Part shown: piece by piece, positions 1 to 64,000 of the stretch
Layout of the letters: every line of letters begins with the position of its first letter
How positions within the stretch are numbered: the stretch's first letter is position 1
Assembly: GCA_019454165.1 (NCBI GenBank)
Contig: CP075367.1
Location: 1,962,805-2,026,804, forward strand
Source of the DNA: Anaerolineales bacterium
GTDB lineage: Bacteria > Chloroflexota > Anaerolineae > Anaerolineales > UBA11579
DNA: 64,000 nt
Direction: 5' to 3'
The notes under the pieces: generated by a model
What the model was told of the DNA's origin: nothing
The model's input: only the letters and a program-made list of their open reading frames with translations
The model's database searches: none
Made by a program: the position numbers and the translations under genes

Positions 1-931
1 GCTGGGCATAGCCGACGAGGGCGGCCGCGTCTTCAAAGCCGGTGCGCAACGCGATGATGGCTTCGGGGAAGGCGGCGGCGATGGCGGTGTAGAGCGCATC
101 ATCCCAGCCGTGCATCTCAACGACGCGGGGGGTGAAGCCGAGCTGGCTAAGCCGTGGTGCGTCGTGCGGACGCACCACCGGCACAACGGCGTGGGCGTAT
201 TCGCCCAGGCCGATGGCGTGCTCAAAGGGCAGGACAGCCAGGGTATCCAGCTCAGCGGCGGTGCGGGCATAGATGTGCGCGGCCGGCGAGTTGCCGGGCA
301 GGTCACCGCCATCAAACAGGATCGGCAATTGAACGGATACATAGTGCGGCAGGCTGCCGGTGGGTTGGCCAGCGGCGTCGAATTGCAGGAAGTTGGGCGT
401 GAAGCCAATATCCACAACGGTGGAGATGGTCTCGCGGCCGTGGATGCCGTCACGCGTGGGGCGCACGATCTCAGACATGTCGGTCCACATGCCGTCCCAG
501 CCCTCGCCGCCAAACTTGCCGCGATAGCCAGCGCCACGCACGGGCACCAGGCCGCTGGACGCCTCGTAAGCGATCTGGTCTACATAGTTGAAGGTGAAGT
601 ACGAGTCGCCCAGTTTCTGGCGTTCAGGGTTGTGCTCGATGCGAACGAACTCGGGGAACTCGGTGGTGCAGCGCAGGCAGCCGACGCAGTGCTCCTCGCG
701 CGGCATGAAGCCGCCCACCGGGCCAGAGAAGACGCCGTACATGCAGGGCCGGCTGAGGATTACGTCTTTGCGGCCGCGGTAATGCAAAACTTCAGATAAA
801 AGGAGTTTGGCCAGGCCGGTGCGGCGCACCTTGACCTTGAAGCGGCTGGGCCACTTCTCAATATCAGGGGCAGGCTTGGTGGGGATGTGATAGCGGTGAT
901 AGCCAGCCGGTGCTTCTCGATGTTCAGGCAT
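1..931 (-). CDS. FMN-binding glutamate synthase-family protein, C-terminus cut off by window edge
   Basis: The frame reads from an ATG at 931 leftward without a stop to base 1 (310 codons seen). The N-terminal part has a cysteine set at about residues 63, 82, 85 and 88 (SRPCMYG, HCVGCLRC), consistent with an Fe-S or metal site. It is followed by text typical of the archaeal-type glutamate synthase domain (GAGYRGKFGGEGWDG, MSEIVRPTRDGIHGRE). Members of this family bind FMN and transfer ammonia or electrons in glutamate synthesis or a related reaction; the exact substrate cannot be told from the part seen. AGAAAGG before the ATG is the likely ribosome site. A strong terminator ends only 14 bases before the start, so the gene is either expressed by readthrough of the structured RNA upstream or controlled by it. 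Confidence 0.85.
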   Translation of the reverse strand, partial: MPEHREAPAGYHRYHIPTKPAPDIEKWPSRFKVKVRRTGLAKLLLSEVLHYRGRKDVILSRPCMYGVFSGPVGGFMPREEHCVGCLRCTTEFPEFVRIEHNPERQKLGDSYFTFNYVDQIAYEASSGLVPVRGAGYRGKFGGEGWDGMWTDMSEIVRPTRDGIHGRETISTVVDIGFTPNFLQFDAAGQPTGSLPHYVSVQLPILFDGGDLPGNSPAAHIYARTAAELDTLAVLPFEHAIGLGEYAHAVVPVVRPHDAPRLSQLGFTPRVVEMHGWDDALYTAIAAAFPEAIIALRTGFEDAAALVGYAQ

Positions 932-944
932 ACACAACCTTTCT

Positions 945-983
945 GCCCAAAAAAACCAAAATGGGCACGCAGGGCGTGCCCAT
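945..983 (-). terminator. Rho-independent terminator between the structured RNA and the glutamate-synthase-like gene
   Basis: A perfect 10-bp stem (961-970 with 974-983, 3-base loop) is followed on the minus strand by TTTTGGTTTTTTT. It has no matching U-run on the plus strand, so it works for minus-strand transcription only. Its end almost touches the ribosome site of the gene starting at 931, the geometry of an attenuator. Confidence 0.85.
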
Positions 984-1398
984 TAAATCCATCGAGTCAC
1001 ACCCTTCCAAAGTGGGAAGTACCGCAACGCGCCCGCGCGGGCGGGTTGCACCACTGCGCCGCGCTCTGTGCCGCCGGTCACCCGGCAGTTTTTCTGCGTC
1101 GCTTGTTTTGGAAGGGAGAAACGAAGCCCGTGGTCGGGCTTCAGAGGCATCCGCTGATCTATGCTGTTGTTGGCGGCTTGACAGCCGCCCACCACACCAT
1201 TTATCGATTTTCGCCGGCACTACTGCCAGCTTATCTCCGGACTTTCACCGGTGGCGCCGCACTACCAACGCCAGCACCATCTCTGGTGCAAGAACCTCCA
1301 CCTCGTACTCTGGCTGCCAAGGTGGCGTCCATCACAAGTGATGGGCGCCGCCGCAGGCGGCAAGAGCCAGCCGCTTGTTCTCCTATTCAGTTGTTAAC
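948..1398 (-). ncRNA. Unidentified ~450-nt structured RNA (leader or stand-alone ncRNA)
   Basis: This 525-base gap holds no convincing gene but is dense in local stems when read on the minus strand. They include a hairpin with a GAGA tetraloop near 1283-1298, a GTGA-loop hairpin near 1070-1083, 7- to 8-bp stems near 1120-1142 and 1170-1190, and a long-range 10-bp helix pairing 1107-1116 with 1002-1011 that encloses its own stems. A near-consensus promoter lies just upstream and a strong terminator ends it. I could not match it to RNase P RNA (no conserved 3' ACAGAA...GGCTTA), tmRNA (no tRNA-like ends), 6S, SRP or T-box RNA. A central GGTGAAAGTCCGG hairpin superficially recalls cobalamin riboswitches and group II introns, but neighbouring conserved parts are missing. 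Confidence 0.6.
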
Positions 1399-1404
1399 AG
1401 CAGG

Positions 1405-1434
1405 ACTATACCCGCAGGGACGAAGGGCTGTCAA
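1405..1434 (-). promoter_or_regulatory. Promoter of the structured RNA
   Basis: On the minus strand, TTGACA (1434-1429), an 18-base spacer and TATAGT (1410-1405). Predicted start of transcription is near 1398. This is one of the best sigma-70-type promoters in the window, which argues that the RNA is made at a substantial level. Confidence 0.7.
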
Positions 1435-1457
1435 GGAAGTGCGCCTGAAACCACAAG

Positions 1458-2843
1458 CTACATGTCTTCTTTGGGAGCAGGCGCAGGCACCCCGCCCTTT
1501 TCTACAGCCGAGCGCAAGGCTTGAAAGGCCAAGGGGTCTATGCCAGTGCCCACCTGCCCTTCCAGCAGTTTCAGCGCCTGCTCCGAGGTGAGCGGGGCGC
1601 GATACGGGCGCGGCGCGGTGAGCGCTTCGTACTGATCGGCGACGGCGAGCAGACGGGCATCCTGCGACATTTCGCCGCCGGGCAGGCCGCGATGGTAACC
1701 GCTGCCATCCAGGCGCTCGTGGTGGGCACTGGCCACCTGGGCCAGTTGGCGGAAGCCGCGCACCCGCTCGAGGATGCGATAGGTGTATTCGGTATGGGAG
1801 CGCATCTGAGCCCACTCGGCATCATTGAGCTTATCGGGCTTGTCCAAAATGGTGTTGGAGACGGCCAGCTTGCCGATGTCGTGCAGGAGGGCCGCCCGCG
1901 AGAGGTCACGGCGGCGCTCAGGCGGCAGGTTGAGCTCGGCGGCCATCAGGCGCACGATCTCGGCCACGCGGGCCGAGTGGCGGCTGGTATAGGGCGACTT
2001 GGCGTCGATCACGCGGGCGAAGGCCTCGGCGATCTGGTCGAGCTTGTCCTGGTCGGCATGCAGAATGCGATCGGGCGGCTCGTAGGCGCCGATGTCCGTG
2101 ATGAGTTCCTTGGAAGCGAGCTTCTCCCAGAACAGCTCGTCGTGGGCGATGGTGTCGAAGAACAGGTCCACCAAGGCCGGATCGAACCAGGTGCCGCGGC
2201 GTTGGCGCGCCACACGGCGGGCTTCCTCCGGGCCATAGGCGCTGTAGAAGATCTCGACGGTTTGCGCAAAACCGAGCACGCGCCCCAGCAGCGAAATCGC
2301 CTCGCCCTTCTTGCCGAGCGGGTTGCCCTTGCCATTCCAGAGTTCGTCGAGGTCGAGGATGGCCTGGGCCGTGTCCTCGGGGAAGCCGAGCTGGCGGGCG
2401 ATCTCTGCGCCGCGCTCACAGCGAGTGCGGATGAGCCCGCTGGAGAGCGTGGTGGCTTGCAGGCCGAGGCCGAACAGGCGGCGCAGACGCGGCAAGAGCG
2501 GCTCGCCGCGGCCGGCGGCGCGCAGCAGGTACAGCCCGCTCTGCAGCAAGTTGGAAGAATCAATGCGCTTGAGCTCGAGCTTGGTGGTGCGGTCATCCGC
2601 GCCGAACAACGAGGTCACCTTGGCGGCGTTGCTGGAGCAGCCCAGATCGCCCAGCAGCAGCGCGTAGAACAGCGCTGAGCGCTGGTCTGAGCTGAGCTGC
2701 ATGTGATCGGCGAGGGTCATGCCGATCATGCAATTGCGGATGGCGTGGCCTTCGGGTTGATCTTCGGTGAGGTCGAGCGCGTAGGTCAGCGCAGAAAGCA
2801 CCTCAGAGAGACGAACATCTACAGAATTATCGGCTTGTGGCAT
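1458..2843 (-). CDS. Tandem HD-GYP protein: degenerate N-terminal copy plus intact C-terminal cyclic-di-GMP phosphodiesterase-type domain
   Basis: The 461-residue soluble protein ends in a clear HD-GYP domain with HDIGK at 321-325 and HHERLDGSGYHRG at 374-386; this family hydrolyses cyclic di-GMP using a metal centre. Residues about 35-200 look like an eroded copy: GDLGCS near 65 stands where HDIGK should be and ELWNGKGNPLG near 167 where HERxDGSGYPxG should be, so the first copy has probably lost its metal ligands. No receiver, PAS or membrane segment is seen, so its input signal is unknown. It lies 25 bases after murJ on the same strand and is probably cotranscribed. No good ribosome site precedes the ATG. 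Confidence 0.85.
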   Translation of the reverse strand: MPQADNSVDVRLSEVLSALTYALDLTEDQPEGHAIRNCMIGMTLADHMQLSSDQRSALFYALLLGDLGCSSNAAKVTSLFGADDRTTKLELKRIDSSNLLQSGLYLLRAAGRGEPLLPRLRRLFGLGLQATTLSSGLIRTRCERGAEIARQLGFPEDTAQAILDLDELWNGKGNPLGKKGEAISLLGRVLGFAQTVEIFYSAYGPEEARRVARQRRGTWFDPALVDLFFDTIAHDELFWEKLASKELITDIGAYEPPDRILHADQDKLDQIAEAFARVIDAKSPYTSRHSARVAEIVRLMAAELNLPPERRRDLSRAALLHDIGKLAVSNTILDKPDKLNDAEWAQMRSHTEYTYRILERVRGFRQLAQVASAHHERLDGSGYHRGLPGGEMSQDARLLAVADQYEALTAPRPYRAPLTSEQALKLLEGQVGTGIDPLAFQALRSAVEKGGVPAPAPKEDM

Positions 2844-2868
2844 AGGAGGGAAAACGAATGATAGCGGC

Positions 2869-4428
2869 TTAACGCTTCAAGCGGGCGCGGGCTTGGGCCA
2901 GCACGCTGGCCAGCTCCGGCACGCGCAGCAGCCAGGCCGCGGCGGCGTAGACGGCCAGGCCGATAGCAATGCCACCGGCGGCCTGCAGCCACAGCGGCCG
3001 GGCCGCGGCGGTGGCCAGCCAGCCCAACAAAGCGGCCAGCATGGCCAGGCTGGCCAGTGCGGACTGGCCGGCACCGCCCAGCAGGCGCGATTCTTCCAGG
3101 CCGCCCAGGCGGCCGCGCATCAGCCAGAGCAGCACCAGCATTTCAATGAAAGTAGCGGCCGAGTTGGCCAGGGCCAGGCCGCCGTGCGGCATCAGCCCGG
3201 CGCGGGCAAAGAGGCCGGGCAGCGTCAGGCTGAGGACCACATTGAGCCCCATCGCCCCCACCCCCACCAGCACCGGAGTGCGCGTGTCTTGCAGGGCGTA
3301 GAAGGCGCGCGAAGCGATCTCCACGATGGAGTGGCCGACGAGGCCCGCGGCATACCAGAGCAGCGCCCAGGCCACGAGCTGGGTATCGTCTGGCCCGAAC
3401 TGCCCGCGCTGGAACAGCAAGGCCACGACCGGCTGGCGCAGCAGGATGAGGCCGATGCTGGCCGGCAAGGCGAGGAACAGGATGCCGCGCAGCGTGCTGA
3501 CCAGCGAGGAGCGCAACTCGGCCAGGTTACCGCGGGCGAATTGGGCCGAGAAGGTGGGCAAGGCGGCGATGGCGATGGCCTGGCCGATGGCTTGCTGCGG
3601 CATGAGCATGACCGAGAAGGCCACGGTGATAGCCGCCAGGCTGCCGGAGGCCATGCCCGAGGCGACGATGGTGTTGACCAGAAAGTTGAGCTGCACCACC
3701 GCCACACCCAGCAGACGGGGCGCCATGAGACGGCCCACCTGGCGCACGCCGGGGAGGCGCAGCCCCAGGGTGGGCGAATAGCTGGGCCGCAGGCGCAGCA
3801 ACGCGGGCAACTGCACGCCGAGGTGCAGCACCGCGCCCAGCACGGCGCCCCAGGCCAGGCCGTGAATGCCCATGCTGGGCACGAAGATGAAGATGCTGAG
3901 GATGATGCCCAGCCAGAGCATGCTGGGCGCCAGGGCGGGCAGGAAGAAGCGCTGGTTGGCATTGAGCACGCCCATGAGCAAACCGCTCAGGCCGAAGATG
4001 ACCGGTGTGAGTAGCTGGATGCGCAGAAGTTCGACGGTCAGGGCCTGCTGGGCCGGGTCGAACTGTGGCACGAGCACGCCGCCGACCAACTGCGGGGCGA
4101 AGAACCAAGCCAGGGCCGAGATAAGGGTAAGTGCGACGGCCACCAGATTGGCAACGGAGGAGGCCAGCTGCCAGGCATCCGCCGTCTTTTGATTTTCAAG
4201 ATAGCCGGTGAAGGTGGGGATGAAGGCCGAGGCCAATGCGCCGCCGGCGATGAGGCTGAACAATATCTCAGGCAGGCGCGAGGCGGCGTAGAACGCGTCC
4301 AGGGCGGCATCCGTTCCGAAGGCGCGCGTGATGAGGATCTGGCGCAGCAAGCCCATGAGGCTGTTGAGCACGAACGCGAACATCACGGTGCCGGCAGCGC
4401 GGGCGATCTGGCGGGTGGCGTTGGACAT
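2869..4428 (-). CDS. murJ: Lipid II flippase MurJ/MviN (first of two copies)
   Basis: A 519-residue polytopic membrane protein, the usual length for MurJ, with the family start (TVMFAFVLNSLMGLLRQILITRAFG is spread over residues about 14-38) and the MviN-type segment near 50 (SRLPEILFSLIAGGAL). MurJ moves lipid-linked peptidoglycan precursors across the membrane. Many alternating hydrophobic stretches are visible to the C-terminus. It is followed closely by the HD-GYP gene. A TATAAT box 8 bases before the ATG suggests a leaderless message. A second full-length MurJ is encoded at 56237-57802, so one of them may move another undecaprenyl-linked substrate. Confidence 0.93.
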   Translation of the reverse strand: MSNATRQIARAAGTVMFAFVLNSLMGLLRQILITRAFGTDAALDAFYAASRLPEILFSLIAGGALASAFIPTFTGYLENQKTADAWQLASSVANLVAVALTLISALAWFFAPQLVGGVLVPQFDPAQQALTVELLRIQLLTPVIFGLSGLLMGVLNANQRFFLPALAPSMLWLGIILSIFIFVPSMGIHGLAWGAVLGAVLHLGVQLPALLRLRPSYSPTLGLRLPGVRQVGRLMAPRLLGVAVVQLNFLVNTIVASGMASGSLAAITVAFSVMLMPQQAIGQAIAIAALPTFSAQFARGNLAELRSSLVSTLRGILFLALPASIGLILLRQPVVALLFQRGQFGPDDTQLVAWALLWYAAGLVGHSIVEIASRAFYALQDTRTPVLVGVGAMGLNVVLSLTLPGLFARAGLMPHGGLALANSAATFIEMLVLLWLMRGRLGGLEESRLLGGAGQSALASLAMLAALLGWLATAAARPLWLQAAGGIAIGLAVYAAAAWLLRVPELASVLAQARARLKR

Positions 4429-4436
4429 GGTGGCTG

Positions 4437-4442
4437 ATTATA
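4437..4442 (-). promoter_or_regulatory. -10 box of murJ (leaderless geometry)
   Basis: TATAAT on the minus strand with only 8 bases before the ATG at 4428. No consensus -35 is visible at the right distance. Confidence 0.5.
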
Positions 4443-4462
4443 CGGCGGAGACAGGAAGGGCA

Positions 4463-4539
4463 AACCACAAAGGCACAAAGAACACAAAGGTTTGAGGTGG
4501 GATTATGGTTTTCTTTGTGCTCTTGGTGGCTTTGTGGTT
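4463..4539. repeat. CACAAAG inverted-repeat element, copy 1 of 3
   Basis: The left arm AACCACAAAGGCACAAAG and further CACAAAGG is mirrored by a right arm rich in CTTTGTG and ending GGCTTTGTGGTT, with a ~20-base centre. The same arms recur at 14027-14097 and 60359-60412. This copy lies between the divergent genes murJ and the small protein at 4565. Confidence 0.75.
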
Positions 4540-4564
4540 CATGTTGTAGATTATGATTCATGCC

Positions 4565-4918
4565 ATGAGCAAGGGGCGCGTGTTTCTCTTTCTGTGGAGC
4601 CAAGCGGAAGCCGAGGCGGCCGCCCGCTTGATATCAGGCTGGGGCTGGCAGGTGGACACCGAATGGCAGGATGGCGGCCGCGGCAGCGCGGCGGTAAAAG
4701 CCAGCCCGCCCGATGCGGTGGTGCTGTATCTGGACCACAAGCCATCCCACAGCCGCGTGACAGCCGAGCACCTGGCGCAGACCAAGGCTACGGCGCACAT
4801 CCCGCTGCTGTTCGTAGGCGGCGAAGGCGAGGGGCTGGCCAAGACGCAGGCCAAGCTGCCCGGGGCCACGTATACGTCGGAGGCAGGGCTGCAAGCCGCG
4901 CTGGAGGCGCTGCGATGA
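4565..4918 (+). CDS. Small receiver-like protein of unknown function
   Basis: A 117-residue soluble protein starting MSKGRVFLFLW with an alternating strand/helix pattern and the stretch PDAVVLYLDHKPSHSRVTAEHL and IPLLFVGG that resembles the fold of a response-regulator receiver. The acidic phosphorylation pocket is not evident, so it may be a pseudo-receiver; this is a weak guess. A TATGAT box at 4552-4557 puts the transcript start near 4564, favouring the ATG at 4565 over the in-frame ATG at 4553. It overlaps the start of tag by four bases (ATGA), so the two are translated as a pair. Confidence 0.65.
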   Translation: MSKGRVFLFLWSQAEAEAAARLISGWGWQVDTEWQDGGRGSAAVKASPPDAVVLYLDHKPSHSRVTAEHLAQTKATAHIPLLFVGGEGEGLAKTQAKLPGATYTSEAGLQAALEALR

Positions 4919-5487
4919 GCGAGCCGACCCGCTGCGGCTGGCACGGCACCGACCCGCTATATATCCAATACCACGACGAGGAATGGGGTCTGCCGCTGCA
5001 CGACGAGCGCCGCCTGTTCGAAATGCTGATCCTGGAAGGCGCCCAAGCCGGCCTGAGCTGGATCACCGTGCTGCGCAAGCGCGAGGCCTACCGCAAAGCC
5101 TTCGATAATTTCGACCCCAACAAGGTAGCCCGCTACGACGAGGACAAGATCGCCAGCCTGCTGGCCGACCCGGGCATCATCCGCAACCGGGCCAAGGTGA
5201 ACGCGGCGGTGGGCAATGCCAAAGCCTTCCTGGCAGTGCAGCAGGAGTTCGGCAGCTTTGATGCGTACATCTGGCAATTCGTGGGCGGCAAGCCGATCCG
5301 GAATAAGTGGAAGACCCTGCGTGAGATCCCGGCCGAAACCGCCGAGTCACAGGCGATGAGCAAAGACCTCAAAAAGCGCGGCTTTCGCTTCGTAGGGCCA
5401 ACGATATGCTATGCGCACATGCAGGCCACCGGCATGGTGAATGATCATTTGGTGGATTGCTTTAGATACAACGAGGTAGGGGAGTAA
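4915..5487 (+). CDS. tag: DNA-3-methyladenine glycosylase I
   Basis: The 190-residue protein matches the Tag family from start to end: an N-terminal RCGWHG...YHDEEWG, the helical core (LILEGAQAGLSWITVLRKREAYRKAF), and the C-terminal YAHMQATGMVNDHLVDCF. The family removes 3-methyladenine from alkylated DNA and binds zinc through the terminal Cys/His residues seen here. The ATG overlaps the stop of the upstream small gene (ATGA). The only other alkylation-repair gene in the window, ogt, lies 4 kb downstream in a separate unit. Confidence 0.93.
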   Translation: MSEPTRCGWHGTDPLYIQYHDEEWGLPLHDERRLFEMLILEGAQAGLSWITVLRKREAYRKAFDNFDPNKVARYDEDKIASLLADPGIIRNRAKVNAAVGNAKAFLAVQQEFGSFDAYIWQFVGGKPIRNKWKTLREIPAETAESQAMSKDLKKRGFRFVGPTICYAHMQATGMVNDHLVDCFRYNEVGE

Positions 5488-5575
5488 CAGAGATCGGAGA
5501 TTCTGGTCAGCGATTGGTAAGTGGGTATTGTGTATCCTCCACCTGATCCCCTTCCCTGCTCACTCCTCGGTTTAA

Positions 5576-5610
5576 AGTGAGAGAGCCGGGTACGCCGCCC
5601 GGCTCTCACT
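5576..5610. other. Hairpin between tag and the ABC exporter operon
   Basis: An approximately 13-bp stem (AGTGAGAGAGCCGGG with CCCGGCTCTCACT, one 2-base bulge) has no following U-run on either strand, so it could be a tag 3' end or a processing site. The rest of the 262-base gap holds a TATAAT at 5647-5652, a TTGACG at 5677-5682, and four TACCC motifs between 5685 and 5721 that could be regulator sites. I see no gene. Confidence 0.4.
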
Positions 5611-5749
5611 AAGGAGGAGAAGAAGAGAGAAATCGCCCTTACGAGACATATAATAGGCGGTCTATGCGTGGAGTGCTTGACGCTTACCCTACGATTACCC
5701 TACTCTACCCGCTCACTTACCCGCGCCTAACCTAGGAAAAAAGGACTAT

Positions 5750-6757
5750 ATGGACCTGGCAATTCACACTGAAAAACTGGCCCGCGTATACAAGCTGCGT
5801 GGCAACAAAAAAGAAGCCGCCAAAGAGCTGGTGGCCTTGCGCGACATCAACCTGGATGTGCGCCGCGGGGAGTTGTTCGGGCTGCTGGGTCCTAACGGCG
5901 CGGGCAAGACCACGCTGATCAAGATCCTCACCACCCTGCTGGCGCCGAGCTCCGGCGTGGCGCGGGTGGCGGGCTACGACGTGGCCAGCGAGCCGGAGAA
6001 GGTGCGCCCGCGCATCAACATGGTCTCGGGCGGCGAGTCCTCCGGCTACGGCTTGCTGACCGTGCGCGAGAACCTGTGGATGTTCGCCCAGTTCTACGGC
6101 ATCCCCAGCAAGCTGGCCAACGAGCGCATCAAGCAGCTGCTCGACATCGTGCGCATGAGCGACCGCATGAACACCAAATCGTCTGACCTCTCGACCGGCC
6201 TGCGCCAGAAGATGAACATTGTGCGCGGCTTCCTGACCGACCCTGAGGTGCTTTTTCTGGATGAGCCGACCCTGGGCTTGGACGTGGAAGCCAGCCTGGA
6301 TGTGCGCAACTTTGTGCGCGGCTGGATGGAAGCCAACCCTGATCGCACGCTGCTGCTGACCACGCACTACATGGTGGAAGCCGACGAGCTGTGCGACCGC
6401 GTGGCGATCATCAACGGCGGGCAGGTGCTGGCATGCGACACGCCGGCCAACCTGAAGCGCCAACTGCAAAGCGATGTGATCTACCGCATGGAAGTGAGCC
6501 CGTTGAACGGTCTGCAGCCCGAAGCGCTGGAAGCGCTGGGCGGCGTGCGCAAGGTGAGCCACGAGGCGCAGGATGGCGCGGCGGTGCTGGAGTTGATCCT
6601 GGCCGAGGACGACGCGCTGGGCTCGGTGGTGAACATGCTGACCGGCAAGGACATCCACATTCTGAACTTGCAGAAGCGCGAGCCTTCGCTGGAGGATGTG
6701 TTCGTGAACCTGGTGGGACACAGCATGAAGGAGGCCGAGAGTGACGCTAACGGATAG
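5750..6757 (+). CDS. ABC-2 type transporter, ATP-binding protein
   Basis: A 335-residue ABC ATPase with Walker A GPNGAGKTT near residue 45, a family-variant signature (LSTGLRQKMNIVRGF), Walker B VLFLDEPTLGLD and the switch histidine (LLLTTHY). The C-terminal ~100 residues are the usual regulatory extension of multidrug or antibiotic exporter ATPases (DrrA/CcmA-like). It is the first gene of an operon with two different permeases, so the exporter is probably an ATPase dimer with a permease heterodimer. AAAAAAGGA precedes the ATG. The cargo cannot be told; drugs, lipids or polysaccharide are possible. Confidence 0.9.
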   Translation: MDLAIHTEKLARVYKLRGNKKEAAKELVALRDINLDVRRGELFGLLGPNGAGKTTLIKILTTLLAPSSGVARVAGYDVASEPEKVRPRINMVSGGESSGYGLLTVRENLWMFAQFYGIPSKLANERIKQLLDIVRMSDRMNTKSSDLSTGLRQKMNIVRGFLTDPEVLFLDEPTLGLDVEASLDVRNFVRGWMEANPDRTLLLTTHYMVEADELCDRVAIINGGQVLACDTPANLKRQLQSDVIYRMEVSPLNGLQPEALEALGGVRKVSHEAQDGAAVLELILAEDDALGSVVNMLTGKDIHILNLQKREPSLEDVFVNLVGHSMKEAESDANG

Positions 6758-7583
6758 AGTTCCCAAGAATAGCGGCTGGCGTCTGTTCCTGCAGACGGTG
6801 GTGGGCCGCGCCTATCCGCGCATCATTGGCCTGCTGCGCGAACTGAGCTGGTTCTTCTTCGAAGTCTTTCTGCCGGTGCTCTCGGTGGCGGCGTATGTTT
6901 TCATTTATCGTGCCATCGGCGCGGAGGATGTGTACATTGGCTTCGTGGTGATGGGCGGGGCCATGACGGCGTTCTGGCTCAACATCCTGTGGTCGATGAG
7001 CAGCCAGATGTACTGGGAGAAGCAGACCGGCAACCTGGCGCTGTACATCATGGCCCCCAATTCGCTGATGGCGATCCTGCTGGGCATGGCGTTTGGCGGC
7101 CTGTTCTCCACCGGGCTGCGCGCCCTGGTGATCACACTGGCGGGCAGCCTGCTGTTCAACGTCAATTTTGAAGTGAGCAATTACCTGCTGCTGTTCGCGG
7201 TGTTCATGCTGACCATGGTGGCGTTGTACGGCATGGGCATGATGACCGCTTCGCTGTTCCTGCTGCTCAACCGCGAGGCCTGGCACTACGCCAACCTGGC
7301 GCAGGAGCCGGTGTACCTGGCTTCGGGCTTCTACTTCCCCATCAAGAGTCTGGACTTCTGGGTGGCAGCAGGTGCATCCATCATCCCGCTGACATTGGGG
7401 ATGGATGCGATGCGGCAACTCTCGTTCAGCGGCGGGGCGGAGCTTGGCTTCCTGCCGGTGCGGACGGAGTTGATCATTCTGGTGGCGCTGTGCGTCGTGT
7501 TTCTGTTCGGGGCGCGCTGGCTGCTGAAGTATATGGAGCGCCTGGCAGTCCGCGAGGGGCGCTTGACCGAGTCGAGGAGATAG
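6741..7583 (+). CDS. ABC-2 type transporter permease 1
   Basis: A 280-residue protein with about six hydrophobic segments, typical of ABC-2 permeases. It starts with GTG at 6741, inside the end of the ATPase gene (17-base overlap), and AAGGAGG lies just upstream. The segment AQEPVYLASGFYFPIKSL before the last helices is a common ABC-2 feature. It forms the membrane part of the exporter with the next gene. Confidence 0.88.
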   Translation: MTLTDRVPKNSGWRLFLQTVVGRAYPRIIGLLRELSWFFFEVFLPVLSVAAYVFIYRAIGAEDVYIGFVVMGGAMTAFWLNILWSMSSQMYWEKQTGNLALYIMAPNSLMAILLGMAFGGLFSTGLRALVITLAGSLLFNVNFEVSNYLLLFAVFMLTMVALYGMGMMTASLFLLLNREAWHYANLAQEPVYLASGFYFPIKSLDFWVAAGASIIPLTLGMDAMRQLSFSGGAELGFLPVRTELIILVALCVVFLFGARWLLKYMERLAVREGRLTESRR

Positions 7584-7584
7584 C

Positions 7585-8472
7585 ATGCAAGCGACGCAAG
7601 GTATAGGCAAACCGGCGAAGGAGCGCGGCGTTTCCGGGCGCACCTTCCGCGCCGCGGCTTGGCTGGGCTGGCAGATCGAGTCCAACTGGGCAGACCCGCT
7701 GATCTTCTTTATCTACTCGGTCATCAAGCCGCTGTCTGGCGCGGCGATCCTGGTGGTGATGTACAGCGTCATCACCAATGGCGCATTTGACGACCCGATG
7801 TTCGCCTATATTTACTTGGGCAATGCTTTCTACATTTATGTAGCCGCAGTGCTGACCGGGGTCTCGTGGACGGTGATCGATGACCGCGAGATCTACCGCA
7901 TGCTGAAGTACATCTACATCGCGCCGGTGCATGTGCCGGTATACCTGCTGGGGCGCGGCTTCGCCAAGTTTGCTTTTGGCAGCCTGGCCGTGTTCATCAC
8001 GATCGCGGCGGGGGTGTACTTCCTCAATGTGCCGCTGGACCTCAGCCTGGTGAATTGGCCGCTGTTCGCGGTGAGCCTGACGCTGGGCATCGTGATGCTG
8101 GCGATGATGGGCCTGGTGCTGGGCAGCGTGATGCTGCTGATCGTCAATAACGCCAACTTCATGGGCGAGGCGGTGGCCGGGGCACTGTACCTGTTCAGCG
8201 GGGCGGTCTTCCCGCTCAGCATCCTGCCCGGCTGGCTGCAGCCGGTGGGCTACATCATCCCGATCTCGTATTGGCTGGAACTGTTGCGGCGCTCTGTGGT
8301 GGGCCAGGTGGCGGAGTCCTTCCCTACGTTCAGCCAGTTCTCTGACATACAGCTGCTGGCGATCCTGGCCGGGCTGACCGCCCTGTTCACGATACTGGGC
8401 TTTGTGGTCTTCCGTTATTGCGACCACCAGGCGCGCGAAAAGGGCTACCTCGACCGCTACTCCAATTTCTAA
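7585..8472 (+). CDS. ABC-2 type transporter permease 2
   Basis: A 295-residue membrane protein with about six hydrophobic segments and the same FSGAVFPLSILPGWLQPVGYIIP type of pre-helix segment seen in ABC-2 permeases. It starts one base after the previous stop. An N-terminal soluble arm of about 35 residues carries GWQIESNWADP. With the preceding permease it would build an asymmetric channel. Confidence 0.88.
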   Translation: MQATQGIGKPAKERGVSGRTFRAAAWLGWQIESNWADPLIFFIYSVIKPLSGAAILVVMYSVITNGAFDDPMFAYIYLGNAFYIYVAAVLTGVSWTVIDDREIYRMLKYIYIAPVHVPVYLLGRGFAKFAFGSLAVFITIAAGVYFLNVPLDLSLVNWPLFAVSLTLGIVMLAMMGLVLGSVMLLIVNNANFMGEAVAGALYLFSGAVFPLSILPGWLQPVGYIIPISYWLELLRRSVVGQVAESFPTFSQFSDIQLLAILAGLTALFTILGFVVFRYCDHQAREKGYLDRYSNF

Positions 8473-8497
8473 CCTCCGCACGGCGAAAGGAGCCTGC

Positions 8498-9400
8498 ATG
8501 AACGACTACGGGCACGACCTGCTGTTCGGGGCCTTCATCACCCCGGTGGCCCAACCGGCGCAGCAAGCGGTTGAGCTGGCACTGGCCGCCGAGCGAGCCG
8601 GGCTGGACCTGGCAACCTTCCAGGATCACCCGTACCAGCCGCGCTTCCACGATACGTGGACCTTGCTCTCGTACATCGCGGCGCGCACGCAGCGCATCCG
8701 CATCAGCGCTAATGTGCACAACCTGCCGCTGCGCCAGCCGAGCGTGCTGGCGCGTAGCGCGGCCAGCCTGGACCTGCTGAGCGGCGGCCGCTTTGAAATG
8801 GCACTGGGCGCGGGCGGGTTCTGGGATGCGATCGCCGCCATGGGCGGCCGGCGGCTGCGCCCGGGCGAATCGATCGAGGCGCTGGGCGAGGCGATCGAGA
8901 TCATGCGCATGCTGTGGGACACCGAGGAACGCAGCGGGGCGCGGCTGAACGGCAAGTTCTATCAAGTGAACGGAGCCAAGCGCGGCCCGGCGCCTGCCCA
9001 CCCGATCGAGATCTGGGTCGGCGCCTATAAGCCGCGTATCCTGGCGCTGGTCGGGCAACTGGCGGACGGCTGGGTGCCCAGCCTGGCTTATCTGGAACGA
9101 GGCCTGCCCAGCCTGGGCCGCATGAACCAACTGATCGACGAGGCCGCCGAGGCGGCCGGCCGCCCGGCCGCCAGCGTGCGGCGCATGCTCAACATTGGCG
9201 GCCAGTTCAGCCCCAACGAGAACGGCCTGCTCCACGGCCCGCCGCAGCTGTGGGCTGAGCAACTGGCCGAGATGACCTTCCAATACGGCACGAGCGCCTT
9301 CATTCTGGCGGTGGATGACCCCACCACGATCGAGCGCTTCGCCAAGGAAGTGGCGCCCGCCACGCGTGAGCTGGTGTCCGCCGAACGCCAACGCAAATGA
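8498..9400 (+). CDS. LLM-class flavin-dependent oxidoreductase
   Basis: A 300-residue TIM-barrel protein of the luciferase-like family, with DLATFQDHPYQ near 45, the conserved RIRISANVHNLPLRQPSVLARSAASLDLLSGGR spread over 67-100, and GLGAG-like ALGAGG following. Members use FMN or F420 to oxidise or reduce small organic substrates; which cofactor is used here cannot be told. The ATG at 8498 has AAAGGAG 8 bases upstream. The stop overlaps the start of ogt (ATGA), so the two are coupled, and only 25 bases separate it from the exporter operon. Confidence 0.85.
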   Translation: MNDYGHDLLFGAFITPVAQPAQQAVELALAAERAGLDLATFQDHPYQPRFHDTWTLLSYIAARTQRIRISANVHNLPLRQPSVLARSAASLDLLSGGRFEMALGAGGFWDAIAAMGGRRLRPGESIEALGEAIEIMRMLWDTEERSGARLNGKFYQVNGAKRGPAPAHPIEIWVGAYKPRILALVGQLADGWVPSLAYLERGLPSLGRMNQLIDEAAEAAGRPAASVRRMLNIGGQFSPNENGLLHGPPQLWAEQLAEMTFQYGTSAFILAVDDPTTIERFAKEVAPATRELVSAERQRK

Positions 9401-9942
9401 CGAAACCCGCCCCACCCCTGCTGTTCTACGCGGCCAAGCCGCACAAGCGGCTTGGCCTGGTGTGGGCCGCGGTGAGCGAACGCGGCGTGTGGTCAGCGGC
9501 GTACGGGATCGACGAGCCGCGCTTCTGCGACCACGCGCTGGAACGCGGCCCGGCCCAGCTGGTGAAGCAGCCAGCCGCGGTGGCCGAGGTGCTGGAGCAG
9601 ATGCATGAGTTCCTGGCGGGCAAACGCCGCCGTTTTGAGGTCAAAGTGGATTTCAGCGGCATGACGCCATTCCAGGCCGCGGTGCGCAAGGCGGTGATGG
9701 CAGTGCGCTATGGCCAGACCGCCTCGTACGGCGATATTGCCGCGGCGGTGGGCCGGCCACGGGCGGCGCGGGCCGTAGGCGGCGTGCAGGCCAGCAACCC
9801 GATCTCGTTCATCATCCCGTGCCATCGCATCATCGGGGCGGACGGCGGCCTGGCGGGCTACGGCGGTTTTGGCGGGCTGGAAACGAAGCGCTGGTTGTTG
9901 AAACTAGAGGGACAGTCATTAGTGAGAAGTGATCAGGGATGA
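9397..9942 (+). CDS. ogt: Methylated-DNA--protein-cysteine methyltransferase
   Basis: The 181-residue protein has the alkyl-acceptor motif IIPCHRII near residue 146 and the helix-turn-helix around YGQTASYGDIAAAVG with the Arg finger in RAARAVG. The family repairs O6-alkylguanine by transferring the alkyl group to the motif cysteine, once per protein molecule. The start overlaps the preceding stop by four bases. No AraC-type Ada domain is present, so it is the single-function form. Confidence 0.92.
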   Translation: MTKPAPPLLFYAAKPHKRLGLVWAAVSERGVWSAAYGIDEPRFCDHALERGPAQLVKQPAAVAEVLEQMHEFLAGKRRRFEVKVDFSGMTPFQAAVRKAVMAVRYGQTASYGDIAAAVGRPRAARAVGGVQASNPISFIIPCHRIIGADGGLAGYGGFGGLETKRWLLKLEGQSLVRSDQG

Positions 9943-9982
9943 TCGTTGTTTGCCGGTGTTGTTCACTTGTTAAAATCAACTT

Positions 9983-10393
9983 ATGAAAATTCTCATTGGC
10001 ACAGACGAAGCCAGCCCAGTGGTGGAGCATGTGGCCGCCTGGCTGCAGCAGCACGGCCACCAGGCCGAGCTGCTGCCCGTGGCGCTGTGGCCGCAGGCCG
10101 CCCGCCAGGTGGCGCAGGCGGTGGCCGGCGGCCAGGCGGATGAGGGCATATTGTTCTGCTGGACGGGCACGGGGGTAAGCATCGCCGCCAACAAGGTGCC
10201 CGGCATCCGGGCGGCCTTATGCGGCGATGCGGAAACGGCCCGCGGCGCACGGCTGTGGAACAATGCCAATATGTTGTGCCTCTCGCTGCGCACCACCACG
10301 GCGGCGCTGGCCAGCGAGATCTTGCAGAGCTGGTTCGGGACGCAGTATGTGCCCAACGCCAACGATGACGCCTGCTTGGCAGAGATCGAGTAA
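9983..10393 (+). CDS. rpiB: RpiB/LacAB-family sugar-phosphate isomerase
   Basis: A 136-residue protein that begins with the family's MKILIGTDEAS and keeps GTGVSIAANKVPGIRAAL near 63-80 and the WNNANMLCLSLR stretch. Family members interconvert ribose-5-phosphate and ribulose-5-phosphate or related sugars. The usual CGTG active-site string reads CWTG, with a bulky Trp after the presumed catalytic Cys, and the histidine-rich N-terminal strand is altered, so the substrate may differ. TAAAAT lies 6 bases before the ATG, suggesting a leaderless message. A strong terminator follows. Confidence 0.8.
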   Translation: MKILIGTDEASPVVEHVAAWLQQHGHQAELLPVALWPQAARQVAQAVAGGQADEGILFCWTGTGVSIAANKVPGIRAALCGDAETARGARLWNNANMLCLSLRTTTAALASEILQSWFGTQYVPNANDDACLAEIE

Positions 10394-10421
10394 ATAGTGA
10401 AACAGGGCGGGTCTACATTGT

Positions 10422-10466
10422 GTACAAAAAAAGAGGGACGGCTAGTGCCGTCCCTCTTTTTTGTAC
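10422..10466. terminator. Bidirectional terminator
   Basis: An 11-bp stem (AGAGGGACGGC at 10432-10442 with 10447-10457) is flanked by an A-run on the left and a T-run on the right, so it ends the rpiB-like gene and the convergent S41 lipoprotein gene. Confidence 0.9.
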
Positions 10467-10485
10467 GTTGGAGTTCCTGTTCGGC

Positions 10486-12963
10486 TTACTTCTCAACAAA
10501 GATACGGAAGTCTGAAATGTAGGTGCCGGCTGGGTAGTCGCCGTAGCCATCGTTGAGCGCGGCGCTGTGCACAGTGGTCACCACCATGTGGTGCTCACCC
10601 GCCGGCCAATCGGTCATCAACACGGTCAGCAGGTTGCAGGGCAGGCTGGGATGGGATTCAAAGTCCAGCTCGTCGTTGGGAATGATCTCCCCATTGAGCT
10701 CGACGGTGATGGACATCTTGCCCCAGTTGTCTTCCAACTCTTCGGGGGTCGTGGTGCACCAGTAGTAACCGCCCACAATCGAGGTGGACTGGGGCAGAAC
10801 GATGGTGTAGTTCAACGTGCCGGGCGTCTGGTGCTCGGCGTCGCTGTACTCTTCGCGGGCTACGTCAAACAGGGTCGGCACGCCGGCCTGCAATTGGGCC
10901 AGCGCGTTGTAGTCGCTGTTCAGCGCGGGCGGGCCGGAGGGTACTACCCCGGCGCCGGCCGGGTTGTCGAGCACGGCCACCGCGGCGTCCAGCAGCGGGT
11001 CGCCATCGCTGAACAGGGTTTCCTCGTTCACGGGCACGACCACATCCGGCACGACGCCCACATCCTCGATGATGATGTTGCCGTCCAGGTCCATCGGGCG
11101 GGCGATGGGGAAGCGCACGGTCATGCTGGGCATCTCAAAGTCCTTCACCCCGCCGCCCAGGCCACCGGTGGGATAGTGTCCCACGATGGTGGCGCGGTCC
11201 TGGATGGTCATGTCATGGGCGAAGAACTCGCACGCGCTGGAGCAGTTGGGCGAGACCAGCACGACGATCTTGCCGTGATACTGCATGTCCTCCGAGGGCG
11301 GATAGAGCATATCCGGCGTGTTGGGGTCAGTGTAAAAGTCACCCAGGCTTTCATCCCAGGCAGAGCCAAGGCCGATCGCCATTTCTTCGGTGAAGAAATA
11401 AGCCGCCATCTGGTCAGCCAGGAAGCCGAAGCCGCCGCCATTGTTGCGCATATCGATCACCAGGCCAGGAATCTCGTTGGCGTTGAGCGTATTGATCATG
11501 CGCTCCCACAGCTGGATGGTGAGCACTTCGTTGTCGAAGAAGGAGTAGATGGCGACATAGCCGTAGCCGCTGTCCAGAACTTCGAACTCGACCGGCAGCT
11601 CGAAGCCGGTCGTGGCGCCAAAGAAGGAGGACTGGTTGAAGCTGTCGTACTCGGCCTGCGAACGCACCACAGCCGTGGCCAGCGCCCCGCCGGGGTTCTG
11701 GTATTCGACGGTCACATCCGCCACTTGGGGGAAGCGCACCGCGTAGCGCAACTGCTGCAGGCGGCGAGTATGGTCAGTGCTGAAGGGCGACGACCAGGGG
11801 ATGGAGCGGGAAACGGCATCATCGATCGGCTCGCCGTTCAGGCTGAAGATCTGGGCGCCGAGCTGAATGCCAGCGCTCTGGGCCGGGCCGTTGGGGGTGA
11901 GGTAGCTGACGATGACGCGGCCATCGCTGGTGTCACGGATGGACATACCCAGGCCGGTAGCGATGTCAATGTTGAACTGGTTGTTGAGTACATCCGGGAA
12001 AGAGAAGCCGATGTGACCATCCGGGATGGACCACAGAAAATCGCGCATGGCGAAGAAGTAGGCATCTTCGTCGTTCTGGGCTTCGGCCTGCTCGAAGCGC
12101 GGGCGGAACTCAGCATCCAGCGCATCCCAATCCAAGCCCTTGAGCTCGGTGAAGGCGTATTCCTGGCGCATCATGGTGATCATGGCGTCGAAGGCTTCGC
12201 CATAGGGCAGGTCTGAGAAATCGTCCAGCGCCGCGCCTTCCGGCTCCAGCAGGTCCATCACGACATGCTGCGAGCGGTCAAAGGTGAAGGGGTCGGTGTC
12301 CATATCCACCAGGGTGTAACCCTGGGGGATGCCGACGATGGGGTCATCCTCGGTGAAGAGCATGTTGTCGGCGCCAAAGCCGGAGGGGAAGCCCTGGGCA
12401 TCATCCGGCGCATAGACCAGCAGTTTGCCGCCGATGTATTCGCGCTCGGTGGCGGCCTCTTCGCTGGTGCGCACCGAGGTGTAGGCGGTGGACCACCCAC
12501 CGCCGCCGAGGTCGCGCTTCTCGAGGAAGGGATCGCCGAAGGCATTGGTCCAGTAGGCCGGCGCGAACACCAGCACGCCGCTGTCCTCCTCGCCGTCCTG
12601 GTCCACATCGCGGATGCCGCCCTGCGGCACGATGGGCAGCGAGATGCTGTAGGTGAAGGGCGAAATGTAGAAGTCTGAGGTGAGTTGACCCATCACTTGC
12701 GATTCCATCGGCATCAGGTAACCGCGGTCACGGTCAACGAAGCCAGCCTGGTCTTCAAGAATCACCAGCGGCTGGGCGACGCCATCGGTGAAGAAGGGAT
12801 AGGTGTAGGTGAGCTCGCCGGTGATCGTGACCACCCCACCCTCGTCGTTCTGGATGGCGGCGGGCTCAAACCCGCCCGTGGGGGCGGGCGTGCTTTGGCC
12901 GGCAGAGCCACACGCGGCCAGGGTCAAAGCGATAACAAGCAACAGGAAATGGTAAGGGCGCAT
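10486..12963 (-). CDS. S41-family peptidase lipoprotein
   Basis: An 825-residue protein with a lipoprotein signal peptide (LAAC, Cys18), then a Pro/Thr/Gly-rich stretch. A PDZ-like segment (GLGMSIRDTSDGRVIVSYLTP and GPAQSAGIQLGAQIFSLNG) lies near the middle, followed by an S41 catalytic region with GLVIDMRNNGGG and NCSSACEFFAHD carrying the presumed nucleophile Ser. It should be anchored outside the membrane and cut exported proteins or peptides at C-termini. The N-terminal ~250 residues and the C-terminal ~130 residues are not recognised. GGAGGAGAT lies right before the ATG. Confidence 0.85.
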   Translation of the reverse strand: MRPYHFLLLVIALTLAACGSAGQSTPAPTGGFEPAAIQNDEGGVVTITGELTYTYPFFTDGVAQPLVILEDQAGFVDRDRGYLMPMESQVMGQLTSDFYISPFTYSISLPIVPQGGIRDVDQDGEEDSGVLVFAPAYWTNAFGDPFLEKRDLGGGGWSTAYTSVRTSEEAATEREYIGGKLLVYAPDDAQGFPSGFGADNMLFTEDDPIVGIPQGYTLVDMDTDPFTFDRSQHVVMDLLEPEGAALDDFSDLPYGEAFDAMITMMRQEYAFTELKGLDWDALDAEFRPRFEQAEAQNDEDAYFFAMRDFLWSIPDGHIGFSFPDVLNNQFNIDIATGLGMSIRDTSDGRVIVSYLTPNGPAQSAGIQLGAQIFSLNGEPIDDAVSRSIPWSSPFSTDHTRRLQQLRYAVRFPQVADVTVEYQNPGGALATAVVRSQAEYDSFNQSSFFGATTGFELPVEFEVLDSGYGYVAIYSFFDNEVLTIQLWERMINTLNANEIPGLVIDMRNNGGGFGFLADQMAAYFFTEEMAIGLGSAWDESLGDFYTDPNTPDMLYPPSEDMQYHGKIVVLVSPNCSSACEFFAHDMTIQDRATIVGHYPTGGLGGGVKDFEMPSMTVRFPIARPMDLDGNIIIEDVGVVPDVVVPVNEETLFSDGDPLLDAAVAVLDNPAGAGVVPSGPPALNSDYNALAQLQAGVPTLFDVAREEYSDAEHQTPGTLNYTIVLPQSTSIVGGYYWCTTTPEELEDNWGKMSITVELNGEIIPNDELDFESHPSLPCNLLTVLMTDWPAGEHHMVVTTVHSAALNDGYGDYPAGTYISDFRIFVEK

Positions 12964-13086
12964 ATCTCCTCCTTGGGAGTTGCAGGTGCGCCGGATTCTA
13001 GCACGCAGCGGTTACAGCGCCCTGCGCAAGGCCTGGCAAACGCGCTTACAATCCTGCTTATTCCCTCAGATGAAAGCCTTGCTTCC

Positions 13087-14022
13087 ATGAAAGTTCTCAT
13101 CGCAGACTCCCTCTCCCCCGAAGCCGTCAGGCGCCTGCAAGCCGCTGGCTTGCAAGCGGATGACCGCGCCGGGATCGATGCGGCCAAGCTGCTCAAGGCG
13201 CTGCCGGAGTATGCCGGGCTGATCGTACGCAGCCGCACCAAGGTGACCGCCGAGCTGCTGGCCGCCGCCCCCAACCTGAAGGTCGTGGGCCGGGCCGGCG
13301 TGGGCGTAGACAATATCGATCTGGCGGCGGCCGCAGCCCACAACGTGGCCGTAGTGAACACGCCGGTCTCCACCAGTGTGGCAGTGGCGGAGCTGACCCT
13401 GGCGCTAATGCTGGCCCTGGTGCGCAGCGTGCCGCGGGCGGACGCCAGCATGAAGGCCGGCGAGTGGGACAAAAAGTCGTTCCAGGGCGCCGAGCTGGCC
13501 GGCAAGACGCTGGGCATTCTGGGCATGGGCAACATCGGCGCTCAGGTCGCCCGGCGAGCGGCCGCCTTCGATATGACCGTGCTGGGCTTTGACCCCTTTC
13601 TGGACGATGCCACCATCCAGACCCGCGGCGCCCTGGCAGCCAAGCTGGATGAGGTCTACAGCCGCAGCGATGTGCTCAGCCTGCACCTTCCGCTGCTGCC
13701 GGATACACGCGGCATGATCGGCGAAGCCACCTTTGACAAGATGAAGCGCGGCGTGTACCTGGTATGCGCAGCGCGCGGCGGCGTGATCGACGAAGACGCG
13801 CTGCTGAACGCGCTGACCCGCGGCCAGGTGGCCGGGGCGGCGCTGGACGTGTTCGCCCAGGAGCCGCCGGGCGCGACGGCGCTGGTGGCGCACCCGCGCG
13901 TGATCGCCACGCCGCATATGGGCGCCCAGACCGCCGAGGCGCAGACCCGGGCCGCGCTGGACGTGGCCGACGAGGTGGCCAACGCCCTGCTGGGCAAGCC
14001 GCTGCGCTGGCAAGTGAAATGA
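13087..14022 (+). CDS. Short D-3-phosphoglycerate dehydrogenase-like 2-hydroxyacid dehydrogenase
   Basis: A 311-residue enzyme with the NAD-binding motif GILGMGNIGAQVARR near 143-157, the catalytic Arg in AARGGVIDE (C in place of N at the preceding position) and the His in TPHMGAQT. The GRAGVGVDNIDL segment is typical of phosphoglycerate dehydrogenase, which opens the serine pathway. The ACT regulatory domain of long SerA forms is absent. The open frame continues upstream, but the family start MKVLIADSLS is at 13087. Confidence 0.85.
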   Translation: MKVLIADSLSPEAVRRLQAAGLQADDRAGIDAAKLLKALPEYAGLIVRSRTKVTAELLAAAPNLKVVGRAGVGVDNIDLAAAAAHNVAVVNTPVSTSVAVAELTLALMLALVRSVPRADASMKAGEWDKKSFQGAELAGKTLGILGMGNIGAQVARRAAAFDMTVLGFDPFLDDATIQTRGALAAKLDEVYSRSDVLSLHLPLLPDTRGMIGEATFDKMKRGVYLVCAARGGVIDEDALLNALTRGQVAGAALDVFAQEPPGATALVAHPRVIATPHMGAQTAEAQTRAALDVADEVANALLGKPLRWQVK

Positions 14023-14026
14023 AAGC

Positions 14027-14097
14027 AACCACAAGACACAAAGGACACGAAGATCTAAGCAAAAGAAATAACTTTGTGCTCTTTGTGACTTTGTGGT
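14027..14097. repeat. CACAAAG inverted-repeat element, copy 2 of 3
   Basis: Left arm AACCACAAGACACAAAGGAC, right arm CTTTGTGCTCTTTGTGACTT and TGTGGT, with an AT-rich centre. It fills nearly the entire gap between the dehydrogenase and the carboxypeptidase. See copies at 4463 and 60359. Confidence 0.75.
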
Positions 14098-14135
14098 GAA
14101 TGTTTGCATACAAACCAGATCTAGAAGGAGAAGCA

Positions 14136-15638
14136 ATGAGCAAAGAACTGGAACAACTGAAAGAGATCCTGGGCGAGATCTCTGACATCAACAACGCCAG
14201 CGCCGTGCTGGGTTGGGATCAGCAGACCTACATGCCGCCCATGGGCGCCGAAGCCCGCGGCCAGGCCCAGGGCACGCTGGACAAGCTGGCCCACGAGAAG
14301 TTCACCTCGGCCGAGGTGGGCAAGCTGCTGGACGCCCTCGAGAAGCAGGTGGGCGACTGGGATCCGGACTCGGATGAGGCCCGGCTGGTGACCGTCACCC
14401 GCCGCCACTTCGACAAGGACACCAAGGTGCCCAGCAAGATGGTCTCCGAACGCGCTGAGCTGACCACGATGGGCAATCAGGCCTGGCAGGAAGCCCGCAT
14501 GAAGTCCGAGTTCCCCATCTTCGAGCCGCACCTGGAGAAGCTGGTGGACTGGGCGCGCCGCTTCGCTGAGCTGTATGCGCCGTACGATCACGTTTACGAC
14601 CCGATGCTGGATATTTACGAACCGGGCATGAAGGCTGCCGAGGTCAAATCGATCTTTGATGACATCCGCCCCAAGCAGGTCGAACTGATCAAGCGCATCT
14701 CGGAAGCGCAGCAGGTGGATGACTCCGTGCTGCACCAACCCTTCGATGAAAAGGGCCAGTGGGACTTTGGCGTTGGCGTTGTGACCGATTTCGGCTATGA
14801 CTGGAAGCAAGGCCGCCTGGACAAAACCACCCACCCGTTCCAGACCACGCTGGGCTGGGGAGACCACCGCATCACGACCCGCGTGTATCCCGATTTCTTC
14901 AACCCGTACTTCTTCGGCACGCTGCACGAGGCTGGCCACGCCATGCACGCCCAGGGTGTCGCCGAGAGCTTGAAGCGCACGCCGCTGTACAACAGCCCCT
15001 CGCTGGCGATCGGCGAATCGCAGTCACGCATGTGGGAGAACCTGGTGGGCCGCTCCAAGCCTTTCTGGGAGCACTACTTCCCCAAACTGCAGAAAGTCTT
15101 CCCTGAGCAGTTGAAGGGCGTAGATGTGGATACCTTTTACAAGGCCATCAACAAGGTGGCGCCGTCTTACATTCGTGTGGAGGCCGACGAAGCCACCTAC
15201 AACCTGCACATCATGCTGCGCATGGAGCTGGAAATGGCCATCATGGAAGGCGAGGCCGAGGTCAAGAAGCTGCCCATGTACTGGAGCGATCTGTTCACCA
15301 AATACCTGGGCGTGACCCCGCCCAACGACAAGGAAGGTGTGCTGCAGGATGTGCACTGGTCGTTCGGCTTGATGGGCTACTTCTCCACCTATGCGCTGGG
15401 CAACCTGGTCTCGGCCCAGCTGTGGGAAGTGATCGGGCGAGACATTCCGGACATCGAGGGCAAGATCCGTTCGGCGGAGTTTGCCCCGCTGCTCCAGTGG
15501 CTGAACAAGCACGTGCATGCGCCGGGCGCCAAATTCGAGCCGCAGGAGATGGTGCAGCGCATCACCGGCTCCAAGATCAATGGCGATGCATACATCCGCT
15601 ACCTGGAAAAGAAGTTCACCGACATCTACGGTCTGTAG
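14136..15638 (+). CDS. Thermostable carboxypeptidase 1 (Taq type, M32)
   Basis: The 500-residue protein has the M32 zinc site HEAGHAMH in the stretch FFGTLHEAGHAMHAQGV, the downstream ESQSRMWENLVGRS bearing the third ligand, and the family's IRVEADEATYNLHIMLR. It removes C-terminal residues from peptides in the cytoplasm. GAAGGAG sits 6 bases before the ATG at 14136, which decides the start over an upstream in-frame ATG at 14100 that lies in the repeat. A clear terminator follows. Confidence 0.93.
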   Translation: MSKELEQLKEILGEISDINNASAVLGWDQQTYMPPMGAEARGQAQGTLDKLAHEKFTSAEVGKLLDALEKQVGDWDPDSDEARLVTVTRRHFDKDTKVPSKMVSERAELTTMGNQAWQEARMKSEFPIFEPHLEKLVDWARRFAELYAPYDHVYDPMLDIYEPGMKAAEVKSIFDDIRPKQVELIKRISEAQQVDDSVLHQPFDEKGQWDFGVGVVTDFGYDWKQGRLDKTTHPFQTTLGWGDHRITTRVYPDFFNPYFFGTLHEAGHAMHAQGVAESLKRTPLYNSPSLAIGESQSRMWENLVGRSKPFWEHYFPKLQKVFPEQLKGVDVDTFYKAINKVAPSYIRVEADEATYNLHIMLRMELEMAIMEGEAEVKKLPMYWSDLFTKYLGVTPPNDKEGVLQDVHWSFGLMGYFSTYALGNLVSAQLWEVIGRDIPDIEGKIRSAEFAPLLQWLNKHVHAPGAKFEPQEMVQRITGSKINGDAYIRYLEKKFTDIYGL

Positions 15639-15655
15639 GATCTTGCAGTTCAATG

Positions 15656-15688
15656 AACAAAGAGCCGGCGCAATGCCGGCTCTTTGTT
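15656..15688. terminator. Terminator after the carboxypeptidase gene
   Basis: A 14-bp stem (AACAAAGAGCCGGC with its complement, loop GCAAT at 15670-15674) ends in TTTGTTT. Confidence 0.85.
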
Positions 15689-15726
15689 TATGGCGGCTAT
15701 TCGCTATCAGGTATCATATGCGCTCT

Positions 15727-16095
15727 ATGGCCAGCATTCTCTTCGTGGACGACGAGCCCTTGACGCGCAAACTGCTGACGCAGGCCGCCACCATCATGGG
15801 CCACCAGGCGATCACAGCCGGTAACGAAGAGGAAGCTCTGCGCCTGGCCCAGGAAGCGCGTCCCGACCTGATCGTGACGGATGTGAACCTGAACGGCCGC
15901 CGCAGCCTGCAAATGATCCAGCAGCTGCGCAGCCTGCCCGAGACCAGCAACATCCCGATCGTGACGCTCTCGGCGCTCAATCTAAGCGAAATTCAGTCTG
16001 AGGCGCGCGCTAGCGGCGCGGTAGCCTCGCTGGAAAAACCCATTCGACTGCAAGAACTGTTAGAGGTAATTGGTGAGTACGCCCCACAAAAGTAA
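15727..16095 (+). CDS. Single-domain response regulator
   Basis: A 122-residue receiver domain with the acidic pair VDDE near residue 8, the phospho-acceptor in DLIVTDVNLNGR near 52, a Ser in the Thr/Ser position (IVTLSAL) and the conserved Lys in LEKPIR. No output domain is attached. TATCAT at 15712-15717 lies directly against an in-frame ATG at 15718 and 9 bases before the ATG at 15727, so the latter is the better start for a leaderless message. No histidine kinase gene is nearby. Its end overlaps the next gene by 26 bases. Confidence 0.85.
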   Translation: MASILFVDDEPLTRKLLTQAATIMGHQAITAGNEEEALRLAQEARPDLIVTDVNLNGRRSLQMIQQLRSLPETSNIPIVTLSALNLSEIQSEARASGAVASLEKPIRLQELLEVIGEYAPQK

Positions 16096-17161
16096 CCCCC
16101 TGCGCGTGGTTGTGATGCATGGCGACCAGACCGGGGAAGAATTGATGCTGGAAACCCTGCGCGTGGCTCAGGCGCTGGGAATCGACTTTGACTTTCAGGA
16201 TTTTGACCTGAGCCTGGCCAACCGCGAAGCCACCAACAATGAGGTGGTGCACGCGGCCGGCAACGCCATGCTGGAATGCGGCTACGGCTTGAAGGCCGCC
16301 ACGATCACGCCGGAAACCGGCACCCTGGGCAGCCCCAACGCCATCCTGCGCAATGCGATGAAGGCGCAGGTGATCCTGCGCACCGGCCGCCGCATCCCCA
16401 ATGTGCTGCCGGTGGCCGGCGTGCACGCCCCGATCGCGGTGGCGCGCATGGCGGTGGAAGACGCCTATGGCGCCAAGGAATGGCGTGAGACGGTGGACGG
16501 CGACGAGGTCGCCTACCGCACCTCGCAGATCCACCGCTCCACCTGCCAGGCCGTGGCCGAGTTTGCCTTTTTGTACGCCAAGAAGAACGGCGCTACTGTG
16601 TTCGGTGGGCCGAAGTTCACCGTGAGCCCGGTGTACGAAGGCATGTTCAAGGAAGAGATGGACGCGGCCTCCCGCCGCCACCCGGATGTTGAGTACCGCC
16701 CGCTGCTGATCGACGCCACGCTGGCGCTGCTCTTGCAAGCCAACGGGCAGGCGCTGGTGATCCCGGCCATGAACCGCGACGGCGACCTGCTGTCTGACCT
16801 GATCCTGCAGATGTTCGGCAGCATCGCCGGTTCGGAGAGCCTGGTGCTGGCGGTCGACAACGAGACCCAGAGCGTGAAAGCCGTCATGGCCGAGGCGCCG
16901 CACGGCACCGCCCCCGCCCTGGAAGGCAAAGACATTGCCAACCCGATGGGCATGATCCTGGCGCTGGGCGCGCTGCTGAGCTATGTGCCCGGCAAAGCCT
17001 ACGAGCGCGCCTCGCGCGCCATCTACGAAGCCGTGTTCGAAGCCATCCACAATGGGCATGCCACCACCGACCTGGGCGGGCATCTCGGCACCAAAGCCTT
17101 CACGGACGAGATCATTCAACGCGTAGGCACCAAACTTGAAGTGTGGTCTTCGCTTTCCTAA
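16070..17161 (+). CDS. Isocitrate/isopropylmalate-family dehydrogenase
   Basis: A 363-residue protein of the beta-decarboxylating dehydrogenase family. It has the substrate-contact region ATITPETGTLGSPNAILRNA near 80-100, RTGRRIPNVLPVAGV, the metal-binding aspartates in the region of NRDGDLLSDLILQ, and the nucleotide loop EAPHGTAPALEGKDIANPMG. It oxidises isocitrate or a similar 2-hydroxyacid with NAD(P). The family choice is firm, the exact substrate is not. It seems to start at TTG 16070 or GTG 16073 inside the receiver gene; AGAGG lies upstream. Coupled translation with the receiver gene is likely. Confidence 0.85.
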   Translation: MVSTPHKSNPLRVVVMHGDQTGEELMLETLRVAQALGIDFDFQDFDLSLANREATNNEVVHAAGNAMLECGYGLKAATITPETGTLGSPNAILRNAMKAQVILRTGRRIPNVLPVAGVHAPIAVARMAVEDAYGAKEWRETVDGDEVAYRTSQIHRSTCQAVAEFAFLYAKKNGATVFGGPKFTVSPVYEGMFKEEMDAASRRHPDVEYRPLLIDATLALLLQANGQALVIPAMNRDGDLLSDLILQMFGSIAGSESLVLAVDNETQSVKAVMAEAPHGTAPALEGKDIANPMGMILALGALLSYVPGKAYERASRAIYEAVFEAIHNGHATTDLGGHLGTKAFTDEIIQRVGTKLEVWSSLS

Positions 17162-17972
17162 GTCTGCAAGCATATGGGCGGCGCTCAGCCTGCTGATCCT
17201 GGCAGGCTGCGCCGCGCCGCCCGCCCCCGCCACCCCAACCGAAGCCATAAGCACGCCGAGTCCGGTTTTGCCATCGGCAACCGTAGCGCCAGCCACTGCA
17301 ACAGAAATTGCAGATAATAATAATTATGCAATCTCAATTGCAGACATTTACATCCTCTCACCCGGCGATAGTTCGCAGGTCACCTCCCCCATCCAACTGA
17401 CTGCTTGCCTGCAGCCGGGTACAGATGGCCGCGTGATCGTGGAACTGCGCGATGAGGCCGGCCGCATCCTGGCTCGCCAGATCCACGCGATCGAGACAAC
17501 GGATCTGAACATCGAGCTGGCCTTTGAGGTCAGCCGGCCACCCCTGCCGGCCCAACTGAGCGTGCGTACGCTGGACGCCTATGGGCGCACGCAGGCGCTC
17601 AACTCCGTCGAGCTTACGCTATTGAGCGAAGGCCCGGCGACGATCGTGCCGGGCAGCGAGCAGGCCCACATCACATTGAACCAGCCAGCGGACGGGCAAA
17701 GCGTGCCAGCGAATCTAATCGCGGTGAGCGGGACGACTTACGTAGCAGACACGCGCCCGCTCAGCATCCAGCTCATCACCCGTGAGGGCCGGGTGCTGGC
17801 CGCCCGCGAGGTGTACCCGCAGGGCGAACTGAGCCGCCCGGCGATCTTCGAGACCGTGCTGGCTGTGAGCATATCTGAGCCGACCTGGGTGCAGATCGCG
17901 GTGAGCGCGCCCGGGCGCAACAATGCCGGCCCGGCGCATTTTATTGCAGTGGAGGTTTTGCTGGAGCCGTGA
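17136..17972 (+). CDS. Lipoprotein with Thr/Pro/Ser linker and Ig-like domains
   Basis: A 278-residue protein whose TTG start at 17136 lies inside the previous gene. This start supplies the basic residues needed before the signal helix; the lipobox is LAGC with Cys25. A linker rich in T, P, A and S follows, then two segments each of about 80-100 residues with a beta pattern (YILSPGDSSQVTSPIQLTA and ITLNQPADGQSVPANLIAVSG), reminiscent of Gmad2-like immunoglobulin folds. It is surface-anchored and probably binds something; no catalytic motif is seen. Confidence 0.75.
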   Translation: MKCGLRFPKSASIWAALSLLILAGCAAPPAPATPTEAISTPSPVLPSATVAPATATEIADNNNYAISIADIYILSPGDSSQVTSPIQLTACLQPGTDGRVIVELRDEAGRILARQIHAIETTDLNIELAFEVSRPPLPAQLSVRTLDAYGRTQALNSVELTLLSEGPATIVPGSEQAHITLNQPADGQSVPANLIAVSGTTYVADTRPLSIQLITREGRVLAAREVYPQGELSRPAIFETVLAVSISEPTWVQIAVSAPGRNNAGPAHFIAVEVLLEP

Positions 17973-17975
17973 GCT

Positions 17976-18614
17976 CTAGCCCATCAGAATGCGGTAGATC
18001 GCCTGCATAGGCTCCCACACCAGATAGCCAAGCACATCAATTCCCAAACGGGGCAGCAAGAAGATGGTGCCAAGCAGGATCAGCGAGCCATACGGGCGGA
18101 TGGTTTCCATAAAGGCTTTGCCGCTGGGGGGCAGAAAGTAAGTAAGGATCTTTTCGCCATCCAGCGGGAAGATGGGCAGCAGATTAAACAGCATCAGCAG
18201 CAAGTTGATGAACACAAAAGCCTGCAGCAACTGGAAGGGGCTCGGGAACAGCGCGCCGGGCGCAGACATAGCCACCAGCCCCAGCTGATACGGAATGGCC
18301 GCCAGAATGGCCAGGAGCAAGTTGCTGGCCGGGCCAGCCAAGGCCACCAGCATCATGGCGGCCGGGTGGCGGCGCTCCAGGATGGCCGGGTTGACCAGCA
18401 CCGGCTTGGCCCAGCCGAAGCCGGCCACGATGAGCAGCAGCGAGCCCAGCGGGTCCAGATGCGCCAGCGGGTTGAGGGTCAGGCGGCCCATCGAGCGCGG
18501 CATCGGGTCGCCGAAGCGGTCAGCGGTATAGGCGTGGGCGAACTCGTGCACGGTGAAAGCCACGACCAGCACGATGATACGGGCGACCAGATCGGATACG
18601 GTGAGATCGAACAT
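17976..18614 (-). CDS. Site-2-protease-family (M50) membrane metalloprotease
   Basis: A 212-residue membrane protein with the M50 zinc motif HEFAHAY near residue 23 and the second motif NLLPIFPLDGEKIL near 163, in hydrophobic helices. Length fits the short group without a PDZ domain. Members cut transmembrane proteins inside the membrane, often in signalling. TATAAT lies 6 bases before the ATG on the minus strand, so the mRNA is probably leaderless. It converges with the lipoprotein gene, with only 3 bases between stops. Confidence 0.88.
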   Translation of the reverse strand: MFDLTVSDLVARIIVLVVAFTVHEFAHAYTADRFGDPMPRSMGRLTLNPLAHLDPLGSLLLIVAGFGWAKPVLVNPAILERRHPAAMMLVALAGPASNLLLAILAAIPYQLGLVAMSAPGALFPSPFQLLQAFVFINLLLMLFNLLPIFPLDGEKILTYFLPPSGKAFMETIRPYGSLILLGTIFLLPRLGIDVLGYLVWEPMQAIYRILMG

Positions 18615-18667
18615 GCAGGAATTATAGCGGCGGCCGCCAAAAACCCGCGTGATACCATTCCGGCACT

Positions 18668-18868
18668 ATGCTGCCTGAGCTCAAGTTGGATGATGTTGTG
18701 CGTCTGCGCAAAGTGCACCCCTGCGGCAGCACAGATTGGAAGGTCGTGCGCTTGGGCGCGGATATTGGCCTGTTGTGCCTGGGCTGCGGGCGGCGCGTGC
18801 TGCTGGAGCGGCGCCAACTGGCCCACCGCATAAAAAAGATCCTCAACGAAGAAGAAAAACCGAAGTAG
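18668..18868 (+). CDS. DUF951 protein
   Basis: A 66-residue protein that matches the DUF951 pattern: [24 protein letters not shown], then [19 protein letters not shown]. The single Cys of HPCGS and the CLGC pair could bind zinc. The function of the family is not known to me. It lies 11 bases before rsmI and is probably cotranscribed. Confidence 0.85.
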
Positions 18869-18879
18869 TCTTGGCCCAA

Positions 18880-19725
18880 ATGGCGACTTTATTTCTCGTA
18901 GCCACCCCGATCGGAAACTTGGAAGATATGAGCCCGCGGGCGGTACGCGTGCTGAAAGACGTACGCCTGATCGCAGCCGAAGACACGCGCCACAGCAAAA
19001 AACTGCTGACGCATTTTGATATTCATACGCGCATCACCAGCTACTACGAGCACAACCAAAAACACAAACTGGAGCCGGTGCTGGCTGCCCTGGCCGAGGG
19101 CGACGTTGCCCTGATCTCGGATGCGGGTACGCCGGGCATCAACGACCCCGGCTACCTGCTGGTGCAGGCGGCGTTGGCGGCCGGGCACCAGGTGAGCCCG
19201 GTGCCGGGGCCGAGCGCGCCGCTAGCGGCGCTGGCGGCCAGCGGCCTGCCTACCGACCACTTCGTATATCTGGGCTATTTGCCCCAGAAAGTCAGCGAAC
19301 GGCAGCGCGCCATCCAGGCCGCCGCCGCCCTGCCCTACACGCTGATCTGGCTGGAGAGCCCGCACCGTCTGCAAGCCGCCCTGGCCGACCTGCACAGCGT
19401 GCTGGGCGAACGCCAGATCGCCGTGGCGGCCGAGCTGACCAAGCTGTACGAGCGCTTCTTCCGCGGCACGCTGAGCGAAGCGGCCGCCTTCTACGCCAAA
19501 GAGCCGGCCCGCGGCGAATTCACGCTGGTGGTGGCCGGCGCGGCGCAGGCGGAGCAAAGCTGGGATGAAGAGCAAGTAAAATCAGTGCTGCGCGCCGGGC
19601 TAGAGGACACGCCGCCCTCGCAACTCGCAAAACAAGTCGCAGCCGAGACCGGCTGGCCGCGCAGCCAGGTATATGCGCTGCTGGAGCAACTCCGCAAGGA
19701 AGACAACACCGATGAATCTAAATGA
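18880..19725 (+). CDS. rsmI: 16S rRNA 2'-O-ribose C1402 methyltransferase
   Basis: The 281-residue protein has the RsmI/tetrapyrrole methylase signature [22 protein letters not shown] at its start, [13 protein letters not shown], and [16 protein letters not shown]. It methylates C1402 of 16S rRNA with SAM. The ATG at 18880 gives [13 protein letters not shown]; a TTG nine bases earlier is possible. The stop overlaps the isomerase start by 14 bases. Confidence 0.94.
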
Positions 19726-20764
19726 CCTCGAGCAACTGAAGACACTCGACCCCGAGAACATGATCGGGCATATCAATGGCCTGCCAGACCAGTTGGCAGC
19801 CGCCTGGGCACTGGGGCAAAGCCTGCCGCTGCCCGAACGCCAGGGCATAAAGCAGATCGTCGTTGCCGGCATGGGCGGCTCCGCCATCGGCGCGGACCTG
19901 TTGGCCGCCTACGGCGAGCCGCTGCTCAAGGCCAGCCTGACCACCCATCGCGACTACGGCCTGCCCGCCTGGGTCAACAGCGAAACGCTGGTCGTATGTT
20001 CCTCGCACTCCGGCAATACCGAAGAGACTCTTGAGGCGTACGCAGCCGCCAAGGCTGCCGGCAGCCAGATCCTGGTGGTATGCACCGGCGGCATCCTGGC
20101 CGAGCTGGCCCGCAAGGATGGCCTGCCGCTGTGGCAGTTCGACCACAAGGGCCAGCCGCGTACTGCGGTTGGCTATTCGTTCGGGCTGCTGCTGGCGCTG
20201 GTGGCCCGCTTGGGCCTGCTGCCCGACCCGGCCGCCGAAGTGGCCGATGCTGTCGCGGCCATGAAGGCCCAGCAAGCCAATTTTGTCGCCGAGGTGGCCG
20301 ACACCAGCAACCCGGCCAAGCGCATGGGCGGCCAGTTCGTAGGCCGCTGGGTGACGGTGTACGGCGCCGGCCTGATGGCGCCGGTCGCCCGCCGCTGGAA
20401 GGCGCAGATCAACGAGAACTCCAAGGCGGCCGCCAGCTTTGAGGTCATCCCCGAAACCAATCACAACGCCCTGCAGGGCCTGATGCAGCCTGAGGCGCAG
20501 TTCAACGCCAGCATGGCGCTGTTCCTATCCGCTGCGCACGACCACCCGCGCAACCAGCGCCGCACGCAGCTGACCCGCACGGCGGTGATGGTGGAGGGCC
20601 AGAACACCGACATGATCATGGCCACGGGCGATACGCGCATGGCCAACCTGTGGACCGCGTTGCACTATGGGGATTATGTGAGCTTCTATTTGGCGATGGC
20701 GTATGGGTATGACCCCACGCCGGTGCCTGCGTTGGCCGCGTTCAAGAACGAGATGGCGGGGTAG
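19712..20764 (+). CDS. Bifunctional phosphoglucose/phosphomannose isomerase family
   Basis: A 350-residue SIS-domain enzyme with GMGGSAIGADL near 52, the phosphate-binding SSHSGNTEETL near 92 and an ENSKAAASFEVIPETNHN segment that carries the catalytic Glu/His typical of the archaeal-type PGI/PMI family. It interconverts glucose-6-P or mannose-6-P with fructose-6-P. It starts inside rsmI, so the two are coupled. The product could feed nucleotide-sugar synthesis for the several glycosyltransferases in this window. Confidence 0.88.
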   Translation: MNLNDLEQLKTLDPENMIGHINGLPDQLAAAWALGQSLPLPERQGIKQIVVAGMGGSAIGADLLAAYGEPLLKASLTTHRDYGLPAWVNSETLVVCSSHSGNTEETLEAYAAAKAAGSQILVVCTGGILAELARKDGLPLWQFDHKGQPRTAVGYSFGLLLALVARLGLLPDPAAEVADAVAAMKAQQANFVAEVADTSNPAKRMGGQFVGRWVTVYGAGLMAPVARRWKAQINENSKAAASFEVIPETNHNALQGLMQPEAQFNASMALFLSAAHDHPRNQRRTQLTRTAVMVEGQNTDMIMATGDTRMANLWTALHYGDYVSFYLAMAYGYDPTPVPALAAFKNEMAG

Positions 20765-20770
20765 ACCGGG

Positions 20771-22006
20771 TTATTCCCCGATCCACTCAACGATCGTCGC
20801 TTCGCCCTGCCCCACACCCACGCACATCGTCGCCAAGCCGTAGAACGGCCGCTTCGCCTCCGGAGCGCGGCGGCGCATCTCATGCAGCAGCGTGGTGAGG
20901 ATGCGGGCGCCTGAGCAGCCCAGCGGATGACCCAAAGCGATCGCCCCGCCGTTGACATTGGTGATCTCTTCGCTAATGCCCAGCTCGCGCAGCACGGCCA
21001 GGGATTGCACAGCGAACGCCTCGTTTAGCTCGACCAAGCCAATATCTTCGATACTCAGACCAGCACGCAAGAGCGCCTTGCGCACCGCGGGCACCGGGCC
21101 GATGCCCATGGTGCGCGGCGGCACGCCGGCCGCCGCCGAGGCCACCACGCGGGCCATCGGCTTCAGGCCCAGCGCATTGGCCTTGGCCGCGCTGGTGAGC
21201 AGCAGAGCCGATGCGCCATCATTAAGGCCGGAGGAATTGCCCGCGGTGACCGTGCCATCCTTACGGAAGGCCGGGCGCAGCTTGGCAAGACTTTCCAGGC
21301 TGGTATCGCGGCGGGGGCGCTCATCAGTGTCGACAATCACGGGGTCGCCTTTGCGCTGAGGTACCGACACCGGCAATATCTCATCCTTGAAGCGCCCGGC
21401 ATCCATCGCAGCGAGGGCACGCTGGTGGCTTTGCAGCGCGAAACGATCCTGCTCCTCGCGCGAGATCGGTTTCTCGTCGTACAGGTTCTCGGCCGTCTCC
21501 CCCATCGAGTCGTTGCCGTAAGCGTCTTTTAGTTTCTGGTTGGGGAAACGCCAGCCGAGCGTGGTGTCCCACATGGTGACATTGCCATACTCGTAGGCCT
21601 GGGCAGCCTTGGCGACGGAATACGGCGAGCGGGTCATGCTCTCCACGCCAGCCGCAATATACACATCCCCCTCGCCGGCTTTGATAGCGCGGGCCGCCAG
21701 GTTGACTGCGTTCAAGCCCGAGGCACACAGGCGGTTGACGGTGACAGCCGGCACTTCCACCGGCAGGCCAGCCAGCAGCACGGCCATGCGGGCCACGTTG
21801 CGGTTGTCCTCGCCGGCCTGATTGGCACAACCCATGATGACTTCTTCGATCTGGCTCGGATCAATGCCGGTGCGCTCGACCAGTCCTTTGAGGACGAGGC
21901 CTGCCATATCATCCGGCCGCACCGCGGCCAGGGAGCCGCCCAGTGCGCCGATGGGCGTACGGACGCCATCTATGATCACAGCTTCGTTCATCGCAAGTTC
22001 TTTCAT
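20771..22006 (-). CDS. Acetyl-CoA acetyltransferase (thiolase)
   Basis: A full-length thiolase with the acyl-cysteine motif [11 protein letters not shown], the NEAFAVQ motif, [16 protein letters not shown], and a C-terminal [10 protein letters not shown] with the second active Cys. It condenses or cleaves acyl-CoA in fatty-acid or butanoate metabolism. TATAAT on the minus strand at 22021-22016 lies 9 bases before the ATG at 22006; ATGs at 22012 and 21991 are also in frame. The last begins with the usual family start [13 protein letters not shown]. Confidence 0.93.
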
Positions 22007-22043
22007 CGTCATAGGATTATAGCTTCGCAGTCTTCGTCAACTC

Positions 22044-22652
22044 TCAGACCGGCTTCTGTGCCAGCAGGCCGATAAAGGTGCCGAAGAGATAGGACGTCTC
22101 GCGTACCGGCTGCAGGCCGGCGCCCGCCAGCAGGCTGCGCAGCTCCGCCCGGCCATACACACGGCCGAGCCAGGCGCGGGTACGCGGCGAAGGCAGCATG
22201 CGCAGCAGCCCGGCAACGCCGTGGCGGCTGGGCACACCCACGAACACCAGCCCGCCCGGCTTGGCCAGGGCGGCCATGCTGGCCACGGCCTCCTGCGGGG
22301 GGTCGATCTCCTCGATCGAGGAGGAATTCCACACCAGGTCAAGCGAGTTTGCTTGCAGGGCGGGTTTGAACAGGTCGGTCAGCAGAAAAGAAGCGGAAAA
22401 GCCGGCGATGTTTGCCTGGGTGTAGTCCTCCAGGTTCAGGTCGGCGGCGATGCTGAGGGCAACGCCGGGCTGGCTGGCGAGCAGGTGGGCGGCGAAGCCG
22501 CTGCCGCAGGCCACCTCCGCCAGGCGCAGCCCTTGCCGGCCAGCCAGTGCATGGCGGGCCAGGAAGCTCACCAGGCCCTTGTTCATTTGCAGGCGCAGCC
22601 ACTGGTATGGGCGCGTCGCTTCTAGACGATGCAGCCAGATGCGCTCAGCCAT
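22044..22652 (-). CDS. Class I SAM-dependent methyltransferase
   Basis: A 202-residue protein with a SAM-binding glycine motif (LAEVACGSGFAAHLL) near residue 43-57, an acidic residue at the end of strand 2 (IAADLN), and LDLVWNSSSIEEI at motif II. The target is unknown. It lies 6 bases after the GT2 glycosyltransferase gene on the same strand, so it may modify a glycan or lipid built by that enzyme. Confidence 0.8.
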   Translation of the reverse strand: MAERIWLHRLEATRPYQWLRLQMNKGLVSFLARHALAGRQGLRLAEVACGSGFAAHLLASQPGVALSIAADLNLEDYTQANIAGFSASFLLTDLFKPALQANSLDLVWNSSSIEEIDPPQEAVASMAALAKPGGLVFVGVPSRHGVAGLLRMLPSPRTRAWLGRVYGRAELRSLLAGAGLQPVRETSYLFGTFIGLLAQKPV

Positions 22653-22658
22653 GCAGCA

Positions 22659-23381
22659 TCAATCCCGCCCGGTGATAAAACGCAGGCGCAGACTAAAGAT
22701 GCGCAAGATGTAGCGCAAGCCGGTGATAAAGAAGCTGATGAGCGAAGGCGCAGACTTGGAAATGCCTACGCTGCGATCCCGGAAATACCAGCCCACCTCT
22801 TTGATCTTGAGGCCGGCGCGATGGGCGTCGTAGATAAATTCAATGAAATAGTCACCGTATCCAAAGGGAATAAAGGTGACGTAGTCGAACACTTCACGGC
22901 GAATGGCGATGAAGCCACTGTCGTAATCCCGCACGGCATTGTTGAGCACGATCCGCGCCAGGGCGTTGATGGCGCGGCTGGCCAGGGTGCGCAGCGGATG
23001 GCGGTTGTCGCTGCCGCCCTCGACGTAGCGCGAGCCAATGGCGATGTGATATTCGTCGAGCTGCTCGATCAGCTGGTTCATCACGGCGGCCGGCATGGTC
23101 ATATCCGCATCCATCCAGCCCAGAATGTCGCCCTCGGCCTCGAGGATGCCGCGGTGGAAGGCGGCCGCCAGCCCGCGCGCCTTGCGGCGGATCAGGCGCA
23201 GGCCGGGGTAGTCCAGGCCGGCGACCACATCCGCGGTGCCATCCGGCGAGGCATCATCCACCACGATGACTTCGAGCGGAGCTTCGATGTTGGCGTACAA
23301 GGACTCCACCAGGTCGGCGATGTGCTCTTTCTCGTTGTAGGTGGGCACAATGATGGAAACGCGGCTGTTCTTGGGGCGCAT
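22659..23381 (-). CDS. GT2 glycosyltransferase, dolichol-phosphate mannose synthase-like
   Basis: A 240-residue protein with the GT-A start SIIVPTYNEKEHI, VVDDASPDGTADVV and the DADMTMP metal site near 103, in the polyprenol-phosphate mannosyltransferase pattern. It would load a sugar from GDP- or UDP-sugar onto undecaprenyl phosphate. It lacks C-terminal membrane helices seen in some relatives, though the last 40 residues are partly hydrophobic. TATAAT lies 8 bases before the ATG, so the message is probably leaderless. The PIG-V-like enzyme at 28578 is a possible user of its product. Confidence 0.88.
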   Translation of the reverse strand: MRPKNSRVSIIVPTYNEKEHIADLVESLYANIEAPLEVIVVDDASPDGTADVVAGLDYPGLRLIRRKARGLAAAFHRGILEAEGDILGWMDADMTMPAAVMNQLIEQLDEYHIAIGSRYVEGGSDNRHPLRTLASRAINALARIVLNNAVRDYDSGFIAIRREVFDYVTFIPFGYGDYFIEFIYDAHRAGLKIKEVGWYFRDRSVGISKSAPSLISFFITGLRYILRIFSLRLRFITGRD

Positions 23382-23446
23382 AGCGCACCATTATAAAGGC
23401 GCAATTATTTTTGCGCTCAGGCCGTATACTTCGCTGCGGAGCGTAC

Positions 23447-24352
23447 ATGTCCATTCCATATCTTGGTGAAATTGCCGGCCTGGCCACTGCGGTCTTCTTC
23501 GCAGGCGGGGCGTCGTTCTTTACATTGAGCTCGCGCCTGGCGGGCTCACAGGTGGTGAACCGCACGCGCCTGCTGGTGGCGACGCTGATCCTGCTCGGGC
23601 TGCACCTGCTGCTCTACGGAAGCCTCATCCCCGAGGCCAGCAGCGAGCGCTGGATCTGGCTTGGCCTGTCGGGCGTGATCGGTCTCTCACTCGGCGACGC
23701 AGCCCTGTTCCAGGCCTTTGTGCAGTTGGGCACCCGCCTGACCATGCTGGTGTTCAGCACCGCTCCGGTGGTGGCCGCCGTTCTCGGCTACTTCCTGTTT
23801 GGCGAGACCCTGAATGCGGTGCAGATCCTCGGCATGCTGCTTGGGCTCGGCGGCGTGGTCTGGGTGGTGTCCGAGCAGGAGGGCGAGCAACGCAGCCGCT
23901 CGGAGCAACGTGTGTATCTGTACGGGCTGCTGTTTGCCTTCCTGGCCGCGCTGGGGCAGGCTCTGGGCGCCATAACCGCCAAGTACGGCCTGGCGGGAGA
24001 TTTCCCCGCGCTGTCGGCCCAGGTGCTTCGCATGCTGGCCGCGACCACAAGCATTTGGCTGTTCACTATGCTGCGCGGCCAGGCAGCCAGCACCTTCACC
24101 ACCTTGCGCGCGCAGCCCAAGGCCTTCGGCCTGCTCGTGATCGGCTCGCTGTTCGGGCCGGTGAGCGGCGTGTGGCTGTCTTTGGTGGCGATCCAAAATA
24201 CTGAAGTGGGCGTGGCCAGCACCCTTATAGCGATGGTGCCGATCTTCCTGCTGCCGATCGGGTACTTTGTGTTCAAGGAAAAGTTGAGCCCGCGCGGCAT
24301 CCTGGGCACAGTCGTCGCGCTGGCCGGCGTGGCCATCCTGTTCCTGGCATGA
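23447..24352 (+). CDS. EamA/DMT-family transporter
   Basis: A 301-residue protein of about ten hydrophobic segments in two EamA repeats; the end of each shows the family's typical segment (LFGETLNAVQILGMLLGLGGV and FKEKLSPRGILGTVVALAGV). It exports metabolites or amino acids; the cargo is unknown. The ATG at 23447 is chosen because the upstream extension is not hydrophobic; a TATACT at 23424-23429 precedes it. It runs into the aldolase gene, 16 bases away. Confidence 0.85.
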   Translation: MSIPYLGEIAGLATAVFFAGGASFFTLSSRLAGSQVVNRTRLLVATLILLGLHLLLYGSLIPEASSERWIWLGLSGVIGLSLGDAALFQAFVQLGTRLTMLVFSTAPVVAAVLGYFLFGETLNAVQILGMLLGLGGVVWVVSEQEGEQRSRSEQRVYLYGLLFAFLAALGQALGAITAKYGLAGDFPALSAQVLRMLAATTSIWLFTMLRGQAASTFTTLRAQPKAFGLLVIGSLFGPVSGVWLSLVAIQNTEVGVASTLIAMVPIFLLPIGYFVFKEKLSPRGILGTVVALAGVAILFLA

Positions 24353-24368
24353 CCGTATAATGACGCGC

Positions 24369-25280
24369 ATGCCCTCCCCCAACCTGACCCACCCCCTCTC
24401 TGGCGTATATACCGCGGCGGTGACTCCGCTCACGGCGCAAGGCACGCTTGACCTGGCCGCCTGGCCCGGCTTGCTCAGCTTCTTCGCCGAGCGCGGCGCC
24501 CATGGCGCCCTGCTGCTCGGCACCACTGGCGAAGGCACCAGCTTTTCTGTCGCCGAGCGCATCAGCATCTTCACGGCTGCGGCGGCCAGGCGGCCCGCAG
24601 AGTTCCGCCTACTGGCAGGCACGGGTACGCCCAGCCTCACCGAGACGATCGGCTTGAACCAGGCTGCATTCGAACTGGGCTTTGAAGCCGTGGTCGTGCT
24701 GCCGCCCTATTTCATGCGCAATGCCAGCGAGGATGGCCTGTTCGACTGGTACAGCCAGGTGATCGAGCGCAGCGTGCCCGAGGGCGGCTGGCTGCTGGGC
24801 TATCACATTCCGGCGGTGAGCGGCGTGCCGCTGCCGCTGAGCCTGCTGCAGCGCCTGCAGGCCGCCTACCCCACGCGCTTCGCCGGGCTGAAGGACTCGA
24901 CCGGCGATCTGGCATCGGCGGTGGCCTACGCCGAAGGGCTGCCGGGCTGCGCGGTGCTGGTGGGCAACGACAAGCTGATGACCAGCGGCATGCAAGCCGG
25001 TGCGGCCGGCTGCATCACGGCCCTGGCCAACCTGCGCTGTGCCGAGCTGCGCGCAGTCTATGAAGGCTTCTTATGGGGCAAGGATGCCAGCGCGCACCAG
25101 GCTACGTTGGATGCGGCCCGCACCGCCATGGATGCGGTGCCGCCCGCCCCGGCTTACCTGAAGGCCATGCTGCACACCCAGCACAACTTCCTGCAATGGC
25201 CTGTGCGCAGCCCGCTGCAGGACCTCACGCCAGAGCGTGCACAGCAATCGGCGGACGCTCTGCTAGCCCTGCCGGCTTAG
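24369..25280 (+). CDS. DapA/N-acetylneuraminate lyase-family aldolase
   Basis: A 303-residue TIM-barrel enzyme with LLLGTTGEGTSFS, the Schiff-base Lys in FAGLKDSTGDL near 176, and the Tyr in GYHIPAVSG near 146. The family makes or cleaves 2-keto acids; dihydrodipicolinate synthase, KDG aldolase and N-acetylneuraminate lyase cannot be told apart here. TATAAT at 24356-24361 overlaps the upstream in-frame ATG (24360) and lies 7 bases before the ATG at 24369, which is therefore the likely start of a leaderless message. Confidence 0.85.
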   Translation: MPSPNLTHPLSGVYTAAVTPLTAQGTLDLAAWPGLLSFFAERGAHGALLLGTTGEGTSFSVAERISIFTAAAARRPAEFRLLAGTGTPSLTETIGLNQAAFELGFEAVVVLPPYFMRNASEDGLFDWYSQVIERSVPEGGWLLGYHIPAVSGVPLPLSLLQRLQAAYPTRFAGLKDSTGDLASAVAYAEGLPGCAVLVGNDKLMTSGMQAGAAGCITALANLRCAELRAVYEGFLWGKDASAHQATLDAARTAMDAVPPAPAYLKAMLHTQHNFLQWPVRSPLQDLTPERAQQSADALLALPA

Positions 25281-25287
25281 CGCAGCC

Positions 25288-26049
25288 TTATTCGCGAACA
25301 TAGTCCGCCGGAACGGTGAACACTTCCGCATCGATGGGTTCATCGAACGCGATGGACGTCATGCGGAAGTCGACATAGCCAGCCAATTCAAAGCGCAGGA
25401 TCACGCCAGTAGCCTGATCGATCCACGCCAGGCTCGTAGCGTCTTCAGATACATATTCGACCTTCCAGACCTTCCGTCCCAGCCAGTCTTCTTCACCCAA
25501 TACGGAGTGTGTGCCATGCACCTGTGATTGTTGTGGAAACCAATGCGGATACAGATACTGAGGAACCGGCGACATGATCAGCATAGAAAAGGGATGGATG
25601 ACCGCAACAGGGTCGGGGTCACTCTCATCAGGAGCGTCAAACACGCTCAGGTCAAACGCAAAAGCCGGAAGCGGGCCGCGTGTGTAGCTTTTGGCAGCCG
25701 TGTTGATCTCGTAGATGTACGTACCATCGCTCATCCATACATCGTAGACAGGCGCAACATCGGCTTCAATGGAGGCAAAGCGGGCCGAGGCGGGCTGCGA
25801 CACTACAAATTCCTGCACATATTCTTGCTGCTGGCCAGCAGGGCCAGTCCACACAATGACGGCTTGGCCCTGAACAGTTTGCCAGCGGGTGTGGCTGGTG
25901 GCGACAACATCCAGCACTTCGTCAATGTTCGCAGTTGGAGCGGCAGCGCCTACCGTACAGGCCGAAAGCAAAATTCCGATCGAGGCCAGCGCAACCTTCA
26001 CGCCAATTGCCACCCTTGCCCGGTAGAACGGGATCCTGTGTTGCTTCAT
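25288..26049 (-). CDS. Lipoprotein, LolA/outer-membrane-lipoprotein-sorting-like fold
   Basis: A 253-residue lipoprotein with a basic N-terminus, signal helix and LSAC lipobox (Cys31). The rest is beta-rich: DEVLDVVATSHTRWQTVQGQAVIVW, then VWMSDGTYIYEINTAAKSYTRG, and WIDQATGVILRFE, the order of strands seen in LolA-like or MucB-like domains. Such proteins bind lipids or sense stress in monoderms. GAAAGGAGTT before the ATG is a good ribosome site. Single gene, convergent with the aldolase. Confidence 0.75.
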   Translation of the reverse strand: MKQHRIPFYRARVAIGVKVALASIGILLSACTVGAAAPTANIDEVLDVVATSHTRWQTVQGQAVIVWTGPAGQQQEYVQEFVVSQPASARFASIEADVAPVYDVWMSDGTYIYEINTAAKSYTRGPLPAFAFDLSVFDAPDESDPDPVAVIHPFSMLIMSPVPQYLYPHWFPQQSQVHGTHSVLGEEDWLGRKVWKVEYVSEDATSLAWIDQATGVILRFELAGYVDFRMTSIAFDEPIDAEVFTVPADYVRE

Positions 26050-26120
26050 CGCATAACTCCTTTCGTATGCAATAGCAGGCCAGTACCTTATCCCGTCAGG
26101 GTAGCAACGTCAACGTGGGT

Positions 26121-27116
26121 CTAAGCTGATTCTCTAACTACCAACACCGAGGGCAGCACCTTGGTCAACGGCTTTTCGGGTTCACCATCGATCAGCTGCA
26201 TAAGCATATCAACCGCCTGGCTGCCCAGCTCTGCAATGGGTTGCGCAATGGTGGTGAGCGCCGGTTTATAGCCGGCGGCAAAGGGCGCATCGTCAAAACC
26301 CACCACGGCCACATCCTCAGGCACGCGCTGGCCCTGCTCACGCAGGTAGCGGATAGCACCCACCGCCATGGCGTCGTTGGCGGCGAACACGGCATCCGGC
26401 CGATGCGCAGCGAGCTTGCTCATCGCCGCGTAGCCTCCTTCCTCGACAAAGCCTCCTTCGGCGATCAGGTTCTCGTCCGCCTCAATGCCCGCGTCAGCCA
26501 ACGTGGCTCGATAGGCCTCGAGACGTGTTCGGCTTACCAAACTCCCTTGAACACCGGTGATGGTGGCGATCCGCTTGCGGCCGATGTGGATGAGATAGTT
26601 GACCGCCTGGCGGGTGCAATCCTCATTGTCAATATCCACAAAACTGACCGGCAGGCTGTTCGGATAGCTTCCGATGAGCACAAAAGGGATCTTCGATTGA
26701 TGCAAGGCGGCCACGATCGGGTCACGGTCCTGCAGAGATGACACAATCACCCCATCCAGAAGGTCATTGCTAAGGATCTGGGTAATGCTTCTGCGTTCGC
26801 GCTCAGGCTCGCCCAGCCAAAGCATCACAGAATGGTTGAGACGGTTGCAATGGTTGGTCACGCTTTGGACAAGGATCGGGAAGAAAGGCTCAACAAACAG
26901 GCTGGCAACCCGGATGGGGATGACCAGGCCAATGATGCCAGTGCGCCCACCCGCCAGCTTGCGGGCCGCCCGGTTGGGCACATAGTTGTTTAGCGTGATG
27001 ACTTCAAGCACACGCTGGCGCGTGCGTTCGTTTACGTTGGGGTCATTATTGATCACCCGAGAAACTGTGGAACGAGATACGCCTGCTTGTTTGGCAATTT
27101 CTTCGATCCTGCTCAT
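26121..27116 (-). CDS. LacI-family transcriptional regulator
   Basis: The 331-residue protein begins MSRIEEIAKQAGVSRSTVSRVINN, the LacI helix-turn-helix, followed by the hinge helix region (NRAARKLAGGRTG) and a periplasmic-binding-protein-like effector domain (GIIGLVIPI ... VGFDDAPFAAGYKPALTTI). It binds an operator and is released or recruited by a sugar or nucleoside. It is divergent from the FAD oxidoreductase gene with 83 bases between starts, so that gene is the most likely target. The start at 27116 matches the family; an upstream ATG would add 21 unrelated residues. Confidence 0.92.
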   Translation of the reverse strand: MSRIEEIAKQAGVSRSTVSRVINNDPNVNERTRQRVLEVITLNNYVPNRAARKLAGGRTGIIGLVIPIRVASLFVEPFFPILVQSVTNHCNRLNHSVMLWLGEPERERRSITQILSNDLLDGVIVSSLQDRDPIVAALHQSKIPFVLIGSYPNSLPVSFVDIDNEDCTRQAVNYLIHIGRKRIATITGVQGSLVSRTRLEAYRATLADAGIEADENLIAEGGFVEEGGYAAMSKLAAHRPDAVFAANDAMAVGAIRYLREQGQRVPEDVAVVGFDDAPFAAGYKPALTTIAQPIAELGSQAVDMLMQLIDGEPEKPLTKVLPSVLVVRESA

Positions 27117-27199
27117 TGCGCCCCAATTCTGAACCTGGCTGCATTGTGTTCGATGAATTGTAATCCTCTGCTCTGTCACAACTGTGGTTGAATCGGCTG

Positions 27200-28561
27200 A
27201 TGGCTGGCAAATCGACTGAGGTTGTGATCTGCGGGGCGGGCATCCTGGGCATCAGCGCCGCCTATACGCTGGCGCAGCGCGGCGTCAAGGACATCGTGAT
27301 CGTGGACGAGCGGCCGCCGCTCACACTCACTTCGGACAAGTCCAGCGAGTGCTACCGCAACTGGTGGCCCGGCCCGGGCGATGCGATGGTGCAGCTCATG
27401 AACCGCAGCATCACCTTGATCGAGGAGCGCGCCGCAGCCTGCAACAACATGTTCAAGCTCAACCGGCGCGGCTATCTATATGTCACGACCGACCCGGGCC
27501 AGGCCGCCGGGCTGCGGACCGCCGCGGCTGAAGCCGCCAGCCTGGGCGCCGGTAGCCTGCGTGAGCATACCGCCGGCTCGGCCAGCTACGTTCCGCACCA
27601 CGCCGAGGGCTTCGAAGGCCCGGATGGCGCCGACCTGCTCACGGATGCCGCCCTGATTCACAAGCACTTCCCGTACCTGGCAACCGAGACCGCTGCGGTG
27701 CTGCATGTGCGCCGCGCCGGCTGGCTGAGCGCGCAAAGCTACGGCATGTGGATGTGGGAGCAAGCCCGCTCCGCCGGCGTGCAGCTCATCACCGGCCGCG
27801 TGGCGTCCGTGGAAACGGCGGGCGGGGCCGTTTCAGGTGTGAGCCTGGCGGATGGCACCCAGATCAGCGCCGGCACATTCATCAACGCTGCAGGGCCATA
27901 TCTTGGCCAGGTGGGTAGCCTGCTTGGGCTGGACATCCCGGTCTACAACGAGCTGCACCTCAAAGCCGCTTTCAATGACCACCTGGCGGCCGTAGGCCGC
28001 GACGCGCCGCTGGTGATCTGTGCCGATGAGCAGGAGCTGCCCTGGAGCGAAGACGAACGCGCCATGCTGGCCGAGGACGCGCAAACCGCCTGGCTGCTGG
28101 AGCGGCTGCCCTCCGGCGCCCACACTCGCCCCGAGGGCGACGCGGCCGCCCAGAGCATCCTGATCCTATGGGATGTGCACAACGAGAAAGTCGAGCCTAC
28201 CTTCCCCATTGCGGAGGATGGGCTGTACGCCGAAACCGCCATCCGCGGCCTGGGGCGCATTCTGCCGGGAATGCGTGGCTACCTGGAGCGCATGCCGCGC
28301 CCCAGCGTGGATGGCGGCTATTACACGAAGACGCAGGAGAACCGCCCGCTGGCCGGCCCGCTGAGCGTGCCCGGCGCGTATGTCATCGGCGCAGCATCCG
28401 GCTACGGCATCATGGCCGCTGCCGGCCTGGCGGAACTGCTGGCCGGGCACATTACCGGAGCACAGTTGCCGGAGTACGCGCCGCTGTTCAGCCTGGAGCG
28501 CTACGAGGATCCGGGCTACCAGGCGCTGCTGACGAACTGGGGCGAGAGCTGGCAGTTGTAA
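27200..28561 (+). CDS. FAD-dependent oxidoreductase (DAO/sarcosine oxidase-like)
   Basis: A 453-residue protein with the Rossmann FAD motif VVICGAGILGISAAYTLAQRG near residue 8 and the C-terminal FAD contact AYVIGAASGYGIMAAAGLAELLAG. The family oxidises amines, N-methylated amino acids or glycerol phosphate. YYTKTQENRPLAGP precedes the last motif. The ATG at 27200 is chosen; TTG at 27188 is also in frame. Divergent from the LacI-type regulator, which probably controls it. Confidence 0.87.
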   Translation: MAGKSTEVVICGAGILGISAAYTLAQRGVKDIVIVDERPPLTLTSDKSSECYRNWWPGPGDAMVQLMNRSITLIEERAAACNNMFKLNRRGYLYVTTDPGQAAGLRTAAAEAASLGAGSLREHTAGSASYVPHHAEGFEGPDGADLLTDAALIHKHFPYLATETAAVLHVRRAGWLSAQSYGMWMWEQARSAGVQLITGRVASVETAGGAVSGVSLADGTQISAGTFINAAGPYLGQVGSLLGLDIPVYNELHLKAAFNDHLAAVGRDAPLVICADEQELPWSEDERAMLAEDAQTAWLLERLPSGAHTRPEGDAAAQSILILWDVHNEKVEPTFPIAEDGLYAETAIRGLGRILPGMRGYLERMPRPSVDGGYYTKTQENRPLAGPLSVPGAYVIGAASGYGIMAAAGLAELLAGHITGAQLPEYAPLFSLERYEDPGYQALLTNWGESWQL

Positions 28562-28577
28562 AGTAGCAGAGTTGTGT

Positions 28578-29876
28578 TTAGCCAGCCCACAGATCGAACG
28601 AGAACAGGGCTGTCATAATGCTCATCAGCAATAAGCTGACCATGCTCCACGAGCGGTCAAAGGCAGCCTGCTTGCCCGCCCGGGCCAGCAGCAGGAACAC
28701 TGGCGGGATGACCAGGATATAGCGGTACATGCCCTGCGCCTGGCCACTGGTGAACGACAGGAATACCGCCGCCAGACCAAACAGCGCCAAGTCAGGGTGA
28801 CGGCGCAACCCGACCAGGCAGGCGATGAAGCCAAACAGGATGCCGGCCAGCTCCAGTGAATAATAGGCCGAAGATTGCGAAACCCCGGCCCGCAGAATAT
28901 CGAGAACAACGCCCCAGTTGTAGGAGGTCTTGCCCCACTCCAGCAGGCCGCGGCCAAACCACACATCCTCCACGATGGTGAAGGCCTGCCCATAGTATGA
29001 AATGCGCCAGAACGCAAACGCGAGCAACGGCGCAGCGGCCAGCAGCAGGCTGCGAGCCGCCGGCCACGAGAAATTCTTGGGCATCAGTTGCTTCCACGCC
29101 CCGCTGCGAACCCAGTGATAGAGCATGGGCAGGGCCAGCAGCACCCCCACGGCGCGGGTATAGGTAGCCAGCACCGCCAGCAAGGCGGTCCAGCCGAACT
29201 GGCCGCGGCGGGCAAGCAGCAGCGACCAAAAAGCCAGACCCACGAACAAGCCTTCGGTATAGATCTGCGCCAGGAAGAAGCCACTGGGAAAGATAACCAG
29301 ATAGAAGGCCGCCCGCAGTCCGCCGTCCTCGCCCAATTCATCCTTGGCAAGCTGATACAGCGCCAGCATGCCGGCCAGCGTGCCGAGCAGCGAGACGGCC
29401 ACGCCGGCCAGCGTCGCGGTGGCGATCGGCGCCATGCCCAGCAGGCTCAACGGCAGGCTCACGGTGCGGATGGCGAGCGGATACAGCGGGAAGAAGGCCA
29501 TGCTCATCGAGAGACGATCGCCAGGGCTGGCGACCGCCGGGGCCGTGAAGGGCCAAAAGCCGAGTACGGCATCCTCGGCATCGAAGTAGCCATTCACGCG
29601 GCGGATATTGTCGGAGTGATAGCCTTCCAGCGCAATGCCCAGATAGAACTCCGAGTCCCACGACACATGCGTGTTGAGAAAAGGCTCATTCAGATACAGC
29701 TTGTCATCCTGAGCGCCGGCGCGAGTCTCCTGCGGTGTCCACTCGATGGCGTAATCAGGGCGGGCCAACTCCAGGCGGGCGGGCAGGTAGGCCTGAAAAC
29801 CCAGGATGGCCACCACCCAGCCCAGCCAGATCAAAGCCACCGTGCGGTGGCCAGTGTCTTGAAAGAATGTACGCAT
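28578..29876 (-). CDS. PIG-V-like membrane mannosyltransferase
   Basis: A 432-residue membrane protein of about ten segments. Near residue 70 it carries HVSWDSEFYLGIALEGY, and further on AFFPLYPLAIR and FPSGFFLAQIYTEGLFVGLAFWSLLLARRG, the pattern of bacterial PIG-V-like GT-C enzymes that transfer mannose from a polyprenol carrier on the outer face of the membrane. GAGGAG lies before the ATG. It is a single gene between two intergenic regions. Confidence 0.8.
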   Translation of the reverse strand: MRTFFQDTGHRTVALIWLGWVVAILGFQAYLPARLELARPDYAIEWTPQETRAGAQDDKLYLNEPFLNTHVSWDSEFYLGIALEGYHSDNIRRVNGYFDAEDAVLGFWPFTAPAVASPGDRLSMSMAFFPLYPLAIRTVSLPLSLLGMAPIATATLAGVAVSLLGTLAGMLALYQLAKDELGEDGGLRAAFYLVIFPSGFFLAQIYTEGLFVGLAFWSLLLARRGQFGWTALLAVLATYTRAVGVLLALPMLYHWVRSGAWKQLMPKNFSWPAARSLLLAAAPLLAFAFWRISYYGQAFTIVEDVWFGRGLLEWGKTSYNWGVVLDILRAGVSQSSAYYSLELAGILFGFIACLVGLRRHPDLALFGLAAVFLSFTSGQAQGMYRYILVIPPVFLLLARAGKQAAFDRSWSMVSLLLMSIMTALFSFDLWAG

Positions 29877-29913
29877 AGCTCCTCACCAAAGGCCAAACTA
29901 TACACCAAGCGGC

Positions 29914-29942
29914 TTGACATTCATGCACTTAGCCTGTATCCT
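29914..29942 (+). promoter_or_regulatory. Promoter of the DEAD-box helicase gene
   Basis: TTGACA (29914-29919), 17 bases, TATCCT (29937-29942). It predicts a 5' leader of about 130 bases before the GTG start, with a small CCGCC...GGCGG hairpin. Long leaders are usual in cold-induced helicase genes, but no specific element was recognised. Confidence 0.65.
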
Positions 29943-30081
29943 CTTGCGGTCTTATCCAACTATCGCTATTCAGCAGTCGCTGCTGTTCTGCGCCAACACT
30001 TGGCAACGTTGTCTTGAACTCAGTCTGGACCCGCCACACTCGGCGGAACACCCCATAGACTTCTGAATACAAAGGAATATT

Positions 30082-31380
30082 GTGAAATTTACTGAGTTCA
30101 ACCTTGATTCGCGTCTGTTGAAGGGCATTCAACGCGCCGGCTACGAGCTGGCCACGCCCATTCAGGAACAGGCCATCCCCGTTGCCATTGACGGGCAAGA
30201 CATCATTGGCACCGCCCAAACCGGCACCGGCAAGACGGCTGCGTTCGTGCTGCCGATCCTCAACACGCTGCTCAACGGGCCGCGCAACCAGGCGCGGGCG
30301 CTGATCGTGACGCCGACGCGTGAGCTGGCCGAGCAGATCCGCGAGACCATCGTCACGCTGGCCAGCGGCACCGGCTTGCGCTGCGTCACCGTCTACGGCG
30401 GCGTGGGCGCCCGCCCGCAGGTCGAGGCGCTGCGCCGCGGCGCTGAGATCATCGTGGCCTGCCCGGGCCGCCTGCTCGATCTGGCCAATCAGAATTCTGT
30501 GCGGCTCAACAAGATCGAAATGCTGGTGCTGGACGAGGCCGACCGCATGTTTGACATGGGCTTCCTGCCGGATGTCAAGCGCATCATCAAGCTGCTGCCG
30601 CCCAAGCGCCAGAACATGCTGTTCTCGGCCACCTTCCCCAAAGAGGTGGAAGAGCTGGCCAAGGGTCTGCTGCACCAGCCAAAGCGCGTAGCCGTTGGCA
30701 TCAGCGCGCCGGCCAACACGGTGGCGCACTCGCTGTACCCGGTGCCGCGCCACCTGAAGTCGCCGATGCTGTTCGCGCTGCTGAAGCGCTCGGAGGCTGA
30801 GTCGGTGCTGGTCTTCACCCGCACCAAGCACCGCGCCCAGAAGGTAACCCGCCAGCTGGAGCGCGAAGGCTACATGGCCACCGCCCTGCACGGCAACCGC
30901 ACGCAGAGCCAGCGCCAGGCTGCGCTCAAGGGCTTCCGCGATGGTCGCTACCAGGTGATGGTGGCGACCGACATCGCCGCCCGCGGCCTGGACATCGAAA
31001 GCATCCGGCTGGTGATCAACTATGACATGCCGGATACGGTGGACGCTTACATTCACCGCATCGGCCGCACCGGCCGCGCCCAGCGCACCGGCGAAGCCTT
31101 TACGCTGGTGGTGACTCAGGACGACGGCGATATGCTGCGCGCCCTGGAGCGCACGGTGGGCAAGATCGAGAGCCGCAAGCTGGATGGCTTTGACTACTCG
31201 GCCAAGCCGGCGGTGGAACCCGCTGGCGAGCGGCCGGAGTTTGGCCGCCGGCCAACGCCCAGCAAGCGCCCGGCCCCCGGCAACCGCCCTGCCCCGCAGA
31301 ACCGGCCGGCGCGCACGCGCTCGCCGCGCAAGCACCGCGAGAACGACCAGTACGCCAAGCGGCTGGCATCCTACAAGTAA
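30082..31380 (+). CDS. DEAD-box ATP-dependent RNA helicase
   Basis: The 432-residue protein has Q-motif ELATPIQEQAIP, Walker A TGTGKTAAF, PTRELAEQI, DEAD in VLDEADRMFDMGFLPD, SAT in LFSATFP, and the domain-2 motifs VLVFTRTK, ATDIAARGLDI and HRIGRTGRA. The last ~60 residues are Pro/Arg-rich and basic, a typical RNA-binding tail. It unwinds RNA in ribosome assembly or cold adaptation. The GTG start is preceded by AAAGGAA. Confidence 0.94.
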   Translation: MKFTEFNLDSRLLKGIQRAGYELATPIQEQAIPVAIDGQDIIGTAQTGTGKTAAFVLPILNTLLNGPRNQARALIVTPTRELAEQIRETIVTLASGTGLRCVTVYGGVGARPQVEALRRGAEIIVACPGRLLDLANQNSVRLNKIEMLVLDEADRMFDMGFLPDVKRIIKLLPPKRQNMLFSATFPKEVEELAKGLLHQPKRVAVGISAPANTVAHSLYPVPRHLKSPMLFALLKRSEAESVLVFTRTKHRAQKVTRQLEREGYMATALHGNRTQSQRQAALKGFRDGRYQVMVATDIAARGLDIESIRLVINYDMPDTVDAYIHRIGRTGRAQRTGEAFTLVVTQDDGDMLRALERTVGKIESRKLDGFDYSAKPAVEPAGERPEFGRRPTPSKRPAPGNRPAPQNRPARTRSPRKHRENDQYAKRLASYK

Positions 31381-31414
31381 AAAAAAAAACGGCTCCCGAA
31401 TGGGAGCCGTTTTT
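31381..31414. terminator. Bidirectional terminator, helicase and sulfotransferase
   Basis: A 9-bp stem (ACGGCTCCC with its complement, loop GAAT at 31398-31401) with A- and T-runs on the two sides between convergent genes. Confidence 0.9.
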
Positions 31415-31420
31415 GTAACG

Positions 31421-32251
31421 CTAGAACCAGTCTGGAAATTTGCCATCCAGATAAAAGGGATCAAGCTCAGCTTTGAGCCGGGCGTCAATGTAACTAATCA
31501 TCTTTGCATCCAGCTTGTTGCGCCAGCCACCCACCGAACCGGAGCGCACCTTGCGCTTGTCGGCGTCGTTCGTGGCGCCCTGGTGGGCGGGGCGCACAAG
31601 CTGGCCATTCATTTCCAGCTTCTTCATATTCTCCAGGGCTGAGAATTCAACAGCTTCTTTCACTAACTCTTGCTCAACCGTCATGCCCAAAAATGGCAAC
31701 AAACGAGAAAGCTCTGCTGAAGTATCTTGGCGCAGGTTTGCATAATCCAAGATGAAAGTCTGCTCTGCCAGGCTGCGGTTGGCAACCACAAAATTGTGAA
31801 AGTTGATCCAGCGGTTGAGCCCCAAACTCTCATCCCGAATGAATTGCTCCAATGTGCCTTTGTATACGCGCTGGCGAGTACCCAGGTCGTGATAATGGGA
31901 AATTAGCGCATCTTGTGGAGCGCGCACCAGCAAAACCACGCGGGAGTCGCTGCACAGGCTGAGGTCAAAGGGAAAGCTGGGCTTGCGGCGGGCGAACCTA
32001 TCCAGCCAGGTGAACTCGGGCGCAGTACCCGAGCCTGCATGGTAGAAGATCACCTGCGGTGAGTAGGGCTGCCTGGAGTGATAGGCATGCAGGCGGATAT
32101 TGAAATCATCAATGTCCAGCAACTGCTGCTTGTAACGCGAAAGCAGGGAACGTACCCAGGTGCGCCCAGAGTTTGGGTATGAGACCAGGTAGACGATATT
32201 TTCGGCCTCGTCGATCTTGGTCTCGAGGACTTTGAGCGAATCCAACTTCAT
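31421..32251 (-). CDS. PAPS-dependent sulfotransferase
   Basis: A 276-residue protein with the 5'-phosphosulfate motif YPNSGRTWVRSLL near residue 26 and the 3'-phosphate motif RSGSVGGWRNKL near residue 240, the two marks of the Sulfotransfer_1 family. It puts a sulfate on an alcohol or glycan. No sulfate activation genes are in the window. It is followed by the shared terminator and preceded by msrB on the same strand. Confidence 0.85.
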   Translation of the reverse strand: MKLDSLKVLETKIDEAENIVYLVSYPNSGRTWVRSLLSRYKQQLLDIDDFNIRLHAYHSRQPYSPQVIFYHAGSGTAPEFTWLDRFARRKPSFPFDLSLCSDSRVVLLVRAPQDALISHYHDLGTRQRVYKGTLEQFIRDESLGLNRWINFHNFVVANRSLAEQTFILDYANLRQDTSAELSRLLPFLGMTVEQELVKEAVEFSALENMKKLEMNGQLVRPAHQGATNDADKRKVRSGSVGGWRNKLDAKMISYIDARLKAELDPFYLDGKFPDWF

Positions 32252-32260
32252 GCGGCTGGC

Positions 32261-32635
32261 CTACTCCGCCGGGATGAACTTCATCGAGATGGAGTTGACG
32301 CAGTGGCGGGTGTTGGTGGGCGTGAAGCCCTCGCCCTCGAAGACGTGGCCGAGGTGGCCGCCGCAGTTGGCGCAGGTGATCTCGACCCGGTAGCCGTCCG
32401 GGTCAGGGTGGCGGGCTACGGCGCCGGGGATCTCGGCGTCGAAGGCGGGCCAGCCGCAGTGGGCGTCAAACTTGCTGTCTGAGCCGTACAGCGGCGCGTC
32501 GCACTGGCGGCACACGTAGGTGCCGGCGGCGTAGTGACGGTCATACTCCCCGGTGAAGGGCATCTCAGTGCCCTTGCGCAGGATGATGCGCTGCTCTTCG
32601 GGTGTGAGTGGGTTGAGTTTCATGTCGTCCTTCAT
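32261..32635 (-). CDS. msrB: Peptide-methionine (R)-S-oxide reductase
   Basis: A 124-residue MsrB with two zinc pairs (CRQC and CANC), GWPAFD, GHLGHVFEGEG and the catalytic Cys in RHCVNSISMKF. It repairs the R-sulfoxide of methionine in proteins. The ATG at 32635 overlaps the ileS stop by four bases (ATGA); a second ATG at 32623 gives MKLNPLTPEEQ. Coupling to ileS suggests expression under the same T-box. Confidence 0.93.
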   Translation of the reverse strand: MKDDMKLNPLTPEEQRIILRKGTEMPFTGEYDRHYAAGTYVCRQCDAPLYGSDSKFDAHCGWPAFDAEIPGAVARHPDPDGYRVEITCANCGGHLGHVFEGEGFTPTNTRHCVNSISMKFIPAE

Positions 32636-35600
32636 GCTTTCTCTACCGCCAAGGTTACCGTGGCGCCGTCCACTTTGTGCTCCTCGCTGAAGGCGCCGGC
32701 GGGCGCAGGGCCAGCCGCAAGCTCCAGGCTGAGCGTTTCGGACTTGATGGTCTCGGCCCACTGGGCCAGCACGGCAGCGAGGTCGCCCTCGGCGGTGTAG
32801 TAGGTGCGGATGCGGTCTTCGATGTTGAAGTCAGCCTTCTTGCGCATGTCCTGGATGCGGCGCACCAGCTCGCGGGCGGTGCCTTCGGCGCGCAGCTCCG
32901 GCGTGAGGGCGGTGTCGAGCCCGACGGTGACGCCCTTCTCGGCGGCGACGGCCAGACCTTCGGCGGGCTGGCTGTTGACGAGCACCTCGTCAGCGGCCAG
33001 CTCAATGGCGTTGCCGTCCAGCGTGAGCTGGACGGGCTCGCCGGCCGCCACGCGGGCGGCCACGGCGGCCGCATCCAGCGCGTTGAGGGCGGCGCGCAGC
33101 TTGGGAAAATCAGCGCCGAAGCGCGGGCCGAGCTTGGCGTTGTTGGGCTGCAGGCTGTAGGTGACAAGCTGGCCGGATTGCTGGACGAACTCAATGTCTT
33201 TGACATTGAGCTCGTCTTTGACGATCTCGATCAGGTAATCACTGAGCTGGTTGGCGCCTGCGGCCGAATGCACCAGGGCCTTAGCCAACGGCTGGCGCAC
33301 CTTGAGGTTGGCGGCGCCGCGGGCGCTGAGGCCCAGGCTGGCCACCTGGCGGGCAAGCCCCATCTCGTTGATGAGGGTCTCGTCGATGGCGGCGGCATCG
33401 GCCTGTGGATATAGCGTCATATGTACACTGGAATAGGCAGCATCCGCATGGGCGGCTATGAGATTTTGGTACATCTCCTCGACCACGAACGGCGTCATGG
33501 GCGCAATGGTGCGGATGAGCTTGACGAGGACGTGCCACAGCGTGGTGTAGGCGGCCTGCTTGTCGCGGTCCTGCTCGCTGCGCCAGAAGCGGCGGCGGCT
33601 GCGGCGCACGTACCAGTTGGATAGATCATCGATCAAGGACTCCACGGCAAGGGTGACGCCGAACGCATCCCAGTTGTCCAGGCGATTGGTGGATTGCTGC
33701 ACGGCCTGGTTGAGGCGAGCCAGGATCCATTTGTCCAGCGGGTTCTCCGAGGACGGCGTAGCGCCTTCGGGATGGTTGGGGTCGAAGCCGGCGAAGGACG
33801 GAACCCATCCATCGAGGCGGGCGTAGGTGACGAAGAAGCTGTAGATGTTCCACAGCGGGATGAGGAAGCGGCGGCGCACATCGTCGGCCTTGTTGTAGCC
33901 GAAGAGCAGATTGTTCTCCGGTTTCTGGGCACAGTACATCCAGCGCATCACATCCACGCCCATTTTGTTGGCGGCTTCGTTGAACTCGATGGAGTTGCCC
34001 TTGCTCTTGTGCATGGCTTCGCCGCTCTCATCCAGCAGGGTGCTGTAGCTGAAGAGATTCTTGAACGGCGCGGTCTCGGCCATCACCGTACCCATAGCCA
34101 GCAGGCTATAGAACCAGTTGCGGAACTGGCCGGGGAAGCTCTCGCTGATCCAGTCCGCCGGGAACCACTGCTGCCAGTACTCAGGCTCGGCGCGGTAACG
34201 CAGGGTGCTCATGCTGACGATGCCGGCATCCAGCCAGGGGTTGCCGACATCCGGGATGCGGGTCATGTGGCCTTCGGCGCAATGCTCGCACTTGACCTTG
34301 ACGGCATCGATGTACGGACGGTGCGGCGTGTGGCCGGCGAAGGTGTCGTAGCCGGCCACGGCGCGCTGGGCCAGCTCATCCTCGCTGCCCACGACGGTGT
34401 GCTGCTTGCAGGAGTCGCACACCCAGATGGGCAGGGCCAGGCCCCAGTAGCGCTTCTTGCTGATCATCCAGTCGTGCATGTTGCGCAGCCAGTCCATCTC
34501 ACGGGCGTGGCCGAACTCCGGCACCCAACGGATCTGGTCGACCACATCCATGATCTGGTAGCGCAGGCTGTTGGCCTTTTCCTCGGCGGTCAGTTGCTCG
34601 CGGGGCTTGTCGTAGGTCTCGCCCATGCTGATGAACCACTCGTCTACGACGCGCCAGACCAGCTCGGTCTTGCAGCGCCAGCAAGTGGGATAGCGGTGCG
34701 TGTATGGCTCGTACTTGTAGAGCAAGCCCTTTTGCTCGAGCAGTTGGGCGACGGTGTCAGGCACCTCGGCGGTGGTCATGCCTGTCAGAGGACCGAAACC
34801 ATCCACGATGCGGGCTTCATCATCAATGGGGACGATGATGGGCAGCTTGTTCTGCCGGCCGAGTTGGTAGTCCTCGGCGCCCGCGCCGGGGGCGATGTGG
34901 ACGATGCCGGTGCCTTCGGCCTCGCCGACCTCATCCCAGAGGATCACGCGGTGGGCCTCCTTGGCGGACTGGGTCACGCCCTTCACCAGGTCGCGCAGCT
35001 CCAGGTGGCCGCCGGGCTCGTTGGCGGCGGGCAGGTCATCGAAGGGGCCGTCGTAGGCCCAGCCTTCCATCTCGCGGCCCTTGAGCTCGGCTAGGACTTC
35101 GTGCTCGCCCTTGAGCATAGCGAGCGTGCCCTTGGAGAGGTAGTAGACATCATCGCCCTGGCGTACCTTCACATAGTCAAGCTCTGGCCCAACCGCGGCG
35201 GCCACGTTGCTGGTGAGAGTCCACGGGGTCGTGGTCCAGGCCAGCAGGTACTCGTTCTGGCGGCCGCGCAGCGGAAGGCGCAAAGTGATGGACTTGTGGG
35301 TGACCTCTTTGTAGCCATCGCTCTCGATCTCGTGCTGGCTGATGCCGGTGGCGCAGCGCGGACACCACGGCATGGAGTCTGCGCCGCGGTAGAGCCAGCC
35401 CTTCTCCCAGCACTTCTTGAGGAAGGCCCAGATCATGTAGTTGTTCTCATCGCTGAAGGTGAAGTAGCTGCCGCCGAGCTCAGGCAGGCCGAGGTGGCCG
35501 ACGACCTGCTCGACCGTGCCGGCCGCGCCGCCGGCGGGGCCGGCGTAGGCGATCTCGGCCTGCGGGTCGGCGGCGAGCTGGTCAGCTAACCAGCGCAGCT

Positions 35601-36048
35601 GGGCGGGGTCGTCCCACTCCATCCAGTAGCCGAGGCGGATGGACTGCTCGGTTTGGACGGCGGCGAAGCGCAGGACGCGCTCTTTGCAGCGCAAGACGAA
35701 CTGATCGAGCCCGTAGGCTTCGATGTCTCGCTTGCTGGCGAACTTGAGCTCTTTCTCGACCTCAACCTCGACCCACAGGCCCTGGCAGTCAAAGCCCTGC
35801 TGGTAGCGCAGCTGACGGCCCTGCATGGCGTAGTAGCGGTTGTAGAGATCCTTGTAGGTGCGGCCCCAGCCGTGGTGGACGCCCATGGGGTTGTTGGCGG
35901 TGATAGGGCCATCGATGAAGCTCCACGGCTTGGCGCCGGCGCGCAGAGCGCGCAGCTTGGCGAGCGAGCGATCCTGCTGCCAGAAGGCCAGGGTGTCGTG
36001 CTCCTGAGCGATGAAATCTACCTTGTTGGGTACTTCTCGAAAAGCCAT
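32632..36048 (-). CDS. ileS: Isoleucyl-tRNA synthetase
   Basis: A 1138-residue class I synthetase with the whole IleRS layout: catalytic Rossmann fold with an insertion for editing, KSKGN at the second signature, anticodon-binding domain and a long C-terminal region. The first signature is unusual: the HIGH site reads HHGW in NPMGVHHGWGRTYKD and the KMSKS site reads MHKSKGN. A recognisable but divergent group of IleRS has this form. Zinc-type Cys pairs are visible (CWRCKTE, CDSCK, CEHC). It is led by a T-box, and its stop overlaps msrB. Confidence 0.95.
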   Translation of the reverse strand: MAFREVPNKVDFIAQEHDTLAFWQQDRSLAKLRALRAGAKPWSFIDGPITANNPMGVHHGWGRTYKDLYNRYYAMQGRQLRYQQGFDCQGLWVEVEVEKELKFASKRDIEAYGLDQFVLRCKERVLRFAAVQTEQSIRLGYWMEWDDPAQLRWLADQLAADPQAEIAYAGPAGGAAGTVEQVVGHLGLPELGGSYFTFSDENNYMIWAFLKKCWEKGWLYRGADSMPWCPRCATGISQHEIESDGYKEVTHKSITLRLPLRGRQNEYLLAWTTTPWTLTSNVAAAVGPELDYVKVRQGDDVYYLSKGTLAMLKGEHEVLAELKGREMEGWAYDGPFDDLPAANEPGGHLELRDLVKGVTQSAKEAHRVILWDEVGEAEGTGIVHIAPGAGAEDYQLGRQNKLPIIVPIDDEARIVDGFGPLTGMTTAEVPDTVAQLLEQKGLLYKYEPYTHRYPTCWRCKTELVWRVVDEWFISMGETYDKPREQLTAEEKANSLRYQIMDVVDQIRWVPEFGHAREMDWLRNMHDWMISKKRYWGLALPIWVCDSCKQHTVVGSEDELAQRAVAGYDTFAGHTPHRPYIDAVKVKCEHCAEGHMTRIPDVGNPWLDAGIVSMSTLRYRAEPEYWQQWFPADWISESFPGQFRNWFYSLLAMGTVMAETAPFKNLFSYSTLLDESGEAMHKSKGNSIEFNEAANKMGVDVMRWMYCAQKPENNLLFGYNKADDVRRRFLIPLWNIYSFFVTYARLDGWVPSFAGFDPNHPEGATPSSENPLDKWILARLNQAVQQSTNRLDNWDAFGVTLAVESLIDDLSNWYVRRSRRRFWRSEQDRDKQAAYTTLWHVLVKLIRTIAPMTPFVVEEMYQNLIAAHADAAYSSVHMTLYPQADAAAIDETLINEMGLARQVASLGLSARGAANLKVRQPLAKALVHSAAGANQLSDYLIEIVKDELNVKDIEFVQQSGQLVTYSLQPNNAKLGPRFGADFPKLRAALNALDAAAVAARVAAGEPVQLTLDGNAIELAADEVLVNSQPAEGLAVAAEKGVTVGLDTALTPELRAEGTARELVRRIQDMRKKADFNIEDRIRTYYTAEGDLAAVLAQWAETIKSETLSLELAAGPAPAGAFSEEHKVDGATVTLAVEKA

Positions 36049-36328
36049 AATTCTCCTCTGTGATGCATCGACTAATCAGTTGATCTGTTAGTCGGTTTAG
36101 CTAGTCGACTGGTCGGATAGTCGATCTCATTGCAAGTTGTAGTTGAGTGAGCGGGGTGTCCTCGATACAACTTGACAAGACTTCCCACCCTCACCCCGGC
36201 ACAACTTCGTTGTGCCACAACTGGATTGTTAATGTGCAGGCTGGCGGCAGGTAACTGCCAGCAGACTGCACAGCTTGCCATACTTCGCCCGCAGCGGGCG
36301 AAACTGGGCGGGAAGTCAAGCAACTTAA
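36049..36328 (-). other. Spacer between T-box terminator and ileS start, with hairpins and TAGTCG repeats
   Basis: About 280 bases separate the T-box terminator from the ileS ATG, far longer than usual. It contains three compact hairpins (8-bp GGCACAAC stem near 36200, a CTGGCGGCAG stem near 36245, a TTCGCCCG stem with 3-base loop near 36285) and a run of short imperfect TAGTCG/CGACTA repeats between 36069 and 36124. No open frame of interest is seen. Confidence 0.5.
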
Positions 36329-36586
36329 ACAAAAAGCTCCCGTCCACAATGCTTGGGACGAGAGCGAACTCCCGCGGTACCACCCAGCTTCCTCCGCGTA
36401 CGTGCGAAGGCTACTTAGTCGTCTTGGTAACGGGCTACGAGCCCGGCGCACTTAGTAGCTGATAGCGGTCAACTATCAGGGTTCAGTTTGCGTACAACAG
36501 AGGGATTTTCGGCCAGCCGCACCACCTGGCTCACACCGGCCCAGGCTCGCTTGAGGTTTGGTTGTTGGCGTACTCGTCTCTAAGGC
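36329..36586 (-). promoter_or_regulatory. T-box leader of ileS
   Basis: On the minus strand the T-box core TGGGTGGTACCGCGGG lies at 36386-36371, followed by a terminator stem (GCTCTCGTCC with GGACGGGAGC, 36365-36336) and TTTTTGTTT. Upstream is stem I with the AGTA motif (GACGAGTACG) and the distal-loop GAGCC...GGTGTGAGCC pair. A plausible isoleucine specifier ATC lies at 36506-36504. A CATAAT -10 box at 36594-36589 sets the start near 36582. Uncharged tRNA-Ile should favour the antiterminator and raise ileS-msrB expression. Confidence 0.93.
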
Positions 36587-36809
36587 TGATTATGCCATAG
36601 ACTGAGCTGGCGAGGAGGAGCTGCGTAGTCTTGTGGGCGGAATGGTGACGAAGTATGGGAGGCGCACAGCGGTAGATCGTAGGAGGCCAACTGGCGAGCG
36701 CGTCCTGTTGCACCTCTCAGTTTTGTTTTTTTGTTCGGCGTCAGGCACAAGTTGAGCATTCGGCACGTTGTTCGGAGTACTTATTCACTTTACTCCAAGG
36801 AGGACGGAC

Positions 36810-36968
36810 ATGGCTGATGACGAAAAGCACCAGAGCGATTTGCCTCAGGATGAGGACGACAACCGCGGCGCCACCGAGGATCACGGCGGCAACGCCCACC
36901 CGGAGACGGATCCCACCCGCACGGTGCCAGACGAAGCTGACGAGGACGCGGACGAGCGCCCGAACTAA
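36810..36968 (+). CDS. 52-residue very acidic small protein
   Basis: AAGGAGG at 8 bases before the ATG marks a true start. The peptide has 19 Asp/Glu in 52 residues, few hydrophobics and no Cys, so it is probably disordered. I do not recognise a family. A 9-bp hairpin and then a strong terminator follow, so it is a monocistronic gene. The frame is short enough to be missed by automated calls. Function unknown; acidic disordered proteins can act as mimics of nucleic acid or as chaperone tails, but this is speculation. Confidence 0.65.
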   Translation: MADDEKHQSDLPQDEDDNRGATEDHGGNAHPETDPTRTVPDEADEDADERPN

Positions 36969-36971
36969 CGT

Positions 36972-37031
36972 CATTGCGCCTATGGCGCAATGAAGGCAAA
37001 CAAAACCGCCCTGCTTTCGCAGGGCGGTTTT
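36972..37031 (+). terminator. Hairpin and terminator after the acidic small protein
   Basis: CATTGCGCC/GGCGCAATG at 36972-36992, then a 13-bp AAAACCGCCCTGC stem (37002-37014 with 37019-37031) ending in T's. Confidence 0.85.
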
Positions 37032-37115
37032 GCACTGTGCAGCGTGGAGATTGCTGTACTATTTCCCAAACCACACACAGCCGCTAGAAATTATTTCCAG
37101 GAAAACGAGGCAAAC

Positions 37116-37334
37116 ATGAGATGCTCGAGTTGCGATCAGGCTGAGATGCAAGAGGGAACGACAACCGTAGCGTTCGAACACAAGGGCGCCAGCTATACCT
37201 TCAAGAAGGTGCCGGCTATGGTGTGCCCAAGTTGCGGCACCTCATCCGTGGACGAGAAGATCAACGACCAGCTCATGCTGCGTGCTGAAATGTTGCGGGA
37301 AAGCGCCGCCAAGGTCTATATCCGCGAGTATTAG
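37116..37334 (+). CDS. YgiT-type zinc finger protein
   Basis: A 72-residue protein with two CxxC pairs (CSSC near residue 3 and CPSC near 38) flanking GTTTVAFEHKGASYTFKKVPAMVC, the pattern of the MqsA/YgiT N-terminal zinc domain. The C-terminal helix-turn-helix of full MqsA is missing. In many genomes this domain partners a toxin (MqsR or RelE type) or a DUF4258 protein, but no such gene lies beside it. The ATG at 37116 begins MRCSSC. Confidence 0.75.
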   Translation: MRCSSCDQAEMQEGTTTVAFEHKGASYTFKKVPAMVCPSCGTSSVDEKINDQLMLRAEMLRESAAKVYIREY

Positions 37335-37370
37335 CTTAGGCTAGAAGATCGTTTCGGCAGCATACCTAAT

Positions 37371-37402
37371 AAAAAGCCGCCCCATTGCTGGGGCGGCTTT
37401 TT
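37371..37402. terminator. Bidirectional terminator, YgiT-type gene and cold-shock gene 1
   Basis: AAAAAGCCGCCCC (37371-37383) pairs with 37390-37402, with T-runs on both strands. Confidence 0.88.
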
Positions 37403-37427
37403 TTGTTTGCCTAGGTAAGCTAGTTGA

Positions 37428-37640
37428 CTAGCCTACGACGACGACGTCCTGAGCCTGGGGGCCCTTCTGGCCCTGGGTCACGGTGAATTCCACCTTCTGA
37501 CCCTCTTCCAGGTTACGGAAGCCTTCGCCGCTGATGGCGCTGAAGTGGACGAAGACGTCCGGGCCACCCTCACGGGTGATGAAACCGAAGCCCTTGGTGC
37601 CATTGAACCACTTCACGGTGCCTTGAATGCGTTCTGCCAT
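37428..37640 (-). CDS. csp: Cold-shock protein 1
   Basis: A 70-residue CSD protein with RNP1 KGFGFI and RNP2 VFVHF. It binds single-stranded RNA and DNA and acts as an RNA chaperone. AAAGGAG precedes the ATG. A long AT-richer leader region lies upstream. It is closely similar to the second copy at 40581, with which it shares the [14 protein letters not shown] segment, so they are paralogues in a duplicated neighbourhood. Confidence 0.95.
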
Positions 37641-37847
37641 TGCGATCTATTAACTCCTTTCTTGCAGAGTTAGGTAGAGCGTTCTTACGCCATGGCGGCG
37701 CGACAGACCGGAACTCAGCATAGCCGAATTCACACCTGTACATTCAAGGACAGTTGTAATGACTGTGGGGGAAAAACCTTGAAAAACCACTACTAACCTA
37801 CAGCCGAAAATATATCACGAAATTTGTTAGATGTATATATGAAAATT

Positions 37848-37899
37848 GCGCTGCTGCGCAGCGCGGGAGAACTGCGCAGCAAGCTGCGCGGCGTTCTCC
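37848..37899. repeat. Compound hairpin repeat upstream of lipoprotein 1
   Basis: GCGCTGCTGCGCAGCGCGG is followed by a nested palindrome: outer arms GGAGAAC/GTTCTCC and inner arms TGCGCAGC/CTGCGCGGC. The first 19 bases and the nested design match the pair of repeats at 48471-48609, though the inner arm sequence differs. The same gap (37641-37943) otherwise holds the csp leader and TATAAT at 37932-37937. Confidence 0.6.
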
Positions 37900-37943
37900 A
37901 GAGATTAAAGCAGGCCGGATTGGCTGGGCTGTATAATGTGGCT

Positions 37944-38723
37944 ATGCGCAGAACCCTCTTATCGATTTCGTTGCTGATCCTGGCCAGCCTGGCCGCCGGT
38001 TGCGCGGCCCTGGCGCCCGCTCCCACCGAGACCCCGACGCCGACTGCGAGCCAGACGGCTACCCTGACGGCCACGGCAACCGCCAGCCGCACGCCCACGG
38101 CGACGATCACCCTGACGCCAAGCATCACCCCTACCCCAAGCCCTACCCTGCCGCCGACGCCCAGTTTCACCTGGGGCACGGTGAATGTGGATATGGCCAG
38201 TTGCCGCTTCGGGCCGGGCGGCGGCTACCTGCTGGCGACGACGATATACAGGGGCAACACGGTGGAAGTGCTCGGCCACATGGAGCGCAACGAGAACTGG
38301 TGGCTGGTCAACCTGGTGGAGTTCCGCCCGGCGCGCAAATGCTGGGTTAGCCAGGAGCTGATCACGCTGGGCGTAGAGCCCAGGCTGGTCTACCCGCTGG
38401 ATAACCCGCACGCGGTGCTGCCGTGGACCAAGCAGCCCTACGAGCCACTCAAGGGCGTACGCGCCACCCGCAGCGGCAACATCGTGACCGTCAGCTGGGA
38501 GCCGTTCGAGTACCTGCCGGGCGACGATTCCTTGCAGAACAAGTATCTCGTTGAGTCATGGGTGTGCCAGAACGGCGAGTTCGTGTTCCGTGCCTATGGC
38601 ACCAACAACACCTTCATTGAAATCCATGATGAGAAGGGCAACTGCAGCGAGGCTTCGTATGCGCGGGCCTTCGGCTCAGATAAGCACGGCTATACTGGCT
38701 GGGTGGGAGTGCCTTGGCCCTAA
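37944..38723 (+). CDS. SH3-like/FN3-like lipoprotein 1
   Basis: A 259-residue lipoprotein with LAAGC lipobox (Cys20) and a ~45-residue Thr/Pro repeat linker. Then comes an SH3-like segment with CRFGPGGGYL and WLVN, and a C-terminal domain of FN3-like strands (GNIVTVSWEPFEYLPGDDS ... YLVESWVCQNGEFVF ... SDKHGYTGWVGVPWP). The four or more Cys outside the lipobox may form disulfides. TATAAT lies 6 bases before the ATG, so the mRNA is likely leaderless. It is a paralogue of the gene at 39725. Confidence 0.8.
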   Translation: MRRTLLSISLLILASLAAGCAALAPAPTETPTPTASQTATLTATATASRTPTATITLTPSITPTPSPTLPPTPSFTWGTVNVDMASCRFGPGGGYLLATTIYRGNTVEVLGHMERNENWWLVNLVEFRPARKCWVSQELITLGVEPRLVYPLDNPHAVLPWTKQPYEPLKGVRATRSGNIVTVSWEPFEYLPGDDSLQNKYLVESWVCQNGEFVFRAYGTNNTFIEIHDEKGNCSEASYARAFGSDKHGYTGWVGVPWP

Positions 38724-38761
38724 ATCAAGTGACCAGTAAGCAGTAGATCAGTAATCAGGAA

Positions 38762-38796
38762 AACAAAAGAGCAGGTAAACCCTGCTCTTTTTTGTT
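38762..38796. terminator. Bidirectional terminator after lipoprotein 1
   Basis: AACAAAAGAGCAGG pairs with CCTGCTCTTTTTTGTT around a TAAAC loop; between convergent genes. Confidence 0.85.
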
Positions 38797-38842
38797 ATTC
38801 GATCTACCTGCTCACAGATCACTGTTCACTATTCACTTGCCC

Positions 38843-39673
38843 TTACAAGCCGTAGCGACCAAAGGCCAACAGGTGCAGCAGGATCAGCAGCCACAGGTTG
38901 CCGGTCTTGCGCCAGAAGTAGCCGGCGAGCACGCCGTTGGTGGTGACGAGTACCAGCGCACCAGCCAGCGGCATCGGGTAGCGGTTGCCGAACAGATACA
39001 GCGGCAGGAAGGCGGCGCTGTACATCAGTGCTTGCACCAGCACGGCCCAGCGACCCGGAAGGTACGCGGCCAGGCGCGGTTGCAAATAGACCCGGAAGAA
39101 TACCTCCTCCAGGATGGCGGCCAGAACGGCGACAACGACCACATTGCCGATGGTGGTGAAGGCCGGAGCCACCAGGTTGACGACGTTCTCGCTAGGCAGC
39201 TCGCTGGCCGGCAGCACAGCGCCCAGGGCGCGGCTGAGGCCATAGGTCAGCAGGATCACCACGGCCAGCACGCCGATCTCGCTGGGTTTCGGGAGGCGCA
39301 GGCCCCAGGCTTTGGGGCCGTAGCCGGCCGAAACCATGGCGATCACGGGCAGCAGCATGGCGCCGGCGAGCCAGGGCCAGGCGAGCCCGAAGGTGTAATG
39401 GGCACGCGCGCCGACCATGATCAACACATAGCCGAGCAGCGCCATGAGCAGCTCGCGGCGCGGGCCTTTGAGGCGCTCTTTGGGGGCATCTTTCCAGGGG
39501 AGGTACTGGCGGGCGACAGCGAAGGTGGCGGCCAGGATAATGGCTTCGGCCAGGAAGTTGCGCGTGGCAAACCCAGGGCCAACGACGATCAGGGCAATAG
39601 TGAAGCCGATCGCCAACAGGATGCCGATAACGACACTGGTGTCGTAATTATTAAAGAAACCTGGTTCTTTCAT
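38843..39673 (-). CDS. CPBP-family intramembrane metalloprotease
   Basis: A 276-residue membrane protein of about eight helices with the CPBP motif EEVFFR near residue 190 and a later His-containing helix (LLILLHLLAF). The family cuts or processes membrane proteins and sometimes serves in bacteriocin immunity. The ATG at 39673 gives MKEPGFFNNYD; an upstream ATG would run into the promoter of lipoprotein 2. It lies between the two paralogous lipoproteins. Confidence 0.85.
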   Translation of the reverse strand: MKEPGFFNNYDTSVVIGILLAIGFTIALIVVGPGFATRNFLAEAIILAATFAVARQYLPWKDAPKERLKGPRRELLMALLGYVLIMVGARAHYTFGLAWPWLAGAMLLPVIAMVSAGYGPKAWGLRLPKPSEIGVLAVVILLTYGLSRALGAVLPASELPSENVVNLVAPAFTTIGNVVVVAVLAAILEEVFFRVYLQPRLAAYLPGRWAVLVQALMYSAAFLPLYLFGNRYPMPLAGALVLVTTNGVLAGYFWRKTGNLWLLILLHLLAFGRYGL

Positions 39674-39724
39674 GCACGCGCCTCCGACCAATGGGCCAAT
39701 CCCTGAAAGTATAATGCAAAGGCT

Positions 39725-40513
39725 ATGAAACAACGCGCCGCCCTGCCCCTAACCGCATTGATCGCGCTCAGCATCCTGCTGAGCGCGTGCGGCGCACTGG
39801 CGCCGGCGGCTACTGAGACGCCGCTGCCGGCGCCAGCCACCATCACGCCGTCGGAGACTCCGCAGCCGAGCGCCACTCCCACCCCAACCGAGACGCCAAC
39901 CCCGGTGCCCACGGCAACCGACACGCCAACGGTGACGCCAACCTTTGTGGACTCGTTGCGCGCCAAAGTGATCGTAGATGGGCGGCTGGCCTGCCGCTTC
40001 GGCCCGGGGGCCGAGTATCTGTACAAGTTCACCTTTGCGGGCGGCAGCAACATTGAAGTGGTGGGCCGTATGGAGCACAGCAACTGGGTGCTGGCGCAAG
40101 CCATCGGCGGCAACAATCGCTGCTGGGTGAACGGCGGCGAGGAGTTCCTGCAATTCAACGGAGATCGCAATTCGCTGGCGCCGCGTGACCCGCATGTGGT
40201 GCTGGCCTGGTCTTACATCTACACGTACGGGCTGGGCAGCGTGAGCGCCACCCGCAGCGGCAACACGGTGACGGTGAGCTGGAATGCGATCGTGCTGAAC
40301 GCAGGCGACGACTCCGAGCAGACGCCGTACATTGTGGAGGCGTGGGTATGCCAAGGCGGCGAGTATGTCTTCACCGCCGTCGGCTCATGGGGTACGTCGG
40401 CCCAGGTGGTGGATGATGGCAGCTGCGGCATACCGGGCTACGCCCGGGTGGCCGCAGCGGAGAAACACGGCTATACGCCGTTCGTGGATGTTCCCTGGCC
40501 GCAAGCTCCCTAG
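39725..40513 (+). CDS. SH3-like/FN3-like lipoprotein 2 (paralogue)
   Basis: A 262-residue lipoprotein with SAC lipobox (Cys22), a Thr/Pro linker, an SH3-like segment with CRFGPGAEYL, and a C-terminal domain that shares SATRSGNTVTVSW, GDDSEQTPYIVEAWVCQGGEYVF and AEKHGYTPFVDVPWP with the gene at 37944. They are clearly a duplicated pair. The domain order is kept, while the linker has diverged. TATAAT lies 9 bases before the ATG. Ligand unknown. Confidence 0.8.
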   Translation: MKQRAALPLTALIALSILLSACGALAPAATETPLPAPATITPSETPQPSATPTPTETPTPVPTATDTPTVTPTFVDSLRAKVIVDGRLACRFGPGAEYLYKFTFAGGSNIEVVGRMEHSNWVLAQAIGGNNRCWVNGGEEFLQFNGDRNSLAPRDPHVVLAWSYIYTYGLGSVSATRSGNTVTVSWNAIVLNAGDDSEQTPYIVEAWVCQGGEYVFTAVGSWGTSAQVVDDGSCGIPGYARVAAAEKHGYTPFVDVPWPQAP

Positions 40514-40534
40514 CCGCAAAGTTAAATTAAATTG

Positions 40535-40563
40535 AAAGCTCCGGCATCACTGCCGGAGCTTTT
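40535..40563. terminator. Bidirectional terminator, lipoprotein 2 and cold-shock gene 2
   Basis: AAAGCTCCGGCA (40535-40546) pairs with 40551-40562, T-run follows; between convergent genes. Confidence 0.85.
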
Positions 40564-40580
40564 TAGTTTTCGTTCTGGGT

Positions 40581-40790
40581 TTACAGAGCGATAACGTCTT
40601 GAGCTTGGAGGCCCTTATCGCCTTGGACCACGGTGAACTCCACCTTTTGGCCCTCTTCCAAGTTGCGGAAGCCATCGCCGCGAATGGCACTGAAATGTAC
40701 GAAGACATCGTCAGCGCCGTCACGGGAGATGAAGCCGAAGCCCTTGGAGCCATTGAACCACTTTACGGTTCCTTGCTCACGATCAGCCAT
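40581..40790 (-). CDS. csp: Cold-shock protein 2
   Basis: A 69-residue CSD protein with KGFGFI and VFVHF, very like copy 1 ([17 protein letters not shown] against [17 protein letters not shown]). AAAGGAG precedes the ATG at a distance of about 13 bases. Convergent with lipoprotein 2. Confidence 0.95.
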
Positions 40791-40968
40791 GTTGGATTTG
40801 GAACTCCTTTCTTACAAATTTCGGACTACAGGTTCCAAATCGAACGGGGGACCCCCCTCTAACTTGGGACTTCTGTGTACCAGATGAAAATGTTAACACG
40901 ATTCATTGTTAGGTGTTATGGGGGCTAAGTACTATTGTCTAGGGCAGGAAACAAGGATCCAGGCTTGG

Positions 40969-41012
40969 GGATTGCTTCGTGCGCAGGCAAGCCTGCGCCT
41001 CGCAATGACAAG
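40969..41012. repeat. GATTGCTTCGT/ATGACA dispersed element, partial copy
   Basis: GGATTGCTTCGT, a variable hairpin GCGCAGGC-AA-GCCTGCGC, then CTCGCAATGACAAG. The flanks match the right half of the larger element at 57838-58031; the hairpin inside differs. It lies in the 246-base gap upstream of csp 2, otherwise empty. Confidence 0.65.
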
Positions 41013-41036
41013 TCACCGCGTCGCAATAACAGGGGC

Positions 41037-41672
41037 CTACGGATGCGGGTAGAGCTGGTTCTTTTCGGGATGGTCAGGCAGGTAGAGCACCACAGCCGGG
41101 CCGGGAGCATGGGTGAGCTGGGGGTTATTCAGGGTGCTGGTTACGCCCTCGTACAGCTTGCCGTCGAGGGTGAACTGGTAGCGAATGTTCCAGGGCATGC
41201 GGCCATTGATGCGCACGCTGTGATTAGGTTCAAGGCCGATGATCTCGCCCTCTTTGGCGCGGCCAGACTTCAGCACCTCGACGGTTTGGACCGCCTGCTC
41301 GTAGCGCCAATACAGCACCGCGCCGCCGCCGCCCAAGAAGAGCAGGCCCATGCCGATGAAGGGCAGACCGACGAAGGCGGTGATGATGCCAAGGGTCAGG
41401 CCGCCGCCGACCACCGTGAAGATGATGCCGAGCATGACGAAGACAGCCATAGAGATGACCCAGCCGTCCTGCCCCAGGATCTTCCAGACATAGTTGGGAG
41501 CGATGCTGCGCGGCGGCGAAGGCGGCCAGGTGAGCTGACGGCGCGTGGCCGCTTGCGGCTGCGCGTCTGCCACACGGGCCGGCGCGGGAATAGTGCCGCC
41601 GCAGTTGCTGCAGTTGGATTGGAAGCTGAGGTAGTTTGTGCCACACCAGGGGCAAATGACAACGCTATTCAT
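41037..41672 (-). CDS. Zinc-ribbon membrane protein
   Basis: A 211-residue protein with an N-terminal zinc ribbon (CPWCGTNY ... CSNCGG), a short Pro/Ala linker, two hydrophobic helices near 65-115 and a C-terminal domain of the DUF3592-like kind (EVLKSGRAKEGEIIGLEPNHS ... YQFTLDGKLYEGVTS ... GPAVVLYLPDHPEKNQLYP). The role is unknown. The ATG at 41672 gives MNSVVICPWCG. TATACT lies 18 bases upstream. Divergent from the DtxR-type gene. Confidence 0.8.
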   Translation of the reverse strand: MNSVVICPWCGTNYLSFQSNCSNCGGTIPAPARVADAQPQAATRRQLTWPPSPPRSIAPNYVWKILGQDGWVISMAVFVMLGIIFTVVGGGLTLGIITAFVGLPFIGMGLLFLGGGGAVLYWRYEQAVQTVEVLKSGRAKEGEIIGLEPNHSVRINGRMPWNIRYQFTLDGKLYEGVTSTLNNPQLTHAPGPAVVLYLPDHPEKNQLYPHP

Positions 41673-41707
41673 TTTCACTTGTCTCATCGCAGTATAAAGC
41701 AATTGGA

Positions 41708-41736
41708 TTGACACTGCCAACTGCGGCGTATACACT
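41708..41736 (+). promoter_or_regulatory. Promoter of the DtxR-type regulator gene
   Basis: TTGACA (41708-41713), 17 bases, TACACT (41731-41736), and only 6 bases to the ATG at 41743, so transcription should start at or next to the A of ATG. Best-supported leaderless promoter in the window. Confidence 0.65.
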
Positions 41737-41742
41737 TTCGTT

Positions 41743-42438
41743 ATGCCCAAGCCTGCGGCAAATGCAAAAGAGCCGCTCTCTCAATCCATCGAAGATTATC
41801 TCAAGGCGATCTACGAACTGACCCGCGGGGATGGCCGCGCCTCTACCAACGCGCTGGCGGAATATCTCAACGTGGCCCCGGCCTCGGTGACCGGCATGCT
41901 GCAAAAGCTGGCCGGCACGCAACCCGCGCTGGTCGAGTACCAAAAGCACCGCGGCGTGCTGCTGACCGAGCAAGGCGAGCGCGTGGCGCTGGAGACGATC
42001 CGGCATCACCGCCTGCTGGAGCTGTTCCTGCATCAGATCCTCGGCTACGAATGGCACGAGGTGCATGAGGAGGCCGACCGGCTGGAGCATGTCATCAGCG
42101 AGCAGTTCGAGCAGCGCATCGCTGAGGCGCTGGGCGACCCGCGCCACGACCCGCACGGCGATCCGATCCCACGCATGGACCTGAGCCTGCCAGAGAGCGA
42201 CGAGATGCCGCTGAGCGCGCTGCGCCCCAGCCAACGCGCCCGCGTGACGCGGGTACGCGACAGTGTGGCCGACCTGCTGCTACATCTGAGCGAGCTGGGC
42301 GTAGTGCCGGGCACCGAGCTGACCGTTACCGCCTTTTCAGAATTTGACGGCAACTTGCATGTGAAACTACGCGGACGCAAAGATGAGATCGTGCTTGGCC
42401 CGCGCATTACCAGCCAGGTATACGTAGAAACTCTATGA
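41743..42438 (+). CDS. DtxR/MntR-family metal-dependent regulator
   Basis: A 231-residue protein with an N-terminal winged helix (SIEDYLKAIYELTRGDGRASTNALAEYLNVAPASVTGMLQKL is spread over residues 14-55), a dimerisation domain with metal-ligand residues (HHRLLELFL, EWHEVHEEADRLEHVIS) and an SH3-like FeoA domain at the C-terminus (LGVVPGTELTV). It senses Fe or Mn. It overlaps the CDF exporter gene by four bases (ATGA), so it most likely controls metal export in response to excess. Confidence 0.92.
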   Translation: MPKPAANAKEPLSQSIEDYLKAIYELTRGDGRASTNALAEYLNVAPASVTGMLQKLAGTQPALVEYQKHRGVLLTEQGERVALETIRHHRLLELFLHQILGYEWHEVHEEADRLEHVISEQFEQRIAEALGDPRHDPHGDPIPRMDLSLPESDEMPLSALRPSQRARVTRVRDSVADLLLHLSELGVVPGTELTVTAFSEFDGNLHVKLRGRKDEIVLGPRITSQVYVETL

Positions 42439-43352
42439 CGCACGACCATCACGACCACAGCCATCATCACCATCACGGCTCAACCCAGAACATTCGCACT
42501 GCATTCCTGCTCAATCTGGGCTTCGCGGTGGCCGAGATCATTGGCGGGCTGCTGACCAACAGTCTGGCCATCCTCACGGATGCTTTGCATGACTTCGGCG
42601 ACGCCATGTCGCTGGGGATGGGCTGGTATCTGGAGAAGTATTCTCGCAAAGAAGAAGACGCTCAATACAGCTACGGCTACCGGCGCTTCTCCCTGCTGAG
42701 TGCGCTCATCAACACCATCATTCTGGTGGTGGGCAGTACGCTGATCCTGTTCCAGGCCGTGCCGCGCCTGCTCAACCCGGAGCAGACCCACGCGCCCGGC
42801 ATGGCCCTGATGGCCGTGCTGGGCATCGCCATCAACGGCGTGGCCGCGCTGCGCCTGAAGAACGAAGAGTCGATGAATGCACGCGTCATCTCCTGGCATT
42901 TGATCGAAGATGTGCTGGGCTGGGCAGCCGTGCTGATCGCCAGTATCGTGATGATGCTGGTGGACGCCCCCATCCTCGACCCGATCCTGTCTATTCTTAT
43001 CTCGCTATACATCCTGTACAACGTGGTGCGCAACCTGGGCAAGACGGTCAAGCTGTTCCTGCAGGCGGTGCCGGAGCAGATCAACCTGGATGAGATCAGC
43101 AAGCAGGTGCAAGCGCTGCCGGGTGTGCTGTCAACCCACCATCTGCATGCCTGGTCACTGGAAGGCGAGAGCCATGTCCTGACCCTGCACGTGATGGTGA
43201 ATGAGAACACCGAGCGCGGCGCGGTGATGGCGCTGCGCAACCAGATCCGCGAGCTGCTGAAGAACCACAACCTGGTGCACACCACGATCGAGATCGAATA
43301 CGGGCTGAATGACTGCATGAACGCTCAGGAAGCCCACGCGCACGCCCACTAG
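42435..43352 (+). CDS. CDF-family cation efflux protein
   Basis: A 305-residue protein with a His-rich N-terminus (HDHHDHSHHHHH), about six membrane helices with the transport site DALHDFGD near 53 and HLIEDVLGW near 156, and a C-terminal cytoplasmic domain. A second HAHAH end follows. It exports Zn, Co, Fe or Mn in exchange for protons. Coupled to the DtxR-type gene. Confidence 0.92.
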   Translation: MTHDHHDHSHHHHHGSTQNIRTAFLLNLGFAVAEIIGGLLTNSLAILTDALHDFGDAMSLGMGWYLEKYSRKEEDAQYSYGYRRFSLLSALINTIILVVGSTLILFQAVPRLLNPEQTHAPGMALMAVLGIAINGVAALRLKNEESMNARVISWHLIEDVLGWAAVLIASIVMMLVDAPILDPILSILISLYILYNVVRNLGKTVKLFLQAVPEQINLDEISKQVQALPGVLSTHHLHAWSLEGESHVLTLHVMVNENTERGAVMALRNQIRELLKNHNLVHTTIEIEYGLNDCMNAQEAHAHAH

Positions 43353-43387
43353 CGGCGCCAGCTGCCTGGCCGAAGCCGAGTAGAATT

Positions 43388-43420
43388 AGATATTAGGCCG
43401 CAGAGTGCGGCCTGATATCT
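43388..43420. other. Long hairpin after the CDF gene
   Basis: A 15-bp stem (AGATATTAGGCCGCA with TGCGGCCTGATATCT, one wobble, loop GAG). There is no U-run, so termination is unproven; it lies 16 bases before the GT4 start and may limit readthrough or block its start. Confidence 0.55.
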
Positions 43421-43436
43421 ATAAAGCGGCCCGCCC

Positions 43437-44612
43437 ATGCGAATTGCCTATTTCACCGAAACCTTTCTGCCCAAAATTGACGGCATTGTCATTACGCTGA
43501 TGCAACTGTTTGATCATTTGCAGGCGGAGGGGCATGAGAGCATGCTGTTCGCCCCGAGTGGCTCGATCGAGCATTATGCCGCCACGCCGATCTCACGCCA
43601 TCGCAGCATGAAGACCCCGTTCTACCCTGAGTTGCGCATCGCTACCCCGGTGGCCCGCGTGGAGAAGAAGGTGCTGGCGTTCAAGCCAGACCTGATCCAC
43701 CTGGTCAACCCCACCTCGCTGGGCATCGCCGGGCTGCGGGTGGCGCTGAAGCATTCGATCCCGGTGGTGGCTTCGTACCAGACGGATGTCTCCGGCTTTG
43801 CGCGGCGCTGGAAGATGGGCGTGGTGTCTGAGCCGGTGTTCCAGTTCTACAAGTTCATTCACAACCGGGCGGATATCAACTTGGTGCCCTCCAACTTCAC
43901 CCGCAAGCAGTTGGTATCCAAAGGGTTCAAACGGCTGACGGTATGGCCCGGCGGGGTTGACCTGGAGCGCTTCTCCCCCAAGAAGCGCATGGCCAAGTGG
44001 CGCAAGAAGCTGACCGGCGGCGAAGAGGACAAGGTGCTGGCGCTGTTCGTCAGCCGGCTGTCCCGCGAGAAGCGGGTGGACCTGCTGCTACCGATCGCGC
44101 GGGATATTCCCGGGCTGCGCCTGGCGATCGTGGGCGACGGGCCAGACCGCAAACGGCTGGAGCGCGTGTTCAAGGACACGCCCACGGTGTTCACCGGCTA
44201 CCTGCGCGGCGAGAACCTGGCCCAGGCCTATGCGGCCGGCGACCTGTTCGTGTTCACGGGCGCGGAAGAGACCTACGGCAACGTAGTGGTGGAAGCGATG
44301 GCCTCGGGCCTGCCGGTGATCGCTCCCAACTCGGGCGGCGTGGTAGACCTCGTCGACAATGGCAAGACCGGCCTGCAATACCCTTCGGAGAGCCCGGAGC
44401 GCTTGTTCAAGGCAGTCAAGAAGCTGGCCAGCGACCCCGCCCTCCTGAAGCAGATGGGCAAAGCCGGTTACAAGAAGGCCCAAACGCAGAGCTGGCAAAA
44501 CTCGTTCGATACGCTGTTCGCGCAGTACGAGAAAGCGCTCAAGCTGCCGCGCCGCGCGCCGCGCGATATGGTGGACTTCCACCTGCCCAGCATCCGCCGC
44601 CCGCGCAAGTAG
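43437..44612 (+). CDS. GT4 glycosyltransferase
   Basis: A 391-residue GT-B enzyme with MRIAYFTETFLPKIDGIV at the start, a central VPSNFTRKQL, and the nucleotide-sugar site GAEETYGNVVVEAMASGLPVI near 280. It resembles GDP-mannose- or UDP-sugar-dependent glycosyltransferases acting on lipids. No membrane helix is seen. The HAD gene follows 17 bases later. Confidence 0.88.
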   Translation: MRIAYFTETFLPKIDGIVITLMQLFDHLQAEGHESMLFAPSGSIEHYAATPISRHRSMKTPFYPELRIATPVARVEKKVLAFKPDLIHLVNPTSLGIAGLRVALKHSIPVVASYQTDVSGFARRWKMGVVSEPVFQFYKFIHNRADINLVPSNFTRKQLVSKGFKRLTVWPGGVDLERFSPKKRMAKWRKKLTGGEEDKVLALFVSRLSREKRVDLLLPIARDIPGLRLAIVGDGPDRKRLERVFKDTPTVFTGYLRGENLAQAYAAGDLFVFTGAEETYGNVVVEAMASGLPVIAPNSGGVVDLVDNGKTGLQYPSESPERLFKAVKKLASDPALLKQMGKAGYKKAQTQSWQNSFDTLFAQYEKALKLPRRAPRDMVDFHLPSIRRPRK

Positions 44613-44629
44613 CGCCCTCCTCCCCTGCT

Positions 44630-45280
44630 ATGTTCATTCGCACGATCTTCTTTGACCTGGACGATACGCTGTATCCCAAAGACAGCGGGGTGTGGCAGGC
44701 GATGCGCGGGCGGATTGCCCAGTACATGCACGAGGTGGTCGGCATCCCCGAAGCCGAAGTGCCGGCGGTGCGCGAGCTCTACCTGAAAACATACGGCACT
44801 TCGCTGCGCGGGCTGCAGACCCACTACACCATCGATGCCGAAGCCTATTTGCACTATACGCACGACATTGCCATCGAGCAACTGATCGCCCCCAACCCGG
44901 CCCTGGACAGCATGCTGGCCCAGCTTCCGCAGGCCAAGTACATCTTCACCAACTCGGCCAGCTTTCACGCCGAGCGGGTGCTGAAGGCGCTGGGGATCGA
45001 GCAGCACTTCGCCGGCATTATTGACGTGCGCGAAATGCAGTTCCACAGCAAGCCTGACCCGCTGGCCTACCAGCTGGCCTTCGAGCGCAGCGGGACTGCG
45101 GCGGGTGAGGCGCTGTTCGTGGATGATATGCCGGTTAACCTGGCGGCCGCCAAGCGGCTGGGCGCCTTCACGGCGCTGGCCGGCAGCCCTGAGCCCGATC
45201 CGGCCGCAGACGTGAGCGTGCTGCACATCGAGCAGCTGACGGAGGCTTTGCCCGCGCTGGTAAAATTGCCGCATGGGTGA
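44630..45280 (+). CDS. HAD hydrolase, pyrimidine 5'-nucleotidase-like
   Basis: A 216-residue HAD enzyme with motif I FFDLDDTLYP near residue 7, motif II FTNSAS, the Lys in HSKPDPLAYQ and motif IV LFVDDMPVNL. The short cap and sequence order recall SDT1-type pyrimidine 5'-nucleotidases, though the substrate is only a guess. Its stop overlaps the next small gene by eight bases. Confidence 0.85.
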   Translation: MFIRTIFFDLDDTLYPKDSGVWQAMRGRIAQYMHEVVGIPEAEVPAVRELYLKTYGTSLRGLQTHYTIDAEAYLHYTHDIAIEQLIAPNPALDSMLAQLPQAKYIFTNSASFHAERVLKALGIEQHFAGIIDVREMQFHSKPDPLAYQLAFERSGTAAGEALFVDDMPVNLAAAKRLGAFTALAGSPEPDPAADVSVLHIEQLTEALPALVKLPHG

Positions 45281-45488
45281 GCGCGCCATCGTCATCATTT
45301 GCCTGACGCTGTTCGTAGCCGTGGGCATTCTGGCTGTGTTGTACGCCGGGGCACGGCGCGGCAACGCCATCGGCCAGATCGAGATCGCCAAAAAGATCGT
45401 CAAAGACGCCCGAGACCCGTGGAAACCGGGTGACGAAGATATGGAAGAGCTGGCCAAGAAGGTAGAGGCCTTGAAGAAAAAAGAGTGA
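45273..45488 (+). CDS. 71-residue single-helix membrane protein
   Basis: One hydrophobic helix at residues 5-26, then a charged, helical C-terminal part ending EELAKKVEALKKKE. It begins with ATG inside the HAD gene. No family recognised. It might be a small membrane anchor. Confidence 0.65.
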   Translation: MGERAIVIICLTLFVAVGILAVLYAGARRGNAIGQIEIAKKIVKDARDPWKPGDEDMEELAKKVEALKKKE

Positions 45489-45572
45489 AATGTTTATACC
45501 GCTCTAATCCGCCCGTGATACGCTTACTCAAATTGATACCTTTATTCGCCATCCCTAGAACGGACCCTTGTC

Positions 45573-47051
45573 ATGAAATCAAATAAACCGCTTGTCGCCA
45601 TCCTTGTGGCTTTGATTCTGGTTGCCATGTGCGCCTGTGTTTCCAGTGTTGCGCTGTTTGGCTGGACCCTGCGAGACGAGATCGCCCAGGTGATCAACGA
45701 CCCGCAATCGCTGCTGGAGACCAGCAGCCCCACCACCCAGGAACCCGAGGTACAGACGCCGATCGGTTCCAGCGTAGATCTGGGCCGTCTGTTCCAGCCC
45801 GTGTGGGAAGTCAACGACATTCTCCACCAGGACTTTTACGACCAGCCGGTCAACGACAGCTTGTATGCCCAAGGGGCGCACGACGGGCTGAAAGCCAGCC
45901 TGGACGCGCTGGAAGTGAACCTGGCTGACCTGACGGCCGCGGCCGACGCACCCAGCGCCGCCCAACTGGCGGACGAAGCCAATACGCCGGATGAACTGTA
46001 CGACGCCATGCTGCCCTTCTGGGAGACCTGGCGCCGGGTGCAATACAGCGGCGTGGAGCTCGACACCAGCTACGAACAACTGATGCGCGATGCGCTGCAC
46101 GGTGCGGTGGCCGCCATGGGCGACCAGCACACCGGCTTCATGGACCCGGTGCAGCTGCGCCAGGCTGACCTGGAGCTGCAGGGCAACTATGAAGGCATTG
46201 GCGCCTGGGTGGACACCGGCGGCGAGTACGTAATCATCATTGCGCCGATGGAAGGCTCGCCCGCCGAGGCGGCCGGCCTTCGCCCCGGCGACCAGGTGTT
46301 GGCCATCGACGGCGAGGATATGAGCAAGATCGACAGCTCGCTGGCGGTCAACCGCATCCTCGGCCCGGCGGGATCGCCGGTAACGCTGACGATCGGCCGC
46401 GAGGGCGAGGAACCCTTTGACGTCACCATCATCCGCAGCCGCATCATTGTGCCCAGCGTCGAAAGCGAGATGCTGGACGGCAACATTGCCTATGTGCAGC
46501 TGTTCACCTTCGGGGCCGACTCAGGCCGCGATATGCGCCTGGCCCTGGAAGAGCTGCTGGCGCAGAACCCGACCGGCCTGATCGTCGACCTGCGCAACAA
46601 CGGCGGCGGCTACCTGGACACGGCGGTCGAGATCACCTCTGAATTTTTGGCGGACGGCATCGTGCTGCTGGAAGACTACAACGATGGCTCCCGCTACACC
46701 TTTGAAGTACAGGATGGCGGGGTCGCCACTACGATCCCCATGGTGGTGCTGGTGAACGGCGGCTCGGCCTCGGCGTCAGAGATCCTGGCCGGCGCCCTGC
46801 AGGATTACGGGCGCGCTTCACTGGTAGGCGAGACCACCTTCGGCAAGGGCTCGGTGCAGATCACGCGCATGCTCTCGGATGACCAGGGCGCGCTGCGCGT
46901 CACGATCGCCCGTTGGCTGACGCCGGAGGGGCGCCAGATCCACGGCCTGGGCCTGGAGCCGGACTATGCCGTGCTGCTGACCCAGGAAGATGTGGATGCC
47001 CAACGGGATCCACAACTGGACGAGGCCATCCGCCTGCTTGGCGGTAACTAA
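45573..47051 (+). CDS. S41-family C-terminal processing peptidase
   Basis: A 492-residue protein with an N-terminal signal or anchor helix (residues 7-30), a helical domain with GAVAAMGDQHTGFMD, a PDZ domain (APMEGSPAEAAGLRPGDQVLAIDGEDM), and the catalytic part: GLIVDLRNNGGGYLDTAVEI, the serine motif NGGSASASEIL near residue 394 and the Lys in GETTFGKGSVQ. It cuts exported proteins near the C-terminus outside the cell membrane. A second S41 protein is encoded at 10486. Confidence 0.93.
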   Translation: MKSNKPLVAILVALILVAMCACVSSVALFGWTLRDEIAQVINDPQSLLETSSPTTQEPEVQTPIGSSVDLGRLFQPVWEVNDILHQDFYDQPVNDSLYAQGAHDGLKASLDALEVNLADLTAAADAPSAAQLADEANTPDELYDAMLPFWETWRRVQYSGVELDTSYEQLMRDALHGAVAAMGDQHTGFMDPVQLRQADLELQGNYEGIGAWVDTGGEYVIIIAPMEGSPAEAAGLRPGDQVLAIDGEDMSKIDSSLAVNRILGPAGSPVTLTIGREGEEPFDVTIIRSRIIVPSVESEMLDGNIAYVQLFTFGADSGRDMRLALEELLAQNPTGLIVDLRNNGGGYLDTAVEITSEFLADGIVLLEDYNDGSRYTFEVQDGGVATTIPMVVLVNGGSASASEILAGALQDYGRASLVGETTFGKGSVQITRMLSDDQGALRVTIARWLTPEGRQIHGLGLEPDYAVLLTQEDVDAQRDPQLDEAIRLLGGN

Positions 47052-47075
47052 GGCCCGCTGAACACAGGAGGATAG

Positions 47076-47768
47076 ATGTTCTTTAACTCAGACTATTTGA
47101 TCTTCATGGTGCCAGGCTTCATCGTCATGATGCTGGCCCAGTGGTATGTCAACTCCGCCTACAGCCGCTGGAGCCGGGTCGCCGGCCGCAGCGGGCTGAC
47201 CGGCGCCCAGGCGGCCCAGAAGCTGGCCCAGCGCGGCGGCTTGAACGTGAGCATTGAGCAGGTGGCCGGCCGCCTGAGCGACCACTACGACCCGCGCGCC
47301 AAGGCCCTGCGCCTCTCGCAGGGCGTGGCGCAAAGCCCCTCGGTGGCTGCGCTGGCGATCGCCGCCCATGAGCTGGGCCACGCCATGCAAGACAAGGAAG
47401 ACTACGGGCCGCTGCGCCTGCGGGCCGCCCTGGTGCCGATGGTCAACATCGGCTCGTGGCTGGGCTGGATCCTGCTGATGGCGGGCTTTGCGCTCAACTT
47501 CACCGAGCTGGCCTGGCTGGGCGTGATCGTGTTCGCCGGCGGTGCAGTGTTCGCACTGGCAACCCTGCCGGTCGAGCTCGACGCCTCGGCGCGGGCACGC
47601 CGCCTGCTAGCCGACTCAGGCATCATCACCAGCCAGGAAGAGCAGTCCGGCGTGAACAATGTGCTCAACGCCGCCGCGCTCACCTATGTGGCCGCGCTGT
47701 TTACGGCGGTGATGCAGCTGCTGTACTATGCCTCGCTGGTCATGGGCATGGGACGCCGCAACAGCTAG
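47076..47768 (+). CDS. YugP-type neutral zinc metallopeptidase
   Basis: A 230-residue membrane protein with HELGHAMQ near residue 98 and three to four hydrophobic helices; matches the YugP family, including DHYDPRAKALRLS. The function is poorly known. AGGAGG precedes the ATG. It follows the S41 gene by 24 bases and is probably in the same operon. Confidence 0.87.
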   Translation: MFFNSDYLIFMVPGFIVMMLAQWYVNSAYSRWSRVAGRSGLTGAQAAQKLAQRGGLNVSIEQVAGRLSDHYDPRAKALRLSQGVAQSPSVAALAIAAHELGHAMQDKEDYGPLRLRAALVPMVNIGSWLGWILLMAGFALNFTELAWLGVIVFAGGAVFALATLPVELDASARARRLLADSGIITSQEEQSGVNNVLNAAALTYVAALFTAVMQLLYYASLVMGMGRRNS

Positions 47769-47784
47769 AACGCGCGCGTACACG

Positions 47785-47822
47785 AACAAAAAAACGCCGG
47801 CAGATGCCGGCGTTTTTGTTTT
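47785..47822. terminator. Bidirectional terminator after the YugP-type gene
   Basis: A stem of AAAAAACGCCGGCA against TGCCGGCGTTTTT around GA, with A-run and T-run, between convergent genes. Confidence 0.9.
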
Positions 47823-47839
47823 GTTGGCTTCGGTGAGTT

Positions 47840-48355
47840 TTAGATGCCGAATTCGCTGATGACCTGGGGTACCCAGGCGGCAATGCGGCCTTCGGTGAGG
47901 TCACGCTGGTTGTCGTCGTCGAGGGAGAGGCCCATGAACTTGCCATCCTCGAGGCCGAGCGACTCATCGAAGGTGAAGCCTTCGGTGGACATGAAGCCCA
48001 CCAGGCTGGCGCCGCGCTCGCGCACTTTGCGGCCCAGCAGGCCGATGCAGTCCTGGAAGGTGGCCGGATAGCCGCGCTGGTCACCCTGGCCGAAGACGGC
48101 AACTTTCTTGCCGGCCAGCTCAAGCGTGTCGAGCTCGTCCCAGACGTTCTTCCAGTCTTCCTGGATCTCGCCGATGTCCCAGGTTGGGATGCCGAGGACC
48201 AGGTAATCGTACTGCTCCATGCTCTTCACAGATTCGGAATACACGTTGAGGAGGTTGACCTCATGCCCGGCGGCTTGCAACAGCTTCTGAATTTGCTCAG
48301 CCGCGTTCTCAGTGTTGCCGGTGGAGGAACCAAAAAACAAACCAATCGTAGCCAT
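47840..48355 (-). CDS. Flavodoxin
   Basis: A 171-residue long-chain flavodoxin with the phosphate loop FFGSSTGNTENAAEQI at residues 7-22 and YLVLGIPTWDIGEIQEDW near 51-68, where the aromatic residues stack on FMN. It carries single electrons to reductases. Single gene. Confidence 0.95.
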   Translation of the reverse strand: MATIGLFFGSSTGNTENAAEQIQKLLQAAGHEVNLLNVYSESVKSMEQYDYLVLGIPTWDIGEIQEDWKNVWDELDTLELAGKKVAVFGQGDQRGYPATFQDCIGLLGRKVRERGASLVGFMSTEGFTFDESLGLEDGKFMGLSLDDDNQRDLTEGRIAAWVPQVISEFGI

Positions 48356-48470
48356 GCTGCTCCTGTAGATTTTTGAGAATACGGCGCTAGTGTAGGAGCG
48401 TGGCGAGCAGGAATCTAGGGCAATAGGCGAAGTCTATGTTCAACTGGTATCAAGAATTCGTCTGACAAGT

Positions 48471-48609
48471 GCGCTGCTTCGCAGCGCGGTAGAAGCTACT
48501 CGGCTCCGCCGAGTAACGCTTCTACATTGCGCAAGAAACCAGGGCCAACCCGGTTGCTTGCAGCGCGGTAGAAGCTACTCGGCTACGCCGAGTAACGCTT
48601 CTACGTTGC
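48471..48609. repeat. Two direct copies of a 50-bp nested-palindrome repeat
   Basis: Copies at 48481-48530 and 48560-48609 differ at two positions. Each has arms GTAGAAGC/GCTTCTAC enclosing TACTCGGC/GCCGAGTA. The first is preceded by GCGCTGCTTCGCAGCGCGG, also present near 37848. They lie between the flavodoxin gene and the terminator of the epimerase operon; this 369-base gap (48356-48724) holds no gene. Confidence 0.85.
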
Positions 48610-48640
48610 TCAAGTCAGCCTGGTGGTCTATCGAGGGCAA

Positions 48641-48689
48641 ACAAAAAAGGGGCGGGTCTATACGCTGCTGCGCAGCATAACCCGCCCCT
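48641..48689 (-). terminator. Terminator of the adenosine deaminase-epimerase unit
   Basis: GGGGCGGGT at 48649-48657 pairs with ACCCGCCCC at 48680-48688, with an inner GCTGC/GCAGC hairpin; on the minus strand it is followed by TTTTTTGTTT. A very similar palindrome occurs at 52264-52300. Confidence 0.75.
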
Positions 48690-48724
48690 CCTGATTACTG
48701 TTCACTGCCCCCTGCTCCCTGTCA

Positions 48725-49651
48725 TTACTTCTCCAACAAGTTGTGCAGCGCAGGCTCCAGGTCTGGATACTTGAAAGTGAAGCCGGCCTGCTGCAGTGCG
48801 GTGGGCACGGCGTTCTGCCCGTCGAGCACGACGGTGGAGACTTCGCCCAGGGCCAGCTGCATGGCGAAGCGCGGCGTGGGCAGCCAGCTGGGGCGGCGCA
48901 GGACGCGGCCCAGCGCGGCGGCGAACTGGCGGTTGGGCACCGGCTGCGGCGCGGAGACGTTGAAGACGCCGCGGGCCTTGTCGTTCTCAAGTAGGAAGGC
49001 CAGCGCGGCGATGTAATCTTCGATATGGATCCAGGGATAGTACTGGCGGCCGTCGCCGAACCAGCCGCCCGCGAACAGGCGGAAGGGCAAGACCAGCAGC
49101 GGCATCGCCCCGCCCTGCATGGTGAGCGGCAGGCCGGTGCGCAGCACCACGCGGCGCACGCCCAGCGCCTCAGCCTCCTGCGTGCTGGCCTCCCACTGCT
49201 GGCAGACCGAGGCCAGGAAGTCTGCCCCCGGGCCGGTCTCCTCCGTGATGGGCTCGGGGCCGCGCGGGCCATAGTAGCCCACAGCCGAGGCCTGCAAGAG
49301 CGTGCGCGGCTTTTTGGGCGCGGCCCGCAGGGCTTCCATCACGGCCTGGCCGGCCTGGATGCGGCTGCTGAGGATCAGCGCTTTGCGCTTGGGCGTCCAG
49401 CGGCTGGGCAAAAAGCCCTCGCCTTTGATGCTGGCGCCGGCCAGGTTGACGATGGCGTCGGCCGCGTCGGCGAGTGGCTGCCAGCCGGCAGCCGTGCGCC
49501 CGTCCCAGCCGGCAACGGTGACGGCGGCGGGCAGGCCGGTGACGGCTTCAGGCTTGCGGCTGAGGATGGTGATCTGGTGGCCGGAGGCCAGCAGATGGCG
49601 GGTCAGGCGGCGGCCCAACAGGCCGCTGCCGCCGGTGATGAGAATGTTCAT
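48725..49651 (-). CDS. TIGR01777-family NAD-dependent epimerase
   Basis: A 308-residue SDR-type protein with the Rossmann motif NILITGGSGLLGRRLTRHL at the start and VNLAGASI and SAVGYYGPRG typical of the YfcH/SulA-like TIGR01777 family. The C-terminal DUF1731-like end is present. Reaction unknown. It starts 2 bases after the adenosine deaminase stop, so the two are one operon. Confidence 0.9.
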   Translation of the reverse strand: MNILITGGSGLLGRRLTRHLLASGHQITILSRKPEAVTGLPAAVTVAGWDGRTAAGWQPLADAADAIVNLAGASIKGEGFLPSRWTPKRKALILSSRIQAGQAVMEALRAAPKKPRTLLQASAVGYYGPRGPEPITEETGPGADFLASVCQQWEASTQEAEALGVRRVVLRTGLPLTMQGGAMPLLVLPFRLFAGGWFGDGRQYYPWIHIEDYIAALAFLLENDKARGVFNVSAPQPVPNRQFAAALGRVLRRPSWLPTPRFAMQLALGEVSTVVLDGQNAVPTALQQAGFTFKYPDLEPALHNLLEK

Positions 49652-49653
49652 TT

Positions 49654-50658
49654 CTACGCCTCCTTGGCTTGCAAAAGCTCGGCTTTGGCTGGCGGGGGCA
49701 GGAAGGCCAGCTCCAGGGCGTTGCGTTGGGCCTGGTGGATCTGCTCCAGGCTGAGGCCGGCCTGTGGGGCGGCCACGTCATACTCATACGGGAGGGTGAT
49801 GGCGCTGATGCCGGGATCGTCTGAGTTGATGGTAGCAAGGATACCCGCTTCCAGCTGGGCCTTGAGGGGGTGGGCGGCGTAGCTGGGTACGGTGCTGGTC
49901 TGGACGTTGCTGGTCAGGTTGGCCTCGATGCCGATGCGCTGCTCGGCCAGGTAGGCCACCAGGGCCGGGTCATCCATGGCCCGCACGCCGTGGCCGATGC
50001 GGGTGGCTCCCAGGTCACGCACGGCCTGCCAGATGCTCTCGGCGCCGGCCGCCTCGCCGGCGTGCACGGTAATGTGCCAGCCGGCCTCACGGGCCAGGCG
50101 GAAATGCTCCACGAACAGAGCGCCGGGGTAGCGGCCCTCGTCGCCCGCCAGGTCAAGGGCGACGAAGCGCTCACGATGGGTCAGGAGGGCGTTCAATTCT
50201 TGCATACCCTGCTCTGCCCCGAAATGGCGGCTAATGATGCCGATCAGGTTGGCTTTTACCCCGGTGTCAGCCGTGCCACGCTGCACACCGGCAGCCACCG
50301 CGGCGCAGATCTCGGCCGGGTCGAGGCCGTGGCCGCTGGCCATGAAGGCGGGGCTGAAGCGCAGTTCAATGTAGTCTATGCCTTCGGCATGAGCATCGAG
50401 GATGTTCTCGTAGGCGATGCGCTCGACGGCGTCGTAATCGACCATGACGCCGACCATCCACTGGAAGCGGGCAATGAATTCCATGATATTGGGCTGGATG
50501 TCAGCCACTTGTACATGCGGGCGCAAACTGTCCAGGTCCCAGGCGGGCAACGGCAGGTTGTGCTGACGGCCAAGATCGAGGATGGTCTGGAGACGGACGC
50601 TGCCGTCAAGATGGCGGTGCAGGTCAATGAGCGGAAGGCTGGGGTGGATGTTGGACAT
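49654..50658 (-). CDS. add: Adenosine deaminase
   Basis: A 334-residue metal-dependent deaminase with HRHLDGS near residue 14, HAGEAAGAESIW, RIGHGVRAM and TINSDDPGI, which supply the zinc ligands and catalytic residues. It turns adenosine into inosine. The ATG at 50658 is preferred over GTG at 50664. With the nucleoside-type importer at the right end of the window it could serve nucleoside salvage, though they are 10 kb apart. Confidence 0.93.
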   Translation of the reverse strand: MSNIHPSLPLIDLHRHLDGSVRLQTILDLGRQHNLPLPAWDLDSLRPHVQVADIQPNIMEFIARFQWMVGVMVDYDAVERIAYENILDAHAEGIDYIELRFSPAFMASGHGLDPAEICAAVAAGVQRGTADTGVKANLIGIISRHFGAEQGMQELNALLTHRERFVALDLAGDEGRYPGALFVEHFRLAREAGWHITVHAGEAAGAESIWQAVRDLGATRIGHGVRAMDDPALVAYLAEQRIGIEANLTSNVQTSTVPSYAAHPLKAQLEAGILATINSDDPGISAITLPYEYDVAAPQAGLSLEQIHQAQRNALELAFLPPPAKAELLQAKEA

Positions 50659-50686
50659 GAGCACATTATCCCCCGAATCATTTAAA

Positions 50687-50720
50687 CAAAGAAGCGGTGC
50701 ATAAATGCACCGCTTCTTTG
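50687..50720. terminator. Terminator of the histone-like gene
   Basis: A perfect 15-bp stem (CAAAGAAGCGGTGCA at 50687-50701 with 50706-50720, loop TAAA). It follows the histone-like gene on the minus strand; flanking A/T makes it active for that strand. Confidence 0.85.
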
Positions 50721-50738
50721 CTTTTTACGAAAGAAAAC

Positions 50739-50867
50739 CTAGCGCTTCTTGGTGGTCTTCTTCTTCGCTGCCTTCTTCACCGTCTTCTTGACGGTCTTCT
50801 TGGCCGCCTTCTTCACGGTCTTCTTGGCAACCTTCTTCTTTGCAGCTTTCTTCTTAGCAACAGCCAT
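50739..50867 (-). CDS. 42-residue lysine-rich histone H1-like peptide
   Basis: The frame reads MAVAKKKAAKKK and continues as repeats of KKTVKK and KKAAKK, ending TTKKR: over half the residues are Lys, the rest mainly Ala, Val and Thr. AAGGAG stands 10 bases before the ATG and a perfect terminator follows, so it is a real gene although very short. AAKK-type repeats bind and condense DNA in bacterial H1-like and HU-tail proteins. The strongly A/T-tracted DNA just upstream may be its own target or its promoter. A CACTCAC/GTGAGTG hairpin lies in the leader at 50889-50912. Confidence 0.85.
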   Translation of the reverse strand: MAVAKKKAAKKKVAKKTVKKAAKKTVKKTVKKAAKKKTTKKR

Positions 50868-50939
50868 GTTTCTTTCTCCTTCCGGATTGCACTCACAAGA
50901 AAAACAGTGAGTGATTTAGAAAAAGTATATGGCTTGTGA

Positions 50940-51090
50940 TGTCTAAAACGCGTGTAAAACTGCGTGCAAAAACGTGCGAAAAATGTTTACTGTGTGCAAA
51001 AAATGTAAAAAAGCGATCTTTTTGACAAAAATTTTTGCGCGCGTGAAAAAATTTTTGCTTTTTTCTTCGCAGAAAAGTTTTTTTGCGCGC
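50940..51090. other. A-tract-rich, probably curved DNA upstream of the histone-like gene
   Basis: A stretch far richer in A/T than its surroundings. Short A-runs start at about 50944, 50956, 50968, 50979, 50998 and 51007, i.e. mostly 9-12 bases apart, separated by GYGTG-like strings, followed by runs AAAAATTTTT and AAAAAATTTTT near 51026-51057. Such phasing bends DNA. No gene is present. Confidence 0.6.
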
Positions 51091-51093
51091 TGT

Positions 51094-52128
51094 TTAGAAG
51101 ATGCCGAACATTTCTTGCAAGAGTGGCAGGATCAAGTTCCAGTTAGGCAACAAGACTTGCGCGCCATTGCTTGTGACCCACGGCGTTACCGCTTCACGCG
51201 GCAAGGTCACCGCGTGCATGCTATCGAAAACGATCGCGCGCAGAAACACGAAGCCATAGCGCGGCCACAACCACATGGGCAAGTTGGTATCGACTGCATC
51301 TGACAGCGCGACCAATGCGCCAGGAATATGCAGCCATTCAAGCGGATTGAGCATCTTTTTGCCGACGGCAACGATGAAGAGCTGCCCATGCGCCATGCGG
51401 AAGAAATCATCACCGCTACGGTCGCGCACGAAGGCAAGCGCCTGCGTGCCGTCGAGGTGGTGTGTGCCGGCGGGCAGGCCGGCGGTGGGCACATCCAGCG
51501 TGATGCTGACCCCGCCCAGCGCATCCACTACGGCGGGGAAACCGGCCAAACGGATGCGCAGGTAGTGGTTGACGTTGATACGGAAGCTGCTGCGAATGGT
51601 CTCGAGCGCCAGGCGCGGCCCGCCGCCCACCCCGGCGCCCTCGCCGAAGGCGTGAGCGGCGTTGATGCGGTTCTCACCGTAGCCGGGGATCGGCACCCAC
51701 AGGTCACGCGGGATGGAGAGCATCTCGATGCGGCCTTCCAGGGGGCGGGTGCTGACCAGGATCATGGTGTCACTGCGGCCAATATCGCTGCCATCCGGCG
51801 TGCGGTCAATCCCCATGATGAGCAGGTTGTTGGGCAGCGGGGTCAGGAAGTAGGCGGCCAGGGCAACGATGATGAAGATGAGCAAGCGCGAGGATAGGCA
51901 GCCGCGCTTACGCCGCGGTGGCTGCAGGGCCGCATGCGTGCTCTCGAGGGCAGCATGGCCGACAACATCCCGCGAGGTGATGGGCGCGGCCTCGCGGCGC
52001 GCAGGTGCAGGCTGCGGCGCAGCCGAGCGCACGGCGCGCTGCGGGCGGGTATCAGGCTGCAGTGGATCCGCAGGCTGCGGGTCTTGCTCGGGGCGCAGAG
52101 GGGGTTCGTAGTTTTCGTAGGGGTCCAT
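51094..52128 (-). CDS. LytR-CpsA-Psr (LCP) family glycopolymer transferase
   Basis: A 344-residue protein with a cytoplasmic Pro/Gln/Arg-rich N-terminus of about 75 residues, one membrane helix (SRLLIFIIVALAAYFL) and an LCP domain starting NNLLIMGIDRTPDG, with SDTMILVSTRP, SIPRDLWVPIPGYGENRINAAHAFG and YLRIRLAGFPAVVDALGGV, which carry the conserved Asp/Arg residues binding polyprenyl pyrophosphate. It attaches glycopolymers to peptidoglycan or to proteins. Confidence 0.93.
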   Translation of the reverse strand: MDPYENYEPPLRPEQDPQPADPLQPDTRPQRAVRSAAPQPAPARREAAPITSRDVVGHAALESTHAALQPPRRKRGCLSSRLLIFIIVALAAYFLTPLPNNLLIMGIDRTPDGSDIGRSDTMILVSTRPLEGRIEMLSIPRDLWVPIPGYGENRINAAHAFGEGAGVGGGPRLALETIRSSFRINVNHYLRIRLAGFPAVVDALGGVSITLDVPTAGLPAGTHHLDGTQALAFVRDRSGDDFFRMAHGQLFIVAVGKKMLNPLEWLHIPGALVALSDAVDTNLPMWLWPRYGFVFLRAIVFDSMHAVTLPREAVTPWVTSNGAQVLLPNWNLILPLLQEMFGIF

Positions 52129-52263
52129 AAGTAAGCTGAGGGTGGAGGATGAGCGATGAAGAAGCTCAGATATTATGCCCTCGCTGAGGAAGTAAATCGA
52201 ACTCGAGGGCTTAGTGTTATGTGAGTTTTGCAGAATGTGCGCATGATTGAACAGAAAAAGATC

Positions 52264-52300
52264 GGGCGGTCTAAACGCTGCTGCGCAGCGTAACCCGCCC
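52264..52300. repeat. GGGCGGGT/ACCCGCCC palindrome, second copy
   Basis: GGGCGGT (52264-52270), inner GCTGC-TGC-GCAGC and ACCCGCCC (52293-52300). The copy at 48641-48689 is used as a terminator; this one lies between the LCP start and the exporter terminator. The rest of the 225-base gap holds no gene. Confidence 0.65.
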
Positions 52301-52318
52301 CTGCGCGTACCGCAAAAA

Positions 52319-52351
52319 AAAGCGGGGCAGTGCTACGCACTGCCCCGCTTT
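52319..52351 (-). terminator. Terminator of the ABC exporter operon
   Basis: A perfect 15-bp stem (AAAGCGGGGCAGTGC with its complement, loop TAC), 2 bases past the stop on the minus strand and followed by a T-run. Confidence 0.9.
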
Positions 52352-52353
52352 GG

Positions 52354-54195
52354 CTAGTTGCCAGCCGCGGCCGGCCGGTTGAGCAGGAACGGATCCTGCT
52401 TGCCGGCCAGCTCCTCGCGGAACTGTTGCGTGTACAAGTTGTAGTAGTGGCCCTTCTGGCGCATCAGCTCGCTGTGGCTGCCCATCTCGGCGATCTTGCC
52501 GCCTTCGATCACCAGAATGCGGTCAGCCCGCTTGATGGTGGAGAGGCGGTGCGCGATGATGAAGCTGGTGCGGTCCTTCATCATGGTCTCCATGCCCTGC
52601 TGGATCAGCGCTTCGGTGAGCGTGTCCACCGAACTGGTGGCCTCGTCCATCACGAAGAACTCCGGGTTGGCCAGCACGGCGCGCGCCAGGCTGATGAGCT
52701 GCTTCTGGCCGACGGAGAGCAGGTTACCGCCCTCGCCCACCTGGCCGTTGTAGCCACCCTCCAACTCCTCGATGAAGCGGTGGGCACCGGCCAGCTTGGC
52801 GGCTTCTTCCACCTCTGCATCGTTGGCATCCAGACGGCCGTAGCGAATGTTCTCGCGGATCGTGCCAGAGAACAGATGCGGCGTTTGCAGCACCACACCG
52901 ATGCGGGACTGGATGCCGTGCAGGGTGAACTCCTTGTAGTCCGTGCCGCCGATGAGGATGCGGCCCTGGGTGGGCTCGAAGAAGCGGCAGATGAGATTGA
53001 CGATGGTGCTCTTGCCGCCGCCAGTGGGGCCGACCAAGGCGATGTTCTCGCCCTGCTTGACGTGCAAGTTGAAGTCAGCCAGCACGGCTTCGTCCGGCGC
53101 ATCGTCGTAGGCGAAGCGCACATTCTCGAAGACGATGTCGCCGCGGATGGTGCCCGGGTCACGCGCCGCGGGCAGATCCACCACGGTCGGCACCGCATCC
53201 ACCATCGAGAAGATACGCTCAGCCGAGGCAATGGCGTGCTGCAGCTCGGCGTAGACGCGGGCCATCTCCTGGATCGGGAAGAGCATGAAGGTCATGTAGG
53301 CGATGAAGGCCTGGATGCCGCCCAGGGTCATGCCGCCGAACTCGGTCTGGATGCCGCCGTACCAGATGATGCTGCCCAGCGAGACGGCCGTAATGATCTG
53401 CACGACCGGCAGGAACAGGGCCGAGAGCCAGGCGGCCCGGAAGCCGGCCCGGTACATCTCGCCGGTGGTGCCGCTGAACTCACGCAGGTTGGCAACCTCG
53501 CGCCCCAGCGATTTGACGACGCGCACACCGGTGATGTTCTCGTTGTAGGCGCCGGTGATGCGCGAGTTGATCTTGCGCACCTCACGGTATTCCTTGATGA
53601 TGCGCTTCTGAAACCACGAGGCAACCACGACCAGCACGGGGATACAAGCGAACACGATCAGCGCCAGCTTCCAGTTGATGATCATCATGAAGTAGGTGGC
53701 GGTGATGATGTTCATGATGCCCCAGGTGGTGTCCAGCATGCCCCAGGTGACCAGCTCGGCCACGCGGTCGGAATCAGAGGTGACGCGTGAAATGATCCAG
53801 CCGACCGGGGTGCGGTTGTAGTACGAGAGCGAGAGGTTCTGCAGGTGCTCGAACATCTTCTTGCGCAGGTCATAGCGCACGCGCTCGCCCAGCACGCCGG
53901 TAAGCCAGATGAAGGCGAACACCGCCACAGCCTGCACCAGCAACAGGGCGGCGTACGGCTTCATCAGCTCGAATACCACCCCGATATCGCGCTGGGCCAC
54001 ACCTTCGTCAATAATGCGCTTATTGAGGTAGGTGAAGTACGAATCCAGCCCGGAAACCAGGGTGATGGCGACCAGGAAACCGAGCACCCAGGGCCAGTGT
54101 GGCTTGAGCTGGCCGAGGATGCGTAGGATGGTGCGACCATTGAACTTGGTCGAAAATTCTTCTTCTTGAAACTCGTTGTAATCTTCCATATTCAT
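52354..54195 (-). CDS. Heterodimeric ABC exporter, subunit B
   Basis: A 613-residue half transporter: six membrane helices, then an ABC domain with Walker A VGPTGGGKST, signature LLSVGQKQ and Walker B FVMDEATSSVD with the catalytic Glu in place. The signature lacks the first Gly (LSVGQ for LSGGQ). The partner subunit A has the reverse defect, so the pair should have one intact and one degenerate ATP site as in TM287/288-like exporters. ATG at 54195, 2 bases past the stop of A. Confidence 0.93.
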   Translation of the reverse strand: MNMEDYNEFQEEEFSTKFNGRTILRILGQLKPHWPWVLGFLVAITLVSGLDSYFTYLNKRIIDEGVAQRDIGVVFELMKPYAALLLVQAVAVFAFIWLTGVLGERVRYDLRKKMFEHLQNLSLSYYNRTPVGWIISRVTSDSDRVAELVTWGMLDTTWGIMNIITATYFMMIINWKLALIVFACIPVLVVVASWFQKRIIKEYREVRKINSRITGAYNENITGVRVVKSLGREVANLREFSGTTGEMYRAGFRAAWLSALFLPVVQIITAVSLGSIIWYGGIQTEFGGMTLGGIQAFIAYMTFMLFPIQEMARVYAELQHAIASAERIFSMVDAVPTVVDLPAARDPGTIRGDIVFENVRFAYDDAPDEAVLADFNLHVKQGENIALVGPTGGGKSTIVNLICRFFEPTQGRILIGGTDYKEFTLHGIQSRIGVVLQTPHLFSGTIRENIRYGRLDANDAEVEEAAKLAGAHRFIEELEGGYNGQVGEGGNLLSVGQKQLISLARAVLANPEFFVMDEATSSVDTLTEALIQQGMETMMKDRTSFIIAHRLSTIKRADRILVIEGGKIAEMGSHSELMRQKGHYYNLYTQQFREELAGKQDPFLLNRPAAAGN

Positions 54196-54197
54196 TC

Positions 54198-56015
54198 CTA
54201 GCCTGTCGCAGAGGCAACTTCGCGCTGGACTTCTTCTTCGATCATGGTTTGGATGTCGAAGACCTTGCGGTACATGCCTTCCTGCGCCAGCAATTCTTCA
54301 TGGGTGCCCTGCTGCACGATCTTGCCCTGGTCGAAGACCAGGATGAGATCGGCCAGCATGACGCTCTGAATGCGGTGAGCGATCAGGAACGTAGTGCGGT
54401 TCTCCATCAGCTGCTTGAGCGCCGCCCGGATCTCGGCTTCGGTCTCGGTATCGACCGAGGACGTGGCATCATCCAGGATGAGGATGGCCGGGTTCTTGAG
54501 CAGCGTGCGCGCCAGGGTGACGCGCTGCTTCTGCCCGCCGGAGAGGGTGACGCCGCGCTCCCCCACCATCGTTTCGTAGGCCTTGGGGAAGGTGTTGATG
54601 ACGTCGTGCACCGCCGCGGCGCGGGCGGCCTGCTCGATATCGCTATCGGGGATGTCGTCGGCCACGCTGTAGCGAATGTTCTCGCGAATGCTGCGCGAGA
54701 ACAAGAAGGGCTCTTGCAGCACGATGCCGATGTTGTCACGCAGGTAGCGGCGCGGGTAGCGTTTGAGCTCCACGCCATCCAGCAGGATGCGGCCGGCGGT
54801 GTAGTCGTAGAAACGCGGCAGCAGGCTGACCAGGCTGGTCTTACCCGAGCCGGTCGAGCCCAACAGGGCGATCGTCTGCCCGGGCGCGGCGCGGAAGCTG
54901 ACATTGTTGAGCACAGCCTGGCCCGCCTCGTACTCGAAGGTCACATTCTCGAAGACGATCTCGCCACGCGGGCGGGCCGCGGGCAGGTAGTCGCCCTCAT
55001 CCAGCGGTTCGCGGTCTTCCTTGATGATGCTGGCCACGCGGTCGAACGACACCAGGCCCTGGCTCATCTGCACGATGACGCGGCCCAAGTTGCGGATCGG
55101 CCACAGCAGCCAGACCAGCACGCTGACATAGGCGATGTAGTCGCCCAGGGTCAGGATGCCCTGGATGGTCATCTGCGCGCCGAGGTAGAAGCCATACAGC
55201 ATCTGGGCGCCGGTGATGATGTCGGAGACCGGCCAGAACACCGAGTGCCACATGAGCAGCTTGCGGCCGAGCAGGTATTTGCTCCAGTTCTCCTTCTCGA
55301 ACTTGTCGATCTCGTAGCGCTGGCGGGCGAAGGCCTTGACCACGCGCACGCCGCTCAGGTTCTCCTGCAGCACAGACGAGAGCACGCCATCCTGGTTCTG
55401 GAAGTTCTCATAGGCCTTGGAGATGCGGCCGAAGAAGAAGATCGACATGCCCACGGTGATCGGCACGCAGATGACCGAGAGCCAGGCCAGGCGCGAGTTG
55501 ATGTACAGCAGCAGGCCGAAGTTGACCAGGAACAGGCTGATGATGCGCCCGAACTCGATGGATTCCTGGGCGATGAAGCGGCGAACCGCATCCACATCCG
55601 AGGTGACCTTCTGGATCAGCTCGCCGGTCTTGTGGCGGTCATGGAAGCTGAAGCTCAGGCGCTGCAACTGGTCATACAGGAAGTTGCGCAGGCGCTGGGC
55701 GACCCGCTCGCCGGTGCGCCCGGAGAGCGTGCCGCTGGCGTAGGTGAAGATGCCCTGCACGAGCGCCAGCCCCAGGAAGCCGAGCGCCACGAGCGGCACC
55801 TGGTGCGAGAAGTTGGGCGTGCCCAGCACGTCATCCACGAAGTAGGCCAGCAGCAGGTACACGGCCGAGCGGCAGATGGCCGAGACGGCCAGGCTGAAGG
55901 TGGCCATGGCATACGCGCCATAGTTGCCTTGCAGTAAGCCGAAGAAGGCTTTGATCCGCTTTTGCGAAACGACCTTCTTGAGGTCTATGATTTCTGAATT
56001 CTTTTGTTCAACCAC
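54198..56015 (-). CDS. Heterodimeric ABC exporter, subunit A
   Basis: A 605-residue half transporter with six helices, Walker A LGSTGSGKTS, intact signature LSGGQKQR and Walker B LILDDATSSVD, where Asp replaces the catalytic Glu. The frame is open back to a GTG at 56039, but ACAGGAG lies inside that extension and points to GTG at 56015 (MVEQKNSEII). The cargo is unknown; drugs, lipids or peptides are usual for this family. Confidence 0.93.
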   Translation of the reverse strand: MVEQKNSEIIDLKKVVSQKRIKAFFGLLQGNYGAYAMATFSLAVSAICRSAVYLLLAYFVDDVLGTPNFSHQVPLVALGFLGLALVQGIFTYASGTLSGRTGERVAQRLRNFLYDQLQRLSFSFHDRHKTGELIQKVTSDVDAVRRFIAQESIEFGRIISLFLVNFGLLLYINSRLAWLSVICVPITVGMSIFFFGRISKAYENFQNQDGVLSSVLQENLSGVRVVKAFARQRYEIDKFEKENWSKYLLGRKLLMWHSVFWPVSDIITGAQMLYGFYLGAQMTIQGILTLGDYIAYVSVLVWLLWPIRNLGRVIVQMSQGLVSFDRVASIIKEDREPLDEGDYLPAARPRGEIVFENVTFEYEAGQAVLNNVSFRAAPGQTIALLGSTGSGKTSLVSLLPRFYDYTAGRILLDGVELKRYPRRYLRDNIGIVLQEPFLFSRSIRENIRYSVADDIPDSDIEQAARAAAVHDVINTFPKAYETMVGERGVTLSGGQKQRVTLARTLLKNPAILILDDATSSVDTETEAEIRAALKQLMENRTTFLIAHRIQSVMLADLILVFDQGKIVQQGTHEELLAQEGMYRKVFDIQTMIEEEVQREVASATG

Positions 56016-56236
56016 TTGTATTACTCCTGTGCAGGGCACCTGGCGCTAGAGACTAAAACAGCCATCCACAACGGATGTGCGCAAACAGACTATGCATTTG
56101 ATAGCAAATGGGGGCGAGCCGCAACAAGAAGCCGCCTGGCGGCGCAGGCGCCAGCCAGACAAAACCAACGCTGGAAGTCTATACCAAAGGCGGGGTTTCG
56201 TCAAACCCGGCTTACGGATACAATTTTTGCACCCCT

Positions 56237-57802
56237 ATGAAACTAAAACTGAGCCACTTCGCCCGCTCCACCCTGATCATTGCTGCGTTCTTTGGGCTTG
56301 ATAAGGTGCTGGCCTTTGCGCGCCAGCTCATCATCAACAACCAGTTTGGCCTCTCCTACGAGCTGGACGTCTTCAATGCGGCCAACAACATCCCTGACCT
56401 GCTGTCGGCGCTGATCAGCGGCGGCGCGCTGGGCGTGGCGCTCATCCCGGTGCTCTCCGAGTACCTGGAGAAGAGCGGCCGCCAGGGCGCCTGGGACCTG
56501 TTCGTACGCATCCTCAACCTGGCCTTCATCGTCACCGCCGCGCTCTCAGTGGTCATCGCCGCCTTGGCCCCCTGGCTCATCAATACCCTGATCGCGCCCG
56601 GCTTCCCGGCCGAGCAGAAGGCGCTGGCGGTGGAGCTGATGCGGCTGGACCTGATCGCCATCATCATTTTCTCGATCAGCGGCCTGGCGATGGCCGGCCT
56701 GCAGGCCAACAAGCACTTCCTGCTGCCGGCGCTGGCGCCCGGGCTGTACAACATTGGCCAGATCTTTGGCGCGCTGGTACTGGCGCCCAGCAGCCCCTAC
56801 AACATTGGCGGGTTCGACCTGCCCCATTTTGGCATGGGCATCCACGGCCTGGTGTGGGGTGTGATCCTGGGCGCGGCGCTGCATTTGGCGATCCAGGTGC
56901 CCGGGCTGCTGGCCTACGGGTTCCGCTGGCAGCCGGTGCTGGGCCTGCGCACGGAGGGTGTGCGCAAGGTGCTGGTGCTGATGGCGCCGCGCGTGCTGAC
57001 CATGTTCTTCATCCATATTTACTTCGTGGCGCGCGACAACCTGGCCTCCGGCCTGGCCGAAGGCTCGATCACGGCGCTCAATCTGGGCTGGTTCATTATG
57101 CAGGTGCCCGAGACCCTGATCGGCAGCGCCCTGGCCATCGCCCTGCTGCCGAGCGTGGCGCAGCTGTTCACCCGCGGCGACCGGGCCGGTTTCGCCCAGG
57201 CGGTCAACGGCGCGGTGCGCACCATCCTGGCGCTCACCATCCCCGCCGCCCTGCTGCTGGGGATGGGGTTGCGCCCGCTGCTGGCGCGCGCCTTCCCCGT
57301 CTATTCGCCGGCCGAGGTAGACCTCATCGTATGGATCACGCAGCTGTACCTGGCCGGCCTGACCGGCCATGCCCTGCTGGAGATCGGCTCGCGCTCGTTC
57401 TACGCGCAGCAAGAGGCGCGCACGCCCATGTGGGCGGCGGGCATCAATTCAGCCCTGTTCGTGGCGCTGGCGGTGGTGATGACGCGCAGCATGGGCGCTG
57501 GCGGCATTGCGCTGGCGGGCACAGTAGCCTTTACGCTGGAAGCGATCGTGCTGCTGTGGCTGCTGGCGCGGCGTTACCCGGGCCTGGGCGAAACACGTAG
57601 CACGCTGCTGCGTACGGCCGCCGGCAGCCTGCTTGGCGCCGGGGCGCTGTACGCCGTGATGCAGTGGGCGCCGCTGCCGGGCTTTGTGGCGGCCCTGGGT
57701 GGCATGGTACTGGGTATGCTGCTGGCGATGGCGGTGCTATGGCCGGACCTCAAGGTGTTCGCCCAGTTGGCCAGCAGCACGGACAAGGTCGAGCCGGCAT
57801 AG
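56237..57802 (+). CDS. murJ: Second MurJ/MviN-type flippase
   Basis: A 521-residue MurJ-family membrane protein with the same helical layout as the gene at 2869; the start MKLKLSHFARSTLIIAAFFGLDKVLAFARQ and NAANNIPDLLSALISGGALG near 45 match the family. TACAAT lies 12 bases before the ATG. It is divergent from the ABC exporter. The copy at 2869 differs throughout, so the two are old paralogues; which is the main lipid II flippase is unknown. Confidence 0.9.
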   Translation: MKLKLSHFARSTLIIAAFFGLDKVLAFARQLIINNQFGLSYELDVFNAANNIPDLLSALISGGALGVALIPVLSEYLEKSGRQGAWDLFVRILNLAFIVTAALSVVIAALAPWLINTLIAPGFPAEQKALAVELMRLDLIAIIIFSISGLAMAGLQANKHFLLPALAPGLYNIGQIFGALVLAPSSPYNIGGFDLPHFGMGIHGLVWGVILGAALHLAIQVPGLLAYGFRWQPVLGLRTEGVRKVLVLMAPRVLTMFFIHIYFVARDNLASGLAEGSITALNLGWFIMQVPETLIGSALAIALLPSVAQLFTRGDRAGFAQAVNGAVRTILALTIPAALLLGMGLRPLLARAFPVYSPAEVDLIVWITQLYLAGLTGHALLEIGSRSFYAQQEARTPMWAAGINSALFVALAVVMTRSMGAGGIALAGTVAFTLEAIVLLWLLARRYPGLGETRSTLLRTAAGSLLGAGALYAVMQWAPLPGFVAALGGMVLGMLLAMAVLWPDLKVFAQLASSTDKVEPA

Positions 57803-57808
57803 ACGCCA

Positions 57809-57834
57809 TAGGGGCGCAGCATGCTGCGCCCCTA
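57809..57834. repeat. 26-bp perfect palindrome
   Basis: Half-site TAGGGGCGCAGCA, fully self-complementary with no loop. It lies 6 bases after the murJ stop. A shorter copy is at 58039-58060. Confidence 0.85.
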
Positions 57835-57837
57835 CAT

Positions 57838-58031
57838 TACCCGTGTCATTCTGACCGGGTTTGAAAACCTACACCCGAATCGCCGAAGCCAGATCAGGGA
57901 AGAATTCTTGCTGGCATATCTTCTATGCAGTGATCGTTTGTGAATCATGCGCTGCGTGGAAGAGGTAATAAACCAGATTGCTTCGTCCGTTTCCAGCGCG
58001 CAGCGCTGGAATACTCCTCGCAATGACAAGG
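57838..58031. repeat. ~190-bp element with TGTCATT/AATGACA ends
   Basis: Begins near GTGTCATTCTGACCGG and ends CTCGCAATGACAAG, the ends forming an inverted repeat. Inside lie GATTGCTTCGT (57976-57986) and a hairpin TTCCAGCGC/GCGCTGGAA. The right part matches the piece at 40969-41012. It is flanked on both sides by copies of the GCGCAGCATGCTGCGC palindrome, which suggests one compound unit. It encodes no transposase. Confidence 0.65.
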
Positions 58032-58038
58032 GTGCTAG

Positions 58039-58060
58039 AGGGCGCAGCATGCTGCGCCCT
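58039..58060. repeat. 22-bp perfect palindrome
   Basis: Half-site AGGGCGCAGCA, the same core as at 57809. Beyond it, 58061-58323 holds only AT-richer sequence without a recognised gene or terminator. Confidence 0.85.
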
Positions 58061-58323
58061 GTCACTACCTTGACACCCAAGCCCAGTTTGCCCGCAAATC
58101 CACCTTCCCTGCTATACCTACATCCTGCCCGCCCCACATAAACCAGGGGCAAACAAGGGAGTTAAAACAATTAATACATTAAGTACATTCCCTGTAAGCT
58201 CAGGCTAAAAGAGAGCGAAACGGAGGGCAAATGTTTTAACAAAACCGCGTCAAGGAGAGGGGACACAAAACTGGCTATGATGATGATTAAAACTTATCTG
58301 TGAACAAGGGATGCTATGGCCGA

Positions 58324-59973
58324 CTACAGTTCCAGCTTGGCTTTGGCCGCCTGATAATCCGAGTACCCGCCGGGGTACTCCACCAGCTTGCCGTCCTCAA
58401 GCTCCACGATGCGGGTAGCGACGCGGTCAAGGAAGTAGCGGTCATGCGAGATGGCCAGCACGCTGCCCTCGAACTCGGCCAGCGATTCTTCCAGCACTTC
58501 CGCCGAGCGGATGTCGAGGTTGTTGGTCGGCTCATCCAGCAGCAGGAAGTTGGCCCCACTGAGCATGATCAGGATGAGCTGCAAGCGGCTGCGCTCACCG
58601 CCGGAGAGCGTGCCGACCGGGTTGTTCATGCGCTGGTACTCGTAGACGAACTTGTCCAGTAGCTTCACCGCATTGGCCTCAGACAGGTTAGCCGCCCGGC
58701 GCACGGTGTCCATCAGGGTCATGGTGTGGTCGAGCGTCTCGTGCTCCTGGGCATAGTAGCCGGTTTGGATGCTGGGGCCGACTTTGATCTCGCCCGCGTC
58801 GGGTGCGTCGCGGCCGAGCAGCAGGCGGAACAGCACAGACTTGCCCGCCCCGTTGGGGCCAACCAGCCCGACCCGCTCGCCGTGCCACAGGGTAAGGCCC
58901 AGCCCATCCAGCACCTGGTTCTTGCCCTGCGGGCTATCAAAGCTCTTGGCAACGTCGGTAAGCTCCAGCACTTTGTTGCTGCCGCGCCAACCTTTGAACT
59001 GCAGGTTCATGCTGCGCGGATCAGCCTTGGGCTTCTCGACCTTCTCCATCTTCTCGATGCGCTTCATCATCGATTTGGCGCGGCGGATCAGCTTCTCATT
59101 CTCGTGCGAGCGGCCCCAGATCAGCATACGCTTGGCCGACTGCTCCAGGCGGCTGATCTCGTTCTGTTGCACTTTGAACTGGCGCTGCTGCTCGAGCAGC
59201 TTGGCCTCTTTGAGGGCTACGAATTCGGAGTAGTTGCCCTCGTAGACGGTGACCTTGCCGTCGCGCAGCTCGGCGATCTCGTCCGCAACCACGTCGAGCA
59301 TGAAACGGTCGTGCGAGATGATGACCACGCCGCCGTGATAGTTGCGGATGTACTGCTCGAGGAACTCCTTGCCGTCCATGTCGAGATGGTTGTCGGGCTC
59401 GTCCAGCAGCAGGATGTCCGGGCGGGTGACCAGCAGCTTAGTCAGGCCCAGCAGCTTCTTCTGGCCGCCGCTCAGGTTGCTGACGGACAGCTCCAGCTCG
59501 TGCTCGGCGAAGCCCAGGCTCAGCAGCGTGGAGCGCACCTGGCCTTCGTAGCCCGGGCCGCCGATGCGGGTATGCTCCTCCAGCAGCTGGGCATGCTCCT
59601 CCAGCTTGCGGCTGAGACGTTTCTCATCACTGTAGACCTCCGGCTGGCCCATTTGCTCTTCCACCAGGGCCAGCGAGCGTTCGAGCTCAAACAGGCGCGT
59701 GTGGGCGGTCAAGGCCTCCTGCAGCAGGGTGTGCTCAGGGTTGAAGCGCGGCTCCTGCGGCAGGTAGCCAATGCTGAGCTTGCCGCGCATGTTGGCGTAG
59801 CCGGTCTCGGTGGTCAACTCGCCGGAGATGAGGCGCAGGAGGGTGCTTTTACCGCTGCCGTTGATGCCGATCAGGCCGACGCAGCGATCCTTGTGGATTT
59901 CCCAGGAGAGGTTCTTGAAAACCGGCTCGGCATTGTAGGTGACAGTGACCTGGTCGAGGCTGAAGCCGATTAT
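58324..59973 (-). CDS. ABC-F family ATPase, apparent AUA start
   Basis: A 549-residue protein with two ABC domains and no membrane helices: first site GINGSGKST, LSGGQKKLLGL and LLLDEPDNHLD; second site GPNGAGKSV, LSGGERSRLQLIL and LLLDEPTNNLD. ABC-F proteins bind the ribosome and relieve stalling or give antibiotic protection. No ATG, GTG or TTG occurs between the upstream in-frame stop and the first Walker A. AGGAGG lies 5 bases before ATA at 59973, and that ATA overlaps the DUF4260 stop as ATAA, exactly where an ATGA overlap would be. A truncated start at TTG 59817 would remove Walker A and is unlikely. Confidence 0.88.
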   Translation of the reverse strand: MIGFSLDQVTVTYNAEPVFKNLSWEIHKDRCVGLIGINGSGKSTLLRLISGELTTETGYANMRGKLSIGYLPQEPRFNPEHTLLQEALTAHTRLFELERSLALVEEQMGQPEVYSDEKRLSRKLEEHAQLLEEHTRIGGPGYEGQVRSTLLSLGFAEHELELSVSNLSGGQKKLLGLTKLLVTRPDILLLDEPDNHLDMDGKEFLEQYIRNYHGGVVIISHDRFMLDVVADEIAELRDGKVTVYEGNYSEFVALKEAKLLEQQRQFKVQQNEISRLEQSAKRMLIWGRSHENEKLIRRAKSMMKRIEKMEKVEKPKADPRSMNLQFKGWRGSNKVLELTDVAKSFDSPQGKNQVLDGLGLTLWHGERVGLVGPNGAGKSVLFRLLLGRDAPDAGEIKVGPSIQTGYYAQEHETLDHTMTLMDTVRRAANLSEANAVKLLDKFVYEYQRMNNPVGTLSGGERSRLQLILIMLSGANFLLLDEPTNNLDIRSAEVLEESLAEFEGSVLAISHDRYFLDRVATRIVELEDGKLVEYPGGYSDYQAAKAKLEL

Positions 59974-60335
59974 GGCTGCCTCCTGCCCTGCCCGATCTGG
60001 CCGAGGTGGGTGTTCTGGAAGGAGTCAGGGTACTTCAGGCCGTAGCCAAAGACGCGGTCGAGGCTGGCGTGCGCGAACAGGATGATGCCGGCCACGCGCA
60101 GCGGGATGGAATCCATCGGCACGCTGAGCGCGAACATCAGCACCGCCAGGGCGCGATGGTGAAAGAGGTTGTAGGTGAATGCGCCAATGCGCGGCCCGGC
60201 CAGGTAGCCGATGGCCGAGAGGTCAGGCGCGAACAGCAACAACGCGAACCACCACCACGGCAAGCCCATACCGGCGTAGGCAAACAGGGCCAAGGCAAAA
60301 AGCGCGGCTTCTTCAATACGCAATATGGTTTTCAT
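59970..60335 (-). CDS. DUF4260 membrane protein
   Basis: A 121-residue protein with about three helices and the family's LFAPDLSAIGYLAGPRIGAFTYNLFHHRALA and AHASLDRVFGYGLKYPDSFQNTHLG. Function unknown. Its TAA stop shares bases with the putative AUA start of the ABC-F gene, so the two are probably one operon. Confidence 0.9.
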   Translation of the reverse strand: MKTILRIEEAALFALALFAYAGMGLPWWWFALLLFAPDLSAIGYLAGPRIGAFTYNLFHHRALAVLMFALSVPMDSIPLRVAGIILFAHASLDRVFGYGLKYPDSFQNTHLGQIGQGRRQP

Positions 60336-60358
60336 ATATCACTCCGGTAGAAATCAAT

Positions 60359-60412
60359 AACCACAAGCACAAAGGGACACAAAACTGAAACTTTGTGCTC
60401 TGTGCTTGCGGT
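60359..60412. repeat. CACAAAG inverted-repeat element, copy 3 of 3
   Basis: Arms AACCACAAGCACAAAGGGAC and CTTTGTGCTCTGTGCTTGCGGT with a short centre. It lies between the nucleoside importer operon and the DUF4260 gene. Confidence 0.7.
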
Positions 60413-60430
60413 GCGCGCAGTTGGCAGGTG

Positions 60431-61705
60431 TTAATGGCCTTCTTTTTCGTAAGGCTGGCCGTCGGCGGCAGGTGCCTGGCCGCGGCCTACAACGCCGGCC
60501 AGCACGATCATGGTAGCGATATACGGCGCCATAAGCAGGAACTCGGAGGCCACCCGCACTCCCAGAATGGCCAAGCGCGCCGCCAGCATATCGGCGAAGC
60601 CGAACAGCAACCCGGCACCGAAGGCGCCGAACGGATTCCAGTTGCCGAAGATCATGGCAGCCAGGCCAATGAAACCGCGCCCAGCAGTCATTACATCGTC
60701 AAAGCGGCCCACGGAGCCCAGGGTGAAATAAGCTCCGCCGAAGCCGGCCATCATGCCGCCCAGGATCACAGCCATGTAACGGGTCTTGAAGACGTTGATG
60801 CCCAGGGTGTCAGCGGCTTTGGGGTGCTCACCCACTGAGCGCAGGCGCAGGCCCCAACGAGTGAAGAACAAGCCGAAATGCAGCAGCGCCAAGAACAACA
60901 GCATGCTGAAGAAGAACACATTGTGCGAGAAGAGAATTGGCCCAATGAAGGGAATCTCCGCCAGGCCAGGAATTTGGATGTCAGGAAAAATTCCAGGGTT
61001 ATTCAACTGGCGGTTGGCTGCCAGATACTTGGCAGAAATGAAAGAGCTCATGCCGATGGAAAAGATATTGATGACCGTACCTGAGACGATTTGGTCGGTT
61101 TTGTATTTTATGGAAAAGATGGCATGCACCACAGCCAACAAGGCGCCGGCCAATACGCCAGCCAGGAGGCCGACCCACAATCCATACAGGCTTCCGAAGA
61201 TTGCAGCAACCATCGCACCGGTGAGCATCATGCCCTCGATGGCGATATTGACCACACCGGCCCGCTCACACAGAATGCCTGACAGGGCGCCAAGGGTGAT
61301 GGGCACGGCACGGATGAGCGTGGCGCGTAGCAAGCCGGCCAGGTTGAGGGAGGTGCCAGAGGCAACCCAGGAGAGAAACGCGAAAATGAACAATGCGGCC
61401 ACAAGACCCAGAATGGCGTTGGTGCGTGTGCCAAAGCCGCGCACCAACTGATACCCACCCAGCAACGCACAGACAAAAGCGATAGCCTGCAGCACCGGCA
61501 GCGTGATGAATTCCAGATTGGGGAAATTGGCCTGGCTGCCGCCCGGGTTAAGGGTGAAGGTAGTGACCATTTCGCCCTGGGTTGTGCGGGCAAACAGAAG
61601 CCAGATGGCGGCGGCCAGGGCCAGGAAAACGACGCCCATGACGCGCCGCCGGCCTCCGCCGGTGTACTCCGCAGACGATTTCATCGTGGGTGACAGGGTG
61701 CTCAT
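60431..61705 (-). CDS. Nucleoside-type ABC importer permease 2 (NupQ-like)
   Basis: A 424-residue membrane protein of the BPD_transp_2 family with the conserved ITLGALSGILCERAGVVNIAIEGMMLTGA and GEHPKAADTLGINVFKTRY. An N-terminal extension of about 50 residues with one additional helix precedes the core. It pairs with the next permease to import nucleosides or sugars. GGGAGG stands 9 bases before the ATG at 61705; it starts 4 bases after the preceding stop. Confidence 0.9.
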   Translation of the reverse strand: MSTLSPTMKSSAEYTGGGRRRVMGVVFLALAAAIWLLFARTTQGEMVTTFTLNPGGSQANFPNLEFITLPVLQAIAFVCALLGGYQLVRGFGTRTNAILGLVAALFIFAFLSWVASGTSLNLAGLLRATLIRAVPITLGALSGILCERAGVVNIAIEGMMLTGAMVAAIFGSLYGLWVGLLAGVLAGALLAVVHAIFSIKYKTDQIVSGTVINIFSIGMSSFISAKYLAANRQLNNPGIFPDIQIPGLAEIPFIGPILFSHNVFFFSMLLFLALLHFGLFFTRWGLRLRSVGEHPKAADTLGINVFKTRYMAVILGGMMAGFGGAYFTLGSVGRFDDVMTAGRGFIGLAAMIFGNWNPFGAFGAGLLFGFADMLAARLAILGVRVASEFLLMAPYIATMIVLAGVVGRGQAPAADGQPYEKEGH

Positions 61706-61709
61706 GCTG

Positions 61710-62960
61710 TTAACCTCCCCAGCCGCGCACATGCAGGCCATCTTCTTGCTGCTGCGGGGCGCGCAGGCGGTAAATGGTACGGATGATGGCCGGGGCGGCA
61801 ATGAAGGCCAGAATCAGGGCCTGCATCACCGAAATAATATCGACCGGTACGTTGGCAGCAATCTGCATCTGCAGCGCGCCGTTGCGCAAGGTTCCGAATA
61901 GCAGTGCAGCCAGTACCACACCTACGGGGTGGCTCCGGCCGATAAGCGCCAACGCAATGCTGTCAAAGCCATAGCCGGAAGAAAAAGCCGGGGCGAGAGT
62001 GTAGTTGACGCCAAGGACTTCATTGGCACCGGCCATGCCGGCCAGCGCGCCGGAGAGGCTCATGGCCAGCACCGTTATGACTAGGATGTTCATGCCGGCG
62101 TAGCGGGCGGCATTGGGGTTGGCCCCTACAGTACGCAGTTCAAAGCCCAAACGAGTTTTGAATAGCAGCCAGTACACACCATAGGCCGCAGCCAGAGCAA
62201 TAAAGAAGCCCAGATGGAAACGTATGGGGCTTTCAAAGAAACGCGGCAACTGGGCGGTGGTTTCAATGAATGGACTGATGGGATTGGTGGTGTCGGGGCG
62301 CTGCAACGGGCCGCGCAGCAAGTATTCACTCAAGCGGAAGGCAATGTAATTCATCATGATCGTATTGATGACTTCATGTCCGCCGGTCTTGGCTTTAAGC
62401 CAGCCGGGGATAAAACCCCAGATGGCGCCACCCAGTGCGCCAGCCCCCAGGGCCAGCGGCAGATGGATGATGGCCGGCAGGCCTTTGACGGCAAAACCGA
62501 CATAAACAGAGGCAACCGCGCCCATGAACAGCTGGCCCTCGGCGCCGATGTTAAACAAGCCGGCGCGGAAGCCCAAGGCAACCGCCAGGCCGGCAAAAAT
62601 ATACGGCACAGATTTAATGAGGCTCTCAAAGAAGGGGTTAAATGCCCGCCGTAACGCAGCCGCCTCGCCGCTCGCCAGAGCGTCGGCAATACGTTCCGGG
62701 TTGCCGATGGCGCCGTTGAACAGAGCGCTGTACGAGCGCAGGGCGGCGTTGATCCCCACACCAATCGCCTCCAATGGCGAGCGCGACCAGGCAGTGTAGA
62801 CCTGGTCTGTAGTGACAGCGACGATAAGGCCACCCAATAGCAAGCCGGTGATGATAGCCAGGATGGGAACGATCAATGAGCCGCGGGCGAGCTCATGCAT
62901 AAAGATGCCAAACGCGCTCTTGTCTTTGGGAGGGGTGGATTGGCTGTCTTGGTTCGCCAT
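61710..62960 (-). CDS. Nucleoside-type ABC importer permease 1 (NupP-like)
   Basis: A 416-residue BPD_transp_2 permease with about ten helices, the family segment FRAGLFNIGAEGQLFMGA, and GANPNAARYAGMNI near the second half. It sits between the ATPase and the second permease, in the usual order of nucleoside importers. The substrate-binding lipoprotein gene is not in the window and is probably to the right. Confidence 0.9.
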   Translation of the reverse strand: MANQDSQSTPPKDKSAFGIFMHELARGSLIVPILAIITGLLLGGLIVAVTTDQVYTAWSRSPLEAIGVGINAALRSYSALFNGAIGNPERIADALASGEAAALRRAFNPFFESLIKSVPYIFAGLAVALGFRAGLFNIGAEGQLFMGAVASVYVGFAVKGLPAIIHLPLALGAGALGGAIWGFIPGWLKAKTGGHEVINTIMMNYIAFRLSEYLLRGPLQRPDTTNPISPFIETTAQLPRFFESPIRFHLGFFIALAAAYGVYWLLFKTRLGFELRTVGANPNAARYAGMNILVITVLAMSLSGALAGMAGANEVLGVNYTLAPAFSSGYGFDSIALALIGRSHPVGVVLAALLFGTLRNGALQMQIAANVPVDIISVMQALILAFIAAPAIIRTIYRLRAPQQQEDGLHVRGWGG

Positions 62961-62962
62961 GC

Positions 62963-64000
62963 CTAGGAGTCCTTACGGCGGCGCGTGGTTTTAGCCGCAC
63001 GAGATGTTTTCTTTTTCTGCGCAGCTTTCCTGGCGGAGGTCTTTGTCTTGGAGCTGGCTTTAGCCTTGGGCTTAGGTTTGACGCCCAGACTGGCCTTTTT
63101 GGCGGTCGCAGTCCGCACTACGCCTGCCATCAGCAGGCCCACCTTCTCCTTGCTGGCATCCTGCGCTGAAAGCACATCAACGATCTTGCCGCGGTATATC
63201 ACCGCGATCCGGTCGGATAGTTGCATGATCTCATCCAGTTCAGAGGAGACCAGCAGCACTGCTCCCCCGTTGTCGCGGCTTTCAATGAGGCGACCGTGGA
63301 TATATTCAATGGAGCCTACGTCCAACCCGCGGGTGGGTTGGGAGGCGACCACCAGCTTAACGGGGCGAGAGAGCTCGCGGGCGACAATCACTTTCTGCTG
63401 GTTTCCACCAGAAAGTGAAGCGGCGCTGGTGTCCACGCTGGGGGTTCGGATATCAAAGCTATTGACGCGTTCTTCGGCCACTTTAGCAATGGTGGCCTGC
63501 TGCAAAACCGCGCCTTTGGAAAAGGGCCGCTGGTAGTACGTATTGAGTACGAGATTGTCAGCTACGGGAAAGCTGAGCACCAAGCCATCCCGCTGGCGGT
63601 CTTCGGGAATGTGAGCGGTGCCTAGCTCAGTAATGCGGCGCGGGTTGGCGCGGGTGACATCTTCGTTGAGCAAGCGTACGCTGCCATCCAGCGCCGGGCG
63701 CAAGCCGGTGAGCGCCTCCACCAGCTCTGTCTGGCCGTTGCCCTGAACGCCAGCGATGCCCAACACTTCCCCGGCGCGCACGGTAAAGGACACATCGTCC
63801 ACGGCGATCTGGCCACGGTCATCGCCAACTTTGAGGTTCTGCACTGTCAGCACATCCGCGCCGGGAGTGAAGGCGCGTTTATGGACGCTCAGGTCCACCT
63901 CGCGGCCCACCATCATGGCGGCCAACTTGCTCTGGTTGGCCTGCTTGGGTGTGGTGGAGCCGACGACTTTGCCACGCCGGATGACAGTGATGCGGTCAGC
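62963..64000 (-). CDS. Nucleoside-type ABC importer ATPase (NupO-like), N-terminus outside the window
   Basis: The frame is open to the right edge of the window, so only the end of the first ABC domain and the whole second one are seen (345 residues). The first shows ADRITVIRRGKVV at its end; the second has a Walker A region GVQGNGQTELVEAL, signature LSGGNQQKVIVARELS and the divergent Walker B LVVASQPTRGLD, in the style of sugar/nucleoside importers. The last ~50 residues are a Lys/Ala/Thr-rich tail (KKASLGVKPKPKAKASSKTK and onward) not typical of this family and resembling histone H1. Confidence 0.92.
   Translation of the reverse strand, partial: ADRITVIRRGKVVGSTTPKQANQSKLAAMMVGREVDLSVHKRAFTPGADVLTVQNLKVGDDRGQIAVDDVSFTVRAGEVLGIAGVQGNGQTELVEALTGLRPALDGSVRLLNEDVTRANPRRITELGTAHIPEDRQRDGLVLSFPVADNLVLNTYYQRPFSKGAVLQQATIAKVAEERVNSFDIRTPSVDTSAASLSGGNQQKVIVARELSRPVKLVVASQPTRGLDVGSIEYIHGRLIESRDNGGAVLLVSSELDEIMQLSDRIAVIYRGKIVDVLSAQDASKEKVGLLMAGVVRTATAKKASLGVKPKPKAKASSKTKTSARKAAQKKKTSRAAKTTRRRKDS

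Follow-up and report, generated by a model that had tools for sequence, protein, structure and literature searches.

The window analyzed here is a 64,000-nucleotide stretch of the genome of an Anaerolineales bacterium, and near its left edge the minus strand encodes a structured RNA of ~450 nucleotides (~1398 to 950) that is real and has the parts listed in Table 1. A preliminary description had reported a strong promoter, a terminator ahead of a glutamate-synthase-like gene and a 10-bp long-range helix, and all three are present. The promoter matches 11 of the 12 consensus bases and is the only promoter-like site between 700 and 1700 (0.2 expected), and -35/-10-like sites also occur upstream of family homologues; we infer a transcription start near 1398. 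The helix (1116-1107 with 1011-1002) appears in the predicted fold and is kept in relatives as CCCUUCC/GGAAGGG. The gene that begins at position 931 is followed, outside the window, by genes for a 433-aa Glu_synthase protein and then a GATase_6 plus GXGXG protein; the operon encodes glutamate synthase in split form, as two Glu_synthase proteins and one GATase_6 plus GXGXG protein, and is presumably controlled by the RNA. The same-strand genes upstream of the RNA (1458-4428) encode an HD-domain (HD_5) protein and the lipid II flippase MurJ.

Table 1. Features of the RNA locus, in window coordinates.
Feature	Position	Strand	Basis
Promoter TTGACA-18-TATAGT	1405..1434	-	consensus match, 11/12 bases
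Leader GGAGAA, 5' strand of P0; partner UUCUCC at 1120-1115	1378..1383	-	leader/post-P3 complementarity exceeds permutation, both classes
A-1|GCG-G4-CUG, cleavage-site equivalent and P2.2 5' strand	1368..1375	-	alignment of relatives
P1 hairpin, enlarged	1307..1367	-	P1 covariation in relatives
ACGAGGUGGAGGUU: P2.1 5' strand (1305-1303), active-site G's, P2 5' strand (1299-1295)	1293..1306	-	invariant core, P2 covariation
Two added hairpin domains, P2a and P2b, in the P2 loop	1213..1292	-	alignment of relatives, covariation
AAAAUCGA: P2.1 3' strand (UCG, 1207-1205) and glmS ligand-pocket A/U	1204..1211	-	numbering from PMC7125110
Genus-specific insertion between P2.1 and P2.2	1160..1203	-	comparison of relatives
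UCAGCGGAUGCCUCU: 3' strands of P2.2 (1156-1152) and P2 (1147-1143), and G57 (1151)	1143..1157	-	core conservation, covariation
P3 hairpin	1123..1142	-	covariation in relatives
CCCUUCCAAA: aptamer-closing helix, 5' strand (the long-range helix described earlier)	1107..1116	-	conservation, predicted fold
P4 hairpin with glmS internal loop AAAAC...CACAGAG	1056..1104	-	RF00234, 26.9 bits, E 2.2e-4
Switch strand UUUGGAAGGGUGUGA; partner is 1116-1107 (aptamer) or terminator 5' arm (antiterminator)	997..1011	-	alternative pairings
Intrinsic terminator AATGGGCACGCCCTGCGTGCCCATT; stem 984-960, T/U tract to ~950	950..984	-	sequence
First gene of the operon, Glu_synthase-like, ~470 aa, running beyond the window edge	1..931	-	ATG at 931

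The window has no Rfam match at the gathering threshold. A permissive scan of the region returned one significant match, to the P4 hairpin of the glmS ribozyme, whose score lies below the RF00234 gathering score of 37; the same hairpin is the sole glmS-family match when the Rfam glmS model is run over the whole genome. DNA searches of 24 family genomes recovered homologues from 15. Their common motif order is AGCGRCUG - P1 - ACGAGGUGGAGGUU - hairpin - GCUAA - hairpin in the first half, and GAAAAUCGA - AUCAGCGGAUGCCUC - P3 - CUCCCUUCC - AAAAC/GACAAAG hairpin - GGAAGGG - terminator in the second, and the shared motifs are recognizable as the glmS ribozyme core (GACGAGG, AUCGA, GGCGGAUGCC and AAAAC...GACAAAG). 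Covariation was assessed in an alignment of 13 simple relatives with seven helices, in which 96.4% of the paired cells can pair, 21 pairs show changes in both partners and the covariation score is 0.487 as compared to 0.207 for shuffled and at most 0.164 for slid controls; conservation and covariation in relatives, which the preliminary description had named as a check, were thus both found. The strongly covarying helices are P1, P2, P3 and the pair of added hairpins. P2.1 and P2.2 can form in every aligned relative yet are invariant, and because both strands never vary their pairing rests on homology. Helices P1 through P4 of glmS and its double-pseudoknot core are therefore present, P1, P2 and P3 by covariation and P4 by RF00234. 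A model built from the 13-relative alignment (R1) scores 51.7 bits on the window copy (E 2.7e-10 in its genome), and matches 22 of the 24 family genomes as well as 344 of 400 genomes of the order, commonly twice per genome.

Relatives of the window RNA match the glmS model at full length. Over the whole core (positions 1-167), RF00234 scores 47.7, 46.6 and 42.9 bits on the glnA-linked copies L082, L085 and L098, and 41.4 bits on the family homologue L014, so that the cut-off of 37 is passed by some of these RNAs and failed by the window copy. Taken together, sequence comparison places the window RNA within the glmS ribozyme superfamily, as a member that has diverged and grown larger, rather than in an unrelated new class. 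The earlier claim of an undescribed class thus needs to be divided: the fold, which had been overlooked, is that of the glmS ribozyme, whereas the subclass, with its own core nucleotides, regulon and added terminator, looks undescribed. A faint resemblance to HEARO RNA that had been seen in GCATAG...GCGGATGCC dissolves, as this stretch is the 3' side of glmS P2.2/P2. HEARO/omega RNA (RF02033) is unmatched in the permissive scan and in a genome search whose controls also matched nowhere, and RNase P RNA has no match at the locus in the permissive scan, the genome's RNase P lying elsewhere (207.7 bits).

glmS ribozymes are common in the phylum, with matches in 143 of the 400 genomes searched. 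Nearly all of the matches examined lie directly before glmS, and the few located away from it led us to a second class of RNAs, here called variants, to which the window copy belongs. Variants resemble the glmS ribozyme, a GlcN6P-activated self-cleaving riboswitch, in fold, helix order, invariant active-site and pocket nucleotides and the P4 internal loop, and share with the glmS-linked ribozymes of Anaerolineales the P2a/P2b hairpins (P2a is enlarged in the window genus) and the GCUAA joint. They differ from the glmS ribozyme by the two added hairpins, a terminator and antiterminator, a position 4 that is never C (the bulge has moved to 4, or a U-G wobble forms) and a freely varying residue 26. 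Counting RNAs aligned with R1, and glmS-linked RNAs only where they were anchored, position 4 is C in 62 of 62 glmS-linked RNAs and G, A or U in 65, 10 and 4 of 79 variants, respectively, while residue 26 is G in all 62 of the former and U31/G27/C14/A7 in the latter; the window copy has G at position 4 (1371) and U at residue 26 (1307). Several glmS-linked RNAs that R1 aligns poorly read C4 by eye, with L113 too diverged, and perhaps G at this position, and three others giving no position-4 reading. Genomes of the order commonly carry two copies, one with an AGCGC core before glmS and the other with a position 4 that is not C. The window genome fits this pattern, as an AGCGC/GACGAGG leader lies immediately upstream of its glmS, far from the window locus. 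This leader (near 1780394, L033) has large insertions and is missed by both RF00234 and R1.

A-1, G1, C2, ACGAGG (both G), U43, C44, G45, G56 and G57 are invariant in the 79 variants, and we take them to be pocket and active-site nucleotides of glmS, on the basis of PMC7125110 and general knowledge of glmS structures. In one further case the cleavage-site A is lost: the variant before amtB (L235, 200-636) carries U for A at -1, with GCGUAUG as its 5' strand. We had considered the G-to-U change that precedes ACGAGG as loss of the general base, and dropped this idea, as the numbering of PMC7125110 places it at residue 26, which takes part in a base triple, and the active-site G's are unchanged. 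Canonical P2.2 consists of C2-G56, G3-C55, C4-G54 and C5-G53 with a bulge at position 6 (numbering from PMC7125110). The Watson-Crick pair C4-G54 is absent in every variant; in the variant sequence GCG[R]CUG/UCAGCGG, pairs C5-G54, U6-A53 and G7-C52 can form instead, with the purine at position 4 bulged. In glmS, mutation of the three P2.2 pairs beside the cleavage site harms cleavage most and a bulge at position 4 rescues it partly, and the C4A mutant is rescued ~24-fold by A6C (PMC7125110), presumably through the same register shift as in the variants. Because P2.2 is shifted while the pocket and active-site nucleotides are kept, self-cleavage of the variants may be weakened, and the ligand may or may not remain GlcN6P. 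An additional helix, P0, pairs the leader upstream of the cleavage site with the strand that follows P3 (1383-1378 with 1120-1115 in the window), such that a cleaved leader would remain paired. P0 looked specific to the variants at first, but its complementarity beats permutation (uncorrected for relatedness) in variants and glmS-linked RNAs alike.

The variants are associated with a regulon of their own. Among 135 distinct variant cores, 99 are upstream of glnA (within 3.6 kb), 20 precede the glutamate-synthase gene seen at the window locus, one is upstream of amtB (PF00909, E 2.8e-121), two precede a gene for a 44-46 aa peptide, one precedes a MOSC-domain gene and 12 are at a contig edge; none of the 135 has glmS downstream. 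The sample holds one genome per species, many of them related, and these counts are not independent events. The variant before the MOSC-domain gene (L221), which has a terminator, is alone in falling clearly outside the nitrogen regulon. The short peptide follows terminator-less variants (L267 from Longilinea arvoryzae, L179 and L183), ends in MDxETIEILLxDxIATGG, has no Pfam match and recalls the small proteins under cyanobacterial glutamine riboswitches. In one family (L203, L206-L209, L212, L213, L215 and L218), the variant is followed by an operon-like series of an Ada/OGT-like gene, an EamA transporter and glnA, and in L097 a 6S RNA (594-769, 47.1 bits) lies directly upstream of the glnA-linked variant. 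Over GTDB species genomes, the variant-specific pattern is found, after R1, in Chloroflexota only, including the cultured Longilinea arvoryzae, Bellilinea caldifistulae and Levilinea saccharolytica; matches outside this phylum (L259, L273, L292, L305 and L309) are not matched by R1 and were set aside as chance. The target genes are similar to those of glutamine riboswitches types 1 and 2 (the glnA and Downstream-peptide motifs of cyanobacteria), which act on nitrogen metabolism, ammonium transporters and small proteins that control glutamine synthetase (PMC6316151). No sequence relation to them was seen, and neither type was matched when the region was scanned permissively against Rfam.

One of the two readings offered in the preliminary description, a large leader acting on the enzyme gene through attenuation, is supported: the terminator is conserved, and an antiterminator that excludes it can form. 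Among 80 variants, 62 have a terminator in the 330 nt downstream, as compared to 3 of 66 glmS-linked RNAs. Ahead of it, the strand GGAAGGGNNN pairs with either the post-P3 CCCUUCC or the 5' arm and loop of the terminator (AYGCCC); its GGAAGGG portion is conserved, and the two pairings exclude each other. The switch strand pairs with its own terminator arm at -11.6 kcal/mol as compared to -10.2 kcal/mol for permuted sequences (p 5e-5, n=47, uncorrected for relatedness), and compensating changes between the two strands produce GGGUGU/ACGCCC, GGGUGC/GCACCC and GGGCAU/AUGCCC. When the 3' part of the window transcript was folded in silico as it grows, the aptamer-side helix appeared first, the predicted fold shifted to the antiterminator with 150-155 nt of the 3' part out (only the 5' arm of the terminator), and the terminator won once complete. 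The predicted energies in the window are -15.8 kcal/mol for the antiterminator and -18.3 kcal/mol for the terminator; because the antiterminator is often the less stable of the two, control must be kinetic. In sequence and predicted energies, the hallmarks of an attenuating riboswitch are thus present: an aptamer-like domain, a terminator and a mutually exclusive antiterminator. Some glnA-linked variants (L082, L085, L097, L098 and L102) must work otherwise, because they have no terminator.

We conclude that the window RNA is probably a cis-acting, glmS-derived riboswitch that controls nitrogen-assimilation genes by transcription attenuation. The glmS homology, covarying helices, distinct core signature and regulon, enrichment of terminators and exclusive pairings support this reading at the sequence level, and we infer ligand control, the direction of the switch and its co-transcriptional timing. 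In the proposed mechanism, the glmS-type double pseudoknot (P1, P2, P2.1, P2.2, P3 and P4) would fold first. If the aptamer is stabilized, presumably by a metabolite whose presence indicates ample nitrogen, the CCCUUCC/GGAAGGG closing helix would hold the switch strand, the terminator would form and the glutamate-synthase operon would be off. If it is not stabilized, GGAAGGGUGU would pair with the 5' arm of the terminator (ACGCCCU), which would block the terminator and leave the operon on. The predicted order of pairing has the logic of an OFF switch, in which an aptamer-stabilizing ligand would favor termination, and it makes sense for genes of nitrogen biosynthesis and uptake to be controlled in this way by a signal that nitrogen is sufficient.

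Other explanations account for parts of these data. It is unlikely, though worth weighing, that the variants are ordinary GlcN6P-dependent, self-cleaving glmS ribozymes that moved to nitrogen genes, where cleavage at A-1|G1 would lead to mRNA decay and the terminator would be secondary. The known pocket and active-site nucleotides are all kept, terminator-less glnA copies fit cleavage, and GlcN6P control of glnA would be sensible, as GlcN6P inhibits enterobacterial glutamine synthetase (PMC6316151); however, the missing C4-G54 pair, for which a bulge at position 4 compensates only in part (PMC7125110), the amtB variant without A-1, and a conserved terminator and antiterminator that would be superfluous all argue against it. 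A stand-alone, trans-acting structured RNA, independent of its neighboring gene, would also be expected to have its own promoter and a strong terminator, but it is very improbable given the alternative pairing of the switch strand with the terminator and the same-strand link to a nitrogen gene in nearly every genome, even though the gene varies (glnA, glutamate synthase or amtB). That the RNA is a wholly new class resembling glmS by chance is scarcely credible: the window copy lacks an Rfam match at the gathering threshold, but its close relatives match RF00234 over their full length with an identical motif order, and the glmS-linked ribozymes of the same bacterial order carry the same added hairpins.

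Within the reading of the variants as attenuating riboswitches, a narrower proposal, to which we would give not quite an even chance, is that they are glmS-fold aptamers, non-cleaving or impaired in cleavage, that sense a nitrogen signal other than GlcN6P (e.g. glutamine) and attenuate glnA, glutamate synthase and amtB across Anaerolineales. GlcN6P is a serious candidate beside glutamine, because the glutamine synthetase of enterobacteria is classically subject to cumulative feedback inhibition by it (PMC6316151). If the glmS-fold aptamer proposal is true, a ribozyme has been turned into a conventional riboswitch.

Searches of open-licence papers for glmS with glutamine synthetase, glmS with Anaerolineae and altered-ligand variants returned no description of such a class, and a glmS subclass with different core nucleotides, a different regulon and an added terminator looks undescribed. 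This sister class keeps the pocket but has a shifted P2.2 register, its own regulon and a terminator, and it coexists with the glmS-linked ribozyme within single genomes; the link between ligand binding and catalysis is therefore directly testable. For genome annotation, it is a warning that a match to glmS need not mean glmS regulation. Throughout an order of Chloroflexota, it seems that a well-known ribozyme was redeployed to turn nitrogen assimilation on and off, which would give many uncultured and cultured members of this phylum a previously unrecognized nitrogen switch.

Follow-up and report, generated by a model that had tools for sequence, protein, structure and literature searches.

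Few bacterial genes with non-canonical start codons of the IF3-sensitive class have been characterized experimentally (PMC5472188); examples are infC, sigR, ccpN, cvfC1, and citZ. The infC gene starts with AUU and is autoregulated in E. coli, and starts with AUC in Streptomyces (PMC5472188); the GTC start of Streptomyces sigR was experimentally shown to be repressed by IF3 (PMC5472188). In S. aureus, expression from three AUA or AUU starts was ∼10% of that from AUG in poor medium, and from the ccpN start it was up to 30% in rich medium (PMC13009471). The staphylococcal starts, which are AUA in ccpN, AUU in cvfC1, and AUA in infC, are conserved and lie behind strong extended Shine-Dalgarno (SD) sequences (PMC13009471).

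In the present work, we analyzed an ABC-F gene with an apparent AUA start in a stretch of 64,000 nucleotides (hereafter, the window) from an Anaerolineales genome assembled as a single contig of 2.24 Mb (G000). Comparison among genomes confirmed the AUA start as real and conserved rather than an artefact, and on this sequence evidence the gene is a member of the small known class with conserved IF3-class starts. As with sigR, a gene other than infC would be held low, and a conserved non-canonical start is misplaced by annotation; the differences are that sigR starts with GUC instead of AUA, AUC, or AUU (AUH), that it encodes a sigma factor, and that its IF3 effect is experimental (PMC5472188). 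With the staphylococcal ccpN, cvfC1, and infC it shares the conserved AUA/AUU type of start and the strong extended SD, whereas those are other genes in another phylum and were measured, the ABC-F case being comparative (PMC13009471). Our literature search returned no paper joining "ABC-F" with "AUA start codon" or "non-canonical start codon". The features are collected in Table 1.

Table 1. Positions of the features discussed; plain numbers refer to the window, with position 1 as its first letter.
Feature	Position	Strand	Basis
Gene of an ABC-F ATPase of 549 aa with both nucleotide-binding domains	58324..59973	-	Profile and PDB sequence matches
Predicted start codon (AUA) of ABC-F, sharing bases with the upstream TAA in ATAA	59971..59973	-	Frame reading and aligned relatives
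Shine-Dalgarno AGGAGG, 5-base spacer to ATA	59979..59984	-	16S-tail pairing
DUF4260 gene, upstream of ABC-F	59970..60335	-	PF14079, 151 bits
GSDH-type lipoprotein gene, putative ATA start in ATAA	G000:C1:508603-509853	+	PF07995 GSDH

The protein scored 426 bits against NF000355 (cut-off 380), and its two ABC_tran stretches joined by an ABC_tran_Xtn linker identify it as an ABC-F ATPase; it is the sole NF000355 match in the window genome at E 1e-60 or better. It belongs to the same protein family as EttA and other housekeeping ABC-F proteins, and EttA chains were its best-scoring PDB matches. It differs from them in missing the EttA (ChvD) cut-offs, with 399 of 599 bits for NF008775 and 388 of 807 for TIGR03719, and in its start, since 98 of the 105 non-AUH loci described below carry ATG at the aligned codon. 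Among the 25 families listed, the resistance ABC-F models (Msr, Vga, Lsa, OptrA, and others) gave scores far under their cut-offs.

The junction was read directly on the minus strand, which from position 60000 runs ...GGGCAGGAGGCAGCCATAATCGGCTTC, and the TAA stop of DUF4260 (59972-59970) shares bases with the ATA. The first-pass annotation of this DNA had described the ATAA overlap, the AGGAGG five bases ahead of the ATA, and the lack of any ATG, GTG, or TTG before the Walker A motif, and all three were borne out. The frame extends from stop to stop over 60024-58324, and its first canonical codon is a TTG at ORF codon index 69, that is, residue 53 counted from the ATA, followed by an ATG at index 78 (residue 62). 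Read from the ATA, the predicted N-terminus is (M)IGFSLDQVTVTYNAEPVFK. The same annotation had set the ATAA beside ATGA junctions elsewhere in the window; those at 9397 and 32635 are present in the overlap table of the window, the one at 42435 fits an ORF end and a first ATG, and at 4915 an in-frame ATG was located, which bears out the ATG alone. A canonical start elsewhere, either upstream in frame or at codon 9, might be proposed from some relatives, because G002 has an open frame that holds a GTG 12 codons upstream and codon 9 is GTG in G002, G003, G009, G010, and G011. In the window genome, however, a stop lies 17 codons upstream of the ATA, none of the codons in this interval is canonical, codon 9 reads GTC, and no canonical codon appears until after Walker A (GINGSGKS, residues 36-43), so that we consider such a start highly improbable.

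The relatives of the window genome are Anaerolineales MAGs. Within its family, 24 genomes were searched, an orthologue was found at E 1e-100 or better in 16, and the start was readable in 15, the orthologue of G022 lacking its N-terminus. Eleven of these starts are AUH and four are ATG. ATA stands at codon 1 in G000, G008, G007, G005, G002, and G001 and in the deeper relative G011, ATC in G003, ATT in G009, G010, and G014, and ATG in G006, G012, G017, and G020. In the frames of G003 and G009, a stop stands a single codon ahead of codon 1. The first six, including the window genome, make up the closest group, all with ATA at 92-100% protein identity; the proteins of G000 and G008 are nearly identical, and these two therefore count almost as one. 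In the genus, 9 of 11 members have AUH, G006 has ATG, and G004 (76% complete) gave no ABC-F match. The first-pass annotation had left open a rare non-AUG start, taken to lower expression of a translation factor, or a single-base error or mutation. The rare start was supported by ATA in six genomes and ATC, ATT, or ATA in five more distant ones, a GGAG-type SD being present in every case. Since ATA, ATC, or ATT is kept in the relatives, a true rare start is favored over a sequencing error. An error or a recent mutation of ATG in the window genome has nothing to recommend it beyond the single-base difference from ATG, and is refuted by the same ATA in five other genomes, by AUH in five more, and by the purifying selection described below; its probability is practically negligible. 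As for ATGATC, the reading that the annotation took to speak against its view, one genus member (G006, 76% identity) does read so, without an SD, and in the five closest relatives these six bases are ATAATC or ATAATT instead.

Across the order, 400 genomes were searched, with a match at E 1e-165 in 114; 30 matched loci and 76 further stretches were read, G250 and G348, both of which lack the N-terminus, and G340 being left out. After removal of seven duplicates and of two fragments lacking the N-terminus (G022 and G006), there were 116 distinct loci, two of which (G037 and G025; ∼36% identity) may be paralogues. These comprised 11 AUH, 98 ATG, 1 GTG, and 1 TTG starts, and the remaining five have a canonical start a few codons further upstream. 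All 11 AUH loci fall within the family of the window genome, and the other 105 are canonical.

Over the 15 pairs of the six ATA genomes, dN/dS of the ABC-F gene was 0.01-0.07, with dS at 0.51-1.13 in 14 of the pairs. In codons 2-40, there were 0-5.7 nonsynonymous versus 0-20 synonymous differences, the zero-zero pair being G000/G008. By these measures, purifying selection acts on the gene from its second codon onward. In each of the six genomes, ATA is used once in the gene, at codon 1, among 24-28 isoleucine codons; as it is kept there in five other genomes and the internal isoleucine codons are always ATC or ATT, its place at codon 1 is more than chance. Furthermore, AUH persists from G000 to G011 at 61% protein identity, a distance at which neutral sites are saturated. 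In a tree of 31 rows, the AUH genes fell in one clade of 13, two members of which (G006 and G012) have ATG; an inner clade of 12 was firm (100/100), and the inclusion of G011 was less so (86/83). Three changes of start state are required, which may be one gain and two reversions or independent gains. The ATG of G006 and G012 indicates that the weak start is not indispensable.

The 16S tail of the window genome is ...GGATCACCTCCTTTCT, and its duplex with the AGGAGG reaches -10.3 kcal/mol. In a sample consisting of the window and G000:C1:400001-800000, together 21% of the genome, this value was attained by 10 among 266 genes whose ATG is conserved, each taken by its best-scoring ATG. GGAG or GAGG lies no more than 18 bases from the start in 11/11 AUH loci versus 19/98 ATG loci, and the mean duplex was -8.4 for AUH versus -3.4 kcal/mol for ATG (Mann-Whitney p 2e-7, relatedness ignored). 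In G006 and G012, the ATG members inside the AUH clade, it was -1.7 kcal/mol, with no GGAG-type SD. Of the three independent pairs that the tree offers, an average of 2.9 showed SD and start associated in the same direction and none in the opposite one (sign test p 0.25, a number of pairs with which significance cannot be reached).

The infC gene is a close parallel. TIGR00168 was found in 19/19 genomes searched, and the start was readable in 16, with G001 cut by a contig end, G048 missed by the motif, and G028 unclear. The aligned start is ATC in G000, G005, G007, G008, G002, and G006, ATT in G003, G009, and G010, and ATA in G011, G012, G014, G016, G017, G020, and G033, thus varying between subclades of the family, and a GGAG-type SD precedes it in 16/16, a layout matching that of the autoregulated infC of E. 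coli and of the Streptomyces infC (PMC5472188). From the in-frame stop to the core, no canonical codon occurs in eight of them (G017, G014, G033, G016, G003, G009, G010, and G006). The other eight, G000 included, have a TTG or ATG upstream of the SD, which in G000 and G005 is a TTG seven codons upstream with an SD-like score of -5.0. Judging from these sequences, a canonical start of infC at the upstream codon is unlikely in these genomes, and the TTG in G000 lowers our confidence in the explanation of the ABC-F start given below. The two genes thus have in common an AUH start, a GGAG-type SD, a ribosome-acting product, and presence in the same genomes. They differ in that IF3 would act on ABC-F in trans, and in their codons, ABC-F having AUA in the six closest genomes and infC having AUC in the five of them where it is readable.

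Initiation at the second codon, with codon 1 as leader, is an improbable alternative. Codon 2 is ATC or ATT, likewise of the IF3-sensitive class, in 11/11 AUH members, and its distance of 8-12 bases from the GGAG overlaps the 7-9 bases seen at several infC loci. Against this, codon 1 lines up with the ATG in the outgroups and stays AT-H where the flanking bases differ, and it lies 5-9 bases from the GGAG in the 11 AUH loci. We infer that the exact start is the AUA rather than the neighboring AUC or AUU.

The ABC-F start is probably a true, selected, and weak one, sensitive to IF3 as those of infC, sigR, and ccpN. In the explanation that we consider likely, the ordinary initiator tRNA would initiate at AUA, which the strong SD helix would bring into the P site; as a member of the AUA/AUC/AUU class discriminated against by IF3, the codon would give a low translation rate. 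Scarce IF3 or laxer initiation would then raise ABC-F output, in the way infC controls itself, and this setting may be useful since the ABC-F product itself acts on the ribosome. AUA and AUU starts were measured as weak elsewhere (PMC13009471), so ABC-F should be weakly translated and responsive to IF3. An altered initiator tRNA was also considered and rejected, because the single initiator-type anticodon loop found by a one-pattern search has the ordinary anticodon CAU.

To estimate how rare such starts are, we compared 392 ORFs of the sample with a homologue in the G005 stretches, some of them antisense shadow frames. A first screen flagged 45 of the 392 pairs, many being antisense shadows or having canonical starts outside the tested offsets, and left infC unflagged. 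An SD-based test, demanding a conserved AUH with an SD of -6 or better in both G000 and G005 and therefore missing weaker AUH starts, listed 19 positions in 18 genes. Two of these, ABC-F and a GSDH-type lipoprotein gene, lack a conserved canonical codon over a range of 25 codons; infC has only the TTG described above, and the other 15 have a nearby conserved canonical codon. The junction of the lipoprotein gene is GGAGAAAGAATAAAA, with the ATA within ATAA behind a GGAG, an arrangement common to G000, G008, G005, G007, G001, and G002. In five of these six genes the signal peptide contains a TTG (or ATG) codon, and in G001 no canonical codon appears until past the lipobox. All 14 other GSDH loci read carry an in-frame ATG downstream of the stop and ahead of the conserved core.

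This second AUA gene, with no obvious regulatory role, bears on the possibility that the ABC-F start is a true AUA without regulation, in which an ancestral ATG drifted and a strong SD, which may simply compensate the weak start, kept the pair near-neutrally at a suitable level. The trade-off of SD strength and start class across the family, including the weak SDs of the two ATG clade members, agrees with such drift, which we regard as possible though rather unlikely. ATA, ATC, and ATT are nonetheless kept over saturating divergence, a G appears in the clade only where the SD is missing, and infC, of the same layout in these genomes, is a well-studied regulated case elsewhere (PMC5472188).

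Of the 15 family members whose ABC-F start is readable, 11 have DUF4260 just upstream, the two genes touching or nearly touching; in G010 (L161:4360-6586) they stand ∼2.2 kb apart, and in the flanks examined of G011, G017, and G020 DUF4260 was not found. The ATAA overlap in six genomes could favor reinitiation after DUF4260, in which case IF3 sensitivity may differ. That ABC-F is made mainly by termination-reinitiation, with ATAA acting like ATGA, is compatible with the IF3-discriminated AUA start, and we hold it to be quite unlikely as the main route. The same six genomes repeat the overlap at their GSDH lipoprotein gene, and among the four-base junctions of the sample ATGA occurs most often (25 of 65 tallied). 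On the other hand, AUH is kept in G010 and G011 with DUF4260 distant or not found, which indicates that AUH starts are independent of DUF4260 and led us to reject this coupling as a requirement, and in G003 and G009 codon 1 does not overlap the stop.

Gene callers limited to ATG, GTG, and TTG are expected to miss the ABC-F start and to lose Walker A from the predicted protein. That another ribosome-acting factor besides IF3 has a start of this type suggests that the stringency of initiation may be coupled to more than IF3. In addition, the recipe of no canonical start, conserved AUH, and strong SD picked up infC blind and yielded another case within one fifth of the genome, so that a list of such genes could be compiled for the whole genome.

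Three minor observations concern other frames. The start-less-looking window ORF at 37428-37673 (+) was rejected as antisense to a minus-strand gene, whose product we take from its appearance to be a cold-shock protein. A lipoprotein-like gene at G000:C1:535370-536863 (-) has no canonical start before its signal peptide where G005 has ATG, possibly a start loss or another non-canonical start. Finally, a second ABC-F gene of G011 (NF000355 match) has a frame that begins TAA ATC TTG GCC.
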